Shown: positions 1-64,000 of the stretch, piece after piece | Position numbering within the stretch: the first letter of the stretch is position 1 | Layout: each line of letters opens with the position of its first letter | Assembly: GCF_000143085.1 (NCBI RefSeq) | Contig: NC_014315.1 | Span: 867,001-931,000 of the forward strand | Source of the DNA: Nitrosococcus watsonii C-113 | GTDB lineage: Bacteria > Pseudomonadota > Gammaproteobacteria > Nitrosococcales > Nitrosococcaceae | Reading direction: 5' to 3' | DNA: 64,000 nucleotides | Program-made: the position numbers and the translations under genes | The notes under the pieces: generated by a model | Told to the model about the DNA's origin: nothing | Databases searched by the model: none | The model's input: only the letters and a program-made list of their open reading frames with translations

Positions 1-964
1 GACGTATCCAATCGGGGCGCGGTGTCAGCTTCGTGCCTTTGGGCAGGAGACCGCTTTCCAATTGGTGTTGGAAGATGGCTTCGCGGTAAACATCCCAGCC
101 CTCGTCAAAGGCTCCCTTGAAGGGCTCGCGCCACTTGGCCGGGGCCTGGTGCGGGGCATGCATCGCGCCGGGAGCGAAATACATGAAGAATGGCTTCTCT
201 GGCGCGACCGACTCGGAGAACTTCATCCGCGAGATCGCCCGGTCGGCCATGTCTGTGAGCAGATGATAACCTTCCTCTGGAGTCTTGTCGGGCTCAACCG
301 GCGTCGTGTTCTCGAAGAGTACCGGATAGTATTGGTCGGTTTCACCCGCGTTAAATCCGTAGAAATAATCGAATCCCAGCCCGGTCGGCCAACGGTCGAA
401 TGGCCCCGCCACAGTGGTTTCCCAATCGGGTGTGTTGTGGTTTTTTCCATACCACCAGGTGGTATAGCCATTGCCCTTGAGCACCCGGCCGATGGTGGCG
501 GTCTGTTTCTGAATCAGGGTCGAGTAGCTCGGGAAGCCCGTCGCCCATTCCATCAAGTACCCATTGCCAGCGACATGGTGATTGCGACCAGTCAGCAGGG
601 CGGCGCGGGTCGGACCACAGATCGCCGTAGTGTGGAAGCGCGTGTATTTCAATCCCTCGGCAGCGAGTTGATCCAGCGCCGGGGTTGGAATCTGGCCACC
701 GAAGGTGCTCGTCTGGCCGAACCCAACATCATCGAGCATGATGACGACCACGTTGGGCGCTCCTTCCGGCGCGGCGACCGGTTCCTGCCAGTCCATTTCG
801 GAAACTTTGTAGTTCTCGCCGATCTTGCCTTTGAATGGGGAAAGTGGAATCGGCAAGCGGGATCTGTCGGGCCATTCCGCAGCGAATAGGGAGAAGGATA
901 GCAGTATAAAACAGCAGGCCGCCAGACCAGCGACTTGTGGGGATATGGTTTTCATTTTTCTCAT
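1..964 (-). CDS. Sulfatase family hydrolase, C-terminus outside window
   Basis: Type I sulfatase, which would remove sulfate esters in the periplasm. The frame opens at ATG 964 and runs off the left edge, so about 320 N-terminal residues are visible. Residues 1 to about 29 form a signal peptide with a hydrophobic core. A metal-binding region [10 protein letters not shown] lies near residues 72-80. [12 protein letters not shown] follows, where Cys116 fits the CxPxR signature converted to formylglycine. A second ATG at 955 is a possible alternative start. A second sulfatase at 10474 carries a different signature (CTAGR), so the two are distinct enzymes. Family is confident; the substrate cannot be told. 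No sulfatase-maturing enzyme is seen in the window. Confidence 0.9.
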
Positions 965-1073
965 GGCACTCGGGGGTTTAGTGTAGTTCGGATTATTTTG
1001 GCGTTGAATCTACAAGCAATGGAAGATTTAGCCAAGTGGCTTGGGTGCAGGTAAAATTATATTTATTATTTCC

Positions 1074-2534
1074 TTAAAAGTTTAAGGCAGTCCTTAGGCC
1101 AAAGGCCCAAGTGGTATCGGTACGGGGTAGGGCGGAGTCGATCATTTGGGCATCGAGGGTGACATGGAACCAGGGTGTCATCGCAATATTGTAAAAAATC
1201 TCGCCCCCGATCTCATTGCCCACCCCCAAACCACGTAGCAGATCTGCATCGCTCATGCCTACATAGTACATGCCAGCACCCCACCTATCCTGTTGGCGGC
1301 TTGGGAATAATCCCTTGCCTCCTAATCCACCGGCTCCATGCCATTTCACGGGATTTGGATCGCCATCGGAAACTCCGAACCGAGCAAATAAACCCCAGCC
1401 CTTGCTGGAGTCTCCTTGGAGATATTGATGGGCATTGTAATAAAATGCCCAGGTGTCACTATCAGTCGAAGGAATCGACTGATTTTGCAAAATACTCCCA
1501 ATGAAGACCCGAGGGTCCTGAGCAATCTCAAGGCGGTTCCTGTTAATCCCATAGAGAAACCCGAAAACTTGCCCACCGGGGCGCTCGCCTAAGGTATGCT
1601 GGACACTCCATTCGGTGGAGAGGCTTGTCCCTTCATCCCGTTTAAAGGGATTCTCACCAGCAGCCTCCTCGCTATTGTAGGCGGATAAAGTCCCCGTAAT
1701 GTTTTTTTGGGGTAAAAAGATCATCCCTCCACCCAAGGTTACAGTGGGGGTAGAAGCAGCTTCTACCGGTGACATCAGAAAGGCGAGGTTCAAGAAATGG
1801 GTGTTGGAGCGGGCAGATCCGGCGATTTCATTGGCATCACCATCAAGGGTGTTAAGCAGGCCCCCAAAAAACCCCCATTTTTCACTCAGGAACTGGGTAA
1901 ACGTTAGCTCGGTTAGGGCTCCTACCTCTTCATCGAAACGGTCCTCGACGTTAGGAAACACGGCGTCGTTATTGATGGGCGAGACGGTGCCGGCACGCCG
2001 CACCACAGAGGTTCCAGCGCGTCCCCCCAGTCTTGCCTTAAAGAATCCACCCGGCCACCAACCAGCCTTGCCCGTATCCAGTTTCAACACCAGGTCTCCG
2101 GAGCCGGTATGACCAGTATCATCTTCATCAGAGAATTGCTGAAACAACGGTCCTTCAAGCCCTCCACCGGCTACTCCTTGGAAAGTGTAAGTGGCATCTA
2201 AATCCACCGTGAGCCCCCGGTTAGCCCATTGGTCGCGCAGCCCTCCCCAATGACCGGTAAGCTTTGGACGGGACCAGAAATTTCCCCCGAAAGTGGTATT
2301 GGGTGTAGTTAGTGTATCTGTGGCCGGCGTTTCAGCCGTTGGAGTTGTTGGCGGCGAGGACGAATCAGCGAGTGTGGATAACGATGCTGCCATCATTGCG
2401 CCGCCATACACAAAGACTATGGCGATCAGCCTGATTAGCCGTCCTTTTACGCCGGTAAGGTGTTGGTTCTCTCTTTTGGACAGCAGGCTATAAGCCAGCG
2501 CCAGCGGCTGGTTAACTAAAACCAGAAAATGCAT
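1074..2534 (-). CDS. OprB-family carbohydrate-selective porin
   Basis: Outer-membrane beta-barrel porin of the OprB type, expected to pass sugars or other small solutes. The mature part contains the family's opening pattern (LTGHWGGLRDQWANRGLTVD), many alternating strands, and ends in phenylalanine (TALNF), the usual terminal signal for barrel insertion. A hydrophobic segment near residues 33-57 looks like the signal peptide, but about 32 residues precede it if the ATG at 2534 is used, and no good ribosome site is visible there. The true N-terminus is therefore uncertain, although no better ATG or GTG exists in frame. The gene is monocistronic here and separated from its neighbours. The exact solute is unknown. 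Confidence 0.85.
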   Translation of the reverse strand: MHFLVLVNQPLALAYSLLSKRENQHLTGVKGRLIRLIAIVFVYGGAMMAASLSTLADSSSPPTTPTAETPATDTLTTPNTTFGGNFWSRPKLTGHWGGLRDQWANRGLTVDLDATYTFQGVAGGGLEGPLFQQFSDEDDTGHTGSGDLVLKLDTGKAGWWPGGFFKARLGGRAGTSVVRRAGTVSPINNDAVFPNVEDRFDEEVGALTELTFTQFLSEKWGFFGGLLNTLDGDANEIAGSARSNTHFLNLAFLMSPVEAASTPTVTLGGGMIFLPQKNITGTLSAYNSEEAAGENPFKRDEGTSLSTEWSVQHTLGERPGGQVFGFLYGINRNRLEIAQDPRVFIGSILQNQSIPSTDSDTWAFYYNAHQYLQGDSSKGWGLFARFGVSDGDPNPVKWHGAGGLGGKGLFPSRQQDRWGAGMYYVGMSDADLLRGLGVGNEIGGEIFYNIAMTPWFHVTLDAQMIDSALPRTDTTWAFGLRTALNF

Positions 2535-2989
2535 TGTTGTTTACTTTTTTTATTGACGAGGGCATTTGTATCAAAATTTATTTCGTAAAAACAAAATTGT
2601 ATCCTTTGAGTATTGCAAAGCGTAACTTAACACCGTACTAGAGTTAAAGGATATTTTTAAAAAGTCTTCCGCGCAAAGCGATCCTTTCATCGACTGGCCT
2701 GGGAAAAAATATGATTCTCTTTGTTTTTACTTAGAGCGTGTGGCCAATTAAGCCATATGATGGTAGCGGCGAGGTGTATGCCGCCGAGGAAGGAAGAAAA
2801 TCTCTCTTGAAAAACTATGCCCTTGGGCTTCTCCTTTGATTCTGACGGGTGAAGTAACCAGCACCCTTGGAGCAAGCCCCTCTACTACGATAATTGGAGA
2901 CAGAGGGGAGAGCTGTCATTGCTTCTTCTGCGCAGCGGCCAGGATAATTGGCGGCAGCCACTCCATTATTACGTACGACTACCATAATA
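2535..2989. other. Gene-poor stretch upstream of kinase relic
   Basis: About 450 bases between the porin start and the kinase remnant. The left part is AT-rich and probably holds the porin promoter. I see no convincing gene. A short minus-strand open frame (2687-2875) has a hydrophobic stretch that could be a transposase scrap, but it has no recognisable motif. Confidence 0.4.
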
Positions 2990-3583
2990 ATAAAAATTCC
3001 ACTGTCGCCGGAAATCTTGACGAAGTGCGTCATGCGTTGGCTGATATCATCGCCGATGATAAACGGGCAAGCGAGGTAATCCAGCGCCTTAGAGCATTCC
3101 TGAGAAAACGGGATCTAGAGCGATCTCTCCTCGACCTCAATCAACTCATTGGCGAAACGATAACTCTTGCCGAGGGCAGCTTGGCAAAAAAAGACATTTC
3201 GATAAGGTTGAAATTGCTCCCGACCTCCCTTTTGTAGAGGGCGATTCCGTTCAGTTGCAACAGGTTCTTTTGAATTTGGTGTGCAACAGTTTCGAAGCCA
3301 TGGGTAATGAAAAAAAACGTTCCTCGGTATTGATAGCGCGAACCTGCGGGAAACCCTAAAACGGGTGATGGTATCGCTCCGGGATACCGGCGTCGGGTTT
3401 GAACCAACGCTTACGGAGCGCATATTCGATCCCTTTTTTACCACCAAGTCTCAGGGTCTGGGAGTAGGACTGACCATCAGCCGTTCTATCATTGAAGCCC
3501 GTCATGGCCGCTTATGGGCAATTTCTAGCCCTGATCAGGGCACGATCTTGAATTTCACTTTACCAGTGGTCCGTGCGGATTAA
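2990..3583 (+). pseudogene. Histidine kinase remnant with two frameshifts
   Basis: Remains of a sensor histidine kinase of the FixL/NodV-like type. The dimerisation part reads LDEVRHALADIIADDKRASE in the first frame to about 3205. After an apparent one-base loss near 3210 the sense continues in another frame as FVEGDSVQLQQVLLNLVCN (N-box). A second shift between about 3310 and 3360 leads to VSLRDTGVGFEPTLTERIFD and FFTTKSQGLGVGLTISRSII (G1, F and G2 boxes), ending at 3583. The conserved phosphoacceptor histidine and the sensor domain are missing from the left end. With two shifts and no N-terminus it cannot work as a kinase. Family identity is firm from the ATPase boxes. Confidence 0.85.
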
Positions 3584-3709
3584 GTTATCATTTCTATTCA
3601 ACCGGGGGGCTGGTTGACTGATATTAGTTCAAAGTCCTATATCCTGCTGGTTTGGAATGTGCTAAATTTCCCTCTATCCGCTGAACTTAATAATAAGGAG
3701 AATTTCGAT

Positions 3710-4273
3710 ATGTCCACTAAAATACTGCTAAGCTTGTTTCTTGCCACCGGAGTGGCGCTGATGGGTTGCCAAAGCACAGGCGATACTTCCTCTAATCTGT
3801 CCGAGGCAGCCGAGATTGATCGCGAGGCGGTCGCAGCCCTCAAAACGCTTTACGAAACCTCCCCCTCCGCCAAGATGTTATCGACCCAGGCAAAAGCAGT
3901 TTTAATCTTCCCCACCATCACCAAGGCTGGTTTCATTGGTGCGGGAAAGTACGGTAAGGGCGCCTTGCGCGAGCACGGTAAAACGGTTGCTTATTACGAT
4001 ATCATCGCCGGTTCCTTTGGCTTTCAGGCCGGTGTCCAGAAATATAGCTACGCGCTTTTTTTCATGACCGATAAGGCTCTCAACTATCTTGATGCCAGCA
4101 AGGGCTGGGAGATTGGTACGGGTCCTAACATTGTGGTGGTCGATTCTGGCGTGGCCAAGAATCTTAGCTCGACAACCGCTAGGGAAGGCGTCTATTCATT
4201 CATTTTCGGCGAAAAAGGACTTATGGCGGGTATTGATCTGGAGGGTTCCAAGATTAGCCGGATTAATCCCTAG
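3710..4273 (+). CDS. Ysc84/SYLF-domain lipoprotein
   Basis: Exported lipid-binding-type protein with a Ysc84 (SYLF) domain covering most of the chain. ATG 3710 was chosen over an upstream in-frame start at 3614 because AAGGAG sits nine bases before it and because it begins a lipoprotein signal: MSTKILLSLFLATGVALMGC, with Cys20 as the lipidation site. The domain contains AKAVLIFPTITKAGFIGAGK and a later GWEIGTGPNIVVVDSG, both typical. Bacterial members are periplasmic or membrane-anchored proteins of uncertain function, probably binding phospholipid. It stands alone between a kinase relic and a non-coding stretch. Confidence 0.88.
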   Translation: MSTKILLSLFLATGVALMGCQSTGDTSSNLSEAAEIDREAVAALKTLYETSPSAKMLSTQAKAVLIFPTITKAGFIGAGKYGKGALREHGKTVAYYDIIAGSFGFQAGVQKYSYALFFMTDKALNYLDASKGWEIGTGPNIVVVDSGVAKNLSSTTAREGVYSFIFGEKGLMAGIDLEGSKISRINP

Positions 4274-4919
4274 CTGCGGAAATTCTGGAGCTTGGAGGCT
4301 GCAAGACTCTAGAATCCAGAAATCCATGGTGGTTTTTGTTGTGCTGCTGGTGGTGCCGCTCAGGCTACTTCAAGGTTATGCCTCTCCGCTGCGGCGGGAT
4401 GAGGCTCTCCCCTGGTATTGAGCGAGGAAGTGGGGATTCCCGATGCCACCACCCGAGAAGAGCCAGAGTCCATCAAAAGTGAGCAGGCCCGCCTGGCATC
4501 CATAAGCCATGAGGGTCTGCTTATGCTTTGATATTCCTCGTTATCTCCGACGGCACTGGATTTTTGATGGCTGGATAATCGTTGGGCAGCCCTCTCCAGT
4601 TTAAAACAGGCGGCAAATCCCGTCAGAAAATGCATACTAGGGTGGGTCTATCGCCAGCTATGTTTGCTCTGTAATGTCAGGCTGGATGTACTCTAGGTCC
4701 AGGTAAAACGTAATATCTTGAACACCGCCCAACGGGCTATTTTGCCTCTCATTCAATCCCAGGGCATAGAGTGATCTATCCCGATTTTTCATGCCGGTTC
4801 GGTAGGATAGAGTTGGTTTCGCCTAGCCTACATAACCTCTGAGTGCCATGCATAGCAACTGAACGAGATAGCCACTGCTCCTGGCGCAAAATAGAAAATA
4901 GCTTTGTAGAGAATAGAAA
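4274..4919. other. Intergenic stretch, no supported gene
   Basis: About 645 bases without a convincing gene. A minus-strand frame at 4360-4635 (91 codons) has no recognisable domain. Another at 4658-4792, also minus, gives a 44-residue product with a coding-like tail (GVQDITFYLDLEYIQPD) and a stop just upstream of its frame, so it may be the end of a decayed gene. Nothing else stands out. Confidence 0.35.
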
Positions 4920-6290
4920 ATGGCTTTGAGCGATGTAATGGGTCATCCTCAGCGGAGGCTGCTTTGCTCGGTATTACTGATCAATGCGATGATACTAACA
5001 GCAGGCTGTGCAGGCTTGGGAAAAGGTATCACCGAAGCCATCATCAGTAGAGGCCAGGAGGAAGCGCAACCCCTGGGGTGCGAGATACGAGGGCAGGCAT
5101 TTACCGGCCTGGAAAACTATATGTTTCGCCAGGATGCCCTGCCTCCTCTCGGTACATTCAACGGTGAACGGCCCGCTCTCAAGGTGCTCATGGTTCACGG
5201 TATCGGTACCCACCAGCCAGGCTATGCTCTTGAACTTGCCGAGAATCTGGCCAAGGCCATGGATCTTGATGTTACCGCGGAAAACACCAAAGATTTGACC
5301 CTCCTTTCTCCCTCGCCCGAAGAATTTGCAGCGGTACCGAAATACCATCCTGATCCTATCGATTGGCCTGATGAGTTGGGTACCCTACGCCTGTATCGCT
5401 ATTGGAACAAGGCGGGAACCCGAGAACTTCTTTTCTACGAACTAACCTGGTCGCCCATCTCCGAGCCTGAAAAGACGACTCTCATCTACGACTCCTCTGG
5501 CGAGTACGAGTATCGGCGCGCCAATATTAATCAGCAGCTAAAAGAATTCGTCAACAATTATACCGTTGACCCTCTCATTTACGCTGGCAATCTCCGCGAG
5601 CCCATCCAAGCTTCCGTGGGTCAGTCTATCTGCTGGATGTTTAATACCAAGTGGTCGGACTTTCCCCATGGGACTGCCGCCCGATGCTCAGATTTTGCCA
5701 GCGCGGGGATGGACATGGAGGATGACTATGTCATGATGAGCCATAGCTTGGGCAGTCGAATCGTGCTTGATGCCCTCAACCGTATGGCTAAACTGCTTAC
5801 TTACCTCCCGGACATAGAAGGGATTAGAAAAGCTTGGCAAGAGCGGGAAATCCCTATTTTCATGCTCTCCAACCAGCTTCCCTTGCTCCAGCTAGGACGT
5901 GGCCCTCCGGAGATTGCGAACCAAACCGCCGAATACTGCAAACCCACGGGAAATCATTATGCAAAGCGATATTTCAGGGAGACCCGCTTTGTCGCCTTCA
6001 GTGATCCCAACGATATCCTAAGCTACGGCATCCCGCCAAGTTTTGAGGAGGAGTTTATAGATTCCCGCATCTGTCCTCGCCTGATCAATGTCCTTGTTAA
6101 CGTTGCTCCTGCCCAGGATCTTTTTGGGCTGGGTGAATTGGCAAATCCTCTCGCCGCCCATGACGGCTATAAGCGTGACGAGCGGGTGATTGCACTGATA
6201 ACCCGGGGGATCGGAACCACTGCAGCCGCTCCCGTGGTTAAGGAAAATTGCAAATGGATGGAAACACGGCCCGTTGAGAAAGCACCTTAA
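4920..6290 (+). CDS. Alpha/beta hydrolase-fold lipoprotein
   Basis: Predicted membrane-anchored serine hydrolase, 456 residues. The N-terminus is a lipoprotein signal ending in MILTAGCAG, so Cys29 would be lipidated. An oxyanion-type segment LKVLMVHGIGTHQPGY lies near residues 88-103. MMSHSLGSR (serine near residue 277) resembles a nucleophile elbow, although the first small residue is Met-Ser rather than Gly. The chain is longer than simple lipases, with several insertions. The substrate is unknown; an esterase or lipase role is a guess from the fold. No partner gene is coupled to it, and the next gene starts about 300 bases further on. Confidence 0.7.
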   Translation: MALSDVMGHPQRRLLCSVLLINAMILTAGCAGLGKGITEAIISRGQEEAQPLGCEIRGQAFTGLENYMFRQDALPPLGTFNGERPALKVLMVHGIGTHQPGYALELAENLAKAMDLDVTAENTKDLTLLSPSPEEFAAVPKYHPDPIDWPDELGTLRLYRYWNKAGTRELLFYELTWSPISEPEKTTLIYDSSGEYEYRRANINQQLKEFVNNYTVDPLIYAGNLREPIQASVGQSICWMFNTKWSDFPHGTAARCSDFASAGMDMEDDYVMMSHSLGSRIVLDALNRMAKLLTYLPDIEGIRKAWQEREIPIFMLSNQLPLLQLGRGPPEIANQTAEYCKPTGNHYAKRYFRETRFVAFSDPNDILSYGIPPSFEEEFIDSRICPRLINVLVNVAPAQDLFGLGELANPLAAHDGYKRDERVIALITRGIGTTAAAPVVKENCKWMETRPVEKAP

Positions 6291-6448
6291 GCTATGGTTT
6301 TCCCGCCCCCGTATCGCGTTGATTAAGCAGACCTGGGCAGATACCACCTCGCAAGAAGAAAATAGCAGCTCTCCTTGCCCCCCAATATAAAAATGAAACC
6401 TAAATTTGTATCTTTATGCTACCCGTCGTGCTTACGGGAGAGTAACTA

Positions 6449-6498
6449 GAGTTTGATCGTGGCTGATTCTAATTTTGTTTCTATAAAACCTCATCAAC
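6449..6498 (+). repeat. Partial copy of a three-copy dispersed repeat
   Basis: About 50 bases resembling the left end of the longer repeats at 54303-54586 (same strand) and 41678-41934 (opposite strand). The shared pattern is GAGTTT..TCRTGGCTGATT..A.TTTTGTT followed by TATAAAACCTCATC. Similarity stops near 6498, so this is a fragment. Confidence 0.6.
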
Positions 6499-6586
6499 CC
6501 AGTGACTTCACCGGCCCTTGCACTGGGTTCACTATTTCATTGCGCGGCCTCGCCAGGGGATCGTTCACCGTTTATGGAGAATTCCA

Positions 6587-7450
6587 ATGTTAGTTTGTAA
6601 TCTGAAAGGGAATACCTTGTTTCTGTTGCTGCTGGCCACAACAGTCTTAATATTTCCCATGATTCCTGGTAAAACGCAAGCCGATAGCGCTCAAGATTTA
6701 GCACAAGCAGTTCAGAATCCGGTTGCCTCTTTAATTACGGTTCCCTTTCAGAACAATATAGGTTTTGGTGCCGGTCCGGATGATGATGTCATTAATATTC
6801 TTAATATCCAGCCGGTTATCCCCGTCAAGATTGGCAACTGGAATATTATCAACCGGCTTATCATGCCTCTCATCTATCTGCCAGAAACCAGAATCGAGCT
6901 GCCTGTACAGCCGGGCGAACAGAGCGAGGTGCTTACTTTCAATAGTGAATTTGGCGTGGGTGATATTAATTACACGTCATTTTTGTCTCCTGCTCAGCCT
7001 GGCAAGGTGATCTGGGGTATCGGGCCGTCATTCAATTTTAATACGGCTACAGACGATCACCTGGGTAGCGGTAAATGGAGCGCGGGACCCTCTGTGGTTA
7101 TCCTCACTCAGCCTTCGCCTTGGACTATCGGCGTACTTGCCCGCCAGCTATGGTCATTCGCCGGCGATGATGGGCGCAGCGGCGTCAGCCAGTTTCTCAT
7201 GCAGCCTTTTCTTGCCTATCAACTTGGCGATGGTTGGGCTCTCAGTTCAGCGCCTATAATGACTTCAAACTGGAATGCAGATGGTGGTAATGGCTGGACC
7301 GTGCCCCTAGGTGGTGGCGTCAACCGAGTGTTTACCCTTGGCAAACAGCCGCTCAATGCCAGCGTACAAGCCTACTATAATGTAGAAAGACCAAAATTTG
7401 CTCCAGAGTGGACCTTGCGTTTACAGCTAAACTTGTTGTTCCCGAAATAA
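6587..7450 (+). CDS. Outer-membrane beta-barrel, transporter-like protein
   Basis: Exported barrel-like protein of about 287 residues. ATG 6587 has GGAGA seven bases before it and starts a signal peptide (LFLLLLATTVLIFPMIPGKTQA); an upstream in-frame start at 6518 would only add an atypical leader. The mature chain has the pattern NPVASLITVPFQNNIGFG, then repeated amphipathic strands rich in Trp, Asn and Gly, and a C-terminal LRLQLNLLFPK. This matches proteins usually annotated simply as transporter or neuromedin-U-like outer-membrane proteins. No experimental function can be assigned. It is transcribed alone; a small hairpin (7469-7485) follows the stop. Confidence 0.72.
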   Translation: MLVCNLKGNTLFLLLLATTVLIFPMIPGKTQADSAQDLAQAVQNPVASLITVPFQNNIGFGAGPDDDVINILNIQPVIPVKIGNWNIINRLIMPLIYLPETRIELPVQPGEQSEVLTFNSEFGVGDINYTSFLSPAQPGKVIWGIGPSFNFNTATDDHLGSGKWSAGPSVVILTQPSPWTIGVLARQLWSFAGDDGRSGVSQFLMQPFLAYQLGDGWALSSAPIMTSNWNADGGNGWTVPLGGGVNRVFTLGKQPLNASVQAYYNVERPKFAPEWTLRLQLNLLFPK

Positions 7451-7667
7451 ACGAGTTTATAATCATTGGAGATCAGGCTGATCTCATCATGAGTAAAGAC
7501 AACTAGAGGCTGCTTTGGACGGTAACGATCTTTACACGCACAATAATCCATAATGGAAATTTGCACTGCCGATGTTCTGTTTAATTTAAAAAGCGTATAA
7601 GTTGTGCGGGCTGACTCTATAAGCAATAAAAAATAACCTGACATTGATACCGGGAGGCAACGACGAT

Positions 7668-8246
7668 ATGTCCAAGATCTGCAAAAAATTTGGCGTCATC
7701 GTGTTGATGATAGCGCTGGCCAGCGCCTGCGCGACGACGATTAAGGGCAGGAGCGATTATAATCCGGCGGTTAATTTCGCTGACTACCACACTTTTTCAT
7801 GGATAGGGGATAGCCCTCTCATCAGCGCGCCGTCGGGCATGAATCCGATCAACGTACAGCGTATTATGGATGAGATCAGGCACGATCTGACCGCCAAGGG
7901 CTATCGTTTCGTCCACGATCAGACTGAGGCGGATTTTGTCGTCAGCTTCACGATCGGCACGCGGGATAAGATCAATATTGACTCATACCCAGCTGCTTAT
8001 GGTGGCTACTGGGGCTGGGGCGGGCGTTACTATGGCGGTACGGGGATGATGGCGACGGATGTCGAAACCTATACCGAGGGTGTGCTAGCCATCGATATCT
8101 TCGATGTTGCTACCCACCAGCCAGCTTGGCATGGGTGGGCGGCGGAGCCGATTACGAACTCAGTACGTGAAAATCCAAGCCCGGTTATTGCGGAGGCAGT
8201 CGCGGCGATTCTCTCGAATTTCCCGCCGCAGCAAGCAGGCAGCTAA
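7668..8246 (+). CDS. DUF4136 lipoprotein
   Basis: Small lipoprotein of the DUF4136 family. ATG 7668 is preferred over the upstream TTG at 7644 because GGGAGG lies eleven bases before it and the signal peptide begins there: MSKICKKFGVIVLMIALASA followed by Cys21. Family features visible are YNPAVNFADYHTFSW near the start, the central DLTAKGYRFVHDQTEADFVV and a Gly/Tyr/Trp-rich segment (GGYWGWGGRYYGG). The family is widespread in Proteobacteria envelopes and its function is unknown. A strong intrinsic terminator begins 22 bases after the stop, so it is likely a single-gene unit. Confidence 0.88.
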   Translation: MSKICKKFGVIVLMIALASACATTIKGRSDYNPAVNFADYHTFSWIGDSPLISAPSGMNPINVQRIMDEIRHDLTAKGYRFVHDQTEADFVVSFTIGTRDKINIDSYPAAYGGYWGWGGRYYGGTGMMATDVETYTEGVLAIDIFDVATHQPAWHGWAAEPITNSVRENPSPVIAEAVAAILSNFPPQQAGS

Positions 8247-8268
8247 GCCGCAACCGGCCAGATACACA

Positions 8269-8301
8269 CGGTGGTCCGAAAGGGCCACCGCGTTCTTTTT
8301 T
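8269..8301 (+). terminator. Intrinsic terminator after DUF4136 gene
   Basis: A nine-base-pair stem (CGGTGGTCC with GGGCCACCG, one G-T wobble) is closed by a GAAA tetraloop and followed by CGTTCTTTTTT. It is a textbook rho-independent terminator for the gene ending at 8246, and it protects the oppositely oriented channel gene ending at 8342. Confidence 0.88.
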
Positions 8302-8341
8302 CCCCTTGGAATAGAAGGGGCTGGGTAGATTCTTGCTAGCA

Positions 8342-9472
8342 TCACCCAAGTGCAAACCACCCCAATAACAATAGAAACGCCGCCGGAAAGGCGCCTCGCG
8401 CCCACAAGTCTACCCGTTTGGCCATCAGGTCACGATTAGTGGCGGCAAGGTAGGAAGCCATGACTATACTTAACAGCGCTAGAAATACAAGTAAGGTACT
8501 GCTGACCGAGAAGTAATCCATACGGGTCATATAGGGCAAGCGGGGAAGCAAGCTTGCGATCACAAAGCGGTGGGCAATCAGGGTCAGTATGGAGCTAGTG
8601 GCAATCCCAATCCGCACGCCAATTTGGTCGCGCTCGAGCCAGAAGCCTGCCCAAGACATGGCCACTACCACGATTAGCGGCAGCAATACCTGCCAGATAT
8701 AGTACCCCACATAGCGTTTGGCCTCGAAGTGAAAGACAAAGCCTGCCGTGCGGATTTCCGGGATAGGTTGATAGGGCGACGCCACCGCCTTGTAGCTTAC
8801 AATTTTCCAGTCTGGCAGGGAGAGATCCTTGGCAATAGATCCGCCGATCAAGGTCGGATCAAATCGTGGAGCGTCAGGCACGAATTCCAGTTCGCCAGCG
8901 CCATAAGCAGTGGATGCGAAATGAATTGTAAAGCCGTGCTGGTCCATGGGAAAGTCTGTTAGTTTCAGTGGCTGGGACAGCTTTCCACTAAAACGCTGAC
9001 GGTAGAAGACATTCCCATCGGGATCTACCTGAACGATTTCGGGCAGAGACTTCCATATCATCCCTTGCCGATTGGCGATTATTAACTGCGGATTCCAAAT
9101 CTCTTCCAGATCAATCCGCCGAGACGCCCCTTGTGGGTTGGCAAGGCATTTATCTTTCCAGCGCAGGCGCAGATAAATATTCGCCGCAAAGTTTTGATTG
9201 ACATCGTCAATAGCGTCGATGTCCAATATAAACATAAAGAAGTGGACCTTAGTTGGCTTTCTTCGTTGGTCCAGGCAGTTAGTTTTGAGCCCTTCTTTTG
9301 CCGCCGTTTCCTTGGCGGTTTTCTCCACCGCCTTCTCAACCTCTGATTCGGCCAACTTTTGCGAGTCTACGCCATCAGCGCAGAACCCGATGGCGGGCAG
9401 TAAAAATATAAAAGAGATCAAAGCCTGCTGAATAGCAGGTAAGGGGTTTCTTTTATTACTAATCGCCATCAT
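8342..9472 (-). CDS. Prokaryotic pentameric ligand-gated ion channel
   Basis: Member of the Cys-loop receptor superfamily, like the bacterial channels GLIC and ELIC. After a signal peptide (residues about 12-32) comes a charged helix-like stretch, then a beta-sandwich ligand domain with IWNPQLIIANRQG and DFPMDQHGFTIHF, the conserved FPxD loop. As in other prokaryotic members, the loop lacks the flanking cysteine pair. Four membrane helices follow: M1 YYIWQVLLPLIVVVAMSW, M2 GIATSSILTLIAHRFVIASL, M3 after PYMTRMDYFS, and M4 at the extreme C-terminus. The length of 376 fits the family plus a linker. It would form a homopentameric pore in the inner membrane. Ligand and ion selectivity cannot be read from the sequence. 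Confidence 0.93.
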   Translation of the reverse strand: MMAISNKRNPLPAIQQALISFIFLLPAIGFCADGVDSQKLAESEVEKAVEKTAKETAAKEGLKTNCLDQRRKPTKVHFFMFILDIDAIDDVNQNFAANIYLRLRWKDKCLANPQGASRRIDLEEIWNPQLIIANRQGMIWKSLPEIVQVDPDGNVFYRQRFSGKLSQPLKLTDFPMDQHGFTIHFASTAYGAGELEFVPDAPRFDPTLIGGSIAKDLSLPDWKIVSYKAVASPYQPIPEIRTAGFVFHFEAKRYVGYYIWQVLLPLIVVVAMSWAGFWLERDQIGVRIGIATSSILTLIAHRFVIASLLPRLPYMTRMDYFSVSSTLLVFLALLSIVMASYLAATNRDLMAKRVDLWARGAFPAAFLLLLGWFALG

Positions 9473-9686
9473 GGGGCATCTCCCATTACTGTTATGCCAG
9501 ATAGCTTATTATTAAGGTCCACTTCCGAACGATTTTATTGCTCTTCAAGGTTATCGAAGAAGATCGGAAGGGGAGATTTGGGATGGACGGTTTATCCTTT
9601 TCCAGCCTTCTCGGTTTCCTCGGATACCTTCCAGATGCTATCGAATGTTATATCCTTGGGGTGCATAAATAACAACCGGGAGGAGG

Positions 9687-9932
9687 TTATTTCAATGCTT
9701 CGACGGCTTTCAGGTAGTCCTCGCATACTAGTCTTTTCGCCTGATCGTCGCCCGCTTCTTTGAGGCATTGTTGGTATTTGTCAAGTAGCTCTAGTCTTCG
9801 TTCGTATACGGCTTCTTGAGCTTTGTAGGCCTTATCTTCAGAGCTTGCGCAGCCCGTTGTGAGCATGGTTGAGCCGAGACTCAAGAGCATCATAACCAGC
9901 CCCGTCAACGTAAAAGCTGATCGTGTTTTCAT
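9687..9932 (-). CDS. Small lipoprotein, unknown function
   Basis: An 81-residue lipoprotein. ATG 9932 was chosen because AAAGGAGG precedes it closely and a lipobox follows (STMLTTGCAS). The mature part is short, charged and helical (KAQEAVYERRLELLDKYQQC) with a Cys near each end, which may pair. I do not recognise a family. It is separate from the channel gene by about 200 bases and read in the same direction, so distant cotranscription is possible but not shown. Confidence 0.7.
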   Translation of the reverse strand: MKTRSAFTLTGLVMMLLSLGSTMLTTGCASSEDKAYKAQEAVYERRLELLDKYQQCLKEAGDDQAKRLVCEDYLKAVEALK

Positions 9933-10473
9933 TTTGTGCCTCCTTTTAAATATTGATGACTTCAAAAAAACTGTTAATTATGCCAAACAGGCAAAAAAGT
10001 GCTAGTTGGTAACAACAATTACGCCCAATTACCCAAAACGCCGCTATCGAGTTGAAGCACTATCGGATAAGCGTGACGCCAGGGGTAAGGGATTGAAGAG
10101 TTGTCAGAGAACTTTGGCTCAGCAATGTGCGTTGTTCCCTAGGAGCTGGCTTGGGAAGCGCCGCTACGCGTAGGATGAATAGATCTCACCGGGATAGGGG
10201 CCAACAAGAGATTCCTCCGAGGGCATGCACTGCGCCCCCTCAGGCTAGGCAGGAAAAAATGGCAATTATTTCTCGCCACGGCCAAAGAGATTGCTGGTTT
10301 TATTGTATTATCCTCCGAAATATTTAGAGTTAGAAGCTGTGGTCAATATACTAGCGTTAGCATAAGGGAACCGGACCGGCTAGGATATACAACCAAAGGC
10401 TACTGTGATTGAAGGGAGGTGTCGGGAGTAGACTTCTGACAAACATATATTTAAATAACAAGAGGAAATTAAT
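9933..10473. other. Intergenic stretch before sulfatase
   Basis: About 540 bases. I find no gene-like frame with recognisable content. The right end should hold the promoter of the sulfatase gene, and AAGAGGAAA sits just before its ATG. Confidence 0.4.
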
Positions 10474-12075
10474 ATGATTCCAACCTCGTTTAGGCCAAGC
10501 GTTGCGGTTGCGCGGCACTTGGCGGGATTGGCCGTTGCCGTGGCGCTATTTGCCAGTGCCGGGCCGTCAATGGCGCAGGATAACGACAAACAACCGAATA
10601 TCCTTGTCATCTGGGGAGACGATATCGGTCAAAGCAATATCAGTGCCTACACTTTTGGCTTGATGGGTTATCGGACGCCTAATATCGACCGGATTGCCAA
10701 GGAAGGGATGATGTTTACCGACTCTTATGGCGAACAGTCCTGCACCGCTGGCCGGTCGAGTTTTATCACTGGCCAGAGCGTTTTCCGCACCGGCCTCTCC
10801 AAGGTTGGTATGCCCGGCGCTAAAATTGGCATGCGCGAGGAAGATCCGACCATTGCGGGTCTTCTCAAGGCTCAGGGTTACGCCACCGGCCAGTTCGGTA
10901 AGAATCATCTCGGTGATCGGGACGAACATTTGCCGACCAACCATGGGTTTGACGAATTCTTTGGTAATCTCTACCACCTCAACGCCGAGGAGGAGCCGGA
11001 GCAAGCGGATTATCCAGGGGATAGGGTGCTTGCTGATGGTCGCACCTTCCGGGAAGCCTATGGCCCCCGCGGTGTCATCAAGTCCTCGGTCGACGGCAAG
11101 GTCGAGGATACGGGGCCCCTGACTCGCAAACGCATGGAGACGGTGGACGATGAGACGGTGGCGGCCGCCATCGACTTTATCGAGCGTAAGCATAAGGAAG
11201 GAAAGCCCTGGTTTGTGTGGTGGAACGGCACCCGTATGCACTTCCGCACCCACGTCAAGGAAGAGTTGCGCGGCATCTCCGGCCAGAATGAATACGCCGA
11301 CGGTATGGTCGAGCATGACATGCATGTGGGTAAACTGCTTGATTTGCTCAACAAGCTGGGGGTTGCCGATAATACTATCGTGTTTTATTCAACCGATAAT
11401 GGACCACACATGAACACTTGGCCTGATGCGGCGATGACCCCCTTCCGCAGCGAGAAGAATACCAACTGGGAAGGTGGCTGGCGCGTGCCGGCGATGGTGC
11501 GCTGGCCAGGGAAGATTGAAGCAGGCGAAGTCTCTAACGAGATTATCCACCACATGGACTGGATGCCCACTTTCCTTGCCGCTGCCGGTGTGCCTGACAT
11601 CAAGGAGCAACTGCGTAAAGGCGGCGTTGAAGCCATCGGGCGCGAATACAAAGTACATCTCGATGGTTATAATCTTCTTCCCTATCTGACCGGTAAGGCC
11701 GAGAAATCGCCTCGCCAGGAGATTTTTTATTTCTCTGATGATGGCGATCTGATGGCGCTGCGCTACCATGATTGGAAATTGGTCTTTATGGAACAGCGCG
11801 TCGAGGGTACCCTCCAAGTTTGGGCCGAGCCCTTCGTGCCGCTGCGCCTGCCATTGCTCTTCAATCTGCGCCGCGATCCTTATGAACGGTCCCAGAAGAC
11901 CTCGAATACCTACTACGACTGGCTGCTCGATCATGCCTACATGCTGGTGCCGGCGCAGACTTATGTCAGCCGGTTCCTTGAAACGTTTGAGGAATTTCCA
12001 CCGCGCCAGAAGGCGGCAAGCTTCAACCTTGATCAGGTCATGGAGAAACTCAACACCCCTCCGGGGGCACGATAG
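10474..12075 (+). CDS. Arylsulfatase-type periplasmic sulfatase
   Basis: Complete 533-residue sulfatase. Residues 1-34 are a signal peptide ending in PSMAQ. The metal site NILVIWGDDIG (Asp49, Asp50) precedes the signature SCTAGRSSFITGQ with Cys90. This is the CxAxR variant rather than CxPxR, so formylglycine formation would depend on an enzyme accepting alanine at that position. Other family landmarks are QFGKNHLGD, the later STDNGPHMNTWPDA and HHMDWMPTFLAAAGVP. The C-terminal part has the usual smaller beta domain. AAGAGGAAA supports the start. It probably acts in the periplasm on sulfate esters, but the substrate is unknown. A GC-rich hairpin follows the stop. Confidence 0.93.
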   Translation: MIPTSFRPSVAVARHLAGLAVAVALFASAGPSMAQDNDKQPNILVIWGDDIGQSNISAYTFGLMGYRTPNIDRIAKEGMMFTDSYGEQSCTAGRSSFITGQSVFRTGLSKVGMPGAKIGMREEDPTIAGLLKAQGYATGQFGKNHLGDRDEHLPTNHGFDEFFGNLYHLNAEEEPEQADYPGDRVLADGRTFREAYGPRGVIKSSVDGKVEDTGPLTRKRMETVDDETVAAAIDFIERKHKEGKPWFVWWNGTRMHFRTHVKEELRGISGQNEYADGMVEHDMHVGKLLDLLNKLGVADNTIVFYSTDNGPHMNTWPDAAMTPFRSEKNTNWEGGWRVPAMVRWPGKIEAGEVSNEIIHHMDWMPTFLAAAGVPDIKEQLRKGGVEAIGREYKVHLDGYNLLPYLTGKAEKSPRQEIFYFSDDGDLMALRYHDWKLVFMEQRVEGTLQVWAEPFVPLRLPLLFNLRRDPYERSQKTSNTYYDWLLDHAYMLVPAQTYVSRFLETFEEFPPRQKAASFNLDQVMEKLNTPPGAR

Positions 12076-12106
12076 ACAACTCTATGATTTATAAATAGAC
12101 TCTTGT

Positions 12107-12127
12107 GGCGGGGCAAAGCGCCCCGCC
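12107..12127 (+). terminator. GC-rich hairpin after sulfatase gene
   Basis: An eight-base-pair perfect stem (GGCGGGGC / GCCCCGCC) with a five-base loop, 31 bases after the sulfatase stop. It lacks a clear T-tract, so it may terminate weakly or mark the 3' end of the message. Confidence 0.5.
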
Positions 12128-12373
12128 GCCGCTTACTTAGTAAGAGCCGTACGCCTGGATAACCGTGATCCGTAACGGAAAGAGTATTGTTGTATTTCCC
12201 TTATCTCCCGTTCGCCCCGATTCCAAACCGAGGGGGCCGTTAATGGGTTCAAAAAGAAATCCTAACTGATACGGTTGCATATAACCTTAAATACCCGCTT
12301 CGAGTTGCCATAGCCGCAGAGACTGAAAGCGAATAGAAAGGGGCATAGTCCACACTAAAAGGAGGAGTTAATC

Positions 12374-12970
12374 ACGCTTCGCTTTATAAAAATAACGGTG
12401 CTTGGCGGCATTGTGTTTCTTATTCCGATCGTTGTTTTCATTGCCGTTATTGACAAGGCCCTGGAGATCACGAATAAGCTAGCCGCCCCGCTAGCGAAAG
12501 TGTTGCCCGTTGATTCGATCGGTGAGCTTGCAGTGGTCCAGCTATTAGCCATGGGAATGCTTGTGTTGATCTGTTTCATCGCAGGCTTGGCGGCGAAGAC
12601 GGTATCTGCCGGAAAGCTCGTGCAGTGGCTAGAAGCCAATATACTGGAAAAAGTACCTGCTTATACGCTTCTCAAGGCCAAAACGGAAAGTATGCTACGC
12701 TCTGACAATACTGAAAGCATGCGCACCGTTTTAGTGCAGTTCGATGATTCGTGGCAGCTCGCTTTTGAAATTGAGCGCATTGAGAGCGGGAAGGTTGTTG
12801 TTTTCTTGCCTGGATCTCCCGATCCTTGGTCCGGTACGGTATGTGCTGTAGCTGAAGATCGAATTACACCCCTGGATTTAACGGTTAAGTCCGTGACTAA
12901 TGTAATGAAACGGCTTGGTAAAGGATCGGCCGAGGTATTGGGTGATGTCCTGCGCTCCGATGAAAATTAG
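12374..12970 (+). CDS. DUF502 membrane protein, apparent ACG start
   Basis: DUF502 family inner-membrane protein of about 198 residues. Two membrane helices are visible: VLGGIVFLIPIVVFIAVI and AVVQLLAMGMLVLICFIAGL. A soluble domain follows with VLVQFDDSWQLAFEIERI and VVVFLPGSPDPWSGTVCAV, the latter close to the family's conserved PGSP-type signature. The family's usual N-terminus (Met, then Leu-Arg-x-Ile-Lys) aligns with an ACG codon at 12374. GGAGGA lies seven bases before that ACG. The first ordinary start codon in frame is GTG 12398, which would remove the positive leader and has no ribosome site. The gene may use ACG, or its start may have mutated. Function unknown. Confidence 0.82.
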   Translation, partial: TLRFIKITVLGGIVFLIPIVVFIAVIDKALEITNKLAAPLAKVLPVDSIGELAVVQLLAMGMLVLICFIAGLAAKTVSAGKLVQWLEANILEKVPAYTLLKAKTESMLRSDNTESMRTVLVQFDDSWQLAFEIERIESGKVVVFLPGSPDPWSGTVCAVAEDRITPLDLTVKSVTNVMKRLGKGSAEVLGDVLRSDEN

Positions 12971-13164
12971 GTCCTGGTTGCCAAGTAAATCACGACTGTT
13001 AGGTAAGGTAAGCCATGGCTTTACAGTTAAGTACTCCAGCGGGGGAGACTTCCTTGTCCCTTGGCTTGACTCCACTGGCGTGCTCCAAAAACATCTTCCT
13101 ATTTCATTCATAGGTACTTAAATATAATACTGTACCTAAATGGGCTTCATCTGATGGGGGGCTA

Positions 13165-13623
13165 TTAAGGCGTTTTTATTTTCAATTCGTACTCGTAAGT
13201 GCCGTGGTTGCCTTCAGTGAATTTGCGTTTCACTGTTCCAGTGCCTGTTGCACCTTCCCATTTGCCACTGCCACCAATAACTTCGAGCATGCCTTCGCCG
13301 CCTTTTGCCTTATTATGAAGATCGAAGGCGTCTTCATCGCTTTCGCGAAAGGTACAATAAGATTCGGTACTTAGCTCCCCTGCCGCAGTAATGTGCCCCA
13401 AGCCGGCGCAATCCCCAAAAATAAAACCACGTTCACTGGGCTCGATGGTTGCAATAGTTTCGTTGGTCAAGTGCAATATCCCATCGCCGTTAGCTAGCGG
13501 CATCAGTATCTGGGTTGCTTTGTAGGTTCCGGTGCCATGGTAGGTTACCGTCTCACCGGCGAGGAGATTTTCCGCGGCCAAAAGAGATATTATAGGGATA
13601 ATTATTTTTAATTGAATTGGCAT
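13165..13623 (-). CDS. Exported protein, unknown function
   Basis: A 152-residue exported protein with an N-terminal signal (IKIIIPIISLLAAENLLAG-like; residues 1-22) and a mature part that looks all-beta. Notable stretches are VTYHGTGTYKATQI, GLGHITAAGELSTESYCTF and GGSGKWEGATGTGTVKRKF. The repeated GTG/GSGKWEGA pattern suggests a small beta-barrel such as an allene-oxide-cyclase-like or lipocalin-like fold, but that is only a resemblance. AGGAGAAAAAC directly before the ATG supports the start. The next gene upstream is in the same direction with a 36-base gap, so the two may share a transcript. Confidence 0.68.
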   Translation of the reverse strand: MPIQLKIIIPIISLLAAENLLAGETVTYHGTGTYKATQILMPLANGDGILHLTNETIATIEPSERGFIFGDCAGLGHITAAGELSTESYCTFRESDEDAFDLHNKAKGGEGMLEVIGGSGKWEGATGTGTVKRKFTEGNHGTYEYELKIKTP

Positions 13624-13659
13624 GTTTTTCTCCTGATGATAGCCTGCCTGCGTCCGTTT

Positions 13660-14169
13660 CTATTGGATCTCATAGTTACGTGCTTTCATACAGGTGACAA
13701 AAGCGCGTTGATAAGCCTCCGTTCCCTGAGCTTGCTGCTGAGCTAATTGCTGTTGCTGCTGCTGTTCCCACTGCTGCTCTTCATGCTGGCGTTCACGGCG
13801 TTTAATCCCCCCGAAGAGCGCTCCAGTAGCCGCGCCAATCGCTGCCCCTTTCCCTGCATCTCCCCCGATGGCGCCGCCCACGGCCCCCAATGCAGCGCCC
13901 CTGGCGCCGCCACCTACTATCCCGCTGCCGGAGGGGGCTGAATATCCACCCTGAGGTTGCGCAGCTGCTCGACTGGGATCAAAACCGCTTTGTTGCACCG
14001 CCCACTGACCACATTCTTCTTTATCTTTAGCCTGCTGCTCCTGAGTTTGTCCATCCTTAGGATAAGCGAATACCTGGGATTGGGCCGCCGCCGACTCTGC
14101 AAGCGCTAAACTTGCCAAGATAATAAAAAAGAAAGAAAATCTCTCTCTCCTATAGCCGTATTTATTCAT
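13660..14169 (-). CDS. Glycine-zipper exported protein
   Basis: Exported protein of about 169 residues. ATG 14169 is favoured: GAGGAAG stands just before it and a signal peptide (FFFIILASLALAESAAAQ) follows. The centre is a glycine zipper (GARGAALGAVGGAIGGDAGK, then GAAIGAATGALFGG), expected to form a helical hairpin in a membrane. A glutamine-rich helical stretch (EEQQWEQQQQQQLAQQQAQ) leads to a short C-terminus with a second Cys. The first Cys in the mature part (KEECGQWAV) could pair with it. Proteins of this type sit in the envelope; a specific role is unknown. It probably shares a transcript with the smaller exported protein downstream. Confidence 0.83.
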   Translation of the reverse strand: MNKYGYRRERFSFFFIILASLALAESAAAQSQVFAYPKDGQTQEQQAKDKEECGQWAVQQSGFDPSRAAAQPQGGYSAPSGSGIVGGGARGAALGAVGGAIGGDAGKGAAIGAATGALFGGIKRRERQHEEQQWEQQQQQQLAQQQAQGTEAYQRAFVTCMKARNYEIQ

Positions 14170-14377
14170 AACTTCCTCCGTCATTGGTAGTTGCACTTCA
14201 AGGCGAAAGCCTGCCGATGCAACCAGTTGAATGCCTGCTGAAATGAGTCTGCCTCGCTAGAATCGGAGAATAGCTCCTGGATAAAAAAATGTCATCTTTC
14301 AATACATGCTCTCGAGGTCAACATGCCCTTGAGGTAAGCCCGAGCAAGGGCTACATCCATGCCGAGATATATCCGCG

Positions 14378-15388
14378 ATGAGAGCCGTTAAACAGATCTT
14401 GGCTACCCTTACCCTTGGAGCCCTATTGGGATGGATGGCTCTCGCGATATCTTATTCGCCGCTTCAACCTGAATGGTTACGGATAGGGTTGGCCGTGCTT
14501 ATACCCCTTGGTGCATTGCTAGCCTTCTTCAGGATGCAATCACGCCGATGGGTGGTTGCTGGAGTTCTGGTGGTGTTCCTGATGTTCCTGGTTTGGTGGC
14601 TTGCCATTCCTCCCTCCAACGAACGGCATTGGCAACCGGATGTTGCCGTGTTGGCCTTTGCTGAATTTCATGGCGATCAAGTTACCGTCCACAATGTCCG
14701 CAACAACCAATACCGTACTGAAACCGATTACACCGTTCGGTTTAAAGATCAGATTTTGGACCTTGCCCAGCTACGTTCACTGGACCTTTTTGTTTCCTAT
14801 TGGGGGTCGCCGCTCATCGCTCATACTATTTTGAGCTGGGGTTTTGATGGGGATCAATACCTGGCTATCTCAATCGAAACCCGCAAGGAGATGGACGAGC
14901 AGTACTCGGCGATAAAAGGCTTCTTCAAGCAGTATGAACTTATCTATGTGGTTGCCGATGAACGCGACCTAGTGGGGCTTCGCACTAACTACCGGGACGA
15001 GGATGTGTATCTCTATCGCCTCCAGGTGTCTCCGGACACTGCCCGGCAGTTACTTATCAGCTATCTGCAGACTATCAACCAGCTCCGTGAGTCCCCGGAA
15101 TGGTATAACGCGCTTACTCAGAACTGCACTACCGCTGTTCGTGGACACGTCTTGCCCCACGCACGGCACGCTTGGTGGAGCTGGAGGCTCTTGCTGAATG
15201 GTTATATCGGTGAACTTGCTTATGATCTTGGTGTTGTGGGCCAGTCACTACCCTTTCCCGTCCTCAAGGCCCAGAGCCGCATCAACGAGCAAGCAAAGGG
15301 AGCCGCTCATGATCCCAGCTTTTCGGTACGAATCCGGGAAGGGTTGCCCAACATGGATAATTCAAACTTTGAAGGAGATGCAATGTAG
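14378..15388 (+). CDS. DUF4105 membrane-anchored protein
   Basis: DUF4105 (Lnb N-terminal periplasmic domain) protein of 336 residues. Three hydrophobic segments in the first 75 residues anchor it in the inner membrane; the rest faces the periplasm. The domain has the pair of residues expected of a papain-like or NlpC/P60-like active site: SPLIAHTILSW with His149 and LTQNCTTAV with Cys250. The family is proposed to be a cysteine hydrolase, but no reaction is established. A second, longer DUF4105 protein with a C-terminal barrel is at 61108. The next gene, a cysteine-repeat protein, follows after 134 bases in the same direction. Confidence 0.85.
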   Translation: MRAVKQILATLTLGALLGWMALAISYSPLQPEWLRIGLAVLIPLGALLAFFRMQSRRWVVAGVLVVFLMFLVWWLAIPPSNERHWQPDVAVLAFAEFHGDQVTVHNVRNNQYRTETDYTVRFKDQILDLAQLRSLDLFVSYWGSPLIAHTILSWGFDGDQYLAISIETRKEMDEQYSAIKGFFKQYELIYVVADERDLVGLRTNYRDEDVYLYRLQVSPDTARQLLISYLQTINQLRESPEWYNALTQNCTTAVRGHVLPHARHAWWSWRLLLNGYIGELAYDLGVVGQSLPFPVLKAQSRINEQAKGAAHDPSFSVRIREGLPNMDNSNFEGDAM

Positions 15389-15522
15389 GGCTAAAGTCCT
15401 ATAGCTTTAAGCACGTTTTTCAGATAATTATTGTTGCGCGTATAGAGGTTCTCCTCTAGTGGGAACCGCCTTGGAATCAGGACGGGAATGACTAAATCAC
15501 CGTTAACAATCAGGAGATTACA

Positions 15523-15945
15523 ATGAAAAAGGTAAAAAGCTTTATCGTTATGGGGGCGCTTGCTTTGGCTGTAACCAATGCCTGGGGCGCTGAGCACGCT
15601 GAAAATGTTATTGATTCTATGAGAAAAGGCTGCGATAAAGAGCTTAAAAGTTACTGTAGTGAAGTAACGCCTGGCGAAGGCCGCATACTGGCTTGCCTTT
15701 ATGCCTATGGAGACAAGCTCTCCGGCCGTTGCGAATACGCGCTATACGATGGCGCAGCTCAGCTTCAGCGGGCAATCGGAGCGCTAAATTACGTGGCTAA
15801 TGAGTGCAAGGCCGACCTAAAGGAACATTGCGCGGATATCCAACCTGGCGAGGGACGGTTGGCGGCATGTATGAAGGAAAATAAAAAGCACCTTAGCCCA
15901 CGATGCCAGCAGGCCGTAAAGGATGTTGGATTAGAAGTAAAGTAA
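15523..15945 (+). CDS. Exported cysteine-rich repeat protein
   Basis: A 140-residue exported protein with two copies of the GLG1-type cysteine-rich repeat. A signal peptide covers residues 1-22 (ending NAWGA). Each repeat has four cysteines spaced C-x7-C-x12-C-x11-C with the shared core PGEGR: CDKELKSYCSEVTPGEGR and CKADLKEHCADIQPGEGR. The eight cysteines would form disulfides in the periplasm. The repeat is best known from a eukaryotic Golgi protein; bacterial versions are of unknown function. AGGAGA nine bases before the ATG supports the start. Confidence 0.85.
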   Translation: MKKVKSFIVMGALALAVTNAWGAEHAENVIDSMRKGCDKELKSYCSEVTPGEGRILACLYAYGDKLSGRCEYALYDGAAQLQRAIGALNYVANECKADLKEHCADIQPGEGRLAACMKENKKHLSPRCQQAVKDVGLEVK

Positions 15946-16131
15946 GCATCTAAGCAAAACTTCGAGGTATTGGAGCTGTGCGGGGTGGGTAGTGTGGAGG
16001 GCGAGGGGATAGGGAAGTCCCCAGACCGATTCGCCGGGAGGATGCGGCGCCCTTTATTTTGGGAAGAAAAGAGGCTTACTAAACGCCATTCCCCCGCTCC
16101 ACTTTACTCTTATTGTTTTATACGGCAGGAT

Positions 16132-16833
16132 TTAAGAATCAGTTTGACGGAAAAGCCTGTCTAAAATACCCTTCATAGCGTCATTGACCTTTCTGAAATC
16201 TTCCTTCTGGGAGAGCATCTCTTCTGGTTGCTGGATATATCTGCCCTTTATAAGTTCATTTCCACAATGTGCGATGATTTGTTGCACATTTTCTAATCCG
16301 ACTTCAAGGTGAAACTGTAAAGCTAACACCTTCTTATTATAAATAAATCCCTGGTTATGACAGGCTTCGTTTTGGGCTAATCGGATAGCGCCCGATGGTA
16401 ATTCAAAAGTATCCCCATGCCAATGAAAAACTCTGAACTCCCGAGGTAAGAAGCCAAGCAAGGATGAAGCACGGGCTTCCGCCGTGAATTCGACGGGAAA
16501 CCAGCCAATCTCTTTATATCGATTTTGAAATATTTTTGCGCCTAGCGCATCGGCAATTAATTGAGCGCCTAGACAAATCCCAATCACAACTTTATCCTCT
16601 TTAATAGCTTGTTCAATAAACTGCTTTTCCTGTACTAGCCAGGGGTAGGTTGTTTCTTCGTAAATATTCATGGGACCGCCTATCACTACTAGCCAATCAA
16701 TTGTTTTGATGTCAGGTAGAGGATCGCCACAATAAAATTGGGTAGCCGATAATGAATGGTGATGAGCTCTTGCCCATTTTTCAATATTGGCGGGCTTCTC
16801 GAAGGGTACATGTTGAAAGTAATGAATGTGCAT
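16132..16833 (-). CDS. Class I glutamine amidotransferase-like protein
   Basis: Cytoplasmic protein of 233 residues with a class I glutamine amidotransferase fold, like the stand-alone GMP-synthase-type amidotransferases. Visible landmarks are the oxyanion strand WLVVIGGPMNIYEE, the nucleophile elbow VIGICLGAQLIADALGA (Cys87) and ALQFHLEVG with the catalytic His and Glu near residues 172-174. The triad is intact, so hydrolysis of glutamine or a gamma-glutamyl compound is plausible. No synthetase partner is adjacent, so it may act on gamma-glutamyl amines rather than in nucleotide synthesis. The gene is divergent from the BCCT transporter. Confidence 0.87.
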   Translation of the reverse strand: MHIHYFQHVPFEKPANIEKWARAHHHSLSATQFYCGDPLPDIKTIDWLVVIGGPMNIYEETTYPWLVQEKQFIEQAIKEDKVVIGICLGAQLIADALGAKIFQNRYKEIGWFPVEFTAEARASSLLGFLPREFRVFHWHGDTFELPSGAIRLAQNEACHNQGFIYNKKVLALQFHLEVGLENVQQIIAHCGNELIKGRYIQQPEEMLSQKEDFRKVNDAMKGILDRLFRQTDS

Positions 16834-17162
16834 TGCTTTATTTTTTTTTGAAAAATAACAATACGCTCTACTATAAAATTATTCTTTATTCTCTATTTAA
16901 AGCCGAAATAATTGCTACATTCCGGGCGAGTATAGGCTAGTTAAATATAGCATCTTTGATCCCGTCTTATGTTGTACTATGTCCACAGTCGCTTGATTGT
17001 GTTGAGAAGCAAAAATTAAGCTGCTTGTATAATACCGGACCTAAATGGTAGGTAGAAAGTCAATTAATTTTGAGAAACTGATGCTTGCTTGCGGGTCACG
17101 GGCAATCATAGTCCCTGGCTGGAACGCATGGCACTAGAGGAGTCTAAAAAATCGATCAACCG
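16834..17162. other. Divergent promoter region
   Basis: About 330 AT-rich bases between the divergent amidotransferase and BCCT genes. It must hold both promoters. A TATAAT-like hexamer occurs near 17028 (TTGTATAATACC) facing the transporter, but I cannot pair it with a well-spaced -35 box. No gene is seen. Confidence 0.4.
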
Positions 17163-18785
17163 ATGTTAGTAAATCAACGACCGGGCTGGGTTTTTTATAT
17201 TGCACTCCTGATCCTGGCAATTTTTGTGCTTGCGGGAATATTTTGGCCTGGTGGGCTATCACTATGGGCTCAAGGCGCATTGCATTTCACCACCCAGCAT
17301 TTTGGCTGGTTGTATTTATTTGTTACGACCGGTTTTTTGGTATTTTGCGTGGGAGTAGCCATCAGTGATCATGGCAAGTTAAGGCTTGGGGCCCCAGGAG
17401 AAAAGCCGGAATTTTCTTTCCCTACCTGGCTGGGTATGATTTTCTCCGCTGGTATGGGGGTAGGGTTAGTATTTTGGGGAGTGGCTGAGCCCATGACCCA
17501 CTACGTGGATCCACCCTTGCACCGGGCGCCGGCACGGACGCCAGAGGCTGCTAGTTTGGGGCTGCGCTACTCCCTTTTTCACTGGGGGTTTCATCAGTGG
17601 GCCAATTTTGCCGTCGTGGGGCTGGCTATTGCCTATGTTCGCTTCCGTTGTTCCCGGGGCGCCCTAATTAGCGAGGCTTTTCGCGACAGTCTCGGCAGCC
17701 GGGTTGAAGGACCTTTAGGTAAGGCTATCGATATACTGGCAGTAGTCTCTACCGTGTTTGGTGTAGCCACCACAGTGGGGATGGGAGTTATTCAGATCAA
17801 CAGCGGCCTTGCCACGGTTTCTGATCTGGCATTTGGCGTCCCTCAACAATTGGCGATTCTTGCCGGTATAGCCGTAGTGTTCCTGCTGAGCGCTTTGACT
17901 CCCCTAGAAAAAGGGGTGCGTTATGTCAGTGATTTGAATATGCTGCTGGCGGCCGGGCTATTATTATTCGTTTTTTTTGCCGGCCCTACTGACTTCATTA
18001 CCGCCGCTATGACCAATTCTATCGGTGAGTATTTTGCCAATTTAATTGGCATGAGTTTGGTCATGACACCTTATACCGGCGAGGATTGGGTAGAACGCTG
18101 GACTATTTTCTATTGGGCCTGGGGGCTTTCCTGGGCGCCTTTTGTCGGCAGTTTTATCGCGAGGATTTCCCGGGGACGAACGATCCGCGAGTTTGTTTTC
18201 GGCGTCATCGGCACCCCCGTGCTATTAAGTTCTCTGTGGTTTGCTACTTTTGGCGGCAGTGCTCTTTATTACGAAATGTTTGAGGGTGCGGCCATCAGCA
18301 CAGCGGTGGTTAATGAACTCAGTTCTGCTCTCTTCGTTATGCTTGATCAGCTACCCGGTGCCAGTGTAGTGAATATGCTTACTGTGGTATTAGTGGTACT
18401 TTTCGTTATTACTTCGGCTAATTCCGCCACCTTCGTGTTGGGTATGTTCACCAGCAAGGGCGTGTTGGAACCCCGGCGGCTGGTGCGTGTCGCATGGGGC
18501 GTTATTCAGGTATTAGTGGCGGGTGTGTTGTTACTTAGCGGTGGGCTGGAGGCACTGCAAACGATTTCCATCATCGCCGCTTTTCCCTTTATGATACTGA
18601 TGGTTTTTATGGCCGCATCGCTGCTGCGCTCCTTACAGAACGAGCGGCGTAAAATCGAGCGTCAAAATTTGGCGCTACGCGTGGCTGTTGAGAAGTTATT
18701 GGCGGCTGAGGCGACTGGGAGAATCACTTCAGACGGCTGTAAGGATAAAGAAACAGATATAGAGAGTAAGCGGTCAGAGGAATAA
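17163..18785 (+). CDS. BCCT family betaine/choline-type transporter
   Basis: Sodium- or proton-coupled uptake transporter for betaine, choline or a related trimethylamine solute; 540 residues with about twelve membrane helices. The family signatures are present: GMGVGLVFWGVAEPMTHYV and the aromatic helix FYWAWGLSWAPFVGSF that lines the substrate site, followed by ARISRGRTIREFVFG. The C-terminal tail after about residue 490 is charged and helical, as in osmotically regulated members. GAGGAG lies unusually far (about 20 bases) before the ATG, but a stop codon blocks any longer frame. It likely serves osmoprotection in a salt-adapted organism. A weak 7-bp inverted repeat (18816-18839) lies between this gene and the next. 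Confidence 0.94.
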   Translation: MLVNQRPGWVFYIALLILAIFVLAGIFWPGGLSLWAQGALHFTTQHFGWLYLFVTTGFLVFCVGVAISDHGKLRLGAPGEKPEFSFPTWLGMIFSAGMGVGLVFWGVAEPMTHYVDPPLHRAPARTPEAASLGLRYSLFHWGFHQWANFAVVGLAIAYVRFRCSRGALISEAFRDSLGSRVEGPLGKAIDILAVVSTVFGVATTVGMGVIQINSGLATVSDLAFGVPQQLAILAGIAVVFLLSALTPLEKGVRYVSDLNMLLAAGLLLFVFFAGPTDFITAAMTNSIGEYFANLIGMSLVMTPYTGEDWVERWTIFYWAWGLSWAPFVGSFIARISRGRTIREFVFGVIGTPVLLSSLWFATFGGSALYYEMFEGAAISTAVVNELSSALFVMLDQLPGASVVNMLTVVLVVLFVITSANSATFVLGMFTSKGVLEPRRLVRVAWGVIQVLVAGVLLLSGGLEALQTISIIAAFPFMILMVFMAASLLRSLQNERRKIERQNLALRVAVEKLLAAEATGRITSDGCKDKETDIESKRSEE

Positions 18786-18844
18786 TAAGCCAATCAGGTG
18801 AAAAATGTATTGCCGAGTCAATCGTGTTTTATATTGACTTGAAT

Positions 18845-19165
18845 CTAATCAGATGAGGTAAGTTTCAATCCAATAATGCCGGCCACAATCAGCGTGATAC
18901 ATGCTAAGCGAGGTAGCGTAGCCGATTCCGAGAAAAGAATAATCCCCAAGACAGCCGTGCCAGCAACGCCGATTCCTGTCCATATAGCGTATCCCGTGCC
19001 TATAGGAATAACTTTTAATGCTTGGGAAAGAAAATAAAAGCTAGCGATCATCGCTACAACAGTAAAAACACTTGGCCAAAACCTGGTGAAACCCATGGTA
19101 TATTTTAGCCCAATGGCCCAGACGATTTCTAGCAATCCAGCGACTACAAGATGAGTCCACCCCAT
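18845..19165 (-). CDS. gdx: SMR transporter, Gdx/SugE guanidinium exporter type
   Basis: Small multidrug resistance family protein of 106 residues with four membrane helices. It matches the Gdx (SugE) branch: GLLEIVWAIGLKYTMGF carries the essential Glu13, and GTGYAIWTGIGVAGTAVLG is the typical third-helix signature. Gdx proteins work as dual-topology dimers that exchange guanidinium for protons. I looked for a guanidine riboswitch in the 200 bases upstream and saw none that convinces. Subtype is assigned from sequence memory of SugE and is likely, though a general quaternary-ammonium role cannot be excluded. Confidence 0.9.
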   Translation of the reverse strand: MGWTHLVVAGLLEIVWAIGLKYTMGFTRFWPSVFTVVAMIASFYFLSQALKVIPIGTGYAIWTGIGVAGTAVLGIILFSESATLPRLACITLIVAGIIGLKLTSSD

Positions 19166-19369
19166 CTATTTTTCCTTTTCTATGAATAGAATTTTACGAG
19201 ATTTCGCTCGTCTCGGCTGAATCATAATTTTGCCCAGATGTCATTTATGATGACTGCTTCTAGCCATCCTATTGGATCAATCAAGTATTTCATTTGTCAT
19301 TGGAGCCAGAAGTTATTCGACAGTCCTAAACAGCATTATTCTTTGAGTATTGCCTAATATCAATCTGTT

Positions 19370-20113
19370 TTACAATCGTTTATAGAGTTTAACCGGAGAT
19401 CTAGCTGTTTGTCGTTTTTTCCTGAGACGCAAGTTGAGCATTTCCACTGCTACGGAGAAAGCCATGGAAAAGTAAATATATCCTTTTGGGATATGCAGCT
19501 CGAAGCCTTCAGCAATCAGGGTGACCCCGATTAATACCAAGAAGCTTAAGGCAAGCATTTTTATAGTAGGATGAGTGTCCACAAACTCCCCGATGGATTT
19601 GGAAGCAATCATCATGATAATAACCGCGATAACGATGGCAATGACCATGACGGGAATTTGGCTTACCATTCCAATAGCTGTGATCACCGAATCGAGGGAA
19701 AACACAATGTCCAAAACGGCGATCTGAGCGAGAATTACCCCGAAGCTTACCGCTTGCGAGCTTTGAGTGTGCTCTTCTGTTCCTTCAAGGCTATTATGGA
19801 TTTCAATAGTACTTTTTGCCAATAAGAAAAGTCCGCCACCAATGAGAATAATCTCTCGCCCTGTTATTTCTTCTCCAAATATTGAAAAAAGAGGAGTTGT
19901 AAGGCGCATGACCCAGGCAAGGGATAGTAGTAGGGCAATACGCATACCCATTGCCAGCGATAGGCCAGTGATCCTTGCTCTGTCCCGTTGCTGAAGAGGT
20001 AATCGGGAAACAAGTATAGAAATAAAAATGATATTGTCTATACCAAGTACAACTTCAAGCGCAGTAAGCGTTGCCAATGCTATCCATGCTTGGGGATCAG
20101 CAATCCACTCCAT
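19370..20113 (-). CDS. TerC family membrane protein
   Basis: Integral membrane protein of the TerC/Alx family, 247 residues with seven or so helices. The conserved acidic helices are visible: LTALEVVLGIDNIIFISIL near the start and VLDIVFSLDSVITAIGMV in the middle, with the paired Glu/Asp and Asn residues that define the family. Members have been linked to manganese export and to tellurite resistance. The ATG at 20113 begins MEWIADPQAWIALATL. It is transcribed in the same direction as the gdx gene 204 bases downstream, but the gap suggests separate promoters. Confidence 0.92.
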   Translation of the reverse strand: MEWIADPQAWIALATLTALEVVLGIDNIIFISILVSRLPLQQRDRARITGLSLAMGMRIALLLSLAWVMRLTTPLFSIFGEEITGREIILIGGGLFLLAKSTIEIHNSLEGTEEHTQSSQAVSFGVILAQIAVLDIVFSLDSVITAIGMVSQIPVMVIAIVIAVIIMMIASKSIGEFVDTHPTIKMLALSFLVLIGVTLIAEGFELHIPKGYIYFSMAFSVAVEMLNLRLRKKRQTARSPVKLYKRL

Positions 20114-20567
20114 AGTATTTTTGCTACCTTTATTATTAGGTCATATGATGAATTTTTCTTGAATATTCCGTCGCCGGTGGACAGGGAGAGCGCTCGCCGG
20201 TTCTAATGGGTGCTTATTTCCACTAGCCTCTCTCTGAAACGGGAGTTTCTAGTTATGGTTTCGAATGTTTCCACAGCTATTGCTCGTTTGATTGGACGGA
20301 GTTTTTATTTCCATAGGTTATGGTTTTCAGTGTGAAAGTCTAACCTAGGTTTTTACCATTTGGTTTTAAATTTGATAGTCTTTGATTACCCACGGTTGTT
20401 ATATGGAAAATCTCATTTCGGAATACTAGGTGATGCAGCTTAAATTAAAAGCCGTACCTTACCTGCTATTATTTCTGCATTGACTAAAAGTAAAAGCTTA
20501 CTGTGGCTGCTAGCTTTTTTAAGTTAATATAGAGCTAGCAGCTTTCACTTGGGAGAGAAAGTAGGAT
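20114..20567. other. Intergenic stretch with a 10-bp hairpin
   Basis: About 450 AT-rich bases with no gene-like frame. A perfect 10-base inverted repeat (GCTGCTAGCT at 20506-20515, AGCTAGCAGC at 20533-20542) encloses a T-rich loop. It may end the small gene to its right, although no T-tract follows on that strand. Confidence 0.4.
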
Positions 20568-20834
20568 TTATTCCAAGTGTTTTTTTAGGCGTTTATATCC
20601 GCTTTCTATTTCTTCGGCAATAGAGCCTAAGGAAGTGAAAATCTTTTTTGAACTCTCAATCGTCTCATCTCGGATTGTATCCAGCGTAGGCTTTAATTTA
20701 TCCCATTTCTTTTCTACTTCCTCCCATTCTTCCTGGGCCTCAAGCTTTGCTAGATGCATTTGCACGCGTAATTCATCACGTTGCCGCTTGAGGTTATCTA
20801 GTAACTCTTCGAAAGTGTCTTTATCGTGCTCCAT
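20568..20834 (-). CDS. Small coiled-coil protein, unknown function
   Basis: An 88-residue, highly charged and almost wholly helical protein. ATG 20834 follows GAGGAAA at good spacing, so the longer frame reaching 20918 is not needed. Heptad-like stretches (EELLDNLKRQRDELRVQMHL and EWEEVEKKWDKLKPTL) predict a coiled coil. It has no signal or membrane segment, so it is cytoplasmic. I do not recognise a specific family. It is oriented opposite to the methyltransferase, with 181 bases between them for divergent promoters. Confidence 0.72.
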   Translation of the reverse strand: MEHDKDTFEELLDNLKRQRDELRVQMHLAKLEAQEEWEEVEKKWDKLKPTLDTIRDETIESSKKIFTSLGSIAEEIESGYKRLKKHLE

Positions 20835-21015
20835 AATATTTTCCTCTATACTTAATTTACTAAATAAATTTTGGCATTTAAATCTTTTCCTATCAAGGAA
20901 AAGTAACCACAGTTGCATCTATCTAAATATTATAGTGCATGGACAGAAATTAGACCTAAGCTGGTAGAGCACTAGGCGCAACGACTGGAGATTATGGTTT
21001 GTCAGGAATAATATA

Positions 21016-21711
21016 ATGAAACAGCTCGATCCAAAATTGTTACTAGTCCAGCGGTTTTTTGCTGGCACCGGTAAGAGCTATGATTTTATGGTTAATCTTG
21101 CGACCCTTGGCATCGATCGTCTTTGGAAACGCAGGATGGTTAATCTTATGCCGCCTAACCCTAGTCGTATCCTGGACCTGGCTTGCGGGACGGGTATTTC
21201 CACGTTAGCGATTGCTAGCCGTTATCCAAACTGTCAAGTAGTTGGCGTAGAGCTGCGAGAGGAGTATCTGGAGATTGCGCGTCAAAAAATTCAAAAATTA
21301 GGATTAAAAAACATTGAGTTGGTGTTAAGCCGGGCAGAAGATTATCACTCGAAAGAACCTTTTGATTGCGTCAACTCTTCCTACCTGGCTAAGTACGCTG
21401 AGTTAAGAGTCCTTACCCATAGCACCAAAACCATGTTGAAAGAAGGCGGTTTGCTCTTAATGCATGATTTTACTTTCCCCCCTAAACCTTACCTCGTTCG
21501 AATCTGGCGCTTTTATTTCAAGGTGCTACAAACTGTGGGTAGTCGTTTTTTTCCCGCTTGGCGGGAAATCTATTATGGTTTGCCTCAATTGATTGAAAAG
21601 AGTCCTTGGCTGGCGGAACTAGAAGAATCCCTCCAGCAAGAGGGGTTCCATCATATTCAGAAAGAGTATTTAACCCTCTATGGCTCGGCCATCGTTTCTG
21701 CCCGGAAGTGA
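21016..21711 (+). CDS. UbiE-like SAM-dependent methyltransferase
   Basis: Class I methyltransferase of 231 residues. Motif I is RILDLACGTGISTLAIASR (near residues 52-70), followed by the acidic residue of motif II in VVGVELREEYLEIARQKI. The stretch YDFMVNLATLGIDRLWKRR before motif I resembles UbiE/MenG quinone methyltransferases. The second half has LLLMHDFTFPPKPYLVRIW. Its stop is only 12 bases from the stop of a polyprenyl synthase gene on the other strand. Quinone or isoprenoid methylation is therefore plausible but inferred. The canonical ubiE would normally lie with ubiJ/ubiB, which are absent here. Confidence 0.85.
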   Translation: MKQLDPKLLLVQRFFAGTGKSYDFMVNLATLGIDRLWKRRMVNLMPPNPSRILDLACGTGISTLAIASRYPNCQVVGVELREEYLEIARQKIQKLGLKNIELVLSRAEDYHSKEPFDCVNSSYLAKYAELRVLTHSTKTMLKEGGLLLMHDFTFPPKPYLVRIWRFYFKVLQTVGSRFFPAWREIYYGLPQLIEKSPWLAELEESLQQEGFHHIQKEYLTLYGSAIVSARK

Positions 21712-21723
21712 AAAAATAGTCCA

Positions 21724-22767
21724 TTACGCTTGAGCCTGGGTGCTGGAAGTGGTGGCGAGACGGTGCATCATGGCGGTGATTTTGGCGGGTGCCTTGCTGA
21801 GTATTTGAGTGTATGGATTGTCAGGAAAAAATTCAATGTAAGATTCCGCTTGCTTCAAGCGTAGATTGATTTCCTGCTCCATACAGTGGATGAATTTATA
21901 TCCGGTACGTTGGCACCAATGCTGTAGCGTCTTTTGCCAGTAGGAGGCAGGCTGCTGGGGGAGGGTAAGTCCTGTTTGGCGGCAAAAATAGCTGAGCGCG
22001 GGAAGCAGGGGAGAAAGTTTTTCCGGGTTTTCCTGGGGTTGTCTCCACCATGCGATAAAGTCTTCAAGGTCGTCGGCAATTTGGTAGGCTTCTCCCGTCC
22101 GGGCGCCAAAAGCATAAGCTAGGGCTGAGACTTCCTGATGGGCGCCAGCCGCGATGGCCCCTAGCTGGCAGGCAGCACCGAAAAGAGCGCCTGTTTTAAG
22201 ATAGATAATGTGTTCATAAAGATCTTTCTCGAGGAGTTTATGGGCTCTACTTTTCCCGGTTTTCGTTTGCCAAAAAAGTTCTTGGTAAGCGCCATTAGCC
22301 ACGGTAGCAATGGCATGTGCAACCGTGGCGCCGTCTTCCTTGCTTAATTCTGCCATGCTCTGGATGGCGGTTGCGAACATGATATCTCCCAGCAGCACTG
22401 CTCTTCGTGGCCCTTCTATGGTCCAGGTTGCGGGGCGCTTGCGGCGGATGACATCCTCATCGAGGTAGTCGTCATGGATGAGCGAGGCTGCTTGAATACA
22501 CTCGATGGCGACGGCTCTTGGTAAGGAATCTTCAGGTTTACCTTCTTGAGTTTGATTCATAAGGAAAACCAGGCAGCCTCGAATACGTTTACCATCCTTG
22601 ATGATTTGCTGGATAGTCTCGATTTGCTGCGAACCGAGGGCAGAAAAAAGCACGGGTATTTGACGGTTCAGCTCTTGGTCAAGCCGGGTGCGAGTCTCTT
22701 TCCAGTAGCTGACAAAATCCAAGCCTTCTGTTTTTTCTGCCATGGCGTTCACTTTAGGCCCACCCAC
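21724..22767 (-). CDS. Polyprenyl diphosphate synthase family protein
   Basis: Trans-isoprenyl diphosphate synthase, 347 residues, all-helical and cytoplasmic. The first aspartate-rich motif is LIHDDYLDEDVIRRKRPATW (DDxxD plus the following Arg pair) and the second is QIADDLEDFIAWW. Both are intact, so chain elongation from IPP and an allylic diphosphate is expected; product length cannot be read safely. The start overlaps the end of the upstream membrane-protein gene by 14 bases, which shows translational coupling. Together they look like a two-gene operon for making or using a prenyl diphosphate. Confidence 0.9.
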   Translation of the reverse strand: MGGPKVNAMAEKTEGLDFVSYWKETRTRLDQELNRQIPVLFSALGSQQIETIQQIIKDGKRIRGCLVFLMNQTQEGKPEDSLPRAVAIECIQAASLIHDDYLDEDVIRRKRPATWTIEGPRRAVLLGDIMFATAIQSMAELSKEDGATVAHAIATVANGAYQELFWQTKTGKSRAHKLLEKDLYEHIIYLKTGALFGAACQLGAIAAGAHQEVSALAYAFGARTGEAYQIADDLEDFIAWWRQPQENPEKLSPLLPALSYFCRQTGLTLPQQPASYWQKTLQHWCQRTGYKFIHCMEQEINLRLKQAESYIEFFPDNPYTQILSKAPAKITAMMHRLATTSSTQAQA

Positions 22768-23482
22768 GCCAGATAGCCATGCCAGCAGCCAATAAGATGA
22801 CTCCTAGGCTGATGCTCTTTAATATGCTTTCCAGCGCCTCTATTTGAGACATATCTTTCTTTTCCCTGCCCGTGGCGGGGGTTCGCTTAAGTGCTTTATA
22901 GGGGCGTGATGCCTTAATTTCCACCAGGCTTAAACAGCCCATGGCGGCGCTAATTACCAAGGCAGCTAAGGATATTTGGTTAGTTTGCAGTATATAACCC
23001 GCAAGGACCGGGAGACTTCCCCATGATAAAGCGAACCAACCATCAGTATGGAATCGACCCTTGAACCATTCTAAGTTATAAGCCAGGACAAAAAATCCTT
23101 CGGGGATGGCAATGAGCCAGAGTAAGGGCGCATGGAGAAGCATATAGTAAATGCCAATGCTATAGGCGGCGAGAAGGGAAAACGCAGCGAGGAAACGAAG
23201 TTGGCGCACCGAAAAAACATGACCCCAGGGTTTGATATGCTTGCTACCTAAGGCGTCGAGCGCATGGGCACCGATGCCTAAGGCAAGAAAGTAAATGAGC
23301 ACAATAGCCATCACCCTCTCCCACTGTATTGTCGGGGCTAACATCGACCCGATGACAGTGTAGGCAAGCACCATACCGGTATAGGGGAGAAACAACAGGC
23401 CCGTCAGAACCCGGAATTTCAATGGCCCAAAGGTAGGGACGAACCACTCATGGGTGCGGTCGCCGCTATTGGTTTGAGCCAT
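22754..23482 (-). CDS. Membrane protein, possibly UbiA-like
   Basis: Inner-membrane protein of 242 residues with six to seven hydrophobic helices. The arrangement (AHALDALGSKHIKPWGHVFS in one loop, then YNLEWFKGRFHTDGWFALSW in a later loop) recalls the two polar loops of UbiA prenyltransferases, but the usual NDxxD aspartates are not present, so the assignment is tentative. It is translationally coupled to a polyprenyl synthase, which makes a prenyl-transfer or isoprenoid-handling job attractive. A charged linker (KRTPATGREKKDMSQ) precedes a last helix. Function not established. Confidence 0.7.
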   Translation of the reverse strand: MAQTNSGDRTHEWFVPTFGPLKFRVLTGLLFLPYTGMVLAYTVIGSMLAPTIQWERVMAIVLIYFLALGIGAHALDALGSKHIKPWGHVFSVRQLRFLAAFSLLAAYSIGIYYMLLHAPLLWLIAIPEGFFVLAYNLEWFKGRFHTDGWFALSWGSLPVLAGYILQTNQISLAALVISAAMGCLSLVEIKASRPYKALKRTPATGREKKDMSQIEALESILKSISLGVILLAAGMAIWRGWA

Positions 23483-23648
23483 TATTATGCTCCTCTCCTA
23501 TAAGGTTAAATGAAGTAAATCCTAAAATAATAAATATAGACGATGAATGAGCATGGAGCATAAGCGTATTAAAGAAGTGACTAGCAAGGGTCGATACCTA
23601 TAGGGTGTTTTAAGGCCCGTCCATTAGTCAATACAGATAGAGTTTAGT

Positions 23649-26600
23649 ATGTATACACCGCAGGAGCGTAAGCTAGATCGCCGCGCCTTTCCGCGCCAAC
23701 CCGTACAGATGAATGCTTATATTAATAGCGCGCGATTAGGGCGGTGCGATGTGGAAATCCGAGATTTTTGTCTAGGCGGATTATTTTTGGTCCCTAGGGA
23801 TTCACAGGCGGCTTATATTCAGTTTCGAGGGCATACGGGTGAGACGATTACTGTCCATTTCTCTTGTTCAACACCTGCCGGTCATAAGGATTTTTCGCTT
23901 AATGTCCGTATGGCGCGAGTGTCTGAAGGAGGAATAGGCGTAGCATTTTCCAAGCCTGGACCTGAGGTATTGCAAGCTCTCCACTATCTTACCGCCCAGT
24001 CACGGCGAGTTCCTCCCAAGCCAAAACCAGCTCTGAAACGAACTGAGCACCCCGATGAGCGAAAAGGCGGGCAAGGAGACAATGTGCTCATAAAAGCTTG
24101 CCGGCAGCAAGTAATCGATTTTACGCCTATAATTTTAAAGGATTTTTTTGAGCGACTGGATGATGCTTTATTTCTTTGCGCCAGAGATGCGGGAAATAAT
24201 CTGGAGCAAACCTTCTATCTTGAGGCCATGGAAGAAATAAAAAGTCATCGCTCGCGGGTGGAGGAACACTGGCAAAAAAATATTTTGGCGCGACTAAGCG
24301 CTTTGGGCACTATAGGTAATGCTCCTCCTCCGCGAGAGGAGGAGATAGAAACTTCGAAGCTTTCCATGGTAGACAAGGACGAATTTGAAGATTGGTTAGC
24401 GATTGCCGAAGTCGTATCGAAAATGGAAGCTTGCTATGCTGATCCATTATTTGAGCTTGAGAAACGCTTTAGCCGCCTCGCGGGGGAGATCCTTGATAAA
24501 GAGAATAACCCCGTGGGGCCAAGGGCTATTTGCCGAGCACTGCAAGAAGCAATGCGGGATCTAGAGATAAGCCGTTATATCAAGCAGCGTATCTACAAGG
24601 TATTCAAGGAGACGGCTGACGATAAATTAAGCCTATTGTATGATAACTTGAATGAGCTATTAAGAGGGGGAGGTATCTTGCCATCCCTAGAACGGAAATT
24701 TGCTGCTTCCCAGAGGCAGAGCACTCCAAAGAAAGCCCCACCGTTTAGCGAAGAGTTGTCAGTTCAAGCCAACGGAGCTACTTCTTCTTCAATGCCTGAT
24801 AAACAGGAAACCCTGTTAGGCAGCCCTGCCTCCTTATCCCCTTCTCCTGTCCCGAAACCGGAGGTCCATGCTTTTGATCGTCCGCAACAAGCTGGTTCTA
24901 CTATAGCTGCGGCTGAAGCTTACCGGGTGACTCGTGAATTACTGGGTTTATATAAATTAGGTGGACGGCGCCCAAGAGGAGGAGAACCTTCGGGAAAGGC
25001 TGCCGCTAGCCCATTAAAGGCGAATAAGACATTCGCAAATTCCAGCATGGCTAGCGTTAACGAGGATCGAATTGCTAAGCGGATGGCGCGTCTTCTACCA
25101 GAAATCGTGCAGCAGGAAGGTGCTGTTTATAATGATCGCAGCAGCGCCGAAGCCTGCGAGCTTATGGAGATTACGGGTAGCCTGCTGGTATCTATCCTAG
25201 AGGATAGTGTTCTGTCGGAGAATACGAAGAGTTGGATCGAGCAGTTGGAAGTCCCCTTACTGCGGCTCGCGGTCCTTGATAAAGCTTTTCTGCATTTGGA
25301 AAACCATCCTGCAAGACAGCTTCTTAATCTATTAGCACAGCTTGAAATGCCTCCAAGCGAGGAGCGCGATGACACCGATGCACAATTTGAGGACAATATT
25401 GATCATTTAGTGAAATATATTGTTCGCGATTTTGATCAGGATGTTGCTATCTTTAACCGGGTTCTAAATGAGCTTAAGCATTTGGTTGAGCAGCGAACCC
25501 GGTCTATTTCTAGCAATATTGCTCAAGTCGTTGAGAGCTACAAAGCACAGCAAGAATTAAAAAAAAAGAGGCGGATGATCGCCGAAAAGCAGCTAGAAGC
25601 CGGGGGGGATGGTATCAGCGATAGCCGTTGGGACGATCGCGTGCCGAATAGAGAGCAGGATCCGGAAGAGTGGGTAAAACGAGCTAAGCAGCTACCTCTC
25701 CATTGCTGGGTGCAATTTGCTGATGACCAAGGTCACCCACGGCGTTTGCAGCTAGTGTGGGTTGCCGAAGATTGTACTACCTTCGTCTTTGTGGACTCTA
25801 AAGGCAGAAAGGCGGCCACTTTGAGTCTCAATGAAGTTGCAATGCAGCTCCGCCGGGGAACAGCCACAGTACTGGAAGATGCCAATATGCCTCTTTTGGA
25901 TCGGGCGCAATACGCGGTTCTGCAAAAGTTCCATAGCCATATTGCTTATGAGGCGACCCACGATCCCTTGACCGGATTGGTTAACCGCAAGGAATTTGAG
26001 CAGCGGGCAAACCGGGCTCTAGCCAAGGCTAAGCATGAAGTTCAATCCTATGTCTTGCTCTATTTGGATCTAGATCAGTTCAAAATTATCAACAGCACGT
26101 GTGGTTATGAAGCGGGGGATGCGTTATTAAAAGAAATAGCCAACTTACTAACGGAATGCTTGCCTGATGAAGGAATTTTGGCTCGGTTAGGGGATAATCA
26201 ATTTGGGGTATTGCTAAATCAATGTCCCCAAGATGAAGGCTACGAGATTGCGGAGCGGCAACGAATTGCCATTGATAGTCATCGGTTAGTCTGGAATAAC
26301 AAGCGTCTATCAGTGGCTGTCAGTATTGGCCTGGTTTCTATATCAGAGCAGAACTGCGATGCGGCTGTATTGCTGCAACGGGCGGAGGCGGCCTGCATGG
26401 AAGCAAAGGAGGCGGGAGGAAATCGTATTCAGGCTTGCGAGTTTGATGATGAGGAATTTAGGCGTCGTCATGGCATGGTAGAGTGGGTTGCGAGAATCGA
26501 TGAAGTATTGGAGGATGGTCGGTTACAGCTATGGTGTCAGCGAATTACGCCTATTGCGGGCTGTCCGGAAATGGTGCCCCATTATGAGATCCTACTACGT

Positions 26601-27227
26601 CTCCGGGACCAGGATGGGCGGTGGATCGCTGCTGGTGAGCTTATTCAGATGGCAGAGTTCTATCATCGGATGATGGCTATCGATCAATGGGTAATCCAGT
26701 CCGCTTTTCGGTGGATGGCTGATCACAAGGAGAGGCTAGAGCAGCTTGGAGGGATGGCGATCAACCTTTCGGGCCAGTCCTTGAATGATAGGCGGTTAGT
26801 GACCTTCATAAAACGTGAATTTGCCAGAACCGGCGTGCCTCCCCAGCGAGTTTGCTTTGAAATTACGGAAACCGCTGGCGTTGCTAATCTCTCTCATACC
26901 GCCCAGCTGATTAGGGCGGTGAAAGACTTAGGTTGCCACTTTTCGCTGGATGATTTTGGCAGCGGTTTGTCGTCCTATTCGTATTTGAAAAATCTTCCCG
27001 TGGATTATCTTAAGATTGATGGAGCATTCGTGAAAGATATTGCTACCAGCTCTAGTGATTATGCGGTAGTCAAATCTATTAATGAAATTGGTCACTTTAT
27101 GGGCAAGAAGGTGATTGCTGAATTTGTGGAAAGCAAGGCTATCTTGGCAAAACTTCAAGAAATTGGCGTTGATTTCGCGCAAGGATATGGTATAGAGCCG
27201 CCCCAAATCTTAAGTGCAATGGAGTAA
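23649..27227 (+). CDS. PilZ-DUF1631-GGDEF-EAL signalling protein
   Basis: A 1192-residue cytoplasmic c-di-GMP protein. A PilZ-like domain occupies about residues 10-115 (DRRAFPRQPVQMNAYI, then CDVEIRDFCLGGLFLV). DUF1631 follows to about residue 760, helical with a low-complexity linker near 360-470. The GGDEF domain (about 770-930) has HDPLTGLVNRKEFEQR, but its active site reads RLGDNQFGVL, so GGDEF has become GDNQF and cyclase activity is doubtful. The EAL domain (about 950-1185) has EILLRLR in place of EALLR, with FEITETAG, FSLDDFGSGLSSY, YLKIDGAFVK and IAEFVE intact, so phosphodiesterase activity is likely. It probably senses and degrades c-di-GMP. Confidence 0.93.
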   Translation: MYTPQERKLDRRAFPRQPVQMNAYINSARLGRCDVEIRDFCLGGLFLVPRDSQAAYIQFRGHTGETITVHFSCSTPAGHKDFSLNVRMARVSEGGIGVAFSKPGPEVLQALHYLTAQSRRVPPKPKPALKRTEHPDERKGGQGDNVLIKACRQQVIDFTPIILKDFFERLDDALFLCARDAGNNLEQTFYLEAMEEIKSHRSRVEEHWQKNILARLSALGTIGNAPPPREEEIETSKLSMVDKDEFEDWLAIAEVVSKMEACYADPLFELEKRFSRLAGEILDKENNPVGPRAICRALQEAMRDLEISRYIKQRIYKVFKETADDKLSLLYDNLNELLRGGGILPSLERKFAASQRQSTPKKAPPFSEELSVQANGATSSSMPDKQETLLGSPASLSPSPVPKPEVHAFDRPQQAGSTIAAAEAYRVTRELLGLYKLGGRRPRGGEPSGKAAASPLKANKTFANSSMASVNEDRIAKRMARLLPEIVQQEGAVYNDRSSAEACELMEITGSLLVSILEDSVLSENTKSWIEQLEVPLLRLAVLDKAFLHLENHPARQLLNLLAQLEMPPSEERDDTDAQFEDNIDHLVKYIVRDFDQDVAIFNRVLNELKHLVEQRTRSISSNIAQVVESYKAQQELKKKRRMIAEKQLEAGGDGISDSRWDDRVPNREQDPEEWVKRAKQLPLHCWVQFADDQGHPRRLQLVWVAEDCTTFVFVDSKGRKAATLSLNEVAMQLRRGTATVLEDANMPLLDRAQYAVLQKFHSHIAYEATHDPLTGLVNRKEFEQRANRALAKAKHEVQSYVLLYLDLDQFKIINSTCGYEAGDALLKEIANLLTECLPDEGILARLGDNQFGVLLNQCPQDEGYEIAERQRIAIDSHRLVWNNKRLSVAVSIGLVSISEQNCDAAVLLQRAEAACMEAKEAGGNRIQACEFDDEEFRRRHGMVEWVARIDEVLEDGRLQLWCQRITPIAGCPEMVPHYEILLRLRDQDGRWIAAGELIQMAEFYHRMMAIDQWVIQSAFRWMADHKERLEQLGGMAINLSGQSLNDRRLVTFIKREFARTGVPPQRVCFEITETAGVANLSHTAQLIRAVKDLGCHFSLDDFGSGLSSYSYLKNLPVDYLKIDGAFVKDIATSSSDYAVVKSINEIGHFMGKKVIAEFVESKAILAKLQEIGVDFAQGYGIEPPQILSAME

Positions 27228-27322
27228 AGGGCTAACTATAGTTCCATTTAACCTTTAGGACTCTATGTGACATAGATTTTTGTTCTTTATCCCATCATTG
27301 ATTGATATTTATTGGTGAGTGT

Positions 27323-28111
27323 TCATGTCGCGCGCTTTTTTAGCGCTGCTAAAAAGGTGCGAATCCGGCGCGCATTGGTGCCTACATCGCTGCGCCCTAC
27401 CCGTGATACGGAACGGATATCCACTCTAGAACCGTCATCAGAAGGCGTGATGCGAACAACAATATCATCGCTAAAACCAAACCAGAGAGTTGTATCCGTA
27501 GCTTCGAGGCGGATGCCGTCCTTTTTCGTTTCCCGAGATTCGACCGCTATTACCTTCCACCCCAGGCCGCGGGCGATGGCCAATGCTTCATCCAATGTGG
27601 TCTTAGGGCTGAGGGGCAAATGGAGAGGTTTAATATCCGGGTAGGCTTTTTGTTGCTGGGCAGCAATGCTGGGGCCACCGTAGCGGGAGGGGTTAGGAGC
27701 CTCGGCACGCACGGGAAGGAGTACTGAAAAGGCAGGCGGATTTTCGGTATCGGTCGTGATATCGTGGATGGGAGGTACCGACCGCGCCATCAACAGCCAA
27801 TAGAGCGGGATTGACACCAGGGTTAAACTGAGTACCAGACCAAGCAAGGCATGCCAGATGCCTCGCCGTTTTCGCTGTGGTCGCGTGCGGAAAACGCCCC
27901 ACAATGATAATACAATAGCGACTAATGCACCAAAGGTAGCCCAGCGCAGAATTAAAAAGCCGGTGGTAAAGTGCCATGCCCCGAGACGATGTCCCAATCC
28001 TGACGAGACTGCTGCTAATGCGCTTAGAAAAGCAATCGTGATACCTAGGAAAGCAACCCAGTCAAGGGGCTGTTGAGGGGAGTGGTGACTATTAAGAGGA
28101 TCTTTTTTCAT
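27323..28111 (-). CDS. DUF1499 membrane protein
   Basis: A 262-residue inner-membrane protein with three N-terminal helices (VAFLGITIAFLSALAAVSSG, FLILRWATFGALVAIVLSLW, ALLGLVLSLTLVSIPLYWLL) and a periplasmic DUF1499 domain. The domain has PPIHDITTDTENPPAF near its start and IRLEATDTTLWFGFSDDIVV with VDIRSVSRVGRSDVGTN near its end, all diagnostic. Its function is unknown. It faces the GGDEF-EAL gene with a 95-base gap that holds a weak hairpin (CTATG/CATAG at 27264-27276). Confidence 0.9.
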   Translation of the reverse strand: MKKDPLNSHHSPQQPLDWVAFLGITIAFLSALAAVSSGLGHRLGAWHFTTGFLILRWATFGALVAIVLSLWGVFRTRPQRKRRGIWHALLGLVLSLTLVSIPLYWLLMARSVPPIHDITTDTENPPAFSVLLPVRAEAPNPSRYGGPSIAAQQQKAYPDIKPLHLPLSPKTTLDEALAIARGLGWKVIAVESRETKKDGIRLEATDTTLWFGFSDDIVVRITPSDDGSRVDIRSVSRVGRSDVGTNARRIRTFLAALKKRAT

Positions 28112-28219
28112 TGAATGATGACTCGCTATGGCTAGAGAGCAATTGGATAAAATCTACCTTTGGGGGAATGTAACTATAGCATTAGCTTGCCTGCGCTTGT
28201 CTAGCTGAGTCCATAAACG

Positions 28220-28951
28220 GTGGCAGACTTTAATACGCATATAGTGGGTGCGGCAGCGGTAAGCGGTACAGGGACTACCATGCTGATGATGACGCATACT
28301 TTTCCGTCCCAGGCGTTGGCGGGCTTTTTTATTTTAGGTGTGATAGGGGGAATCCTGCCTGACATCGATTCCGAGAGTTCCGTCCCCATTCGCTGGGCAT
28401 TTAATGGGCTAGGAATCATAACGGGTTTCTTCTTGGTTTTATACTTTGGCGCTCATTATTCTCTTGTCGAATTGGTTCTATTATGGGGCGCTTCTTTTGT
28501 ATTCATTCGCTACGGCGTATTTTCATTGTTTACCAAACTAACTGTTCACCGGGGGCTTGTTCATTCCATTCCCGCGGCGCTGTTTTTTTTCTTAGGGACG
28601 GTGGTGCTTGCGGCGCGAGTATTTGAAGTGGCGGTGCTCACTGCTTGGCTTTGTGGCGCTTTTGTATTGTTAGGTTTTTTGACTCATTTAATCTTAGATG
28701 AGCTGTATAGCGTCGATCTGAAAGGGGTACGCATAAAACGCTCTTTTGGTACGGCACTGAGTTTAGGGAGTTTCCGAACTCCCCTAAAAACAGTGTTACT
28801 CTATCTGCTAACGGGGGCTATGTATTATTTAGCTCCCCCCGCAGATAGTTTTTTGGCATTTATCTTCAATTCTCGATTACATCAGTTACTGGTTGAACGG
28901 TTACTGCCCAAAGCAGAGTGGTTCAGTGTTTCAGCAATTGATCTGTTTTAG
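28220..28951 (+). CDS. Membrane-bound metal-dependent hydrolase, YdjM-like
   Basis: Integral membrane protein of 243 residues related to the YdjM/DUF457 family of putative metal-dependent hydrolases. GTG 28220 is taken as the start because it gives the family's opening [12 protein letters not shown] with the first metal-ligand His. [12 protein letters not shown] carries the conserved Asp pair, [10 protein letters not shown] the conserved HRG..H, and [14 protein letters not shown] a later His/Asp group. These residues would bind a metal at the membrane surface. The substrate is unknown. Its 3' end overlaps the convergent pterin dehydratase gene by 29 bases. Confidence 0.87.
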
Positions 28952-29264
28952 CCGCCATGATGAAATCATTTTTATGCAGTCCTTTTATTTTATGGGACCA
29001 CCAAGTCACGGTGACTTGGCCATATTCCGTTAAAATAGCGGGATGATGTCCAGCTTCTTCCGCAAGGGCGCCGGTTTTATTGGTAAAGTCCAAGGCTTCA
29101 GCAAAATTACCAAATTTAAAAACTCGTCGTAGACGGCGAACTGCGTCTTGTTCAATGATCTCCCAGTCAGGAACTTGAGGATGGAGTTCTCTAATTTCAG
29201 CTTCACTCACTCGTGGCGCTTCTGGACGACAGGCTTCGCATTGCATGGTGGATAAATCTTCCAT
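28923..29264 (-). CDS. phhB: Pterin-4a-carbinolamine dehydratase
   Basis: A 113-residue cytoplasmic dehydratase that regenerates the pterin cofactor after aromatic hydroxylation, converting 4a-hydroxytetrahydropterin to quinonoid dihydropterin. Family motifs are [15 protein letters not shown], then [20 protein letters not shown] with the paired active-site histidines, and a final [25 protein letters not shown] right before the ATG makes the start secure. No phenylalanine hydroxylase is adjacent, so it may serve another pterin enzyme. The C-terminal 29 bases are shared with the opposing membrane hydrolase. Confidence 0.94.
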
Positions 29265-29444
29265 TGCTCCTCCTTATTAATAGTGATTGTACCTCTAGCC
29301 TTGTGCTTATCCCGAGTTTGGGCCAGCATGAACTCAAAGTATAGACGATGAATCTCAACAGGAAGAATCTAGATCAGAAAAAGTGCTAAGTATCTCGCGC
29401 CTGTTAAACGGATTTGTTTTATTTATTGCCTGCGGGTGGCGATT

Positions 29445-30716
29445 TCATGGCTTGGGATTAAGTAAGGGAAGATCGGCTGGTCGCGACGACGGTGATGAGG
29501 AGTTTCTATTAAGCTGTTCACGAAAAGCTTGCGCCAATTCTTTTCCTCGCCAGGCTGCACGATTTGTGGGTCCGTAGAGATAATCTTGAAGCTCAATGGC
29601 CGCGGCATGAAGCCGGGGTGAGAGTTTAGATTTTAGCGGCTGAGTGTTTTGCCATGTAAGCCACGCAGCTTCAGCCTCTACGGCATTGTCGCGACGGCTT
29701 GCGTTTAGTAGTTTCCGGGCGGCAACGCGCTTAGGCGGATTGAGTGATCGCCAGATCTCCCGCAACCAGTTGTCAACACGGCAGTGTTGCCAAGCGACGA
29801 CGGCGCAAACGAGCACAGCCAGCAATAATAACCAGGTAGCCCAGCGATAATTTCGCTGAGAGGATTGAGCGACAGCGGAGGGCGCTGGCGAGGCAGCTAC
29901 TTTAAAGGACACGGTCGGCAAAGTTGTCGAGCCGTATTGTTCTATTTTAGGATTCCACCACACATATTTGATTGCGGGTACCGATAACATGCCGGGTTGC
30001 TGTAGCACGTAGGTTACCGTGTCCCGGCGCATCCCGGTAAATTTTCCCCGCTCGGATTTGTCGGCCACTTCAGCCTTGCCAAGGTAAGTGCGAATTCCCT
30101 TGGGTGCGTTCGTCGGTGGAGGTGGCAATGCCATACCCGTCATTTGGTCGGCTTTCTGAGTAATCGTTCGACGGAAGATGTCTCCTTGCTTCGCGGGTCC
30201 GGGTTGGGGATTCCAGGATTCGGTTACTTCGATTTTATCCGCCGTCACCAGAAACCCTTCATATTCACGGCCGGGTGGCTGTTTGATTTCAAATTTTAAG
30301 GCGGGAGTTTGCCCGATGTGGTCTTTTGGGGGACCGGTGAAGCCGTCGCGATTGGCAAAGCGGACCTCGAAGCTAGGGATTTCAACTGCGCCGGTTGCCT
30401 GGGAGAATAAGGCAAATTCATGGGTTTGCACAAACCAACTCTCCCCATCAATGTCCTTGGATGAAACGATGGGATTACCCATCTTGACGATCACGGACCG
30501 TGGAACTTGCGGAATCGAAAAACTAGTCGCGCCGACAAAGGAGCCTGTAGCCTTTACTTGGACAAAGAACGGTGCCCGCTGGCCAACCCAGGCTTCCTCC
30601 TTGGGTATCCTGACCGTCACAGGGTCAACATCAGCCGTAGCAGGCCCTATGAGTAGCACCGCCGCAAGGAAAATGGCTAAATGGGACCTATCCATGAAAA
30701 ACCAGGGCCAGCTCAT
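29445..30716 (-). CDS. batD: BatD-like membrane protein
   Basis: Last gene of the Bat operon; 423 residues. It has a signal sequence, a large periplasmic part of beta-sandwich repeats (for example VTVRIPKEEAWVGQRAPFFV and FRRTITQKADQMTG) and one membrane helix (WATWLLLLAVLVCAVVAW), then a cytoplasmic helical tail. This matches BatD (oxygen-tolerance) proteins. Together with BatA and BatB it is thought to form a membrane complex controlled by the MoxR ATPase, linked to stress tolerance in other bacteria. It overlaps the preceding TPR gene by four bases, so translation is coupled. Confidence 0.88.
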   Translation of the reverse strand: MSWPWFFMDRSHLAIFLAAVLLIGPATADVDPVTVRIPKEEAWVGQRAPFFVQVKATGSFVGATSFSIPQVPRSVIVKMGNPIVSSKDIDGESWFVQTHEFALFSQATGAVEIPSFEVRFANRDGFTGPPKDHIGQTPALKFEIKQPPGREYEGFLVTADKIEVTESWNPQPGPAKQGDIFRRTITQKADQMTGMALPPPPTNAPKGIRTYLGKAEVADKSERGKFTGMRRDTVTYVLQQPGMLSVPAIKYVWWNPKIEQYGSTTLPTVSFKVAASPAPSAVAQSSQRNYRWATWLLLLAVLVCAVVAWQHCRVDNWLREIWRSLNPPKRVAARKLLNASRRDNAVEAEAAWLTWQNTQPLKSKLSPRLHAAAIELQDYLYGPTNRAAWRGKELAQAFREQLNRNSSSPSSRPADLPLLNPKP

Positions 30717-31300
30717 TGCTCTTTTTCCGCCCCGTTTTGTGCTTGCTGGTAGGCAAATTTGGCTTGTAAAAAATCAGCTGCCTTGGTTTGAACCTGGCGG
30801 AGCCACACTGCTTGGATTGCGGCGTCGGACATTGCTTTGTCGCCGGCGACTTCCGTTTCTTGCCCACCGGACGGTTTGTCCTGATCAAAGACGATTTTAT
30901 CAGCACCTATCTTTTGGTCTCCAGAATCTTCTCCCTTGGCTTCAATCCGCTTGGCGCGGGCTTTGGCAAGATCGCGATTCTCTAGGGCTTCTTGCCACTC
31001 GGGTCGCATTTCGAGAGCCTTATCGTAACTGTTCATCGCCTGATCGTATTGGCCGAGCATAAGCCAGGCGTTACCCTGATTGTAGTACGCTTCGGCGGAT
31101 GAGACTCGGGAGAAGGCTTGTGTGGCCAGCTTGAACTCACCAGCTCGATACCAGGCGACTCCCTGCCGCATTGGGTCTTCGAATGTTTTGGCGGCTTTGG
31201 TAAAGGCTTCGCGCTGCATAAGCCTTTGTCCTTGCTGATCAGGGGTGAACCATAGCCCGATCCAGGAGAGGGCCAGCAGGGCGCTTAGGTTTCCGATCAT
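30713..31300 (-). CDS. TPR protein of Bat operon, BatC-like
   Basis: A 195-residue protein with an N-terminal membrane segment and two to three TPR motifs (VAWYRAGEFKLATQAFSRVS, then AYYNQGNAWLMLGQYDQAMN and SYDKALEMRPEWQEALENRD). The C-terminal third is charged and probably disordered before a last helix. The position between BatB and BatD, with four-base overlaps at both ends, marks it as the scaffold component sometimes called BatC or fused to BatB elsewhere. It would bring the membrane complex together on the periplasmic side. Confidence 0.86.
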   Translation of the reverse strand: MIGNLSALLALSWIGLWFTPDQQGQRLMQREAFTKAAKTFEDPMRQGVAWYRAGEFKLATQAFSRVSSAEAYYNQGNAWLMLGQYDQAMNSYDKALEMRPEWQEALENRDLAKARAKRIEAKGEDSGDQKIGADKIVFDQDKPSGGQETEVAGDKAMSDAAIQAVWLRQVQTKAADFLQAKFAYQQAQNGAEKEQ

Positions 31301-32232
31301 GATTCTCCCCGGGCAGCTAGCTTTTGGCGGCGAAATGAAAAAGCCACCATCAGGGCGAGTAAAGGCGTCAGCCAGTAGCCGACTTCCTGCCAGCGACCGC
31401 TTTCCCCGGCGATAGTGGCGGCTGTGTTGCGCTCGGCAAAGTTAACGATGGCGTTGATATCCCCGTCATCAGCCGTTAGCGCCCGTACTGGGGCATTCAG
31501 CGATCGGGCGACATTGCGAAGAGTCTTTATCTCCGGCGAGTCGGCGCCAGTGAGCGCCAGCAGCTGAACAGGCGGTGATCCCACTAACCCATTGGCGGCG
31601 GCTATCGTCTGGGGATCGGTTTCCGCCGCGTCGGCAATCACCAGCAGAGATCCGCCCTCCAACCCTTCCTGCAGCAACTCGCCCGCCTTTTGGATTGCCA
31701 AATCCAACCGATCTCCCGGTACCGGCATGATTTCCGGGCTGATCTCCGCCGCCATCTGGGCCACAATGCTGGTATCTTGAGTGGGTGGGAGCACCAGATG
31801 GGCCGAGCCGGCGTAGGCCACCAAGCCTAGCGGCTGGCCTTTCCGCGCTTGGGCGAGATCTGCAATTTTCAGTTGGGCCCGCTCCAGCCGTGATGGCGAA
31901 GGAGGAAGCAACTGCATGCTTTGGCTGGCTTTTAACAGGATTATTAGTGGCTGAGCATCGGCGGCAAACGGGTTTGGCTCTGGCTTCCAGGTCGGTCCCG
32001 CAATCGCAATCGCGGCGACAATCCAGGCTCCCAGCAGCCCATAAGAAGCATAATCCCGCGAGGAGCTTTGGCCAACAGTCAATGCCTCCAGCAGATCAGA
32101 GTCCATCTGCTCGCGCCATCCCCGCAAGGGATCGGCTCGTCGCCGCCAGAACCACCATAAGGTGGCGGCCAGGGGGATCAGAAGAAGCCCGGCGGGGCGG
32201 ATAAAATGAAAGCTGGACAAGGCTTCGATCAT
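31297..32232 (-). CDS. batB: BatB-like von Willebrand A protein
   Basis: A 311-residue inner-membrane protein. Helices at residues 10-27 and about 58-80 and one near the C-terminus (YWLTPLLALMVAFSFRRQK) flank a von Willebrand A domain. The metal-ion adhesion site is altered: LIILLKASQSMQLLPPSP has Lys where the DxSxS motif has Asp. The later Asp-bearing loop reads VIADAAETDPQ. This domain may therefore not bind metal normally. It follows BatA with a four-base overlap. Its role is inferred from the operon: part of a membrane complex remodelled by MoxR. Confidence 0.88.
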   Translation of the reverse strand: MIEALSSFHFIRPAGLLLIPLAATLWWFWRRRADPLRGWREQMDSDLLEALTVGQSSSRDYASYGLLGAWIVAAIAIAGPTWKPEPNPFAADAQPLIILLKASQSMQLLPPSPSRLERAQLKIADLAQARKGQPLGLVAYAGSAHLVLPPTQDTSIVAQMAAEISPEIMPVPGDRLDLAIQKAGELLQEGLEGGSLLVIADAAETDPQTIAAANGLVGSPPVQLLALTGADSPEIKTLRNVARSLNAPVRALTADDGDINAIVNFAERNTAATIAGESGRWQEVGYWLTPLLALMVAFSFRRQKLAARGES

Positions 32233-33266
32233 GTTTCTATTTCCAGCTTGCCGGTGATCGGATTGACGCCAATCACTTGCTTTTTTCTCAGGGTGGCGGT
32301 TATCTTGCGGCGCGCTATCGCCTCATACAGTGTGGTTGCCAGTGATAGAATCAGCGCGATCGCAAGCGGCAAATAGAAAAGATCGCGGCGAGGACGATGG
32401 CTGACCATTTTTATCTTGCGCGTCTCAATCTCATCGAGCTGATCGTAGATGCCTGCTAGGCTTGCGCGGTCGGCGGCAAAGAAATAAGAACCCCCCGTCT
32501 CAGCCGCGACCTCTCGTAGAGCCTGCTGGTCTAGTTTGTCTTCGCCCGCCGTGGTTGGATCGCCAATCGCAACCGTATGAATACGAATTTCACGCCGCGC
32601 CGCCACGCGGGCCGCTTCCACTGACGGAACCTGGCTTTTAGTATCGTTGCCGTCGGTGAGCGCAATGATGGTTTTGGCAGGTGCCTCGCTCTCGCTGAAA
32701 AGATTAACGCCCAGCCCAATGGCGTCGCCAAAGGCCGTGCGGGGACCCGCCATGCCCACTTCACACTCATCAAGTAGACGCCGTGACAGTTGTAGATCAG
32801 TTGAGAACGGTGCTTGCAGGTAAGCCGCATCTCCAAAGACAACCAAACCGACGCGATCCCCTTCACGCCGCTGAAGGAATTCGCCGAGAACTTCTTTCAC
32901 CGCCGAGAGACGGTCGACTTGGACCCCAGCTTGGTTGGTGAAATCCTTTTGTTTCATGGAGCTGGAGAGATCGACCAGCAGCAGTAGATCACGGGTCGGC
33001 AGTTCCTGGGTGATGGGGGGCTCGAGCCATTGCGGGCGAGCTAATGCGCCGAGTACGAGCAGCCATAACAGACTGGGCAAAATCAAGCGCCGCGCTGGAC
33101 TCGGCGGCGAACTAGAATCGCCTTTGTGGCTCATTGCGCCTGCCAGTCGATTACCGAAGGGAACCCGCACGGCAGCTTGGTTGCTTGGCCGCGCTGGCAG
33201 GATGGTCCGCAGTAGCCATGGCAGTGGCAACAGAAGGAAGATCCACAAATACTCGAATACCAACAT
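32229..33266 (-). CDS. batA: BatA-like von Willebrand A protein
   Basis: A protein of 345 residues if ATG 33266 is used. That start gives the family's N-terminal membrane segment (MLVFEYLWIFLLLPLPWLL) and leaves 19 bases after the upstream stop. The open frame reaches back to 33407, but the extra 47 residues overlap the upstream gene and look unlike a leader. The BatA domain is followed by a second helix (LILPSLLWLLVLGALARP). The von Willebrand domain has a complete metal site: LLLVDLSSSMKQKDF, then GPRTAFGDAIGLGV and IALTDGNDTKSQ. A last helix lies near the C-terminus. It should be the metal-binding partner of the altered BatB. Confidence 0.9.
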   Translation of the reverse strand: MLVFEYLWIFLLLPLPWLLRTILPARPSNQAAVRVPFGNRLAGAMSHKGDSSSPPSPARRLILPSLLWLLVLGALARPQWLEPPITQELPTRDLLLLVDLSSSMKQKDFTNQAGVQVDRLSAVKEVLGEFLQRREGDRVGLVVFGDAAYLQAPFSTDLQLSRRLLDECEVGMAGPRTAFGDAIGLGVNLFSESEAPAKTIIALTDGNDTKSQVPSVEAARVAARREIRIHTVAIGDPTTAGEDKLDQQALREVAAETGGSYFFAADRASLAGIYDQLDEIETRKIKMVSHRPRRDLFYLPLAIALILSLATTLYEAIARRKITATLRKKQVIGVNPITGKLEIET

Positions 33267-33285
33267 AAGGTGATCTGATCCGGGA

Positions 33286-33750
33286 CTACTTATCGGCTGT
33301 TTCCGGCAGCCGATGGTAACGAATCCAGCCTGCGGCATACTCTCGCAGGGCGCGAATATCTGCTGTCGCTTGGGGTTTGCGGTAAGCACTATCTTCGAGC
33401 TGTTCACTGACTTGTTTCGGCATGGGATATGGCGATCTCGCAGCCAGCCACGTCGGCCAATCCGAGCCGGTTAGTGGAGCCAAGGTCGAACGGGGCGCGA
33501 TCACTAAGGCCGTCCGCCTAAGAATTTCCGAGATGGCGGCTACCGTTTGGGCCGAGTCCAGCTCCCGCAGGGCGGTTCGTCGATAGGCATTTGCCCGCCA
33601 ACGAAGCCACTGCCAAATGAGCAACGCTATGACCACACCCGCGACAATTGCCAGCACCCCGTACCATCCTGGCGCCGGTGGCCACCAGGCAACCTGAGGC
33701 GGAACCACAATATCGTGTAGGCGGTCCAGGCTGGTTGCGTTATCATTCAT
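33286..33750 (-). CDS. DUF4381 membrane protein of Bat operon
   Basis: A 154-residue protein with one membrane helix (WYGVLAIVAGVVIALLIWQW) after the family's proline-rich start (LHDIVVPPQVAWWPPAPGW), then a cytoplasmic helical domain (TVAAISEILRRTALVIAP, TGSDWPTWLAAR). This is the DUF4381 component regularly found between the DUF58 and BatA genes in gammaproteobacterial Bat operons. Its precise part in the complex is unknown. It starts six bases after the DUF58 stop. Confidence 0.9.
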   Translation of the reverse strand: MNDNATSLDRLHDIVVPPQVAWWPPAPGWYGVLAIVAGVVIALLIWQWLRWRANAYRRTALRELDSAQTVAAISEILRRTALVIAPRSTLAPLTGSDWPTWLAARSPYPMPKQVSEQLEDSAYRKPQATADIRALREYAAGWIRYHRLPETADK

Positions 33751-33756
33751 GGTTAT

Positions 33757-34671
33757 CTACCGGGGGCGTTTTCCAAGGAGCGTACGTACTTGTTCCGCGG
33801 CCGGCCGGGCCGTGGAGATCGGCAGCACCGGCACTTGTAAAGCGCGGAAAATATCCTTCCATTTATCGAGCCGACGCTGAAAAGCTTCTTGGAAGTCTTT
33901 CGCAAATGTCGGCCTATCGGGCACGTCCCACACCCTGCCGCGATCACTGGCCAGCATCCCCGGCGATCCGGTAAGGGAAATGCCCAAGGGATCATAAACG
34001 GCAATAACTAAAATATCATTATGGGCCGCAAGCCCCGTAGCCAGACGTTGTGTTTCGTCGTCCGCGCCGTCCAGGTCGCTGATCAACACGATGAGATGAT
34101 CATGCTTGGCAACGCGAAAAGCGCCCTTCAGGGCGTGATTGAGCATTATCTTGCCACTGGCTTGATTTTCCGAGGCAAGGTGATGATTCAATCGCACGAT
34201 CTCGTGAAACAGCCGCAGCACGCGGGTTTGGCTGCGATGGGGGCAAATCTCAACAAGTTCATTCTCGTTGAACACCAGGCCACCGACGCGATCGCCACTG
34301 CCAAGTGCCCGCCACGCTCCGAGCGCTGCCAGTTCCGCCGCCGCAACTGACTTCATAGCCCGCCGGCTGCCGAAGAACATCGGCAGCCGTTGGTCGACAA
34401 CCAGTAAGACCGGTCGCTCACGCTCTTCAGTATAGACTCGGACCTGGGGTGAACGTAGGCGTGCTGTCGCCTTCCAGTCTATCAAGCGAATGTCATCCCC
34501 TGGGCGGTAGTGGCGTAGCTCTTCAAAAGTAAGCCCGCGCCCGCGAAGCCTGGAGGCGTGCCGTCCGGCCAGCAAGGAACCCACGGGCTGGCGAGGCAGG
34601 AGGGAATAACCGCGCGCCTCGGCCTTTAGCAAAAGCAAGTCTTCCAGCGCGATGGTAACGCGGGCGCTCAT
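33757..34671 (-). CDS. DUF58 protein of MoxR operon
   Basis: A 304-residue cytoplasmic protein with the DUF58 domain. Landmarks are GRGLTFEELRHYRPGDDIRL followed by IDWKATARLRSPQVRVY, the diagnostic block. A degenerate von Willebrand-like region reads VLLVVDQRLPMFFGSRR, typical for members beside moxR in gammaproteobacteria. The later IVLISDLDGADDETQR gives a second acidic loop. It probably acts with the MoxR ATPase as adaptor for the membrane von Willebrand proteins. It begins nine bases after moxR. Confidence 0.92.
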   Translation of the reverse strand: MSARVTIALEDLLLLKAEARGYSLLPRQPVGSLLAGRHASRLRGRGLTFEELRHYRPGDDIRLIDWKATARLRSPQVRVYTEERERPVLLVVDQRLPMFFGSRRAMKSVAAAELAALGAWRALGSGDRVGGLVFNENELVEICPHRSQTRVLRLFHEIVRLNHHLASENQASGKIMLNHALKGAFRVAKHDHLIVLISDLDGADDETQRLATGLAAHNDILVIAVYDPLGISLTGSPGMLASDRGRVWDVPDRPTFAKDFQEAFQRRLDKWKDIFRALQVPVLPISTARPAAEQVRTLLGKRPR

Positions 34672-34680
34672 CGGGGTAGC

Positions 34681-35640
34681 TCACGCCGGAACGACATTCT
34701 TAAGCAACGCTTCGATCACTTCCGTCCGCGTGACGCCGGCCGCCTCGGCTTCGTAAGAGAGGTGCACGCGGTGCGCAAGGCAGGCCGGTGCAACGGCCCG
34801 AATATTGTCGGGGGAAACGAAATCCTGTCCCTGCAACCAAGCATGGGCCCGGGCGGCGGCATCCAAGGCCAGGGTCCCGCGTGGACTTGCTCCCAGGCGA
34901 ATCCACTTTGGCAGGTCGCCTTCGTATTGCTGCGGGTAGCGCGTTGCAAGGACTAGATCGACGATATACCGCTCGGCGGCTTCGGCTACGTGGATAGCAT
35001 TCACTTGATTTCTGGCTTCGAAGATCACGTTTTGTGGAAGGGGCGGAGTCGGCTCTGGGGATTCGCCTGATTTTTCGCCCCGGACCAGCCGGAGAATCGC
35101 CGTTTCATTCTCCCCTTCGGGATAGTCCACGCGCACGTACAGCAGAAAGCGGTCCATCTGCGCTTCGGGAAGGGGGTAGGTCCCTTCCTGCTCGATGGGA
35201 TTCTGGGTCGCCAGTACCAGAAATAACCTTGGTAATTGGTGCGTTTGCCCCGCCACGGTGACCTGCCGTTCTTCCATGGCTTCCAGCAAGGCAGATTGGA
35301 CCTTGGCTGGCGCCCGGTTGATTTCATCCGCTAGGATGAGATTGCCGAAGATGGGCCCCGGCTGGAATTCGAAGGTCGCGTTTTGCTCGCGATAAATCTC
35401 CGAACCCGTCACATCCGAAGGCAATAGATCGGGCGTGAACTGAATCCGGCCAAACTTGCTGTCGATGAGTTTGGAAAGAGTCTTCACGCTGCGGGTTTTC
35501 GCCGTGCCAGGAAACCCTTCCATGAGAACGTGACCATCCGCGAGCAGTGCGATGAGAAGCCGCTCTACGACCTCCTGTTGACCGATGACGGTGGCATTCA
35601 TCGCTTCTGATACTGCCAGTATGAGCTTGCGTGGGTCCAT
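34681..35640 (-). CDS. moxR: MoxR-type AAA+ ATPase
   Basis: First gene of the seven-gene Bat operon; 319 residues. AAA+ features are clear: Walker A LMEGFPGTAKTRSVK (with the MoxR-type AKT in place of GKT), Walker B NLILADEINRAPAKVQSALL, sensor 1 LFLVLATQNPIEQEGTYPLP and a sensor 2 arginine in GASPRGTLALDAAA. Such ATPases act as chaperones that activate von Willebrand domain proteins encoded beside them. It starts at ATG 35640 with only a weak AAGAAA site. The upstream 79 bases should contain the operon promoter, though no clear boxes stand out. Confidence 0.95.
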   Translation of the reverse strand: MDPRKLILAVSEAMNATVIGQQEVVERLLIALLADGHVLMEGFPGTAKTRSVKTLSKLIDSKFGRIQFTPDLLPSDVTGSEIYREQNATFEFQPGPIFGNLILADEINRAPAKVQSALLEAMEERQVTVAGQTHQLPRLFLVLATQNPIEQEGTYPLPEAQMDRFLLYVRVDYPEGENETAILRLVRGEKSGESPEPTPPLPQNVIFEARNQVNAIHVAEAAERYIVDLVLATRYPQQYEGDLPKWIRLGASPRGTLALDAAARAHAWLQGQDFVSPDNIRAVAPACLAHRVHLSYEAEAAGVTRTEVIEALLKNVVPA

Positions 35641-35718
35641 ATATTTCTTCGTAGGTTATGAATGAGCGAAATTATCCGCGTCAAATTTACAAAGAACAAG
35701 CTCCCTTCATCGCCACGC

Positions 35719-36603
35719 TTAATCTTGTAGTAATTTCTCTCGAAACTGCTGTAGCTCTTCGCGGCGCGCCGGGGTGACCTCGGGGTACCGCATATCCAGC
35801 GATTTAAGCTGCTCTAGGATAATTTGGGCGACGATTAGCCGCATGTTTTTTTTGTCGTCCGCGGGAACCACGAACCAGGGCGCCTCTTTCGTGGCGGTGG
35901 CGTTGATGGCGTCCTGATAAGCCTGCTGATAATTGTCCCAGAACTTACGTTCCCTGACATCACTTTCGGAAAATTTCCAATTTTTGTCGGGTTTATCGAT
36001 TCGAGCCAGGAACCGCTTCCTTTGTTTGTCTCGCCCCAGATGTAGAAAAAATTTTAATACCCGTGTGCCGTTGTGCCAGAGGTGTTTCTCAAAATCACGG
36101 ATGGAGGTATAGCGTTGTTGCCAAAGCGCCTCCAGGTCGACCGTTCGACCAGCGGGCAGCTTTTGAGTTGATCGCGCTATTTCCGGATGGACTTTGACGA
36201 CCAGAACTTCTTCATAATAGGAGCGGTTGAAGATGCCAATGCGGCCGCGCTGGGGTAGTCGAATAGCCGCGCGCCAGAGAAAGTCATGGTCCAGTTCCTC
36301 AGCGCTCGGTTCCTTGAACGCCTGAACGGCAATGCCGTGGGCGTTCACGCCCGACATAATCGCCCGAATCGTTCCGTCCTTGCCAGCCGCATCCATCGCT
36401 TGAAAGACCAGCAACATGCTGTAGCGGTCGTGGGCGTACATCATCCGTTGAAGACTGTTGATCTTCTTCTGAAACGCCTTTATCAACTTATGGTAGTCCG
36501 CCTTATTTTTGTAGATATCCTTGTGCTTGGTCTCGTGTTCGTTTAGCTTGACGGCTTTTTTTCCTGTAAAGGTGAACTCATCGGTATTAATGGCGTGAGG
36601 CAT
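35719..36603 (-). CDS. ppk2: Polyphosphate kinase 2 family protein
   Basis: Class of PPK2 enzymes that transfer phosphate between polyphosphate and nucleotides; 294 residues, the usual single-domain length. The P-loop is LVFQAMDAAGKDGTIRAIM and the lid/Walker B region contains RIGIFNRSYYEEVLVVKVHP, with the paired Arg residues. The C-terminal WKFSESDVRERKFWDNYQQ and PWFVVPADDKKNMRL are also diagnostic. The preferred nucleotide (GDP, ADP or AMP) cannot be told from these motifs alone. GGGAGA nine bases before the ATG supports the start. It is probably its own unit. Confidence 0.94.
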   Translation of the reverse strand: MPHAINTDEFTFTGKKAVKLNEHETKHKDIYKNKADYHKLIKAFQKKINSLQRMMYAHDRYSMLLVFQAMDAAGKDGTIRAIMSGVNAHGIAVQAFKEPSAEELDHDFLWRAAIRLPQRGRIGIFNRSYYEEVLVVKVHPEIARSTQKLPAGRTVDLEALWQQRYTSIRDFEKHLWHNGTRVLKFFLHLGRDKQRKRFLARIDKPDKNWKFSESDVRERKFWDNYQQAYQDAINATATKEAPWFVVPADDKKNMRLIVAQIILEQLKSLDMRYPEVTPARREELQQFREKLLQD

Positions 36604-36690
36604 CAGTTTGATCTCCCTGGGTAAGCTTTTTCTTTAGTTTTAGCTATTTTAAAATTAAGCGCACAAAGCGATAGGGAATTCTTAAAGCTA

Positions 36691-37332
36691 TTAGGAGAGG
36701 CTATCCACATAAAGCGTCAAACCCTTGCGGGCAATGACCTCTACCTTCTTTCCCGCCTCGATAGGGTCGCCATTCAGAGCGACGGCGTGCCATAATTCTC
36801 CATTGATGATGATCTTGCCCTTGGGCGTGAGTGGTTGGATTGCTCTTCCTTCTTGATAAAGCAGCCCTTCTCCTCCCAGCCAGGAGCGGCTATCGTATTG
36901 GTAATAAAGCGCTCCGTGTCGTTGCTCATAGCGAATAATGCCGCTTCCCAAGGCCAGAGTCGCCGCCATGCCGAAACTGCCGATTAGAATACTCCACCCA
37001 TGGCCGGAGAAAAGATCTAGGAGAACAGCCGCCAATAACAAGAGGGCCAGGGCGAGCAAAAGGTAAAGACTCCACGTGGCGGCGGCTAATAACAGCTCGA
37101 ATAAAGATAAATAATGGACAAAAATCCGATTCCGTGCAAAGCGCCGCCCTTTACGAGCGATGCGATAGAATAAATACCGCCAATAAAGCCCGCCGTAAAT
37201 GGCGCCTCCCGAAATACCGAGGACGAGGGCATCGAGGTGGGCGGGAATATCTTCCCGCCTAAGCCATAATAGACTACCGCATATTACACCGATAAGAGCA
37301 GTATTCCCTATGACGCGGGCGCGCTTAACCAT
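36691..37332 (-). CDS. NfeD-like membrane protein
   Basis: A 213-residue membrane protein with several helices (TALIGVICGSLLWLR, LFELLLAAATWSLYLLLALA, then a Gly-rich helix) and a C-terminal OB-fold of the NfeD type (LLYQEGRAIQPLTPKGKIII and AGKKVEVIARKGLTLYVDSL). NfeD proteins usually partner a SPFH/stomatin-like protein, but none is adjacent, so its partner is elsewhere or absent. The first third differs from short NfeD proteins. Assignment rests on the C-terminal domain. Confidence 0.75.
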   Translation of the reverse strand: MVKRARVIGNTALIGVICGSLLWLRREDIPAHLDALVLGISGGAIYGGLYWRYLFYRIARKGRRFARNRIFVHYLSLFELLLAAATWSLYLLLALALLLLAAVLLDLFSGHGWSILIGSFGMAATLALGSGIIRYEQRHGALYYQYDSRSWLGGEGLLYQEGRAIQPLTPKGKIIINGELWHAVALNGDPIEAGKKVEVIARKGLTLYVDSLS

Positions 37333-37395
37333 GAGTGACTAATTTAGGAGTAATTAACGATTGTTATTGTTTTAACTAAATTTTAAGAAACTGAC

Positions 37396-38490
37396 ATGCC
37401 TATCAATAGAGAGCCGCTTTTCTCCCATATCACGGTAATTCTAGGCGATCCGCGCCTACCGGATGAGTCTAAAATCGATAATTGCTTTAGTATCGAAGAC
37501 TTAGAAGCTATCGACAGGGCTAAGGAGGCCCTGGGAGAGCTGAGTGATTACCAGTTCACTTACTTAGATAACCATTCGGCGTTGCTGCCCCAGCTTATCG
37601 CTAATCCCCCGAATTTTGTCCTCAATTTTTGCGATACTGGCTATAAAAACCAAGCTCAGCAAGAACTCCATATCCCGGCGCTGCTGGAAATGCTGGGAAT
37701 CCCCTATAGCGGCGCGGGACCTACTTGTCTTGGACTATGCTATGACAAATCCCTGGTGCGGTCAGTGGCGAAAACCCATGGTGTTCCCGTGCCTGCCGAA
37801 ACCTTTGTCCACGGCAATGACCTTAATGGAGCGATACTTAAAGATTTCCCTGCCTTAATTAAACCTAACCGAGGAGATGGCAGTGTGGGAATCACGGAAA
37901 ATTCCCTGGTGTATGATGAACCGCAAGCCCACGCTTATATCAATAAGCTGGCTATGGAATTTCCCAGCTGCGATCTGCTCATCCAAGAATTTTTGCCTGG
38001 CGATGAATATAGCGTGGGCTTACTTGGTAATCCATCTTCTGGCTTTAAGATATTGCCTATTTTGAAAGTGGACTATAGCAGGCTAGCGGCGCACCGCTTG
38101 CCCCCCATCCTCGCCTATGCCTCCAAGGTTGATCCTGCCTCGCCTTATTGGACGGATATCAAATACGGTAAAGCCGCTATAGACGAGGGCCTGCGCCAGC
38201 GCCTGGTAGGTTATTGCAGGCTGCTGTTCGAGCGGTTGGGCTGCCGGGATTATGCCCGGTTCGATTTTCGCGCCGATGCCCAGGGCGAAGTTAAACTGCT
38301 GGAAGTAAATCCTAATCCTGCCTGGTGTTGGGATGGCAAGTTAAACTTGATGGTGGGATTTGCTGGGTACCGTTATGGAGAGTTATTAGAGTGGATTCTC
38401 CAAGCGGCTCAGGCTCGATACACTAAGAAGCAAGGTATATTTTCAGGGGAGCCAGCCTCCTTAAAGATTGGACACGCAGCTGACAGATAG
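37396..38490 (+). CDS. D-Ala-D-Ala ligase-like ATP-grasp enzyme
   Basis: ATP-grasp ligase of 364 residues resembling D-alanine-D-alanine ligases. The ATP-binding lysine segment is FPALIKPNRGDGSVGITENS and the adenine-hinge strand is LLIQEFLPGDEYSVGLLG. The metal site is YARFDFRADAQG with KLLEVNPNPAWCWDG. The N-terminal domain has LNFCDTGYKNQAQQELHIPA where true Ddl proteins have their Glu-containing loop, so the acceptor is probably not D-alanine. No peptidoglycan gene is near. It converges on a CocE/NonD hydrolase gene, beyond which a second ATP-grasp gene lies, suggesting a shared amide-forming pathway. Confidence is high for the fold, low for the substrate. Confidence 0.85.
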   Translation: MPINREPLFSHITVILGDPRLPDESKIDNCFSIEDLEAIDRAKEALGELSDYQFTYLDNHSALLPQLIANPPNFVLNFCDTGYKNQAQQELHIPALLEMLGIPYSGAGPTCLGLCYDKSLVRSVAKTHGVPVPAETFVHGNDLNGAILKDFPALIKPNRGDGSVGITENSLVYDEPQAHAYINKLAMEFPSCDLLIQEFLPGDEYSVGLLGNPSSGFKILPILKVDYSRLAAHRLPPILAYASKVDPASPYWTDIKYGKAAIDEGLRQRLVGYCRLLFERLGCRDYARFDFRADAQGEVKLLEVNPNPAWCWDGKLNLMVGFAGYRYGELLEWILQAAQARYTKKQGIFSGEPASLKIGHAADR

Positions 38491-38521
38491 CGAGCCGCTC
38501 GCGGGGATAGAGTAAGTGAGG

Positions 38522-40555
38522 TTAGACTAAATCACGGGGGATCGTCTCCTCCCAGCTGCGGGAGAAAACCAAAGTCTCGCCTTCGTAAGCCTCCAGGTCC
38601 GCATGAAGATGAAAGCCGTTTCGGCTTGAGGACAGGCGTGTTCGAGCCTTAATCCGGATTTCCCAATCACCCCGGCGGAGTAAGGCGTTTTGCTCGTTTT
38701 CGGCATGGGCTGACAGGGGATTGGTTTCGTCGATGCGAAAACGTTTTAAAATCGTGTGGCCAAGGTCTAAGTCGATGGCGTGGAGATGGGCGACCGCCGC
38801 GCCATCGAAGTCGCCGCCATCGCTGAAAATAGTATATAAGGTTTCGTTGGTGGAAAGATTGCGTTCGATAGTGCGTTGAAATTTTGCCGGCCGCAAGGTG
38901 AGGTGCGTGGGCGCGGGCGCGCTTTCTGGTTGCTCAAAAGGATGGAGCGATTGGTCTTGGGGATCGGAGGGACGCGTGGGTAAATCCAGATGGCTATTGC
39001 CCGTGAATAGGGACAGGCAAACGGGCTCTGGAGAAGGCCATGCCACCGGCCAGTAACTGGTGGAGATTGCTAGCCGAAGCGTATGGCCTGGAGGGAAGGC
39101 ATGGGCGATGTCATTGAGCTGCACCCGCACGGTGTAGCGCCGGCCTGGTTCCAAAGGTTGGGGAGATTCATGGCTGTCGCGGTGGGCGAGATTCAGCAAA
39201 CCGTAGGTCACGCGGGTGGAGGCGCCATTGGGAGCGATGTCATTCAAACGCACGGCGATGAGCGCGCAAGGCCGATCCAGGGCAAGCTCCAGGGTGACGA
39301 CGGGAGCCCCCAGAATTTCCAGGCGCTGATCCAGTGGAACAGAATCGAAGGTCAGGGATTTACCGTCGTCTTCCCGTTGGTCAGTAGGCATTTCCCCATC
39401 CGCGCCAAAGCCGCACCAGCCGCCAGCCGCCAGGCCCGTTGTTTGCGGGGACTGGAACGTCAGTTTGGTTTCGGCGGTGGCCGCCTGCTCCAGGCGGTTG
39501 GGGTTTAGTATCAGCCTTAAGGGTGTAATCCGTGGAGAAGGCCAGCACCGTTCCGCCACCCAACGGCCGGGGCGTTCTTGGTAAAACGGCTGCGGCGGCA
39601 TGCTTTCCTGCATCCATGCCCGATACATGGGTTCTGCCATGATTCCTCGATCAATTCCCTTGAGCCAGTGATCCCACCAGCGTAGCGCTTCCTGTAAGAA
39701 GCCAATGGCAGGCCCAGGCGCGCTCTCATGGGGAAAACTATGGGTCCAGGGTCCGATTAATCCCTTGCGCGGCACAGACAACCCTTCCAGAAGCCGGGGA
39801 ATGGCATTGGAGTAGGCGTCGGCCCAGCCGCCAATGGCGTATACGGGGCAGCGGATGCGGCTATAGTCTTCGCACACTGAGCCATGCTGCCAGTAGCTAT
39901 CGCGCCGTGGATGGCGCAGCCACACCTCGGGAAAGAGAACGGCATGGTGTAGCCGCTCCATCCACATTTCCCGCCAGCGCTCGCCCACTAGCTCCGGATC
40001 TGGGGGATAAGCATTAAAAGTTAATAATACCGAGCCCCAGGTCAGGTTTTCGTTGAGCAAGCAACCGCCCATGTAGTGGGCATCATCGGCATAGCGATCA
40101 TCGGTGGAGCAAAGCGTGATGATCGCCTTAAGGGCCGGGGGCTGCATAGCCGCTACCTGGAGGGAGTTGAACCCCCCCCAGGAGATGCCCATCATCCCGA
40201 TGGGGCCAGAGCACCACGGCTGAGAGGCGATCCAGCGGATAACCTCCATGGCGTCATCTTGTTCTTGCTGGAGGTATTCGTCCAGGAGCAGGCCATCGGA
40301 GTCCCCGGAGCCGCGAACATCTACCCGTACCGCGGCGTAACCGTGGCCAGCAAAGTAGCGGTGCATGGGTTCATCGCGGGGGCGGGTGAAATCTCGCTTG
40401 CGATAGGGGATATACTCAAAAATAGCCGGCACGGGGGATTGAACGGCATCCTCGGGCAGCCAGATTCGGGCCGCCAAGCGGCAGCCATCGGACATGGGAA
40501 TCCAGCAGTTTTCGATCTCGCGCACCCGGTGGGGGAATGAGCTGATGACTTTCAT
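38522..40555 (-). CDS. CocE/NonD family serine hydrolase
   Basis: Large alpha/beta hydrolase of the X-prolyl dipeptidyl-peptidase/cocaine esterase family; 677 residues. The nucleophile elbow is IGMMGISWGGFNSLQ (Ser125) after VRVDVRGSGDSDG. The catalytic His is in LIGPWTHSFPHES. The second half holds the jelly-roll C-terminal domain (LRLILNPN and RYTVRVQLNDIAHAFPPGH) seen in this family. No signal peptide is visible, so it is probably cytoplasmic. The ATG overlaps the stop of the upstream ATP-grasp gene (ATGA), so the two are translationally coupled. It may hydrolyse an amide or ester made by the ligases; the actual substrate is unknown. Confidence 0.9.
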   Translation of the reverse strand: MKVISSFPHRVREIENCWIPMSDGCRLAARIWLPEDAVQSPVPAIFEYIPYRKRDFTRPRDEPMHRYFAGHGYAAVRVDVRGSGDSDGLLLDEYLQQEQDDAMEVIRWIASQPWCSGPIGMMGISWGGFNSLQVAAMQPPALKAIITLCSTDDRYADDAHYMGGCLLNENLTWGSVLLTFNAYPPDPELVGERWREMWMERLHHAVLFPEVWLRHPRRDSYWQHGSVCEDYSRIRCPVYAIGGWADAYSNAIPRLLEGLSVPRKGLIGPWTHSFPHESAPGPAIGFLQEALRWWDHWLKGIDRGIMAEPMYRAWMQESMPPQPFYQERPGRWVAERCWPSPRITPLRLILNPNRLEQAATAETKLTFQSPQTTGLAAGGWCGFGADGEMPTDQREDDGKSLTFDSVPLDQRLEILGAPVVTLELALDRPCALIAVRLNDIAPNGASTRVTYGLLNLAHRDSHESPQPLEPGRRYTVRVQLNDIAHAFPPGHTLRLAISTSYWPVAWPSPEPVCLSLFTGNSHLDLPTRPSDPQDQSLHPFEQPESAPAPTHLTLRPAKFQRTIERNLSTNETLYTIFSDGGDFDGAAVAHLHAIDLDLGHTILKRFRIDETNPLSAHAENEQNALLRRGDWEIRIKARTRLSSSRNGFHLHADLEAYEGETLVFSRSWEETIPRDLV

Positions 40556-41496
40556 AATTGTTCGACGTTTATCTTATCGGCGCGGATTTCCTGGGTTGAC
40601 CAGAAGGCTAACGCTAACCGCTCCCGGGCGGCAAGGCCGGCTTCCAAGTCCCAGCAGTTGACTATTGCCAAGCGAAAGCCGCCGGGGGGCATGGCGTGGG
40701 TTTCGGGCGCTTTGTCCGGGAGGAAAGTCATCTGCATGCTGGAAATCCCAGGCTGGGCCAGGATTTCATCCATGGTTTCGCGCTTAAGATCCGGATAGAG
40801 CAAGCCATGGGCGCCAAACAAAACCACGCTATAGCCGGTACGGCGTTGATCGTCCCGGTAGCGCCAGCGACGGTGGGCATAGAGTTCAACAATGGCGTCC
40901 AGCCAGCCGGGGCCATACAGATCAGGCCATTGGTCGGCGAAGCGCAGGTGCGCCTCGATGATCTTGCCGCCGATGGTTTCCAGGTTGACGGCTCCCGTAT
41001 AGTCTTTTAAGTGCTGGCGCAGCCAATTGCCGCAATAATCCTCAATGGCCGGACGGGGCTCGGCAAGAATAGACCAATAATCAAAGAGGCCGCCTTCAAG
41101 CGCTTTGCCAATGGTATGGCGCCACCATTGAGGCTCCCCGTTGACTACCGTCACGTCGGTGCTGACATGCTCCCCCTCCAAGAGGGGCATCCACATGTGT
41201 CCTGGCGCCTGTTCGCGCTCGTATTGTTCGGCGGACTCGATGATTTTGCTGCCGCTTCCCATGCCACGGAGGTTGTAGATGGGCTTGCTAAATACCGGAA
41301 AGTTGGGCGGCAGGATGTCGTGGGGCGCGTAGTCCAAGCCCTGGTTTTCGCAAATTAGCATCTTGTTATAAATCCAGCGGTATTGGGGATAAAGCCGCCA
41401 TGCTAATTCATCGTCCGTGGGAATGAGCACGTCTTTGGGGCAGGCGATATTCTCGAAATATTGAACGCGCCAGGGGTCTTTTTCTATGATTGGCAT
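40552..41496 (-). CDS. ATP-grasp-like protein, unknown substrate
   Basis: A 314-residue protein that fits a compact ATP-grasp fold. NFPVFSKPIYNLRGMGSGSK matches the lysine and glycine-rich nucleotide loop, MPLLEGEHVSTDVTVVNGEP the hinge and next strand, and GAVNLETIGGKIIEAHLRFA the metal-binding Glu/Asn-type end. There is no signal peptide. The frame shares the sequence ATGA with the CocE/NonD gene, so the two are made together. A second ATP-grasp enzyme converges on this pair. I do not recognise a named family; a carboxylate-amine ligase role is inference. Confidence 0.75.
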   Translation of the reverse strand: MPIIEKDPWRVQYFENIACPKDVLIPTDDELAWRLYPQYRWIYNKMLICENQGLDYAPHDILPPNFPVFSKPIYNLRGMGSGSKIIESAEQYEREQAPGHMWMPLLEGEHVSTDVTVVNGEPQWWRHTIGKALEGGLFDYWSILAEPRPAIEDYCGNWLRQHLKDYTGAVNLETIGGKIIEAHLRFADQWPDLYGPGWLDAIVELYAHRRWRYRDDQRRTGYSVVLFGAHGLLYPDLKRETMDEILAQPGISSMQMTFLPDKAPETHAMPPGGFRLAIVNCWDLEAGLAARERLALAFWSTQEIRADKINVEQL

Positions 41497-41677
41497 ATTT
41501 CAATCCTATTTTTGACTCTCACTCAATAGCCATGATTTATAAGTTTTTGATCAAGCTAGCCAAGCTGAAGCATAGGCGCTAAAGTTTAAGAAGAGAACTT
41601 TTACTTTCCTCTCCCTTCAGAGAAAAGAATGGACCAGGCGCTTTGGAATTAAACATGGATGTTGAATGATCCTCCAA

Positions 41678-41934
41678 CGAGCGTGCGAAACGAAGCGGCG
41701 CATCGAGCGCGAGGTTGCTTGCGTTTTGCCATGAATGGGCGCTATGATTTTTCCGTTACCACAAGCGCAACTTACCCGGTAGGAGGGGAAGTAATGCGCG
41801 TGGAGGGTGATACCCTACGCTTAGTCTTGCGTGTTAAGTCGTGACCAGCTAAGGGCACCCTGTGAAGCGCGAATTGGCCAGAGGGATAAGATTTTGAATG
41901 GACAAAACTGACATCAGCCATGACGAAACTCCAA
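41678..41934 (-). repeat. Dispersed repeat, copy 2
   Basis: About 257 bases that match 54303-54586 in the opposite orientation, with the same order of blocks: a GGAGTTTCGTCATGGCTGAT end, CGCGCTTCACAG, CACCCTCCACGCGCAT, ACTTCCCCTCCTACC and CGATGCGCCGCTTCGTTTCG. Relative to the other copy it lacks about 30 bases in the middle. No terminal inverted repeats or target duplication are obvious. The short frame at 41659-41844 on the plus strand lies inside it and is probably not a gene. Confidence 0.8.
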
Positions 41935-41954
41935 ATATTTGATAATAGATAAAA

Positions 41955-43121
41955 CTAGGCTGCCCGCAAGGCATCGACAATATTCATCCGCGCGGCGCGA
42001 ATAGCGGGCAGGAACCCCCCCACCAGGCCCATGAGGAGTGAAAACAACAGGGCCTGCCAGGCAATCGTGGGGGTCAGGGTGAACGTAAAAGCCAGTTCGG
42101 AAAAAGTTTGCCAATTCATGGTGGAAACAGTCAACAATTGCATAAAGGAAGCGATGGCAAGACCGACAATGCCGCCCAGAAGGCTAAGGGCGAGGGCTTC
42201 CCAAAGAAAAGCTTGCAGGATACTGCTTCGGGGGAAGCCGATGGCCCGCAGGGTGCCAATCTCGGCAGTGCGGTTCGCCACTGAGGCATACATGGTAATC
42301 ATGGCGCCAATCATCGCCCCGATGGAAAAAATCGCGCTCAAGCTCAGTCCCAGGATTTTGAGAAACCGGGACATCATTTCTGATTGCTCGGCGTAGAAAC
42401 GGCTTTCCCGCTTGGCCTCCACGGTGAGCCGCTGATCATTTTCTATCTGCTTTTTGGCTTGCGCAAAGGTGGCGGTAGCGGCAAGCTTGAAGATGATGGA
42501 AGAATAATCATTACGCCTGAAAGCCTGCATAAGCTGCTCCACATCGCCCCAGACTTCCGAGCTAAAGCCGGTTTTGCCGGCATCGAAAATACCGGTGATA
42601 GTCCATTCACCCAACCCAAGACGAAGCTTTTTCCCGATGCTGGCGTTAGCGAAGTTTTGCGCGATCTTATTGCCGACAATGATTTCCCTAGCCCCAGGGT
42701 GGAACATTCTCCCTTGGGTTAACCGCACTTGGGGGCGAAGCGTTAAGCCGGTAGCGGAGATACCCCGGACCGTCACGTTGGAAGGTTTGCCTTGATCTTT
42801 TTTGGGGAGCACCATCAGCACCACCAATTCCTTGGAGAGCAGGGGTATTCCCGCCAGGCTATAGGCGGTATCCGGGAGACTGGCGATAATAGCTGCCTGT
42901 TCCCGGTCGATGATACTCTGTATCTCGGTTTCCGCCGAATGACGAATGACGATGACGTTATCCGGACTCCCGGTTGCTACCAGGGTTTGTTCTAACCCTT
43001 TGGACAGCATCAGCACCGTGGCGAAGACAAAAACCACCAGGGCCATGCCCAGGGCCGTCAGCAGCGTGGTGAGCTTGCGGGTCCAAAGATTGCGTAGGAT
43101 GTAGGAAGAGGGCAGGTGCAT
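41955..43121 (-). CDS. ABC transporter permease, FtsX/MacB-like
   Basis: Last gene of a four-gene exporter operon; 388 residues from ATG 43121, which lies one base from the stop of the preceding permease. The longer open frame to 43214 overlaps that gene and is not needed. An N-terminal helix (LTTLLTALGMALVVFVFATVL) is followed by a periplasmic core domain (for example GARE-type loop with KIAQNFANASIGKKLRLGLG) and three C-terminal FtsX-type helices (SLSAIFSIGAMIGAMITMYA, then EIGTLRAIGFPRSSI and the last pair). It would work as a heterodimer with the next permease. The substrate is unknown. Confidence 0.9.
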   Translation of the reverse strand: MHLPSSYILRNLWTRKLTTLLTALGMALVVFVFATVLMLSKGLEQTLVATGSPDNVIVIRHSAETEIQSIIDREQAAIIASLPDTAYSLAGIPLLSKELVVLMVLPKKDQGKPSNVTVRGISATGLTLRPQVRLTQGRMFHPGAREIIVGNKIAQNFANASIGKKLRLGLGEWTITGIFDAGKTGFSSEVWGDVEQLMQAFRRNDYSSIIFKLAATATFAQAKKQIENDQRLTVEAKRESRFYAEQSEMMSRFLKILGLSLSAIFSIGAMIGAMITMYASVANRTAEIGTLRAIGFPRSSILQAFLWEALALSLLGGIVGLAIASFMQLLTVSTMNWQTFSELAFTFTLTPTIAWQALLFSLLMGLVGGFLPAIRAARMNIVDALRAA

Positions 43122-43122
43122 A

Positions 43123-44283
43123 CTAACCGATTTGCCGAAAGCCTGCCGTGGCCGATATGGTGGCACCCCTCCAGGCGGGAATGGCGGCGGCGGCAAGACC
43201 CACCACGAGGGCAATGCCCATGGCCAGCCAGGCGGTTTCTGGGGTCACTCGGAAGACGGGAAAAAAAGTACCCATTTTGCTGGCGAAGCTATCCGCCGCG
43301 GGATAAAGCAGCAACAGCCCGAAGAGACCTCCCACTAGGGCAATCACCACCGATTCCCCGGTAATTAATAGGGCAATAAAACTGCCAGGAAATCCGAGTG
43401 CCTTGAGTGTGGCGTACTCCCGCTTGCGTTCCCGGGCGCTCATCGCCATGGTATTAGCCATGACCGCCAAAATAATGATGAGAATCACGAAGGAAACCAC
43501 CTCTATAATGGTCACAATCACTTCGGTCATGGCGACAAAACCAAGCTGAAAGGCTTTTTCGGTTTCCGTGAGGGTTTCCGCCAGGGAGTTGGCAAAAAGA
43601 CCATCAATAGCCTGAGAAATTTGGGCGGCCTGGCTGGCCTGTTCAATACCGACTACATAGGCGCCCACGTGATTAGCCCGCTCGGCGCCGGTTTGTTTTA
43701 GTCTTTCATTTAAATATTCCCAGTGAAAAAGGAAGAGGGTTTCATCAATTCTCTCGCTAGTTCCTTTGTAAATCCCCCGCAGAATAAAATTCCAGTCGCC
43801 GGGATAGATCGTCCCTCGGATGGGGATAATATCGCCGACTTTCCAGCCGTATTTTTGCGCCAGTTTTTTACCTGCGATAGCGCCTTGGCGATCGCGAAAA
43901 AAATCCCTTTCCTCTTGGGGCGAGAGGAGATATTCAGGATAAAGCTTAAGATAGCTGCGGGGTTCGATGGCGAATTGGGGAAAAAAATTCTTTTCGCTGA
44001 TATAAACGCCCCCAAACCAACTGGAGTAGCTGGTAGCAGCCACTCCCTTGATTTGCTGAATCTTGTTTTGGTAGCTCAGGGGTAAGGGGAAAACCAGAGA
44101 GATAGCGTTGCGGGTAATCAGGCGGGTGGCCGAAGCTGCGTCCGCGCCCGCGTACCAAGCCTCGACCGCTGTGCGCAGCAAGCCAAAGGCCACCGTCGCA
44201 ACGATAATCCCCACCATGGTCAGGACGGTGCGGAGTTTTTGGCGGAATGCGTTTCTGATGATTAAAAGTAATAAGTAGCGCAT
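43123..44283 (-). CDS. ABC transporter permease, FtsX/MacB-like
   Basis: A 386-residue permease partnered with the one downstream. The N-terminal helix (LRTVLTMVGIIVATVAFGLL) leads into a periplasmic domain and three FtsX-type helices (VVSFVILIIILAVMANTMAM, the coupling helix region RKREYATLKALGFPGSFI, and two more). The order fusion protein, ATPase, permease, permease is typical of type VII (MacAB-like) systems that act on periplasmic or membrane substrates. No outer-membrane TolC partner is in the window. Confidence 0.9.
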   Translation of the reverse strand: MRYLLLLIIRNAFRQKLRTVLTMVGIIVATVAFGLLRTAVEAWYAGADAASATRLITRNAISLVFPLPLSYQNKIQQIKGVAATSYSSWFGGVYISEKNFFPQFAIEPRSYLKLYPEYLLSPQEERDFFRDRQGAIAGKKLAQKYGWKVGDIIPIRGTIYPGDWNFILRGIYKGTSERIDETLFLFHWEYLNERLKQTGAERANHVGAYVVGIEQASQAAQISQAIDGLFANSLAETLTETEKAFQLGFVAMTEVIVTIIEVVSFVILIIILAVMANTMAMSARERKREYATLKALGFPGSFIALLITGESVVIALVGGLFGLLLLYPAADSFASKMGTFFPVFRVTPETAWLAMGIALVVGLAAAAIPAWRGATISATAGFRQIG

Positions 44284-44312
44284 TTTTCCAGCGTGGTTTC
44301 CAAGACGGCAGA

Positions 44313-45005
44313 CTAGGAAGGGAAGAGGTTGTGATCGTCCAGCACCCCTTTGTCCAAGTGCCGGATGACATGGGCGCGCTTGGCGGCCAGTTCATCGTGG
44401 GTGACCATCACCACGGTTTTATGGAGCTCCCGATTGAGTTGTTGCAAGAGGTTTAAAATCTCCTGGGCCGACTCCCGATCTAGGTCCCCCGTGGGCTCGT
44501 CGGCGACGATCAGGGTGGGGTCAGTGACCACCGCCCGGGCAATGGCGACCCGTTGCTGCTGTCCACCGGAGAGTTGGGAGGGGTAATGGTCCATCCGATC
44601 GCGAAGGCCCACGATGGCGAGTACCAATTCCGCATGTTCCCGCCGCTCCTTGCGGGATAATGCAGTCAATAGTAGCGGCAGTTCCACGTTTTCAAAAGCG
44701 GTAAGGACCGGCATCAAATTATAGAACTGAAAAATAAAACCCACATGCTCGGCCCGCCATTGGGCAAGTGCCCCCTCGGACAGGGTGGTAATATCGATGC
44801 CATTGATCGTCAGGCTGCCGCCATCAGGCGTGTCGATACCCGCCACTAAATTCAGCAGGGTGCTTTTCCCCGAACCGGACGGCCCCATGAGGGCAATAAA
44901 TTCCCCTTCCGCAATTGTCAGGTTGATATTATCGAGGACCGGAACTCTCTGATTACCCCGCCAGTAGGATTTGCTGAGATGGCGGATTTCGACCATAGCG
45001 TTCAT
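44313..45005 (-). CDS. ABC transporter ATP-binding protein, MacB/LolD-like
   Basis: ATPase of 230 residues. ATG 45005 was chosen: it lies four bases after the fusion-protein stop and gives the usual start ([14 protein letters not shown] within three codons); the frame upstream overlaps that gene. Motifs are complete: Walker [22 protein letters not shown]-loop [20 protein letters not shown], signature [15 protein letters not shown], Walker [16 protein letters not shown] and the switch His in VVMVTHD. It drives the paired FtsX-type permeases. Confidence 0.94.
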
Positions 45006-45009
45006 GGCT

Positions 45010-46239
45010 TTAGCTATCTCCCTTGGGCGCCACCTGGGCGCCTTCCGGCAGATCAGCCGATGGATTAAGAACGACCTTATCGCCCTGTTGGAGTCCCTGG
45101 GCGACAATCACCCGCTTCTTATCCAGTTGTTTTTCCAGCGTGACCGGAATTTTATGAGCAATCTCGTTGTCGTTAACGCGGAAAGCGTAGGCTTGTCCTT
45201 CCTCTCTGATAATGGCGGAGCTTGGTACCACGATATAGGGTTTTTGCTCTCGGGGGGATAAGGGCTTGGAGAGAAAGGCGACCCGAGCGCTCATATCCGG
45301 CAGAATACGATCATCCAGATCGACAAAGCTGACCTTGACCAAAATGGTGGCCTTGGTGCGGTCCACGGTCGGGACAATCATGTGAACCCGACCCCGGAAA
45401 CGTTCCCCTGGCAGGGCGTCAAGTTGGATTTCGCAGGGTTGATTAACTTTGACCTGCATTAAGTTGGATTCTGAGACGTCGGCTTCCACCTGCAGGGTGC
45501 GCATATCCGCCATGGAGGCTACGGCTCCTTTGGATTCGATGGTGGAGGAGAAGGGCGCCACCACATCCCCGAGATCGGCATATTTCTCCAGGATAACGCC
45601 ATCAAAAGGTGCGCGAATAAGAGTATATTCCACTGCTACCTTGGCTTCTTGATAGCGCGCCTGGGCCGCTAGAATATTCGCTTTGGCGCTTTGGACTGCA
45701 GCGCTGGCTTTATCATGACGAGCTACGGCGGTGTCGTAAGTCTCGCGGTTGATAAACTTTTTATCAACCAGGGCCTTGGCCCGTTTCAAGGCAAGCGTGG
45801 CATCCTTAAGCTCAGCCTGGGCCTCTAGGAGCCCAGCACGGGCCACGGCGACATTGGCTTGTGCCTGCTCCTTGCTTGCCAGAACATCCTGGTTTTCCAG
45901 ACGGGCAATAATATCGCCTTTTTTTACATGATTCCCTTCTTCTACTTCTAGGACTTCTAACCGGCCCGTGGCTTTGGAGGCAATATCAGCCTTAGTTTGG
46001 GGGACCACATAACCGGTGGCGTTGAAGAGGGTATATTCCTGGGCCGGATAGCTAAGCGATACGGTTCCTATGGCCACCTCGGTCCTTGAGTTAAAGACGC
46101 CAGGAAAAGCTAAATAAATGACTGCAATCCCGGCGAGTAAAGCGATAAAAAGAAGCCACCCTTTGTGGCGGACTTTAGTAGCTGGAGAAGATTTCTTTTG
46201 GGGGGTGCGATGAATTTTTAGTTTATCCAATGCTTCCAT
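45010..46239 (-). CDS. HlyD/MacA-like membrane fusion protein
   Basis: First gene of the exporter operon; 409 residues. A single N-terminal membrane helix (GWLLFIALLAGIAVIYLAF) anchors a periplasmic adaptor. The lipoyl halves are visible (ATGRLEVLEVEEGNHVKKGD and later IRAPFDGVILEKYADLGDVV), with a long helical hairpin between them (about residues 110-210, QANVAVARAGLLEAQAEL) and a beta-barrel plus membrane-proximal domain after it. It links the ABC permeases to the outer membrane. The charged cytoplasmic tail of about 30 residues is ordinary for this type. Confidence 0.92.
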   Translation of the reverse strand: MEALDKLKIHRTPQKKSSPATKVRHKGWLLFIALLAGIAVIYLAFPGVFNSRTEVAIGTVSLSYPAQEYTLFNATGYVVPQTKADIASKATGRLEVLEVEEGNHVKKGDIIARLENQDVLASKEQAQANVAVARAGLLEAQAELKDATLALKRAKALVDKKFINRETYDTAVARHDKASAAVQSAKANILAAQARYQEAKVAVEYTLIRAPFDGVILEKYADLGDVVAPFSSTIESKGAVASMADMRTLQVEADVSESNLMQVKVNQPCEIQLDALPGERFRGRVHMIVPTVDRTKATILVKVSFVDLDDRILPDMSARVAFLSKPLSPREQKPYIVVPSSAIIREEGQAYAFRVNDNEIAHKIPVTLEKQLDKKRVIVAQGLQQGDKVVLNPSADLPEGAQVAPKGDS

Positions 46240-46413
46240 GGGGCTGTGGGCGCTTCGCTTTAAACTAGAAAGAATGTTGTAATTTTTTTCGGATCGCGAT
46301 TATAAGCGCTAGCAGAAGCCGGCGAGTACCCACATTTACCAGCCAGGCAGGGCGCCGCCTGGATCAAGATACACGGCATAAGTGGCCCAGTTGCGAAATA
46401 AAGAAAAATAACG

Positions 46414-46443
46414 ATGTTCTCATCAAAGAGTTGATGAGAACAT
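46414..46443. repeat. 12-bp-arm inverted repeat
   Basis: ATGTTCTCATCA (46414-46425) and TGATGAGAACAT (46432-46443) form a perfect inverted repeat with a six-base centre. It lies in the 455-base gap between the divergent exporter operon and PEP-CTERM gene, which otherwise holds no gene. It lacks a T-tract, so an operator is more likely than a terminator. Confidence 0.55.
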
Positions 46444-46671
46444 ATGCGCTCTTGAAGGCTACCTTCTACAGGTATCTGGAAACCGAAGCAGCCTGGATTT
46501 TCTAAACTCAAGTTTTTTACAACAGTGCCCTAAAAGCTCCATCTTGGATAGTACCCGAAACAAAATAATCTACCAGGTTAATGTCAATTGCTTTTACAAA
46601 TACAGCCTTTTATAGAAGAAAAAACTTTTATCAAACTAATAAATTCCTGAAATTATAGCGATTAATTTTAC

Positions 46672-46685
46672 GGCACAATATTTGC
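46672..46685 (+). promoter_or_regulatory. Sigma-54 (RpoN) promoter
   Basis: GGCACAATATTTGC has the invariant GG and GC with exactly ten bases between them and the typical TTGC at -12. It lies upstream of a PEP-CTERM protein gene. In other bacteria, PEP-CTERM genes are known to be driven by RpoN with the PrsK/PrsR system, which supports this call. Transcription would begin near 46697. Confidence 0.75.
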
Positions 46686-46695
46686 ATATCAATTA

Positions 46696-47541
46696 TTGCT
46701 ACCTAATTATGATAAAAAATTAATACGGAGAAAATTAGTAATCTGTCTATTTCAGGGTTACTCTTCAGGGACATTAGCAGCGTTAATTGAAGTAAGCTTT
46801 TCAGGGAACGCAGAGGATAGCGGGGGAAGCATTGATTTTCTTCCTGGTGAAACCTTTAGTGGGTCTTTTATCTTCGACACGGGGCTGGCGGAGATATCGG
46901 AGCCCAACTCCAATGCCGGCATCTTTCAAGAAATTGGGAACCCTCGCGACGGTCATAGCGGTCTAATTTCTGCCAATCTTACAACTTCCCGCGGATCTGT
47001 TAGCTTTGATCGTTCAGATGCGCCGCGATCACATGATTCGATAGGGCTCATAACTGAGCAGATACCATTGTCCACTTCTGCAGGGAAAATAGGACAAACT
47101 TTTTTAACGTGGGTAACTACTGGTAATCAATTCAGACCAAACAATTACTTTTCCGGTAGCATAGATGGTAACTCTTCACCGTTTGAGATAATTCTTACAC
47201 TGGACTCTATTGGTGATAAAGATATGTTTTTTTCCGATCCCCACCACTTGCTTTCACTCAGCCTTCCACCAGCTAACCCACCTGGCTTCCCAGGCGGTCT
47301 TCACCCACCTAAGTTTTCAGGCGGCCTGGTGTCCGTGAGGTTCCAGCAAGGTGGGGCTACGGGCTTGGCTTTTGGTAACACTGATCCATTCACTATAAGT
47401 CTTGTTGGTAACAATGGCGGGTCATCTGGTAATGGCGGAAGTGTCTCTATCCCCGAGCCCGGAACTTTTGCCTTGTTTTTCTTGGGTCTCGTTGGGTTAG
47501 GAGTTGCTGGCCGTAAGCGGACAACTTTATACCTGGATTAA
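46696..47541 (+). CDS. PEP-CTERM protein, start unclear
   Basis: Exported protein of up to 281 residues. The C-terminus has a complete PEP-CTERM sorting tag: VSIPEPGTFALFF, a hydrophobic helix and the basic stop AGRKR. It would be cut and anchored or released by an exosortase (none is in the window). The mature part is beta-rich with DFLPGETFSGSFIFDTGL. The N-terminus is a puzzle: TTG 46696 coincides with the predicted sigma-54 transcription start, so it cannot be well translated. CGGAG at 46726-46730 is followed by no standard start codon in this frame. The signal peptide looks scrambled, as if frameshifted. The gene may be damaged. Confidence 0.75.
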   Translation: MLPNYDKKLIRRKLVICLFQGYSSGTLAALIEVSFSGNAEDSGGSIDFLPGETFSGSFIFDTGLAEISEPNSNAGIFQEIGNPRDGHSGLISANLTTSRGSVSFDRSDAPRSHDSIGLITEQIPLSTSAGKIGQTFLTWVTTGNQFRPNNYFSGSIDGNSSPFEIILTLDSIGDKDMFFSDPHHLLSLSLPPANPPGFPGGLHPPKFSGGLVSVRFQQGGATGLAFGNTDPFTISLVGNNGGSSGNGGSVSIPEPGTFALFFLGLVGLGVAGRKRTTLYLD

Positions 47542-47988
47542 GAGTCAACTCAATCAATCCTCTTGCTAGCGTTCTCGGTCATGGCCTCTATTTTTGCTTC
47601 GGCCTTGCGACTGCTCCTGTTGGGATTGACGGAATTCTTCAATAAGCACCTTACGCCGGGCCTCACGCTTCACCGCTTGCGCCTCTGGTGAGGCGTGAGC
47701 TTCCCGGTTAAATTCCGGTTGGGTAGCAGATCGGCCTGGGGGACCTGGAGCCCTACATAGAAATCCAGAAGAAAAACCTGACGTTACCTGACTATCGCCC
47801 CTTAGCGCCTATTTCCGCACGAATGTACACAGTACCCTGTTTTTCGTGATCAGACTCAACAATGTTGTTTAGGTATTTCGCTTGCCGGTGTAGCGTATCT
47901 GATTAATTTTCTTTTTGACCATACAACATATCATATACTTAATTCTGGCCAACGCTTTTTTGCAGCAGAGCCTAAAAAAAAGAAGAGT
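47542..47988 (-). pseudogene. Transposase debris including IS6-type scrap
   Basis: The gap between the PEP-CTERM gene and the usp promoter holds decayed coding sequence on the minus strand. Around 47836-47900 it reads TLHRQAKYLNNIVESDH, close to the conserved block (RQVKYLNNIVEQDHR) of IS6-family transposases, and then runs into unrelated sequence. A second open stretch without a start (about 47745 to 47566) reads EAQAVKREARRKVLIEEF and more, coding-like but unassigned. Neither can be functional. Confidence 0.65.
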
Positions 47989-48016
47989 TTGACAATAATG
48001 AGGCCCTATTTATAAG
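47989..48016 (+). promoter_or_regulatory. Sigma-70 promoter of usp-prp genes
   Basis: TTGACA (47989-47994) and TATAAG (48011-48016) are 16 bases apart and stand 57 bases before the usp ATG. This is the best vegetative promoter I see upstream of the usp-prpBCD run. Confidence 0.6.
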
Positions 48017-48072
48017 GTTAGCCGGTAGAATAGTTACAGTTTAGCAGTTAATCAGGATAAGGAAGGAATGTT

Positions 48073-48522
48073 ATGAGTGCTGAGTTCAAAATTATTATTG
48101 TGCCTATAGATGGCTCCGAGAGTTCACAACGAGCAGCCCGCTTTGGGGACAGTCTCGCCCAGGCCACCGGCCGGAAAATGAGGTTTCTCTATATTTTTCC
48201 CGCTACTCCCAGCGAGATTGTGGGGATGTCTCAGCTATCCCGGGAGGATATCGAGCGTTCGAAGGAGGAATCCGCCCGTAGAGCCCTGGATAAGGCTCAC
48301 CAGGCTATCGGCGATGCCCAGCGGAAGACTGAGGAGCAAGTGCTTTTTGGCGATCCCGCCGAGGAAATCATCCGCTACATAGATTACCTAGGAGAGCAAT
48401 CCGAACAACCACTCGTGGTCATGGGCCGGCGGGGCTTGTCGCGTATTGAGTCGCTGCTGCTCGGCAGTGTCAGCGAGAAGGTCATCCGGTACGTCAACGC
48501 AGCGGTCACTATCGTTCAGTAA
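48073..48522 (+). CDS. Universal stress protein, UspA family
   Basis: A 149-residue cytoplasmic Usp protein. The opening strand is KIIIVPIDGSESSQRAARFG and the ATP-binding motif near the end is VMGRRGLSRIESLLLGSVSE, matching G-x2-G-x9-G-S. It therefore belongs to the ATP-binding branch. AGGAAGGA supports the start. It lies 63 bases before prpB in the same direction and behind a clear promoter, so it may be cotranscribed with the methylcitrate genes. Its role there is not known. Confidence 0.93.
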   Translation: MSAEFKIIIVPIDGSESSQRAARFGDSLAQATGRKMRFLYIFPATPSEIVGMSQLSREDIERSKEESARRALDKAHQAIGDAQRKTEEQVLFGDPAEEIIRYIDYLGEQSEQPLVVMGRRGLSRIESLLLGSVSEKVIRYVNAAVTIVQ

Positions 48523-48585
48523 TAAAGCGCGTAGTTCCCGATAAGCCTCGCGTATCCGGCAAAACCCTAGATATCGAGAAAATCT

Positions 48586-49476
48586 ATGACTGAAAACCGC
48601 AGCCCTGGCGCCCGCTTGCGGGCCGCCGCCGCAGTGGAGCGGCCCTTGCAAGTGGCGGGAGTCATCAACGCCTATGCCGCGTTGCTGGCTAAACGGGCAG
48701 GTTTCCGAGCGCTTTATCTTTCCGGAGCCGGGGTGGCCAATGCTTCCTTTGGCCTACCGGATTTGGGATTGACTACCCTGACCCAGGTCGCGGAAGAGGT
48801 TCGCCGTATCGTGGCGGTAACCGATTTGCCCCTGCTGGTGGATGGGGATACTGGCTGGGGGGACGGACTTATGGTGGCCCATGCCGTGGAAACTCTGAAC
48901 CGGGCTGGAGCCGCGGGCGTGCATTTGGAGGACCAGGAGCAGGGCAAGCGCTGCGGCCATCGGCCAGGTAAGACCCTGGTCAGTACCGAGGAAATGGTGG
49001 CCCGGGTGACGGCGGCAGTCAGGGGGCGCATAGAGGACCAGTTTGTGATCATGGCCCGCACCGATGCCTACGCCGTGGAAGGGCTAGAGGCCGCAATAGC
49101 GCGGGCGCGGCGCTATGTGGAGGCAGGGGCGGATATGATTTTCGCCGAAGCCTTGAGTTCCCTGGAGGAATACCGGCATTTTGCCCAGGCGGTGCAAGCG
49201 CCGGTGCTGGCCAATATGACCGAGTTTGGCCGGACCCCCTTATTGACCGTCCAGGAACTAGGCGAGGCGGGAGTCCGGCTAGTGCTCTATCCTCTAAGCG
49301 CTTTCCGGGCCATGAGTGCGGCGGCCTTGCAGGTTTACGAGACCCTGCGCCGGGAAGGGACTCAGCGGCGCTTAATCGAAGGGATGCAAACGCGGGAAGC
49401 GCTCTATGACATATTAGGTTACCATGAATATGAGCGCCAGCGAAATGTCCATCCGCCACAGAAGGAAAAGCCATGA
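48586..49476 (+). CDS. prpB: 2-methylisocitrate lyase
   Basis: Member of the isocitrate lyase/PEP mutase family, 296 residues, the length of PrpB. It splits 2-methylisocitrate into pyruvate and succinate, the last step of the methylcitrate cycle. Metal and catalytic motifs: LLVDGDTGWGDGLMVAH, then GVHLEDQEQGKRCGH with the catalytic Cys in KRCGH, and FVIMARTDAYAVEGLE. The stop overlaps the prpC start by four bases (ATGA), so the two are coupled. Neighbouring prpC and prpD make the assignment firm over other family members. Confidence 0.95.
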   Translation: MTENRSPGARLRAAAAVERPLQVAGVINAYAALLAKRAGFRALYLSGAGVANASFGLPDLGLTTLTQVAEEVRRIVAVTDLPLLVDGDTGWGDGLMVAHAVETLNRAGAAGVHLEDQEQGKRCGHRPGKTLVSTEEMVARVTAAVRGRIEDQFVIMARTDAYAVEGLEAAIARARRYVEAGADMIFAEALSSLEEYRHFAQAVQAPVLANMTEFGRTPLLTVQELGEAGVRLVLYPLSAFRAMSAAALQVYETLRREGTQRRLIEGMQTREALYDILGYHEYERQRNVHPPQKEKP

Positions 49477-50597
49477 ATTCAGAAAAAGGCAGTAGCGGTC
49501 TGGCTGGTGTTACCGCTGGCAAAACGGCTATCAGTACAGTCGGAAAAGAAGGCAAGGGATTGACCTATCGGGGCTATTCCATCGAGGCGCTAGCCGAGGG
49601 GGCCAGTTTTGAGGAGGTGGCCTATTTGCTGATTTATGGTCAACTGCCTAGCCGTGCTCAGCTAACAGAGTATCGGGAGCAGTTACAGTCCCTGCGTCGC
49701 TTGCCCGAAGGACTCAAGCCCGTGCTAGAAGCCCTGCCGGGCAATAGCCATCCCATGGATGTAATGCGCACGGGCTGTTCGGCCCTGGGTTGTCTCGAAC
49801 CTGAAATAGATCAGAATCAGCAGTGGGATATTGCTAATCGTTTGTTGGCCCTGTTTCCTTCCCTGCTGCTCTATTGGTATCAGTTTCACCATCAGGGTAT
49901 CCGGGTTGATACGGATACGAAGGAAGAATCCCTGGCGGGGCACTTTTTAAACCTGCTCCATGGGGAAACCCCGGAGGCCGTTTCCCGGCGAGTGTTGGAT
50001 ACCTCCCTTATTCTTTACGCTGAACATGAATTTGCGGCTTCCACCTTCGCCGCCCGGGTGACCGCTTCCACCCTCTCCGATTTTTATTCCGCGGTTACGG
50101 CGGCTATTGGCACCCTACGAGGGTCCTTGCACGGGGGCGCTAATGAGGCGGCGATGGTGCTTATCGAACGTTTCCAGGAGCCTGATGAGGCTGAGCAGGG
50201 GGTTCTGGCGGCGTTGGAAAACAAAGAAAAAATCATGGGCTTTGGCCATCGGGTATACAAAGACGCCGACCCCAGGAACGCCATTATCAAGGAGCGGTGC
50301 CGGCAACTGGCGGAACGGGCGGGGGACAGCCGCTTATTTCCCATCGCCGAGCGGATCGAGACCGTCATGAAGCGAGAAAAGGGGCTGTTTCCTAATCTGG
50401 ATTTTTATACTGCCCCGGCCTATCGCTTTCTGGGCATTCCCGTTCATCTTTATACGCCCCTCTTTGTCTGCTCGCGGGTGGCAGGTTGGGCCGCCCATAT
50501 CATGGAGCAACGGGCTGATAATCGCTTGATTCGTCCCATGGCTGAGTACAGGGGTCCCGAGCCACGGGATTTCGTGCCTATTGAGCAGCGTGACTAG
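49473..50597 (+). CDS. prpC: 2-methylcitrate synthase
   Basis: Citrate-synthase family enzyme of 374 residues that condenses propionyl-CoA with oxaloacetate. Active-site segments are present: [11 protein letters not shown] (His), [15 protein letters not shown] (His) and [18 protein letters not shown] (Asp). The N-terminus [20 protein letters not shown] is typical of the short PrpC type rather than the hexameric citrate synthase. The surrounding prpB and prpD confirm the methylcitrate role. Some such enzymes also make citrate, so minor citrate synthase activity is possible. Confidence 0.95.
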
Positions 50598-50608
50598 CAG
50601 ACTTTTCC

Positions 50609-52066
50609 ATGAGCAATGACAAACGTTCCGCCCAGGGGCCACCGCCGGATGAAGTACTAACGACTCTGGCGGATTATGTTCTCCAGGAAAAAATCGCTCA
50701 TCCCGAAGCTTATGAGACCGCCCATGACTGCTTAATGGACAGCCTCGGCTGCGCCTTGTTTGCCCTGGATAACCCCGCTTGCGTCCGCCTGCTTGGCCCT
50801 GTGGTTCCCGGCGCGATTTTCCCCGCGGGTGGTGCCCGGGTGCCGGGAACTGGCTATGTCCTCGATCCGGTCCAGGCCGCTTTCAATATCGGCGCCATGA
50901 TTCGCTGGCTGGATTTCAATGACACTTGGCTGGCCGCCGAATGGGGCCATCCCTCCGATAATTTGGGGGCTATTCTAGCCATTGCCGATTATCTCAGCCG
51001 TCAGCGGCGGCAAGAAGGCGCGCTACCGCTGTTGATGGACCAGGTGCTGACCGCATTGATCAAAGCCTATGAAATCCAGGGTGTCCTCGCCTTGGAAAAT
51101 GCCTTTAATCGGGTGGGACTGGATCATGTGGTGTTGGTGCGGGTGGCCAGCGCCGCCGTAGCGACCGCTTTATTAGGCGGTACTCAGGAGCGGGTTATCA
51201 ATGCTCTTTCCAATGCCTGGTTGGACGGCGGTCCCCTGCGGACTTACCGCCATGCCCCCAATACTGGCTCCCGCAAGAGTTGGGCCGCCGGGGACGCCAC
51301 CAGCCGGGGGCTGCGCCTGGCCCTGATGGCCTTGCAGGGGGAGATGGGCTACCTGTCTGCTTTGACGGCCCCTGGCTGGGGGTTTTATGAAGTGTTATTT
51401 AAAGGAAAACCTTTTGTTCTGACGCAGGCTTTGGGTAGCTATGTGGTCGAAAACATCCTCTTCAAGGTGGCCTATCCGGCGGAATTCCATGCCCAGACCG
51501 CCATCGAGGCGGCGATTTCACTCCATTCCCAGGTGATGTCCCGATTATCGGAGGTGGAGCGGATTGTCATTGAGACCCAGGAGCCGGCGGTGCGGATCAT
51601 TGACAAAACCGGCCCTCTCCATAATCCCGCGGACCGGGATCACTGCCTGCAATACATGGTAGCGGTAGCCTTGTTGGATGGGCAGATCACCATGAAGGAT
51701 TACGAGGATGAGCGGGCGGCCCGTGATTCCCGGATTGACGCCCTGCGGGAGAAGATGGAGGTGGTCGAGAAACGGGAATTTACCGAGGATTATCTAGATC
51801 CCGAAAAACGGGCGATTGCCAATGCGGTCCAAGTGTTTTTCAGCGATGGCAGCAGCACCCCTCGGGTGGAGGTAGCTTATCCTTTAGGCCACCGGCGGCG
51901 GCGTACCGAGGCGTTGTCCCTGCTGCGGGATAAATTCCAGCATAGCCTGGATGGCCGTTTTCCTCCAGAACGGTGCCAGAGGATTTTGGATCTTTTTGCT
52001 GATCGGGAGCGTTTGGCGGCCATGCCCGTGGATGAGTTTATGGAGTTGTTGATTAGCGCGGCCTGA
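50609..52066 (+). CDS. prpD: 2-methylcitrate dehydratase
   Basis: MmgE/PrpD family protein of 485 residues, the length of enteric PrpD. It dehydrates 2-methylcitrate to 2-methyl-cis-aconitate. Family stretches include [57 protein letters not shown] and [20 protein letters not shown]. It starts 11 bases after prpC with little visible ribosome site. With prpB and prpC it completes the cycle apart from the aconitase step, which a housekeeping aconitase (AcnB) can supply. No prpR regulator or prpE ligase is adjacent. A REP-like hairpin follows directly. Confidence 0.95.
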
Positions 52067-52071
52067 TTTTT

Positions 52072-52097
52072 GCCGGATACGCGGCGCTTAATCCGGC
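52072..52097. repeat. REP-like palindrome after prpD
   Basis: GCCGGAT (52072-52078) and ATCCGGC (52091-52097) flank GCGGCGC-type sequence, the shape of the repetitive extragenic palindromes common after gammaproteobacterial operons. It starts six bases after the prpD stop and may stabilise the 3' end of the message. Confidence 0.6.
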
Positions 52098-52169
52098 CTA
52101 CGTCCTTATTACAGACGCTTCCCATCTACTTTTTTTCGCCCCCTGCTCCAGGAGACACCCCCCGCCTAG

Positions 52170-52943
52170 TCAGAACCCAGGCGACTTAGAATTTGACGGG
52201 CCGAAGATAGGGCTGGCAACGAGGCCGGGGATTCGCGTTAATTCAAAGACTAGGCCGTAGCCATTCGGACTGCCTGGACTGGGGAGCTGGGCCCCCAACG
52301 ATAATTGCCAGTCCCGCCATACATTGGCGACAATGCCTATGGCGGAAACGCTCGAATTGTTCGTGCCGGAGAGATAGTCCGCCACAAAATTAAGCCTATT
52401 CTGGATGAGGGGGATTTCAGCGCCGAGCATATAGCCGATCCTATTACCATCGCCCAAATAATTCTGGTTGCCAGCATAGGCCCCAGCAAGATAGCGTCCA
52501 TACGCGCGCGACTCGGGCTCATACATTCCGACAAGCCAGTTGAAGCTAAGAAAATCGGTGGCATTTGTAGTGCTTACTCCAGCTTGGGCCCCTAGGCCAA
52601 CAGTGAATATATCAGAGAGCGAGAAGGTCTTTTGCCCGTTAACGAGCAGGCCAGCCTGATCCGCATTGCCCAATTCCGGGGGAGTCTCGCTAGGATAAAG
52701 CTGAAAATTGAAGAGGTTCATACCAAGCTCGAAATCGGGCGCCAGGCCATAGTCGATGGTCGTGTTCGATGTACCTAACGTGCCTGAAAGCAAAATATTC
52801 ACCTGCTGTTGGAGGAAGATTTCATGGCGTTTCGCCGTTTCCGGAATGGGGACATTGAAGAGATTTTGCTGCGCAAACCCCGAACTATGCCCGAGCAGCA
52901 CAACAGTGATAGCGGCGGTAATTATTTTCGCGATTAGCCTCAC
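52170..52943 (-). CDS. Exported barrel-like protein, unknown function
   Basis: A 257-residue exported protein starting at GTG 52943, with GGAG about twelve bases before it. Residues 1-24 are a signal peptide (ending SSGFAQ). The mature chain is built of amphipathic strands (HEIFLQQQVNILLSGTLG, TTIDYGLAPDFELGMNLFNF, RIGYMLGAEIPLIQNRLNFV) and looks like an outer-membrane barrel of roughly ten to twelve strands. It does not match a named porin that I can identify. It stands alone and is oriented opposite to the prp operon. Confidence 0.65.
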   Translation of the reverse strand: MRLIAKIITAAITVVLLGHSSGFAQQNLFNVPIPETAKRHEIFLQQQVNILLSGTLGTSNTTIDYGLAPDFELGMNLFNFQLYPSETPPELGNADQAGLLVNGQKTFSLSDIFTVGLGAQAGVSTTNATDFLSFNWLVGMYEPESRAYGRYLAGAYAGNQNYLGDGNRIGYMLGAEIPLIQNRLNFVADYLSGTNNSSVSAIGIVANVWRDWQLSLGAQLPSPGSPNGYGLVFELTRIPGLVASPIFGPSNSKSPGF

Positions 52944-53035
52944 TTACAGTTTTTCTCCATAGGTTGATGCCTTGTTGGCTTCGGCTTGATCGTTTCTTGC
53001 CGATTCGGTGGCTTGGCACTGCCGTGCGTGCGCAT

Positions 53036-53272
53036 CTAAGCAAAGGAGCCGGTGACGCTTACCAAACCTGTTGAGCCGATGCCGGTGCCGAAAAGTTCAT
53101 CAATAAGTGTTTGCGCGTTTTCCCCACCCGTACCAACAGTAGCGGTCGGATCAAATCCAATGATGGCCCCGTAGGAAACAGTAAGGGGTACAGCAAAGGA
53201 AGGTGCAGCAACTATGAGGGCTGAAAAAACTCCAAAAAAAGAAAAAATTATGTTGCGTATAGTGTAAGGCAT
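53036..53272 (-). pseudogene. Truncated exported protein, choice-of-anchor-like
   Basis: A 78-codon frame with a good ribosome site (GGAGAAAAATA) and a signal peptide (FFGVFSALIVAAPSFA). The mature part GGENAQTLIDELFGTGIGST and VSVTGSF resembles the start of choice-of-anchor L proteins, which normally continue for over 150 residues and end in a PEP-CTERM tag. Here a stop comes right after the first domain strand, and no continuing frame follows. It is probably the remnant of a longer secreted protein. A long direct repeat begins about 97 bases upstream. Confidence 0.6.
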
Positions 53273-53368
53273 TATTTTTCTCCATTATTAGCGCCGTAAG
53301 ATAATGGATAAATTATGGGACAGCGATAACTCTAAAGATTGTCCTGTTGCTTATCCAAGCGACGTGCA

Positions 53369-53905
53369 TTTGGTTGTAGCAGACCGCCTCGCGGTAACGT
53401 CTGAAAGTCTCGCTATTTGAATAAGTTAAGTCTGAGCATTAATAGCTTGCTAAATTCGGAAGCGAGGTAGAGGTAAAGGAGTTCTTGGGCATAATTCATG
53501 CCAAAGCTTAATAGAACTATCAATACCCATCATAATTTATTCCATAATCGACAACACTCCACGTAATTCTGGATTAAAAGTGTTAAATTTACGGACAAAT
53601 AGTTCGCCTAGCCAAGTACCTCAGAGCAACACCCCACCTCATAGCAGTGCTAGTCGTAAAAAATAAAATGACAAATCTGCTGTGGTAACGCCTAAGTGGC
53701 TGAATGTTTGACGCGAGCGTTTAGGTCAAGTGCGAAAAAAGCGCTAGCCTGGAGTTGAAAGGGCCATGCTATCCCGAATCCAGGAAAGTAGACCTGTTGT
53801 AATATAAGTGAGAACCAGAACCTGGGTGTTGAGCAGTGGATAAAATACCAGGTAGCCCGAAATGATTTTCTAATCGCCGGCTTCGCGATAGGCGGGATGC
53901 GCTGC
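53369..53905 (+). repeat. Long direct repeat, left copy
   Basis: About 540 bases that recur in the same orientation at 59645-60334. The central 138 bases (53604-53741) are identical between copies, whereas the flanking parts are only broadly similar (many substitutions and small gaps). No gene is seen within it. It lies upstream of a truncated exported-protein gene, and the right copy lies upstream of the DUF4331 gene. Confidence 0.85.
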
Positions 53906-54088
53906 CGCTTTCCCGCCCTGCTTGCTATTTTACTCTAGTGGGCAGAGTCAGGCAGACAAGCGCTTGAATAACAAACGAGCAGTGATCGGAAGATAAAGTT
54001 CGCTGGCGCTTCGTTTTTTTGCAGACATGCGACGCGGCCCCATACTGCTTGCTGTCAAGTGTCTATGTGGTACCAGTGTTGCTCACCG

Positions 54089-54134
54089 TAATTAATCCTG
54101 AGGTAAACTTCTGAGTTTACCTCAGGATTAATTA
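54089..54134. repeat. 21-bp-arm perfect palindrome
   Basis: TAATTAATCCTGAGGTAAACT (54089-54109) is mirrored exactly by its complement at 54114-54134 with a four-base centre TCTG. No T-tract follows, so it is not an ordinary terminator. It may be a protein-binding site, an old element junction or a hairpin in RNA. Confidence 0.85.
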
Positions 54135-54302
54135 TATAATTTATGCGGTGGTGCTTATACGGCCCTGTTGCAAACAGTAAAACAGATTGAAACCTATCTG
54201 TTAGGCGAGCATCGTTTACTCGGTCAATGAATAAGCAAAAGAGTAATTAGAGGATGTCATCTGCAATACCTTCATCATACTGCCTCCGCTGTATCTTTGC
54301 CT

Positions 54303-54586
54303 TGGAGTTTCGCCATGACTGATTTCAGTTTTGTTCCTACAAAACCTCATCCGTCTGGCAAATTCGCGCTTCACAGAGTGCCCTTAGCTGGCCACGGCTT
54401 AGCGCGCAAGGCTAAGAGTTGGATATCACCCTCCACGCGCATCACTTCCCCTCCTACCGAGGGTAGGTTGCGCTTGTGGCAACGGGAAAATGATAGCGCC
54501 CATTGATGGCAAAAGGCAAGTCACCTTGGCCCCCTGCCTGCTGCAGCCAGGTCGCGCTCGATGCGCCACTTCGTTTCGCACGCTCG
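54303..54586 (+). repeat. Dispersed repeat, copy 3
   Basis: About 284 bases matching 41678-41934 in reverse orientation and, for its first 50 bases, 6449-6498. It is the longest of the three copies, with about 30 extra bases (CCTGCTGCAGCCAGG region) before the CGATGCGCCACTTCG block. It has no clear protein product. Confidence 0.8.
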
Positions 54587-54671
54587 CTGGTCGGGGTCGT
54601 CGTGCGTCCCTGCACTCCTTAAATGTATTAGAATTCGTGGAATCATTGTCCACCCGTGAGGAGAATCAAGC

Positions 54672-55916
54672 ATGCAGTCCCCATTGGCTGATCGCCAGAC
54701 CCCGCCAGGAAATGCCATGGCATCAACCTCTGCTAAATTTTGGGGCGTGGGCTTGCTGGTTCTGGTCTGGTCGATGTCCCTGTGGGCCGGTCAGCCTTAC
54801 ATCCCCGCCGATGACGCAACAGTGGTAGAACGCCTGCCTGTTGGCCAGCTCCTTGAAGGGAAAAAACTGGCTGCCTTAAGGACCCGGCTGGCGGTCCGCC
54901 CCAATGACATTCGGGTTGCCTTAAAGTTAACCCGGAGTTATATCCAGTTGGGCCGAGCCGAGTCCGATCCCCGCTATTATGGCTACGCCCAAGCTGCTCT
55001 GACTCCTTGGTGGGAGCAGTCCAACCCACCGGTTCGGGTCCAGTTGCTGCGGGGCATTATCCGCCAGGCTCTGCACAACTTCGAGCCTGCCTTAGAGGAT
55101 CTGGAGGCCGTCCTAACCCGTCAGCCCCGCAATACCCAGGCTTGGCTGAGTCGCTCTGTGGTACTACTGGTCCAAGGACGGCCCCGCCAGGCTCTGGCAA
55201 GTTGCCTGAAGTTGATGCGGCTGGTCGATCTCCTGACAGTAGCAGCCTGTAGCGCCGCAGCTAGTGGCCAACTGGGACGGGGGGAGGCGGCCTACGATCT
55301 GTTGGAGCGGGCTCTGTCCCGTCCGGGAGACGATCCCACCACGCGCCAGTGGGCCTTGACGGTCCAGGGGGAATTGGCGCGCACCCTAGGCCAGGAGGAT
55401 GCCGCCGAAATGGCCTTCCAACAGGCGCTGGCTCTAGGAGTGAGAGATACCTACCTATTGGGGGCCTACGCTGATCTGCTGTTAAATCAGGATCGGCCCA
55501 GCGAAGTTTTAAATCTATTGAATGGGGAAACCCAGGCTGATGGTCTCCTGCTGCGCCTGGCTTTGGCCGAGGCCCGGCTGGATCACCCGTATTTAAGCCG
55601 CCATTTGGGCCTGATTGAAGATCGAATGGCCGCCGCCCGTCGCCGCGGTGATACACTCCATCTGCGGGAGGCCGCTCGGGCTACCCTCCATCTGTTCAAT
55701 AATCCGCAACGGGCTTTAGAACTGGCTCTGAAGAATTGGCAGAACCAACGCGAACCTCGGGACGCCCACCTGGTGCTAGAAGCAGCCCTGGCGGCTAGCC
55801 GGCCTGAGGCTGCCACCCCGGTGCTAGACTGGTTAGATGAAACGGGTCTGCAAGATCACACCCTAGCCCCCCTCCAACAACGCCTGCGGGAAATGAGCGA
55901 CCATGGCAAGTCGTAA
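54672..55916 (+). CDS. TPR-repeat exported protein
   Basis: A 414-residue protein with an N-terminal signal or anchor helix (FWGVGLLVLVWSMSLWAG) and a solenoid of tetratricopeptide-like repeats over the rest (for example RVALKLTRSYIQLGRAESDP, NFEPALEDLEAVLTRQPRNT and AEMAFQQALALGVRDTYLLG). ATG 54672 has GAGGAG nine bases before it. The last 14 bases overlap the HupE/UreJ gene, so the two are translated together. TPR proteins are scaffolds; here it probably holds a complex on the periplasmic side of the membrane. The specific family is not recognised. Confidence 0.85.
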   Translation: MQSPLADRQTPPGNAMASTSAKFWGVGLLVLVWSMSLWAGQPYIPADDATVVERLPVGQLLEGKKLAALRTRLAVRPNDIRVALKLTRSYIQLGRAESDPRYYGYAQAALTPWWEQSNPPVRVQLLRGIIRQALHNFEPALEDLEAVLTRQPRNTQAWLSRSVVLLVQGRPRQALASCLKLMRLVDLLTVAACSAAASGQLGRGEAAYDLLERALSRPGDDPTTRQWALTVQGELARTLGQEDAAEMAFQQALALGVRDTYLLGAYADLLLNQDRPSEVLNLLNGETQADGLLLRLALAEARLDHPYLSRHLGLIEDRMAAARRRGDTLHLREAARATLHLFNNPQRALELALKNWQNQREPRDAHLVLEAALAASRPEAATPVLDWLDETGLQDHTLAPLQQRLREMSDHGKS

Positions 55917-57021
55917 TTTCATCTTTCTGTTTCTGCTGCTGCTCCTACCGCCGTCGGCTTTGGCTCATAAGCCCAGTGATAGCTACCTGATCTTGAATCC
56001 GGCGGCTGGGACTGGGCGTTGGGACATTGCCTTGCGGGATCTGGAACATGCCATCGGTCTGGACGTCGACCGGAACGGCCTACTGACCTGGGGGGAAGTG
56101 CGAGCCCGCCACCCGGCTATTGCCGCCTACGTTCTGGCTCGGCTAACCCTTTCCACCGATAAAGGAGACTGCCTCCTCACTCCTGGCGCTCAGCAGCTGG
56201 TAGATCACAGCGATGGGACCTATACGGTCCTCCCCTTAACCTTGGACTGCCCTGCCCCCGGACCCCTGACTGTGGATTACCGGCTGTTTTTCGACCTGGA
56301 CCCTTCCCATCGGGGCCTGCTCCAAGTACAGCACGAGGGGGGGAGTGATACCGCCATTCTCTCCCCCCAACGCCCGGCTCTAACCTTGGCCGTTACGGGG
56401 CGGCCCTGGACCACGGTGCTAGCCGAGTATTGGCAGGAGGGAGTGTGGCATATCTGGATCGGTTTCGACCATATCTTGTTCCTGATGGCCTTGCTACTGC
56501 CAGCGGTGCTGTGGCGGGACGGAGACCATTGGCGGGCGGTGACCTCCTTGGGTTCGGCGCTGAAAAACATAGCGGCTATCGTCACCGCCTTTACCGTAGC
56601 TCACTCCATCACCCTGACCCTAGCGGTGGTAGGCTGGCTGGACCTGCCGGCCCGCTGGGTGGAGTCAGCCATCGCGCTAACTGTGGTGGTGGCAGCCCTC
56701 AATAACCTCTACCCCCTGGGGTGGGGTCGCCAGTGGATGATTGCCTTCGCCTTAGGTCTAATTCATGGTTTTGGCTTCGCCGGCGTACTCACGGATCTGG
56801 GGCTAGCGGACGGGACCATGGCGAGTGCACTAGCTGGCTTCAACCTGGGGGTTGAGACAGGTCAATTGGCCATTGTCGCCCTGTTTATTCCTTTGGCCTT
56901 TGTCCTGCGGGAGACGTGGTTTTACCGTCAGGCGGTGCTGAGAGGTGGCTCCTTGGCCGTCGCGGGGATTGCCCTGGTATGGCTGCTAGAACGCAGCCTA
57001 GGAGTGGTGGTGCTATCCTAA
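55903..57021 (+). CDS. HupE/UreJ family membrane protein with EF-hand
   Basis: A 372-residue protein. A signal peptide (residues 1-21) precedes a periplasmic domain of about 160 residues, then six to seven membrane helices of the HupE/UreJ type with the signatures VWHIWIGFDHILFLMALLLP and IVTAFTVAHSITLTLAV, and later ALGLIHGFGFAGVLTDLGL. The His and Asp residues in these helices are the metal-pathway residues of the family (nickel or cobalt uptake in relatives). The periplasmic domain has an EF-hand-like loop DVDRNGLLTWGE (Asp54, Asp56, Asn58, Glu65). It is coupled to the TPR gene. Transport substrate is not known. Confidence 0.88.
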   Translation: MASRNFIFLFLLLLLPPSALAHKPSDSYLILNPAAGTGRWDIALRDLEHAIGLDVDRNGLLTWGEVRARHPAIAAYVLARLTLSTDKGDCLLTPGAQQLVDHSDGTYTVLPLTLDCPAPGPLTVDYRLFFDLDPSHRGLLQVQHEGGSDTAILSPQRPALTLAVTGRPWTTVLAEYWQEGVWHIWIGFDHILFLMALLLPAVLWRDGDHWRAVTSLGSALKNIAAIVTAFTVAHSITLTLAVVGWLDLPARWVESAIALTVVVAALNNLYPLGWGRQWMIAFALGLIHGFGFAGVLTDLGLADGTMASALAGFNLGVETGQLAIVALFIPLAFVLRETWFYRQAVLRGGSLAVAGIALVWLLERSLGVVVLS

Positions 57022-57119
57022 GGCCCAGAAATAGCGTCAGGTAGGTAGGTGGCGAAAACTGCTTGCGCTATTCCTGGTTCACTAAGCCTTTAAGGATGGA
57101 TTCTCTACTGCTGGGAAAG

Positions 57120-57857
57120 TCAGCCGGCGCCGGAACTAACCTCCCAGCGCCGTCGGCCGTGCCTCGCTCCTCCCAGAATCCCAAGTCCCACCAGTAAACT
57201 CATTAGGGTAGAGGGCGCTGATACCTCGACGGTTTCCACCAGAAAGGTAGCATTAGCCAGATTAAGGGCAGAGGTACCGGCATCCGCTTGGGTTGAAGAG
57301 CTTAATAGAATATCTAAGGTGGCCATATCGCCGGGGTTCAGGCTAAAATTGCTAATAAAGGGTATGTTTTTATCCGCCATCCCCGTAAATAGGAGATCCT
57401 CCTCTATTAGCACCCCAAAAGGGCCTAGGATAGAGAAGGCTAGCGAGGTATTAGCCAGCCCACCTGATTCCGACTGTTGAATATCGAAATCTAGCGTGAA
57501 CTTCAGCGCTCCACCAGGAGCGGTGAAGTCACCAGAGAAGGATGACGTGCTGGAGGCATCAGCGGACTCGTTAGTTCCGGCAATGCTTTCCGTATTGACA
57601 AGCAGCAGATCCTCGTCAACAGCGGCGAAAGCAGCGGCGGTGCTGCCATTGGCGGTACTGAGCAAGATATCGTCATTGAGAGGCAATGGCGGTCCACCTG
57701 CCACGAAATTGTCCGACAGCAAATCACCGCTACTCTCTTCAATGTTCGCTTCACCGAGAATATCGGCAGCGCTGGGAATGATAGTCACAGGAATAGCCCC
57801 AGCCACGGGGGCAGCTAATCCCAGGGCCAGTAGGACTACTAAGCGTTTTTTGTTCAC
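57120..57857 (-). CDS. PEP-CTERM-like exported protein
   Basis: A 245-residue protein starting at GTG 57857, with GGAAAGAG before it. The signal peptide is RLVVLLALGLAAPVAGA. The mature part is Ser/Asp-rich and beta-like. The end reads VSAPSTLMSLLVGLGILGG followed by ARHGRRR, a variant of the PEP-CTERM tag: small-Pro motif, helix, basic stop. Nine further residues follow the basic cluster, which is unusual. A terminator lies only 29 bases upstream, so expression may depend on read-through from the DUF4331 gene. Function unknown. Confidence 0.75.
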   Translation of the reverse strand: MNKKRLVVLLALGLAAPVAGAIPVTIIPSAADILGEANIEESSGDLLSDNFVAGGPPLPLNDDILLSTANGSTAAAFAAVDEDLLLVNTESIAGTNESADASSTSSFSGDFTAPGGALKFTLDFDIQQSESGGLANTSLAFSILGPFGVLIEEDLLFTGMADKNIPFISNFSLNPGDMATLDILLSSSTQADAGTSALNLANATFLVETVEVSAPSTLMSLLVGLGILGGARHGRRRWEVSSGAG

Positions 57858-57885
57858 GTTCTCTTTCCTTATCTCAATTTTGCAA

Positions 57886-57915
57886 GAAAAACCGGACGGT
57901 TCGGTCCCGTCCGGT
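57886..57915 (-). terminator. Intrinsic terminator after DUF4331 gene
   Basis: On the minus strand, ACCGGACGG and CCGTCCGGT form a perfect nine-base-pair stem with a seven-base loop (57891-57915), followed by five T residues. It lies 38 bases after the DUF4331 stop and before the next minus-strand gene. Confidence 0.85.
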
Positions 57916-57953
57916 ATTAACGGCTGTTATCGTTATTATCGATTATCAGACGA

Positions 57954-59531
57954 TTAGTCCTCAGGGCAGATACCATCGCAGCCCATCTCATTGGGATCAA
58001 TATGGCGGCTGTTACGCCCGGACTGGGCAAAGCCTACATAGGGAAAAGTTTCCTGATAGGCTGTATCGTTGCTATTTACTCCATCCCCTAATCGGCCATT
58101 AACCTCGGGGTCATAACCGGGAAAGGGCGCGGCCAGCACACCTCCGGCTACTACCCGGGCGGCAATATCGGTCACATCGTCAGAAACCCGCCGACCGTTG
58201 GGAAAGCCCGCCGTATCGTCGGCTAGGAAGCCCAGCCGGCTGCGGTTAGCCGCGGCCGTGGGGGGAATGGCCGTGTTTAAGCGCAGCAGATCGGCGATTG
58301 GGCCTGTATCAGCTTTGGTGCAGCCGGGGCAGATGGGGGCCATATACTGGACCAGGGGCAGAAGATCAGTGCGGGGTGGCGCAGGGATAGCCAGAGCGCC
58401 CTCAGTAAGAGCATTAAACACCCGCGCTAGCAGGGGGTCCAGGGCGAAATCGGCGAATTGATCATCGTTGGCCGGCGCGCTGCGGCTCCACTCGTTTTTG
58501 AAGCCGGTGCCGATAATCAACTCATTGATCAGAGGATTACCCATTCGTTGGATCTGTACAAAGCTTCTCGAAGTCAGCGCTTCCTGTCTGGGTCGGGTGG
58601 AGTAGACCTTGACCCGAGGCCGGGAAGTGGTGCCCCAAGTACCGATGACCGCCTCGGGCTCATTGGCGGCATGCAAAGCACCGTCAGCGGTGAGCAAGGT
58701 GATGGGTACCTCGATGGCAATGACGTTGACGTTGTAGCCCGCTACTTCATCTGGAGCAAAGTTCAGATTATCATTGGCGTCTTGGGCAGCGCTTAGGACA
58801 CCAGGGGCTACGGACTCACGAAAGTTGAAAGTGTCAAAGGCTGCGCCTAAGTCTATATAGAAGGGGTCTTCCACGGTACCGGCGAAAACCTGAACTCCTC
58901 CCCCTAAATTATGGATGCCTTGGATAGCCAGGGAGTCATAGTCGGGCATAGTCCTGGGGCCAACATTAGAAGGCACAGCGATCAACCCTGTGGCTAATTT
59001 GGTACGGGATGCACCTCGACCACTGCCCTTCACCAGAGTCACGGTGTAAGTCTGGCGTAAGCTTAGCCCCTCGGAACCAGGCCCCTCCAGAGTGGTGATA
59101 GCTGGGGGAATAAGGGGCGTGCCTGAAGCCACCGGTGCTGGAGAGTTTTCCGGCGCTGCAATACCGCCATCGGTCCCTACAAAGCCGGTAAAGACATTGG
59201 GTGCGCGTATCTCGGTTTGGAATTGAACCTCAAAAGTCACGTCCTCAATGGCATCCTTATCATTATCAATGCGGATAGCGTAGAGAATCTCCGGATCAAA
59301 GGGGAAATAATTAGGCCCGTTACCCGGTTCCAGAAGGGGATCGACACTCAGGATCAGGGTAACCTTGGTCGCATCGTCGTAACTGACAAAAGCGAAGAAG
59401 TCGGTGATATCGGCTTTCTCATCCAGGGCCGTTAAAGGCGCTTCACGGTGGCTGGCTGCATAGGCCAAGCTGCTTAAGGTTATTAAGAGGGCCGCTGTCG
59501 TTAGTGCAGCGATAATGGTATTAGATTTCAT
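57954..59531 (-). CDS. DUF4331 exported protein
   Basis: A 525-residue DUF4331 protein from ATG 59531, which has GAGGAGAAC just before it; the frame open to 59669 has no such site. A signal peptide (LITLSSLAYA) is followed directly by the family's opening ASHREAPLTALDEKADITDF. Other family blocks are VTLILSVDPLLEPGNGPNYF, the acidic IDNDKDAIEDVTFEVQF, and the C-terminal GFLADDTAGFPNGRRVSDDV. The last residues have two Cys (MGCDGICPED). The protein should be periplasmic or surface-exposed. Its function is unknown. It is divergent from nothing nearby but lies beside the TPR and HupE genes. Confidence 0.92.
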   Translation of the reverse strand: MKSNTIIAALTTAALLITLSSLAYAASHREAPLTALDEKADITDFFAFVSYDDATKVTLILSVDPLLEPGNGPNYFPFDPEILYAIRIDNDKDAIEDVTFEVQFQTEIRAPNVFTGFVGTDGGIAAPENSPAPVASGTPLIPPAITTLEGPGSEGLSLRQTYTVTLVKGSGRGASRTKLATGLIAVPSNVGPRTMPDYDSLAIQGIHNLGGGVQVFAGTVEDPFYIDLGAAFDTFNFRESVAPGVLSAAQDANDNLNFAPDEVAGYNVNVIAIEVPITLLTADGALHAANEPEAVIGTWGTTSRPRVKVYSTRPRQEALTSRSFVQIQRMGNPLINELIIGTGFKNEWSRSAPANDDQFADFALDPLLARVFNALTEGALAIPAPPRTDLLPLVQYMAPICPGCTKADTGPIADLLRLNTAIPPTAAANRSRLGFLADDTAGFPNGRRVSDDVTDIAARVVAGGVLAAPFPGYDPEVNGRLGDGVNSNDTAYQETFPYVGFAQSGRNSRHIDPNEMGCDGICPED

Positions 59532-59644
59532 ATGTTCTCCTCGATCAGGGGTTTGCCATCCATGGACTAGAAAACATGGTTCCCGGTCATTGCTGTCCCA
59601 TAAACTTTCATGAGAACTGTAGAATTGTCTGTAAATGTGGAAAT

Positions 59645-60334
59645 GCTTGGTTGTGGTGGGCCGCCTCACAGTAATGTCTGAAGGTGGTTTGCTATTTGAA
59701 TAAGCTAAGCCAAAGCATTACTGGCTTACTGATTCGGAAGTAAGGCAAGGAAATTCAAGCATAATTCATGCCGAAGTTTAATAAGACTATCAATAACAAT
59801 CATATTTTACTTTTGTACCGGCAACGCTCTAGGTCATTGTAGATTACAGTGTTAAATTTATGGACAAATAGTTCGTTTGGGAAAAGCCTCAGAGCGTGCC
59901 CCGGCGCCTATTAAAACGTAACTAAGTTTTTGATAATAAAATAATTTGCTTTGTATCGGCAATATTCTAGGATATTGTAAATTAAAGATGTTAAATTTGT
60001 GGACGAATAGCTCGCCTAGCCAAGTACCTCAGAGCAACACCCCACCTCATAGCAGTGCTAGTCGTAAAAAATAAAATGACAAATCTGCTGTGGTAACGCC
60101 TAAGTGGCTGAATGTTTGACGCGAGCGTTTAGGTCAAGTGCGAAAAAAGGGGCTAGACTGGAGTTGAAACGGCTATACTATTCCGAATCCACCGGAGGTT
60201 AGAGCTATTGTAATATGAGTGATAATCAGAATCGGGTTGTTGAGCAAAGAGCCGCATTATTAATAGGCGGATAAAATACCGAATAGCGCCGGGATGATCT
60301 TCTAATTGCCAGCTTCGCGGCTGGTGGGATGCGC
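59645..60334 (+). repeat. Long direct repeat, right copy
   Basis: Second copy of the repeat at 53369-53905. It contains the identical 138-base core at 60012-60149 and an additional partial internal duplication: the block ending GGACAAATAGTTCG near 59860-59880 recurs as GGACGAATAGCTCG at 60001. No gene is seen here or in the rest of the 59670-60513 gap. Confidence 0.85.
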
Positions 60335-60513
60335 TACTACTCAGTTAGGAAGGCTAACAGCCCTACGTTTCTTTCAGCTATTGGATTTCATGATATTTAA
60401 AAAATTAACACTATACTGTTTATGATTAAGTAAGCCGGCGATGTTGTGATAAGCCATGGGTTTAATTCAATATTGCCGTCCCTTGATAAACCCACTAACC
60501 AGGGAGATTAATA

Positions 60514-60984
60514 ATGAGAAAAGTATTTTTGGGCCTACTGCTAGCTGCTATTTCTGGGTTTGCATTCGCCGATAGCGGGCCAGGCTGCGGGGCTGGTTCC
60601 GTGCTCTTTAAAGGGCAAGATCGGCTTGCTCCACACGTACTGGCGGCAACCACTAATGCTAGTTTTGGTAACCAAACGTTTGGGATGACCACGGGCACCT
60701 TGGGCTGTGATACCAGCAAGCCCATTGATGTGATGGCCGCCAATTTTTTTGATCAAAACATGGAACAATTGGCAACAGATATGAGCCGTGGCAAGGGCGA
60801 GCATCTGAACGCCTTGATAACGCTCATGAAGGTTCAGGAAGCCGATAAGGACCACTTTAAGGCCACGGTAAAAAATCAATTCAGTGTTATCTTTCCCAAC
60901 CAGAATGTCACTTCTAAGGAAGCCCTCTCTGGGCTAGAAAAAGTGATGAAAGGGGATGCCGCCCTAGCCAAATATCTAAGTTAA
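60514..60984 (+). CDS. DUF3015 exported protein
   Basis: A 156-residue periplasmic protein of the DUF3015 family. The signal peptide (FLGLLLAAISGFAFA) is followed by the family's first block, GPGCGAGSVLFKGQ, and then FGMTTGTLGCDTSKP, whose two Cys probably pair. The rest is helical. AGGGAGA nine bases before the ATG supports the start. A strong hairpin follows the stop and a DUF4105 gene comes next, an arrangement I recall from other gammaproteobacteria. The function is unknown. Confidence 0.9.
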   Translation: MRKVFLGLLLAAISGFAFADSGPGCGAGSVLFKGQDRLAPHVLAATTNASFGNQTFGMTTGTLGCDTSKPIDVMAANFFDQNMEQLATDMSRGKGEHLNALITLMKVQEADKDHFKATVKNQFSVIFPNQNVTSKEALSGLEKVMKGDAALAKYLS

Positions 60985-61000
60985 TTTCTCACGCTGAAGC

Positions 61001-61030
61001 CATGAAGCCGGGCACTCGACCGGCTTCATG
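61001..61030 (+). terminator. Hairpin after DUF3015 gene
   Basis: CATGAAGCCGG and CCGGCTTCATG make a perfect 11-base-pair stem with an eight-base loop, 16 bases after the DUF3015 stop. The following CTTCTAAGATCTTCT is only moderately T-rich, so termination may be partial and some transcription may reach the DUF4105 gene. Confidence 0.65.
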
Positions 61031-61107
61031 CTTCTAAGATCTTCTGATCTGGCAGACCGCTTAGTTATAATCCCAGCTTTTCCCATAACTCCATTTTTTC
61101 CACCTTC

Positions 61108-62997
61108 ATGCTTCGCCACCTGGGCTTATTTTGTCTTCTTAATGGTATGTGCGGCTGGACCCAGGCGGAGATTCCCACCCTGGAGGAACTGCTGGCGGCA
61201 GCCCAGCAACAGCAGCTTTCGGAACGCCCCGCGTGGTGGGCCTTGCTTCATTACCGACCGACCGTGCTGGGATGGGCTCACAAAAGCCAGGCGGACGATC
61301 CCCGTTTCTTTCTTGCCAAAGACGGGAAAACCGATCCCCATGGGGAGCTTGCGGCAACGCTCATGGCGTTGCGCAATGGGGATGGCCAGGGGACTCATCC
61401 CCAATGCCGCTTTCCTGCCCGCTTTTATTGGCTGCAACAACAGGGTCAACCTTTCTCCCGTATTCCGGCGGTGCCATGCCCACAGCTTGCAAGCTGGCTG
61501 GAGCGTCTGAATACGGTCCGGGTTACCCTGGTATTCGCCTCCTCCTATCTCAATAGTCCATCCTCCATGTTTGGCCATACTTTTTTGAGGCTAGATCCGC
61601 CCAGCCTCAATCAGGACAGCCTGATTCTAGCCAGCACGGTCAGTTATGCCGCGGATGCCGCAGCCCATGACAGCGAAATCATGTTTGCTTACCGGGGTAT
61701 TTTTGGGGGTTATCCGGGAATCACCACGGTAGAGCCTTATTTCGACAAGCTTCGCCTCTATAGCAAACTGGAAAACCGGGATCTGTGGGAGTACGAGTTG
61801 AATCTGCGTCCTGATGAGGTGACCCAGTTACTTCGCCATGTCTGGGAAATAAAAGATAAGAGGTTTGATTATTTTTTCTTTGACGAAAACTGTGCCTATC
61901 GTCTGCTGGCCCTGATTGATGTAGCCCGTCCTGGCACCAGGCTGATTCCCCAAGTGAGCATTTTGCGGGCCATTCCTTCCGATACGGTGCGTATTGTGGT
62001 CGCCAATAATTTGGTCGATTCAGTTTATTTTCGCCCCTCCCAGGCGACCGAGTTACGCCACCATTTAAGCCAACTCAAGGCTTCCGAGCGCCACTGGGTA
62101 TTTTCAATGAATGAAAGCCAACAGCTTCCTTCTGAGAAAGCCACTGCCGATTTAGCGCCGGAGCGGTATGCGGCGGTTTTGGAAACAGCCTATGAACTGA
62201 TGCGCTATCGGGCCCAAAAGGAGGAACTAGCCCGCGAGGCTACCGCTGATTGGTCTTATGAGTTGCTGCAAGCGCGCAGTAAGCTACCGGAATCATCTAG
62301 CTTATCAACTGCGCCCAGACCCAAGGTGCGGGATGATCAAGGTCATCCGACCGGCCGCATGATGGCTATGGCGGGCCGCCAAGGCCACCGCCCTTATCTG
62401 GGTTTGTCGCTGCGGCCCGCCTATCATGATTTTTCGGACCCAGCGCCAGGTTACCGACTTGGTTCTCAGCTTCAGTTTTTAAATGCGGAGTTGCGTTATT
62501 ATTGGGAAAGCAATCAACTTGAGCTGGAACAACTCAATGTGGTGGATATTATTTCCTTGTCTGCCCGGGATCGCTTCTTCCGTCCCATTTCATGGCAAGC
62601 GGGTTTTGGTGCGGATCGCCAGTTGACCAGTGAAGGGACGCGCCCCTTGGCCGCTTATCTTAAAGGCGGGGCAGGAGTGAGTTACGGTATTGCCCATGGA
62701 TTGGCCTATGCTTTAGCTACCGGTACCGGTCGGGTAAGCACCCAGCTTGCGGATAGTTACCAACTATCGCCGGGCATCGCCCTGGGCTGGAATTTACAAC
62801 GGTACTGGGGAAGTTTTCGGGTCGAAGCCCAGAGTCAGTTTTTCCCGGGCCAGAATGAAGATCCCTATTATCGGGGGAGCGCCAGTCTGAATTTATATTG
62901 GCCGCCCGGCTGGGGGCTGACTTTCAATATAGGACGGGAGAAGAGCGGGGATTTTTATGCCACTATCCTCCAAGGCGGGGTTCGGATTTATTTCTGA
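61108..62997 (+). CDS. DUF4105 protein with C-terminal barrel
   Basis: A 629-residue exported protein. After a short signal (LGLFCLLNGMCGWTQA) the DUF4105 domain carries the expected active-site pair: MFGHTFLRLD with His157 and FDENCAYRLL with Cys262. The last 230 residues look like an outer-membrane beta-barrel (YLGLSLRPAYHDFSD, LRYYWESNQLELEQLNVVDI, ATGTGRVSTQL) and end in GGVRIYF, with a terminal Phe. It probably places a cysteine hydrolase domain on the periplasmic face of the outer membrane. The reaction is unknown. It overlaps the next gene by about 41 bases. Confidence 0.88.
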   Translation: MLRHLGLFCLLNGMCGWTQAEIPTLEELLAAAQQQQLSERPAWWALLHYRPTVLGWAHKSQADDPRFFLAKDGKTDPHGELAATLMALRNGDGQGTHPQCRFPARFYWLQQQGQPFSRIPAVPCPQLASWLERLNTVRVTLVFASSYLNSPSSMFGHTFLRLDPPSLNQDSLILASTVSYAADAAAHDSEIMFAYRGIFGGYPGITTVEPYFDKLRLYSKLENRDLWEYELNLRPDEVTQLLRHVWEIKDKRFDYFFFDENCAYRLLALIDVARPGTRLIPQVSILRAIPSDTVRIVVANNLVDSVYFRPSQATELRHHLSQLKASERHWVFSMNESQQLPSEKATADLAPERYAAVLETAYELMRYRAQKEELAREATADWSYELLQARSKLPESSSLSTAPRPKVRDDQGHPTGRMMAMAGRQGHRPYLGLSLRPAYHDFSDPAPGYRLGSQLQFLNAELRYYWESNQLELEQLNVVDIISLSARDRFFRPISWQAGFGADRQLTSEGTRPLAAYLKGGAGVSYGIAHGLAYALATGTGRVSTQLADSYQLSPGIALGWNLQRYWGSFRVEAQSQFFPGQNEDPYYRGSASLNLYWPPGWGLTFNIGREKSGDFYATILQGGVRIYF

Positions 62998-63910
62998 GGG
63001 GAGCAGGTTACGGGTATCCGTCGCTAGGTCGTTAGTGGGGCGATTGAGTTTAGTCATCTTTTTTATTCATTTGAGTGGCTGCAGCCAGGTATTCTTTTTG
63101 CCGGGCAAGGAGGAGATGCTTACTCCCAAGCAGCTTGGCCTAGCCTATGAGGACGTTACGCTATCCACGCCGGATGGTTACTCCCTCCATGGCTGGTTGC
63201 TTCATGCGCAGGGGAAACTGTGCGGCTCGGTTTACTTCTTGCACGGCAATGCGGAGAATATCAGCACCCATATCGCTAGCGTCATGTGGCTTCCTGCCCA
63301 TGGCTATCAAGTGTTTCTGCTGGACTATCGGGGATATGGCCGCTCGACCGGTTCCCCGGATATTGCCGGTGCGTTGCAGGATATCGAAACGGGTTACCAG
63401 TGGTTGTTAGCACGGCCCGAAAGCGAGGAAAAACCCGTGTTCTTGTTGGGACAAAGTTTGGGGGCGGCTCTTTTGGTTGCTTTTGGCGCCGCTATTCCGG
63501 ATTTACACGAACGAGTGGATGGCGTCATTGTGGATGCCGCTTTTACCCGTTATCGGGGCATTGCCCGGGAAAAGCTTGGTAGCTTTTGGTTGACCTGGCC
63601 ATTTCAGTATCCCCTGTCCTGGTTGCTGCCAGGGTCGTATGATCCCATCGATTACATTGCCCAGCTTTCACCCACACCGTTGCTCCTTATTCACAGCAAG
63701 GAGGATGAGATTATTCCCTATCATCATGGCGAGGAGCTTTTTGCCGCCGCTCGCTCCCCCAAATTCTTTCTATCTACCGATACCCGTCATATTGGTACCT
63801 TCAACGTCCGCGAATACCGCCATGCGTTGCTTCATTTTTTAGACGCTCCCCTGGAATCGACAGGAGTTTCGGAGACAGCTTCGGTCCCGTCAAGCCAGTG
63901 CTCCGGTTAA
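62957..63910 (+). CDS. Alpha/beta hydrolase, lipoprotein-like
   Basis: A 317-residue serine hydrolase. A hydrophobic segment ending in FFIHLSGCSQ suggests a lipoprotein with Cys42, though the leader is long if ATG 62957 is used; GTG 63034 would shorten it. The catalytic triad is complete: GSVYFLHGNAENIS (oxyanion), FLLGQSLGAALLVAF (Ser), LLLIHSKEDEIIPY (Asp) and STDTRHIGTFN (His). It resembles BEM46/YfhR-type membrane hydrolases. Overlap with the DUF4105 gene shows coupling. The substrate is unknown; an envelope lipid or peptidoglycan ester is one idea. Confidence 0.88.
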   Translation: MPLSSKAGFGFISEGSRLRVSVARSLVGRLSLVIFFIHLSGCSQVFFLPGKEEMLTPKQLGLAYEDVTLSTPDGYSLHGWLLHAQGKLCGSVYFLHGNAENISTHIASVMWLPAHGYQVFLLDYRGYGRSTGSPDIAGALQDIETGYQWLLARPESEEKPVFLLGQSLGAALLVAFGAAIPDLHERVDGVIVDAAFTRYRGIAREKLGSFWLTWPFQYPLSWLLPGSYDPIDYIAQLSPTPLLLIHSKEDEIIPYHHGEELFAAARSPKFFLSTDTRHIGTFNVREYRHALLHFLDAPLESTGVSETASVPSSQCSG

Positions 63911-64000
63911 TTATCAAAGGTATAATCAGCGAGGAAGGGGTAGCTGGCGATGTGTTTCCGTACGCGCTCTATCAAACTCGGGGGCCAGTCAATTTTGTGA
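63907..64000 (-). CDS. C-terminal end of an unidentified gene
   Basis: An open frame enters from the right edge and stops at TAA 63909-63907, overlapping the hydrolase stop by four bases. The visible 30 residues (HKIDWPPSLIERVRKHI, then ASYPFLADYTFDN) look like real coding sequence. Too little is visible to name it. Confidence 0.5.
   Translation of the reverse strand, partial: HKIDWPPSLIERVRKHIASYPFLADYTFDN

Follow-up and report, generated by a model that had tools for sequence, protein, structure and literature searches.

Four neighboring genes for exported or membrane proteins occupy 54.7-59.5 kb of a 64,000-nucleotide stretch of the Nitrosococcus watsonii genome (the window, from a 3.37 Mb genome in three contigs). 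Do they make up a functional unit, and if so, what might it do? The initial annotation had read them as a possible metal- or calcium-dependent surface assembly.

The locus and its origin

All four genes are intact, and they lie in facing pairs between long direct repeats, as first described. On the plus strand, an open reading frame at 54672-55916 encodes an exported protein with TPR matches; its likelier start is the ATG at 54717 (54717..55916), which is preferred because it better fits a signal peptide. It is followed by a gene for a HupE/UreJ-2 permease with a periplasmic domain (55903..57021, +; PF13795, E = 2e-47). The two genes overlap by 14 nt (ATGGCAAGTCGTAA), so the translational coupling that had been proposed for them is plausible. 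On the minus strand are an exported DUF4331 protein (57954..59531; PF14224, E = 3e-111) and, downstream of it, an exported PEP-CTERM-like protein with a variant C-terminal signal (57120..57857). Upstream of the DUF4331 gene is the right repeat (59647..60335); the left one (53370..53903) lies upstream of a short ORF (53036-53272, -) whose product is exported. These repeats of 0.5-0.7 kb share 75-82% identity over two blocks, have only these two copies in the genome, and were not found in three congeners. An Rfam scan returned no RNA family at the gathering threshold; one sub-threshold match to mir-624 on a palindrome was taken as chance.

The block probably reached this genome by horizontal transfer, which is the simplest reading of its distribution. 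No DUF4331 gene was found in the three congeners or in a further 35 genomes sampled from the order. In one congener (G002), the same flanks, at 87-92% identity, enclose 2.8 kb of different genes: what looks like an AbrB/PIN pair, together with a further PEP-CTERM-like gene. In a DUF4331 tree, the N. watsonii protein groups with those of Candidatus Contendobacter (about 66% identity) and methanotrophs with a support of 97, within a clade that also contains Acidobacteriota and one planctomycete, and Nitrospirota branch further out. Loss of DUF4331 in other lineages is a possible alternative. A search for phage relatives found none.

A recurrent cluster and its regulators

The association between DUF4331 and HupE/UreJ that the initial annotation described for other genomes held up when their neighborhoods were searched for HupE/UreJ and TPR partners. 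Full-length DUF4331 proteins occur in 16 of 398 evenly sampled Pseudomonadota genomes, and 12 of these 16, from eight families, encode HupE_UreJ_2 within 4 kb, even though PF13795 scores above its cut-off in only 96 of the 398 genomes. A TPR gene adjoins the HupE gene in all 12. A second sample of 80 loci from many phyla usually has the order DUF4331-TPR-permease, and in most relatives the gene immediately after DUF4331 is a TPR homologue. TPR is accompanied by HupE_UreJ_2 at 11 of these loci, by a NicO permease at 21, and by no permease that we could find at ten; another six are cut by contig ends. Where enough sequence was available, 24 of the 25 loci that lack a downstream TPR gene also lack a permease, and the one exception (L057) has the reversed order HupE-TPR-DUF4331. 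This linkage between TPR and permease is highly significant (Fisher P = 3e-9); shared descent among the loci means that the P value overstates their independence, yet the same linkage is seen in many different phyla. Beyond 6 kb, these contigs have no NicO gene in 435 kb of sequence, and neither a TPR nor a HupE gene in 452 kb. NicO, which Pfam confirmed at all eight loci tested, replaces HupE in Actinomycetota, Chloroflexota and some Acidobacteriota. The clustering of DUF4331, TPR and HupE is far beyond chance, and the three form a recurrent unit. In the literature that was searched, no paper uses the names DUF4331, PF14224 or PF13795.

The fourth protein belongs to this unit only loosely. 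Its tail is a variant (VSAPSTL...GRRRW) with the PEP-CTERM layout and SAPS in place of PEP, and an exosortase is encoded in the genome (PF09721, E = 1e-80). None of the Pfam and NCBIfam models matches this tail. A homologue that carries MPEP is found near DUF4331 at one other locus (L098, E = 6e-21). PEP-CTERM genes also neighbor DUF4331 in close relatives, and most of their products are unlike one another outside the sorting signal. The PEP-CTERM protein recurs in this clade as a loosely associated companion and is no core part of the unit.

Relatives of the cluster are linked to ECF sigma factors. An ECF gene with an RskA-like anti-sigma gene is located within a few kb in 13 of the 16 sampled Pseudomonadota genomes, and ECF genes are similarly close to DUF4331 at 31 of 57 loci. 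Relatives in the clade of the window copy have a ChrR-cupin anti-sigma factor. In 3.42 million strand-bases there are 40 instances of a promoter-like motif, GCATCC-N16-CGT[AT]. It lies directly upstream of DUF4331 at 15 loci where about 0.3 would be expected, an enrichment that is partly circular because the motif was first spotted by eye upstream of DUF4331 in L028-L042; six of the 15 loci (L047, L054, L057, L098, L113 and L118) were not used to define it. The motif also precedes the ECF gene at five loci. Other instances are upstream of a PEP-CTERM gene (L047), a TonB receptor gene (L034), and a NosD-like gene that is followed by the homologue of the window PEP-CTERM-like protein (L098). An ECF11-like TGATC motif gave few matches.

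The block in N. watsonii is a rearranged copy of this widespread, conserved DUF4331-TPR-permease cluster. Its two halves are convergent with the PEP-CTERM-like gene between them, and it has lost both the regulators and the motif. No ECF sigma/anti-sigma pair is present in its neighborhood, the motif is absent across the window, a whole-genome search found no RskA_C or ChrR-cupin protein, and the best ECF match in the genome is only 28% identical and located elsewhere. Cut off from its usual regulators, the window copy may be differently expressed or on its way out. The open frames and the ~66% identity to the Contendobacter protein argue against simple decay.

Predicted metal sites at two N termini

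The periplasmic domain of the permease is predicted to be an anglerase domain. The membrane domain is a clear HupE_UreJ_2 C-terminal domain (161 bits against a PF13795 cut-off of 24.5), and PF13795 alone matched; the HupE/UreJ nickel permease model PF04955 did not. In the predicted structure (pLDDT 84), the best structural match to the periplasmic domain is copper-bound Ang-1 (PDB 9gce; Z = 12.2 over 131 residues, rmsd 3.0 A; Foldseek E = 4.6e-4), followed by the zinc proteins ZrgA and PA4063 (Z = 9-10). A PDB sequence search with the HupE alignment found no match. Cleavage of the signal peptide, called here and below by the A-x-A rule, would leave an N-terminal histidine (SALA|HKPSDS, codon 55966-55968). 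The same is predicted for nearly all HupE and NicO partners, the latter starting ..A|HPLGN. An N-terminal histidine that forms a mono-histidine brace is the defining feature of anglerases, and Ang-1 binds copper (Kd 74 nM) and nickel (220 nM) (PMC12537917).

DUF4331 is predicted to carry a second N-terminal metal site. Its mature form here would begin NH2-Ala-Ser-His-Arg-Glu, with the X-X-His codons at 59456-59448. X-X-His is the ATCUN motif for Cu(II)/Ni(II) (reviewed in PMC7701195). An invariant histidine is the third residue of the predicted mature protein in every one of the 97 DUF4331 sequences, each of which is also predicted to have the free amine and the non-proline position 2 that define the motif. 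Two processing routes may lead to this N terminus. Signal cleavage would expose it in 74 exported proteins (..A|SSH), where residue -1 is Ala (69), Gly (4) or Ser (1). The other 23 have no signal peptide and start MSSHREAP (one LSSHREAP), from which removal of the methionine would give the same SSH start. Because the 80 loci were gathered with patterns far from the N terminus, His3 was not selected for in that sample. The conserved HREAP could have another reason. A TPR gene is present in the locus for 65 of the 74 exported proteins versus none of the 23 unexported ones. With neither TPR nor permease, these unexported proteins (23/97) must therefore have some role outside any transport relay.

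The unexported proteins without transporters also suit an improbable alternative, in which DUF4331 is an enzyme or a carbohydrate- or haem-binding protein whose ligand is something other than a free metal ion, and the permease has a different substrate. The DUF4331 model (AF2, pLDDT 87) is a beta-sandwich with no clear match in a fold search. Weak resemblances (Z = 5.2-5.5) to CBM9 and to the haem subunit of ethylbenzene dehydrogenase, along with many invariant residues outside the N terminus, would fit such a protein. However, unrelated antibody chains score at least as well, DUF4331 has no sequence match in the PDB, and an enzyme or ligand-binding role leaves unexplained why His3 is reached by two processing routes. 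A PDB hit to complement C3 (E = 0.14) was taken as chance. An N-terminal nucleophile hydrolase was also considered and rejected, as residue 1 is Ala here and in the nearest relatives.

A surface assembly built by DUF4331, the TPR protein and the PEP-CTERM protein, whether dependent on calcium or on another metal, has only a slim chance of being correct. Every part is exported, PEP-CTERM genes are neighbors in the close clade, and DUF4331 has a fold match to the CBM74 region of Sas6, a weak one (Z = 8.0) within the range of unrelated chains, as are those to CBM9 and ethylbenzene dehydrogenase. The EF-hand-like loop noted in the permease (DVDRNGLLTWGE, at about 56062-56097) does exist, and 15 of 24 HupE relatives have it too. 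It is missing from the other nine, though, the core partner is a permease that another permease can replace, and the PEP-CTERM neighbors have little in common beyond their sorting signals. The metal role in the original reading is favored by the anglerase fold, the N-terminal histidine, the ATCUN motif and NicO; its calcium-dependent surface assembly is not, since the shared features point to copper or nickel capture and membrane transport.

A candidate copper or nickel relay and its relation to known systems

A secreted protein and a membrane transporter, both with predicted copper- or nickel-binding front ends, look like a metal-uptake system. We favor, at somewhat better than an even chance, a relay that captures copper or nickel and takes it up. 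Outside the cytoplasm, the free N-terminal X-X-His of exported DUF4331 would bind Cu(II) or Ni(II), and the exported TPR protein could dock DUF4331. HupE/UreJ-2 would then take over the metal on its own N-terminal histidine, a mono-histidine brace as in anglerases, and its membrane domain would move the metal, presumably inward, through the inner membrane. In other phyla, a NicO permease that also has a predicted N-terminal histidine would fill the place of HupE. Such a relay accounts for the set of parts, for the exchange of one permease for another and for the presence of two N-terminal sites. The conservation of the module, its alternative permeases, the linked sigma factor and motif, the Ang-1 fold and the invariant His3 were all shown computationally. 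The identity of the metal can be argued either way: the Ang-1 and ATCUN sites favor copper, whereas HupE and NicO permeases are known for nickel and cobalt.

The same parts could work in the opposite direction, and efflux is possible by analogy because NicO-type proteins include nickel exporters. DUF4331 would sequester excess copper or nickel, HupE or NicO would export it, and an ECF stress sigma factor would switch the module on under envelope stress. The ECF/anti-sigma linkage, ChrR-cupin anti-sigma factors included, is in keeping with this detoxification scheme, which we nevertheless consider unlikely. Metal-related neighbors fit uptake better, although at few loci: TonB receptors lie near the module at four gammaproteobacterial loci (L030, L034, L086 and L118), DUF4198 adjoins DUF4331 at three (L041, L042 and L043), and a urease operon is beside the module at one (L031). 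The nearest DUF4331 relatives include methanotrophs, which, like ammonia oxidizers, need much copper. Urease is present in only some module genomes and does not track the module, so nickel for urease was rejected as its sole purpose. DUF4198 binds nickel, and Ang-1 has been interpreted as serving uptake (PMC12537917).

We also put forward a broader proposal tentatively, at somewhat less than an even chance. DUF4331 would be a new family of ATCUN metalloproteins with the same N terminus whether exported or cytoplasmic, and its combination with TPR and a permease of the anglerase or NicO kind would form a widespread, previously undescribed system for acquiring copper or nickel, with methane and ammonia oxidizers among its users. 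How these organisms and many soil bacteria gather the two metals is only partly known. A large family without known function thereby gains a specific metal-site hypothesis, and the newly named anglerase permeases are placed in a multiprotein, sigma-factor-linked system across phyla.

Among the closest described systems are the anglerases, which pair a HupE/UreJ-2 permease with an Ang-1 or Ang-2 domain (Franco Cairo et al. 2025, PMC12537917). The HupE protein shares with them the PF13795 membrane domain, a periplasmic beta-sandwich of Ang-1 fold and a predicted histidine right after the signal peptide. Unlike anglerases as described, it is part of a DUF4331-TPR-permease cluster that is linked to ECF factors in relatives; neither DUF4331 nor TPR nor sigma factors come up in the main text of PMC12537917. 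The HupE/UreJ (PF04955) and NicO (PF03824) nickel/cobalt permeases are a related transporter type, and NicO fills the same slot elsewhere, whereas the window protein differs from PF04955 members by matching PF13795 and carrying an Ang-1 domain. As in SigK-RskA regulons (PMC7509140) and ECF-ChrR systems, the module in relatives is paired with an ECF factor, an RskA_C or ChrR-cupin anti-sigma factor and an ECF-type promoter motif, whereas both regulators and the motif are missing from the window copy. The papers that were searched do not list DUF4331 among the described targets. Finally, DUF4331 resembles ATCUN proteins such as serum albumin, histatins and Ctr1 in its predicted free N-terminal X-X-His.

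The prpD-DUF3015 interval and its repeats

The interval between prpD and DUF3015 is a variable site. In a congener, the position equivalent to that of the window module is occupied by two genes resembling an AbrB/PIN pair, together with a different PEP-CTERM-like gene (locus L134, 4300-7230). Within the right direct-repeat copy, positions 60215-60308 of the window match eight sites in the congener genome G001 with 82-86% identity, and this segment is therefore a dispersed repeat of the genus.

Sequences to the left of the module

At the left repeat, a short exported ORF of 78 aa (53036-53272, minus strand) is preceded by a duplicate of the DUF4331 upstream region, and it is perhaps a truncated surface protein. 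A palindrome at 54089-54134 forms a perfect inverted repeat of 21 nt. A distinct stretch at about 53890-53935 has numerous short matches elsewhere in the same genome and in the congener genome G002, a scatter like that of repeated intergenic elements.

DUF4331 and module loci in other genomes

Unexported DUF4331 proteins that begin with MSSHREAP occur without the TPR protein or permease (loci L069, L070, L074, L075, L105, L106 and others), mostly in Actinomycetota and Chloroflexota. Urease genes, with UreC identified by family search and UreG and others by appearance, lie about 2 kb from the module in L031 (14632-18331), and in Candidatus Contendobacter (L045) a canonical HupE_UreJ gene (PF04955; 15908-16528, minus strand) is found immediately past it.
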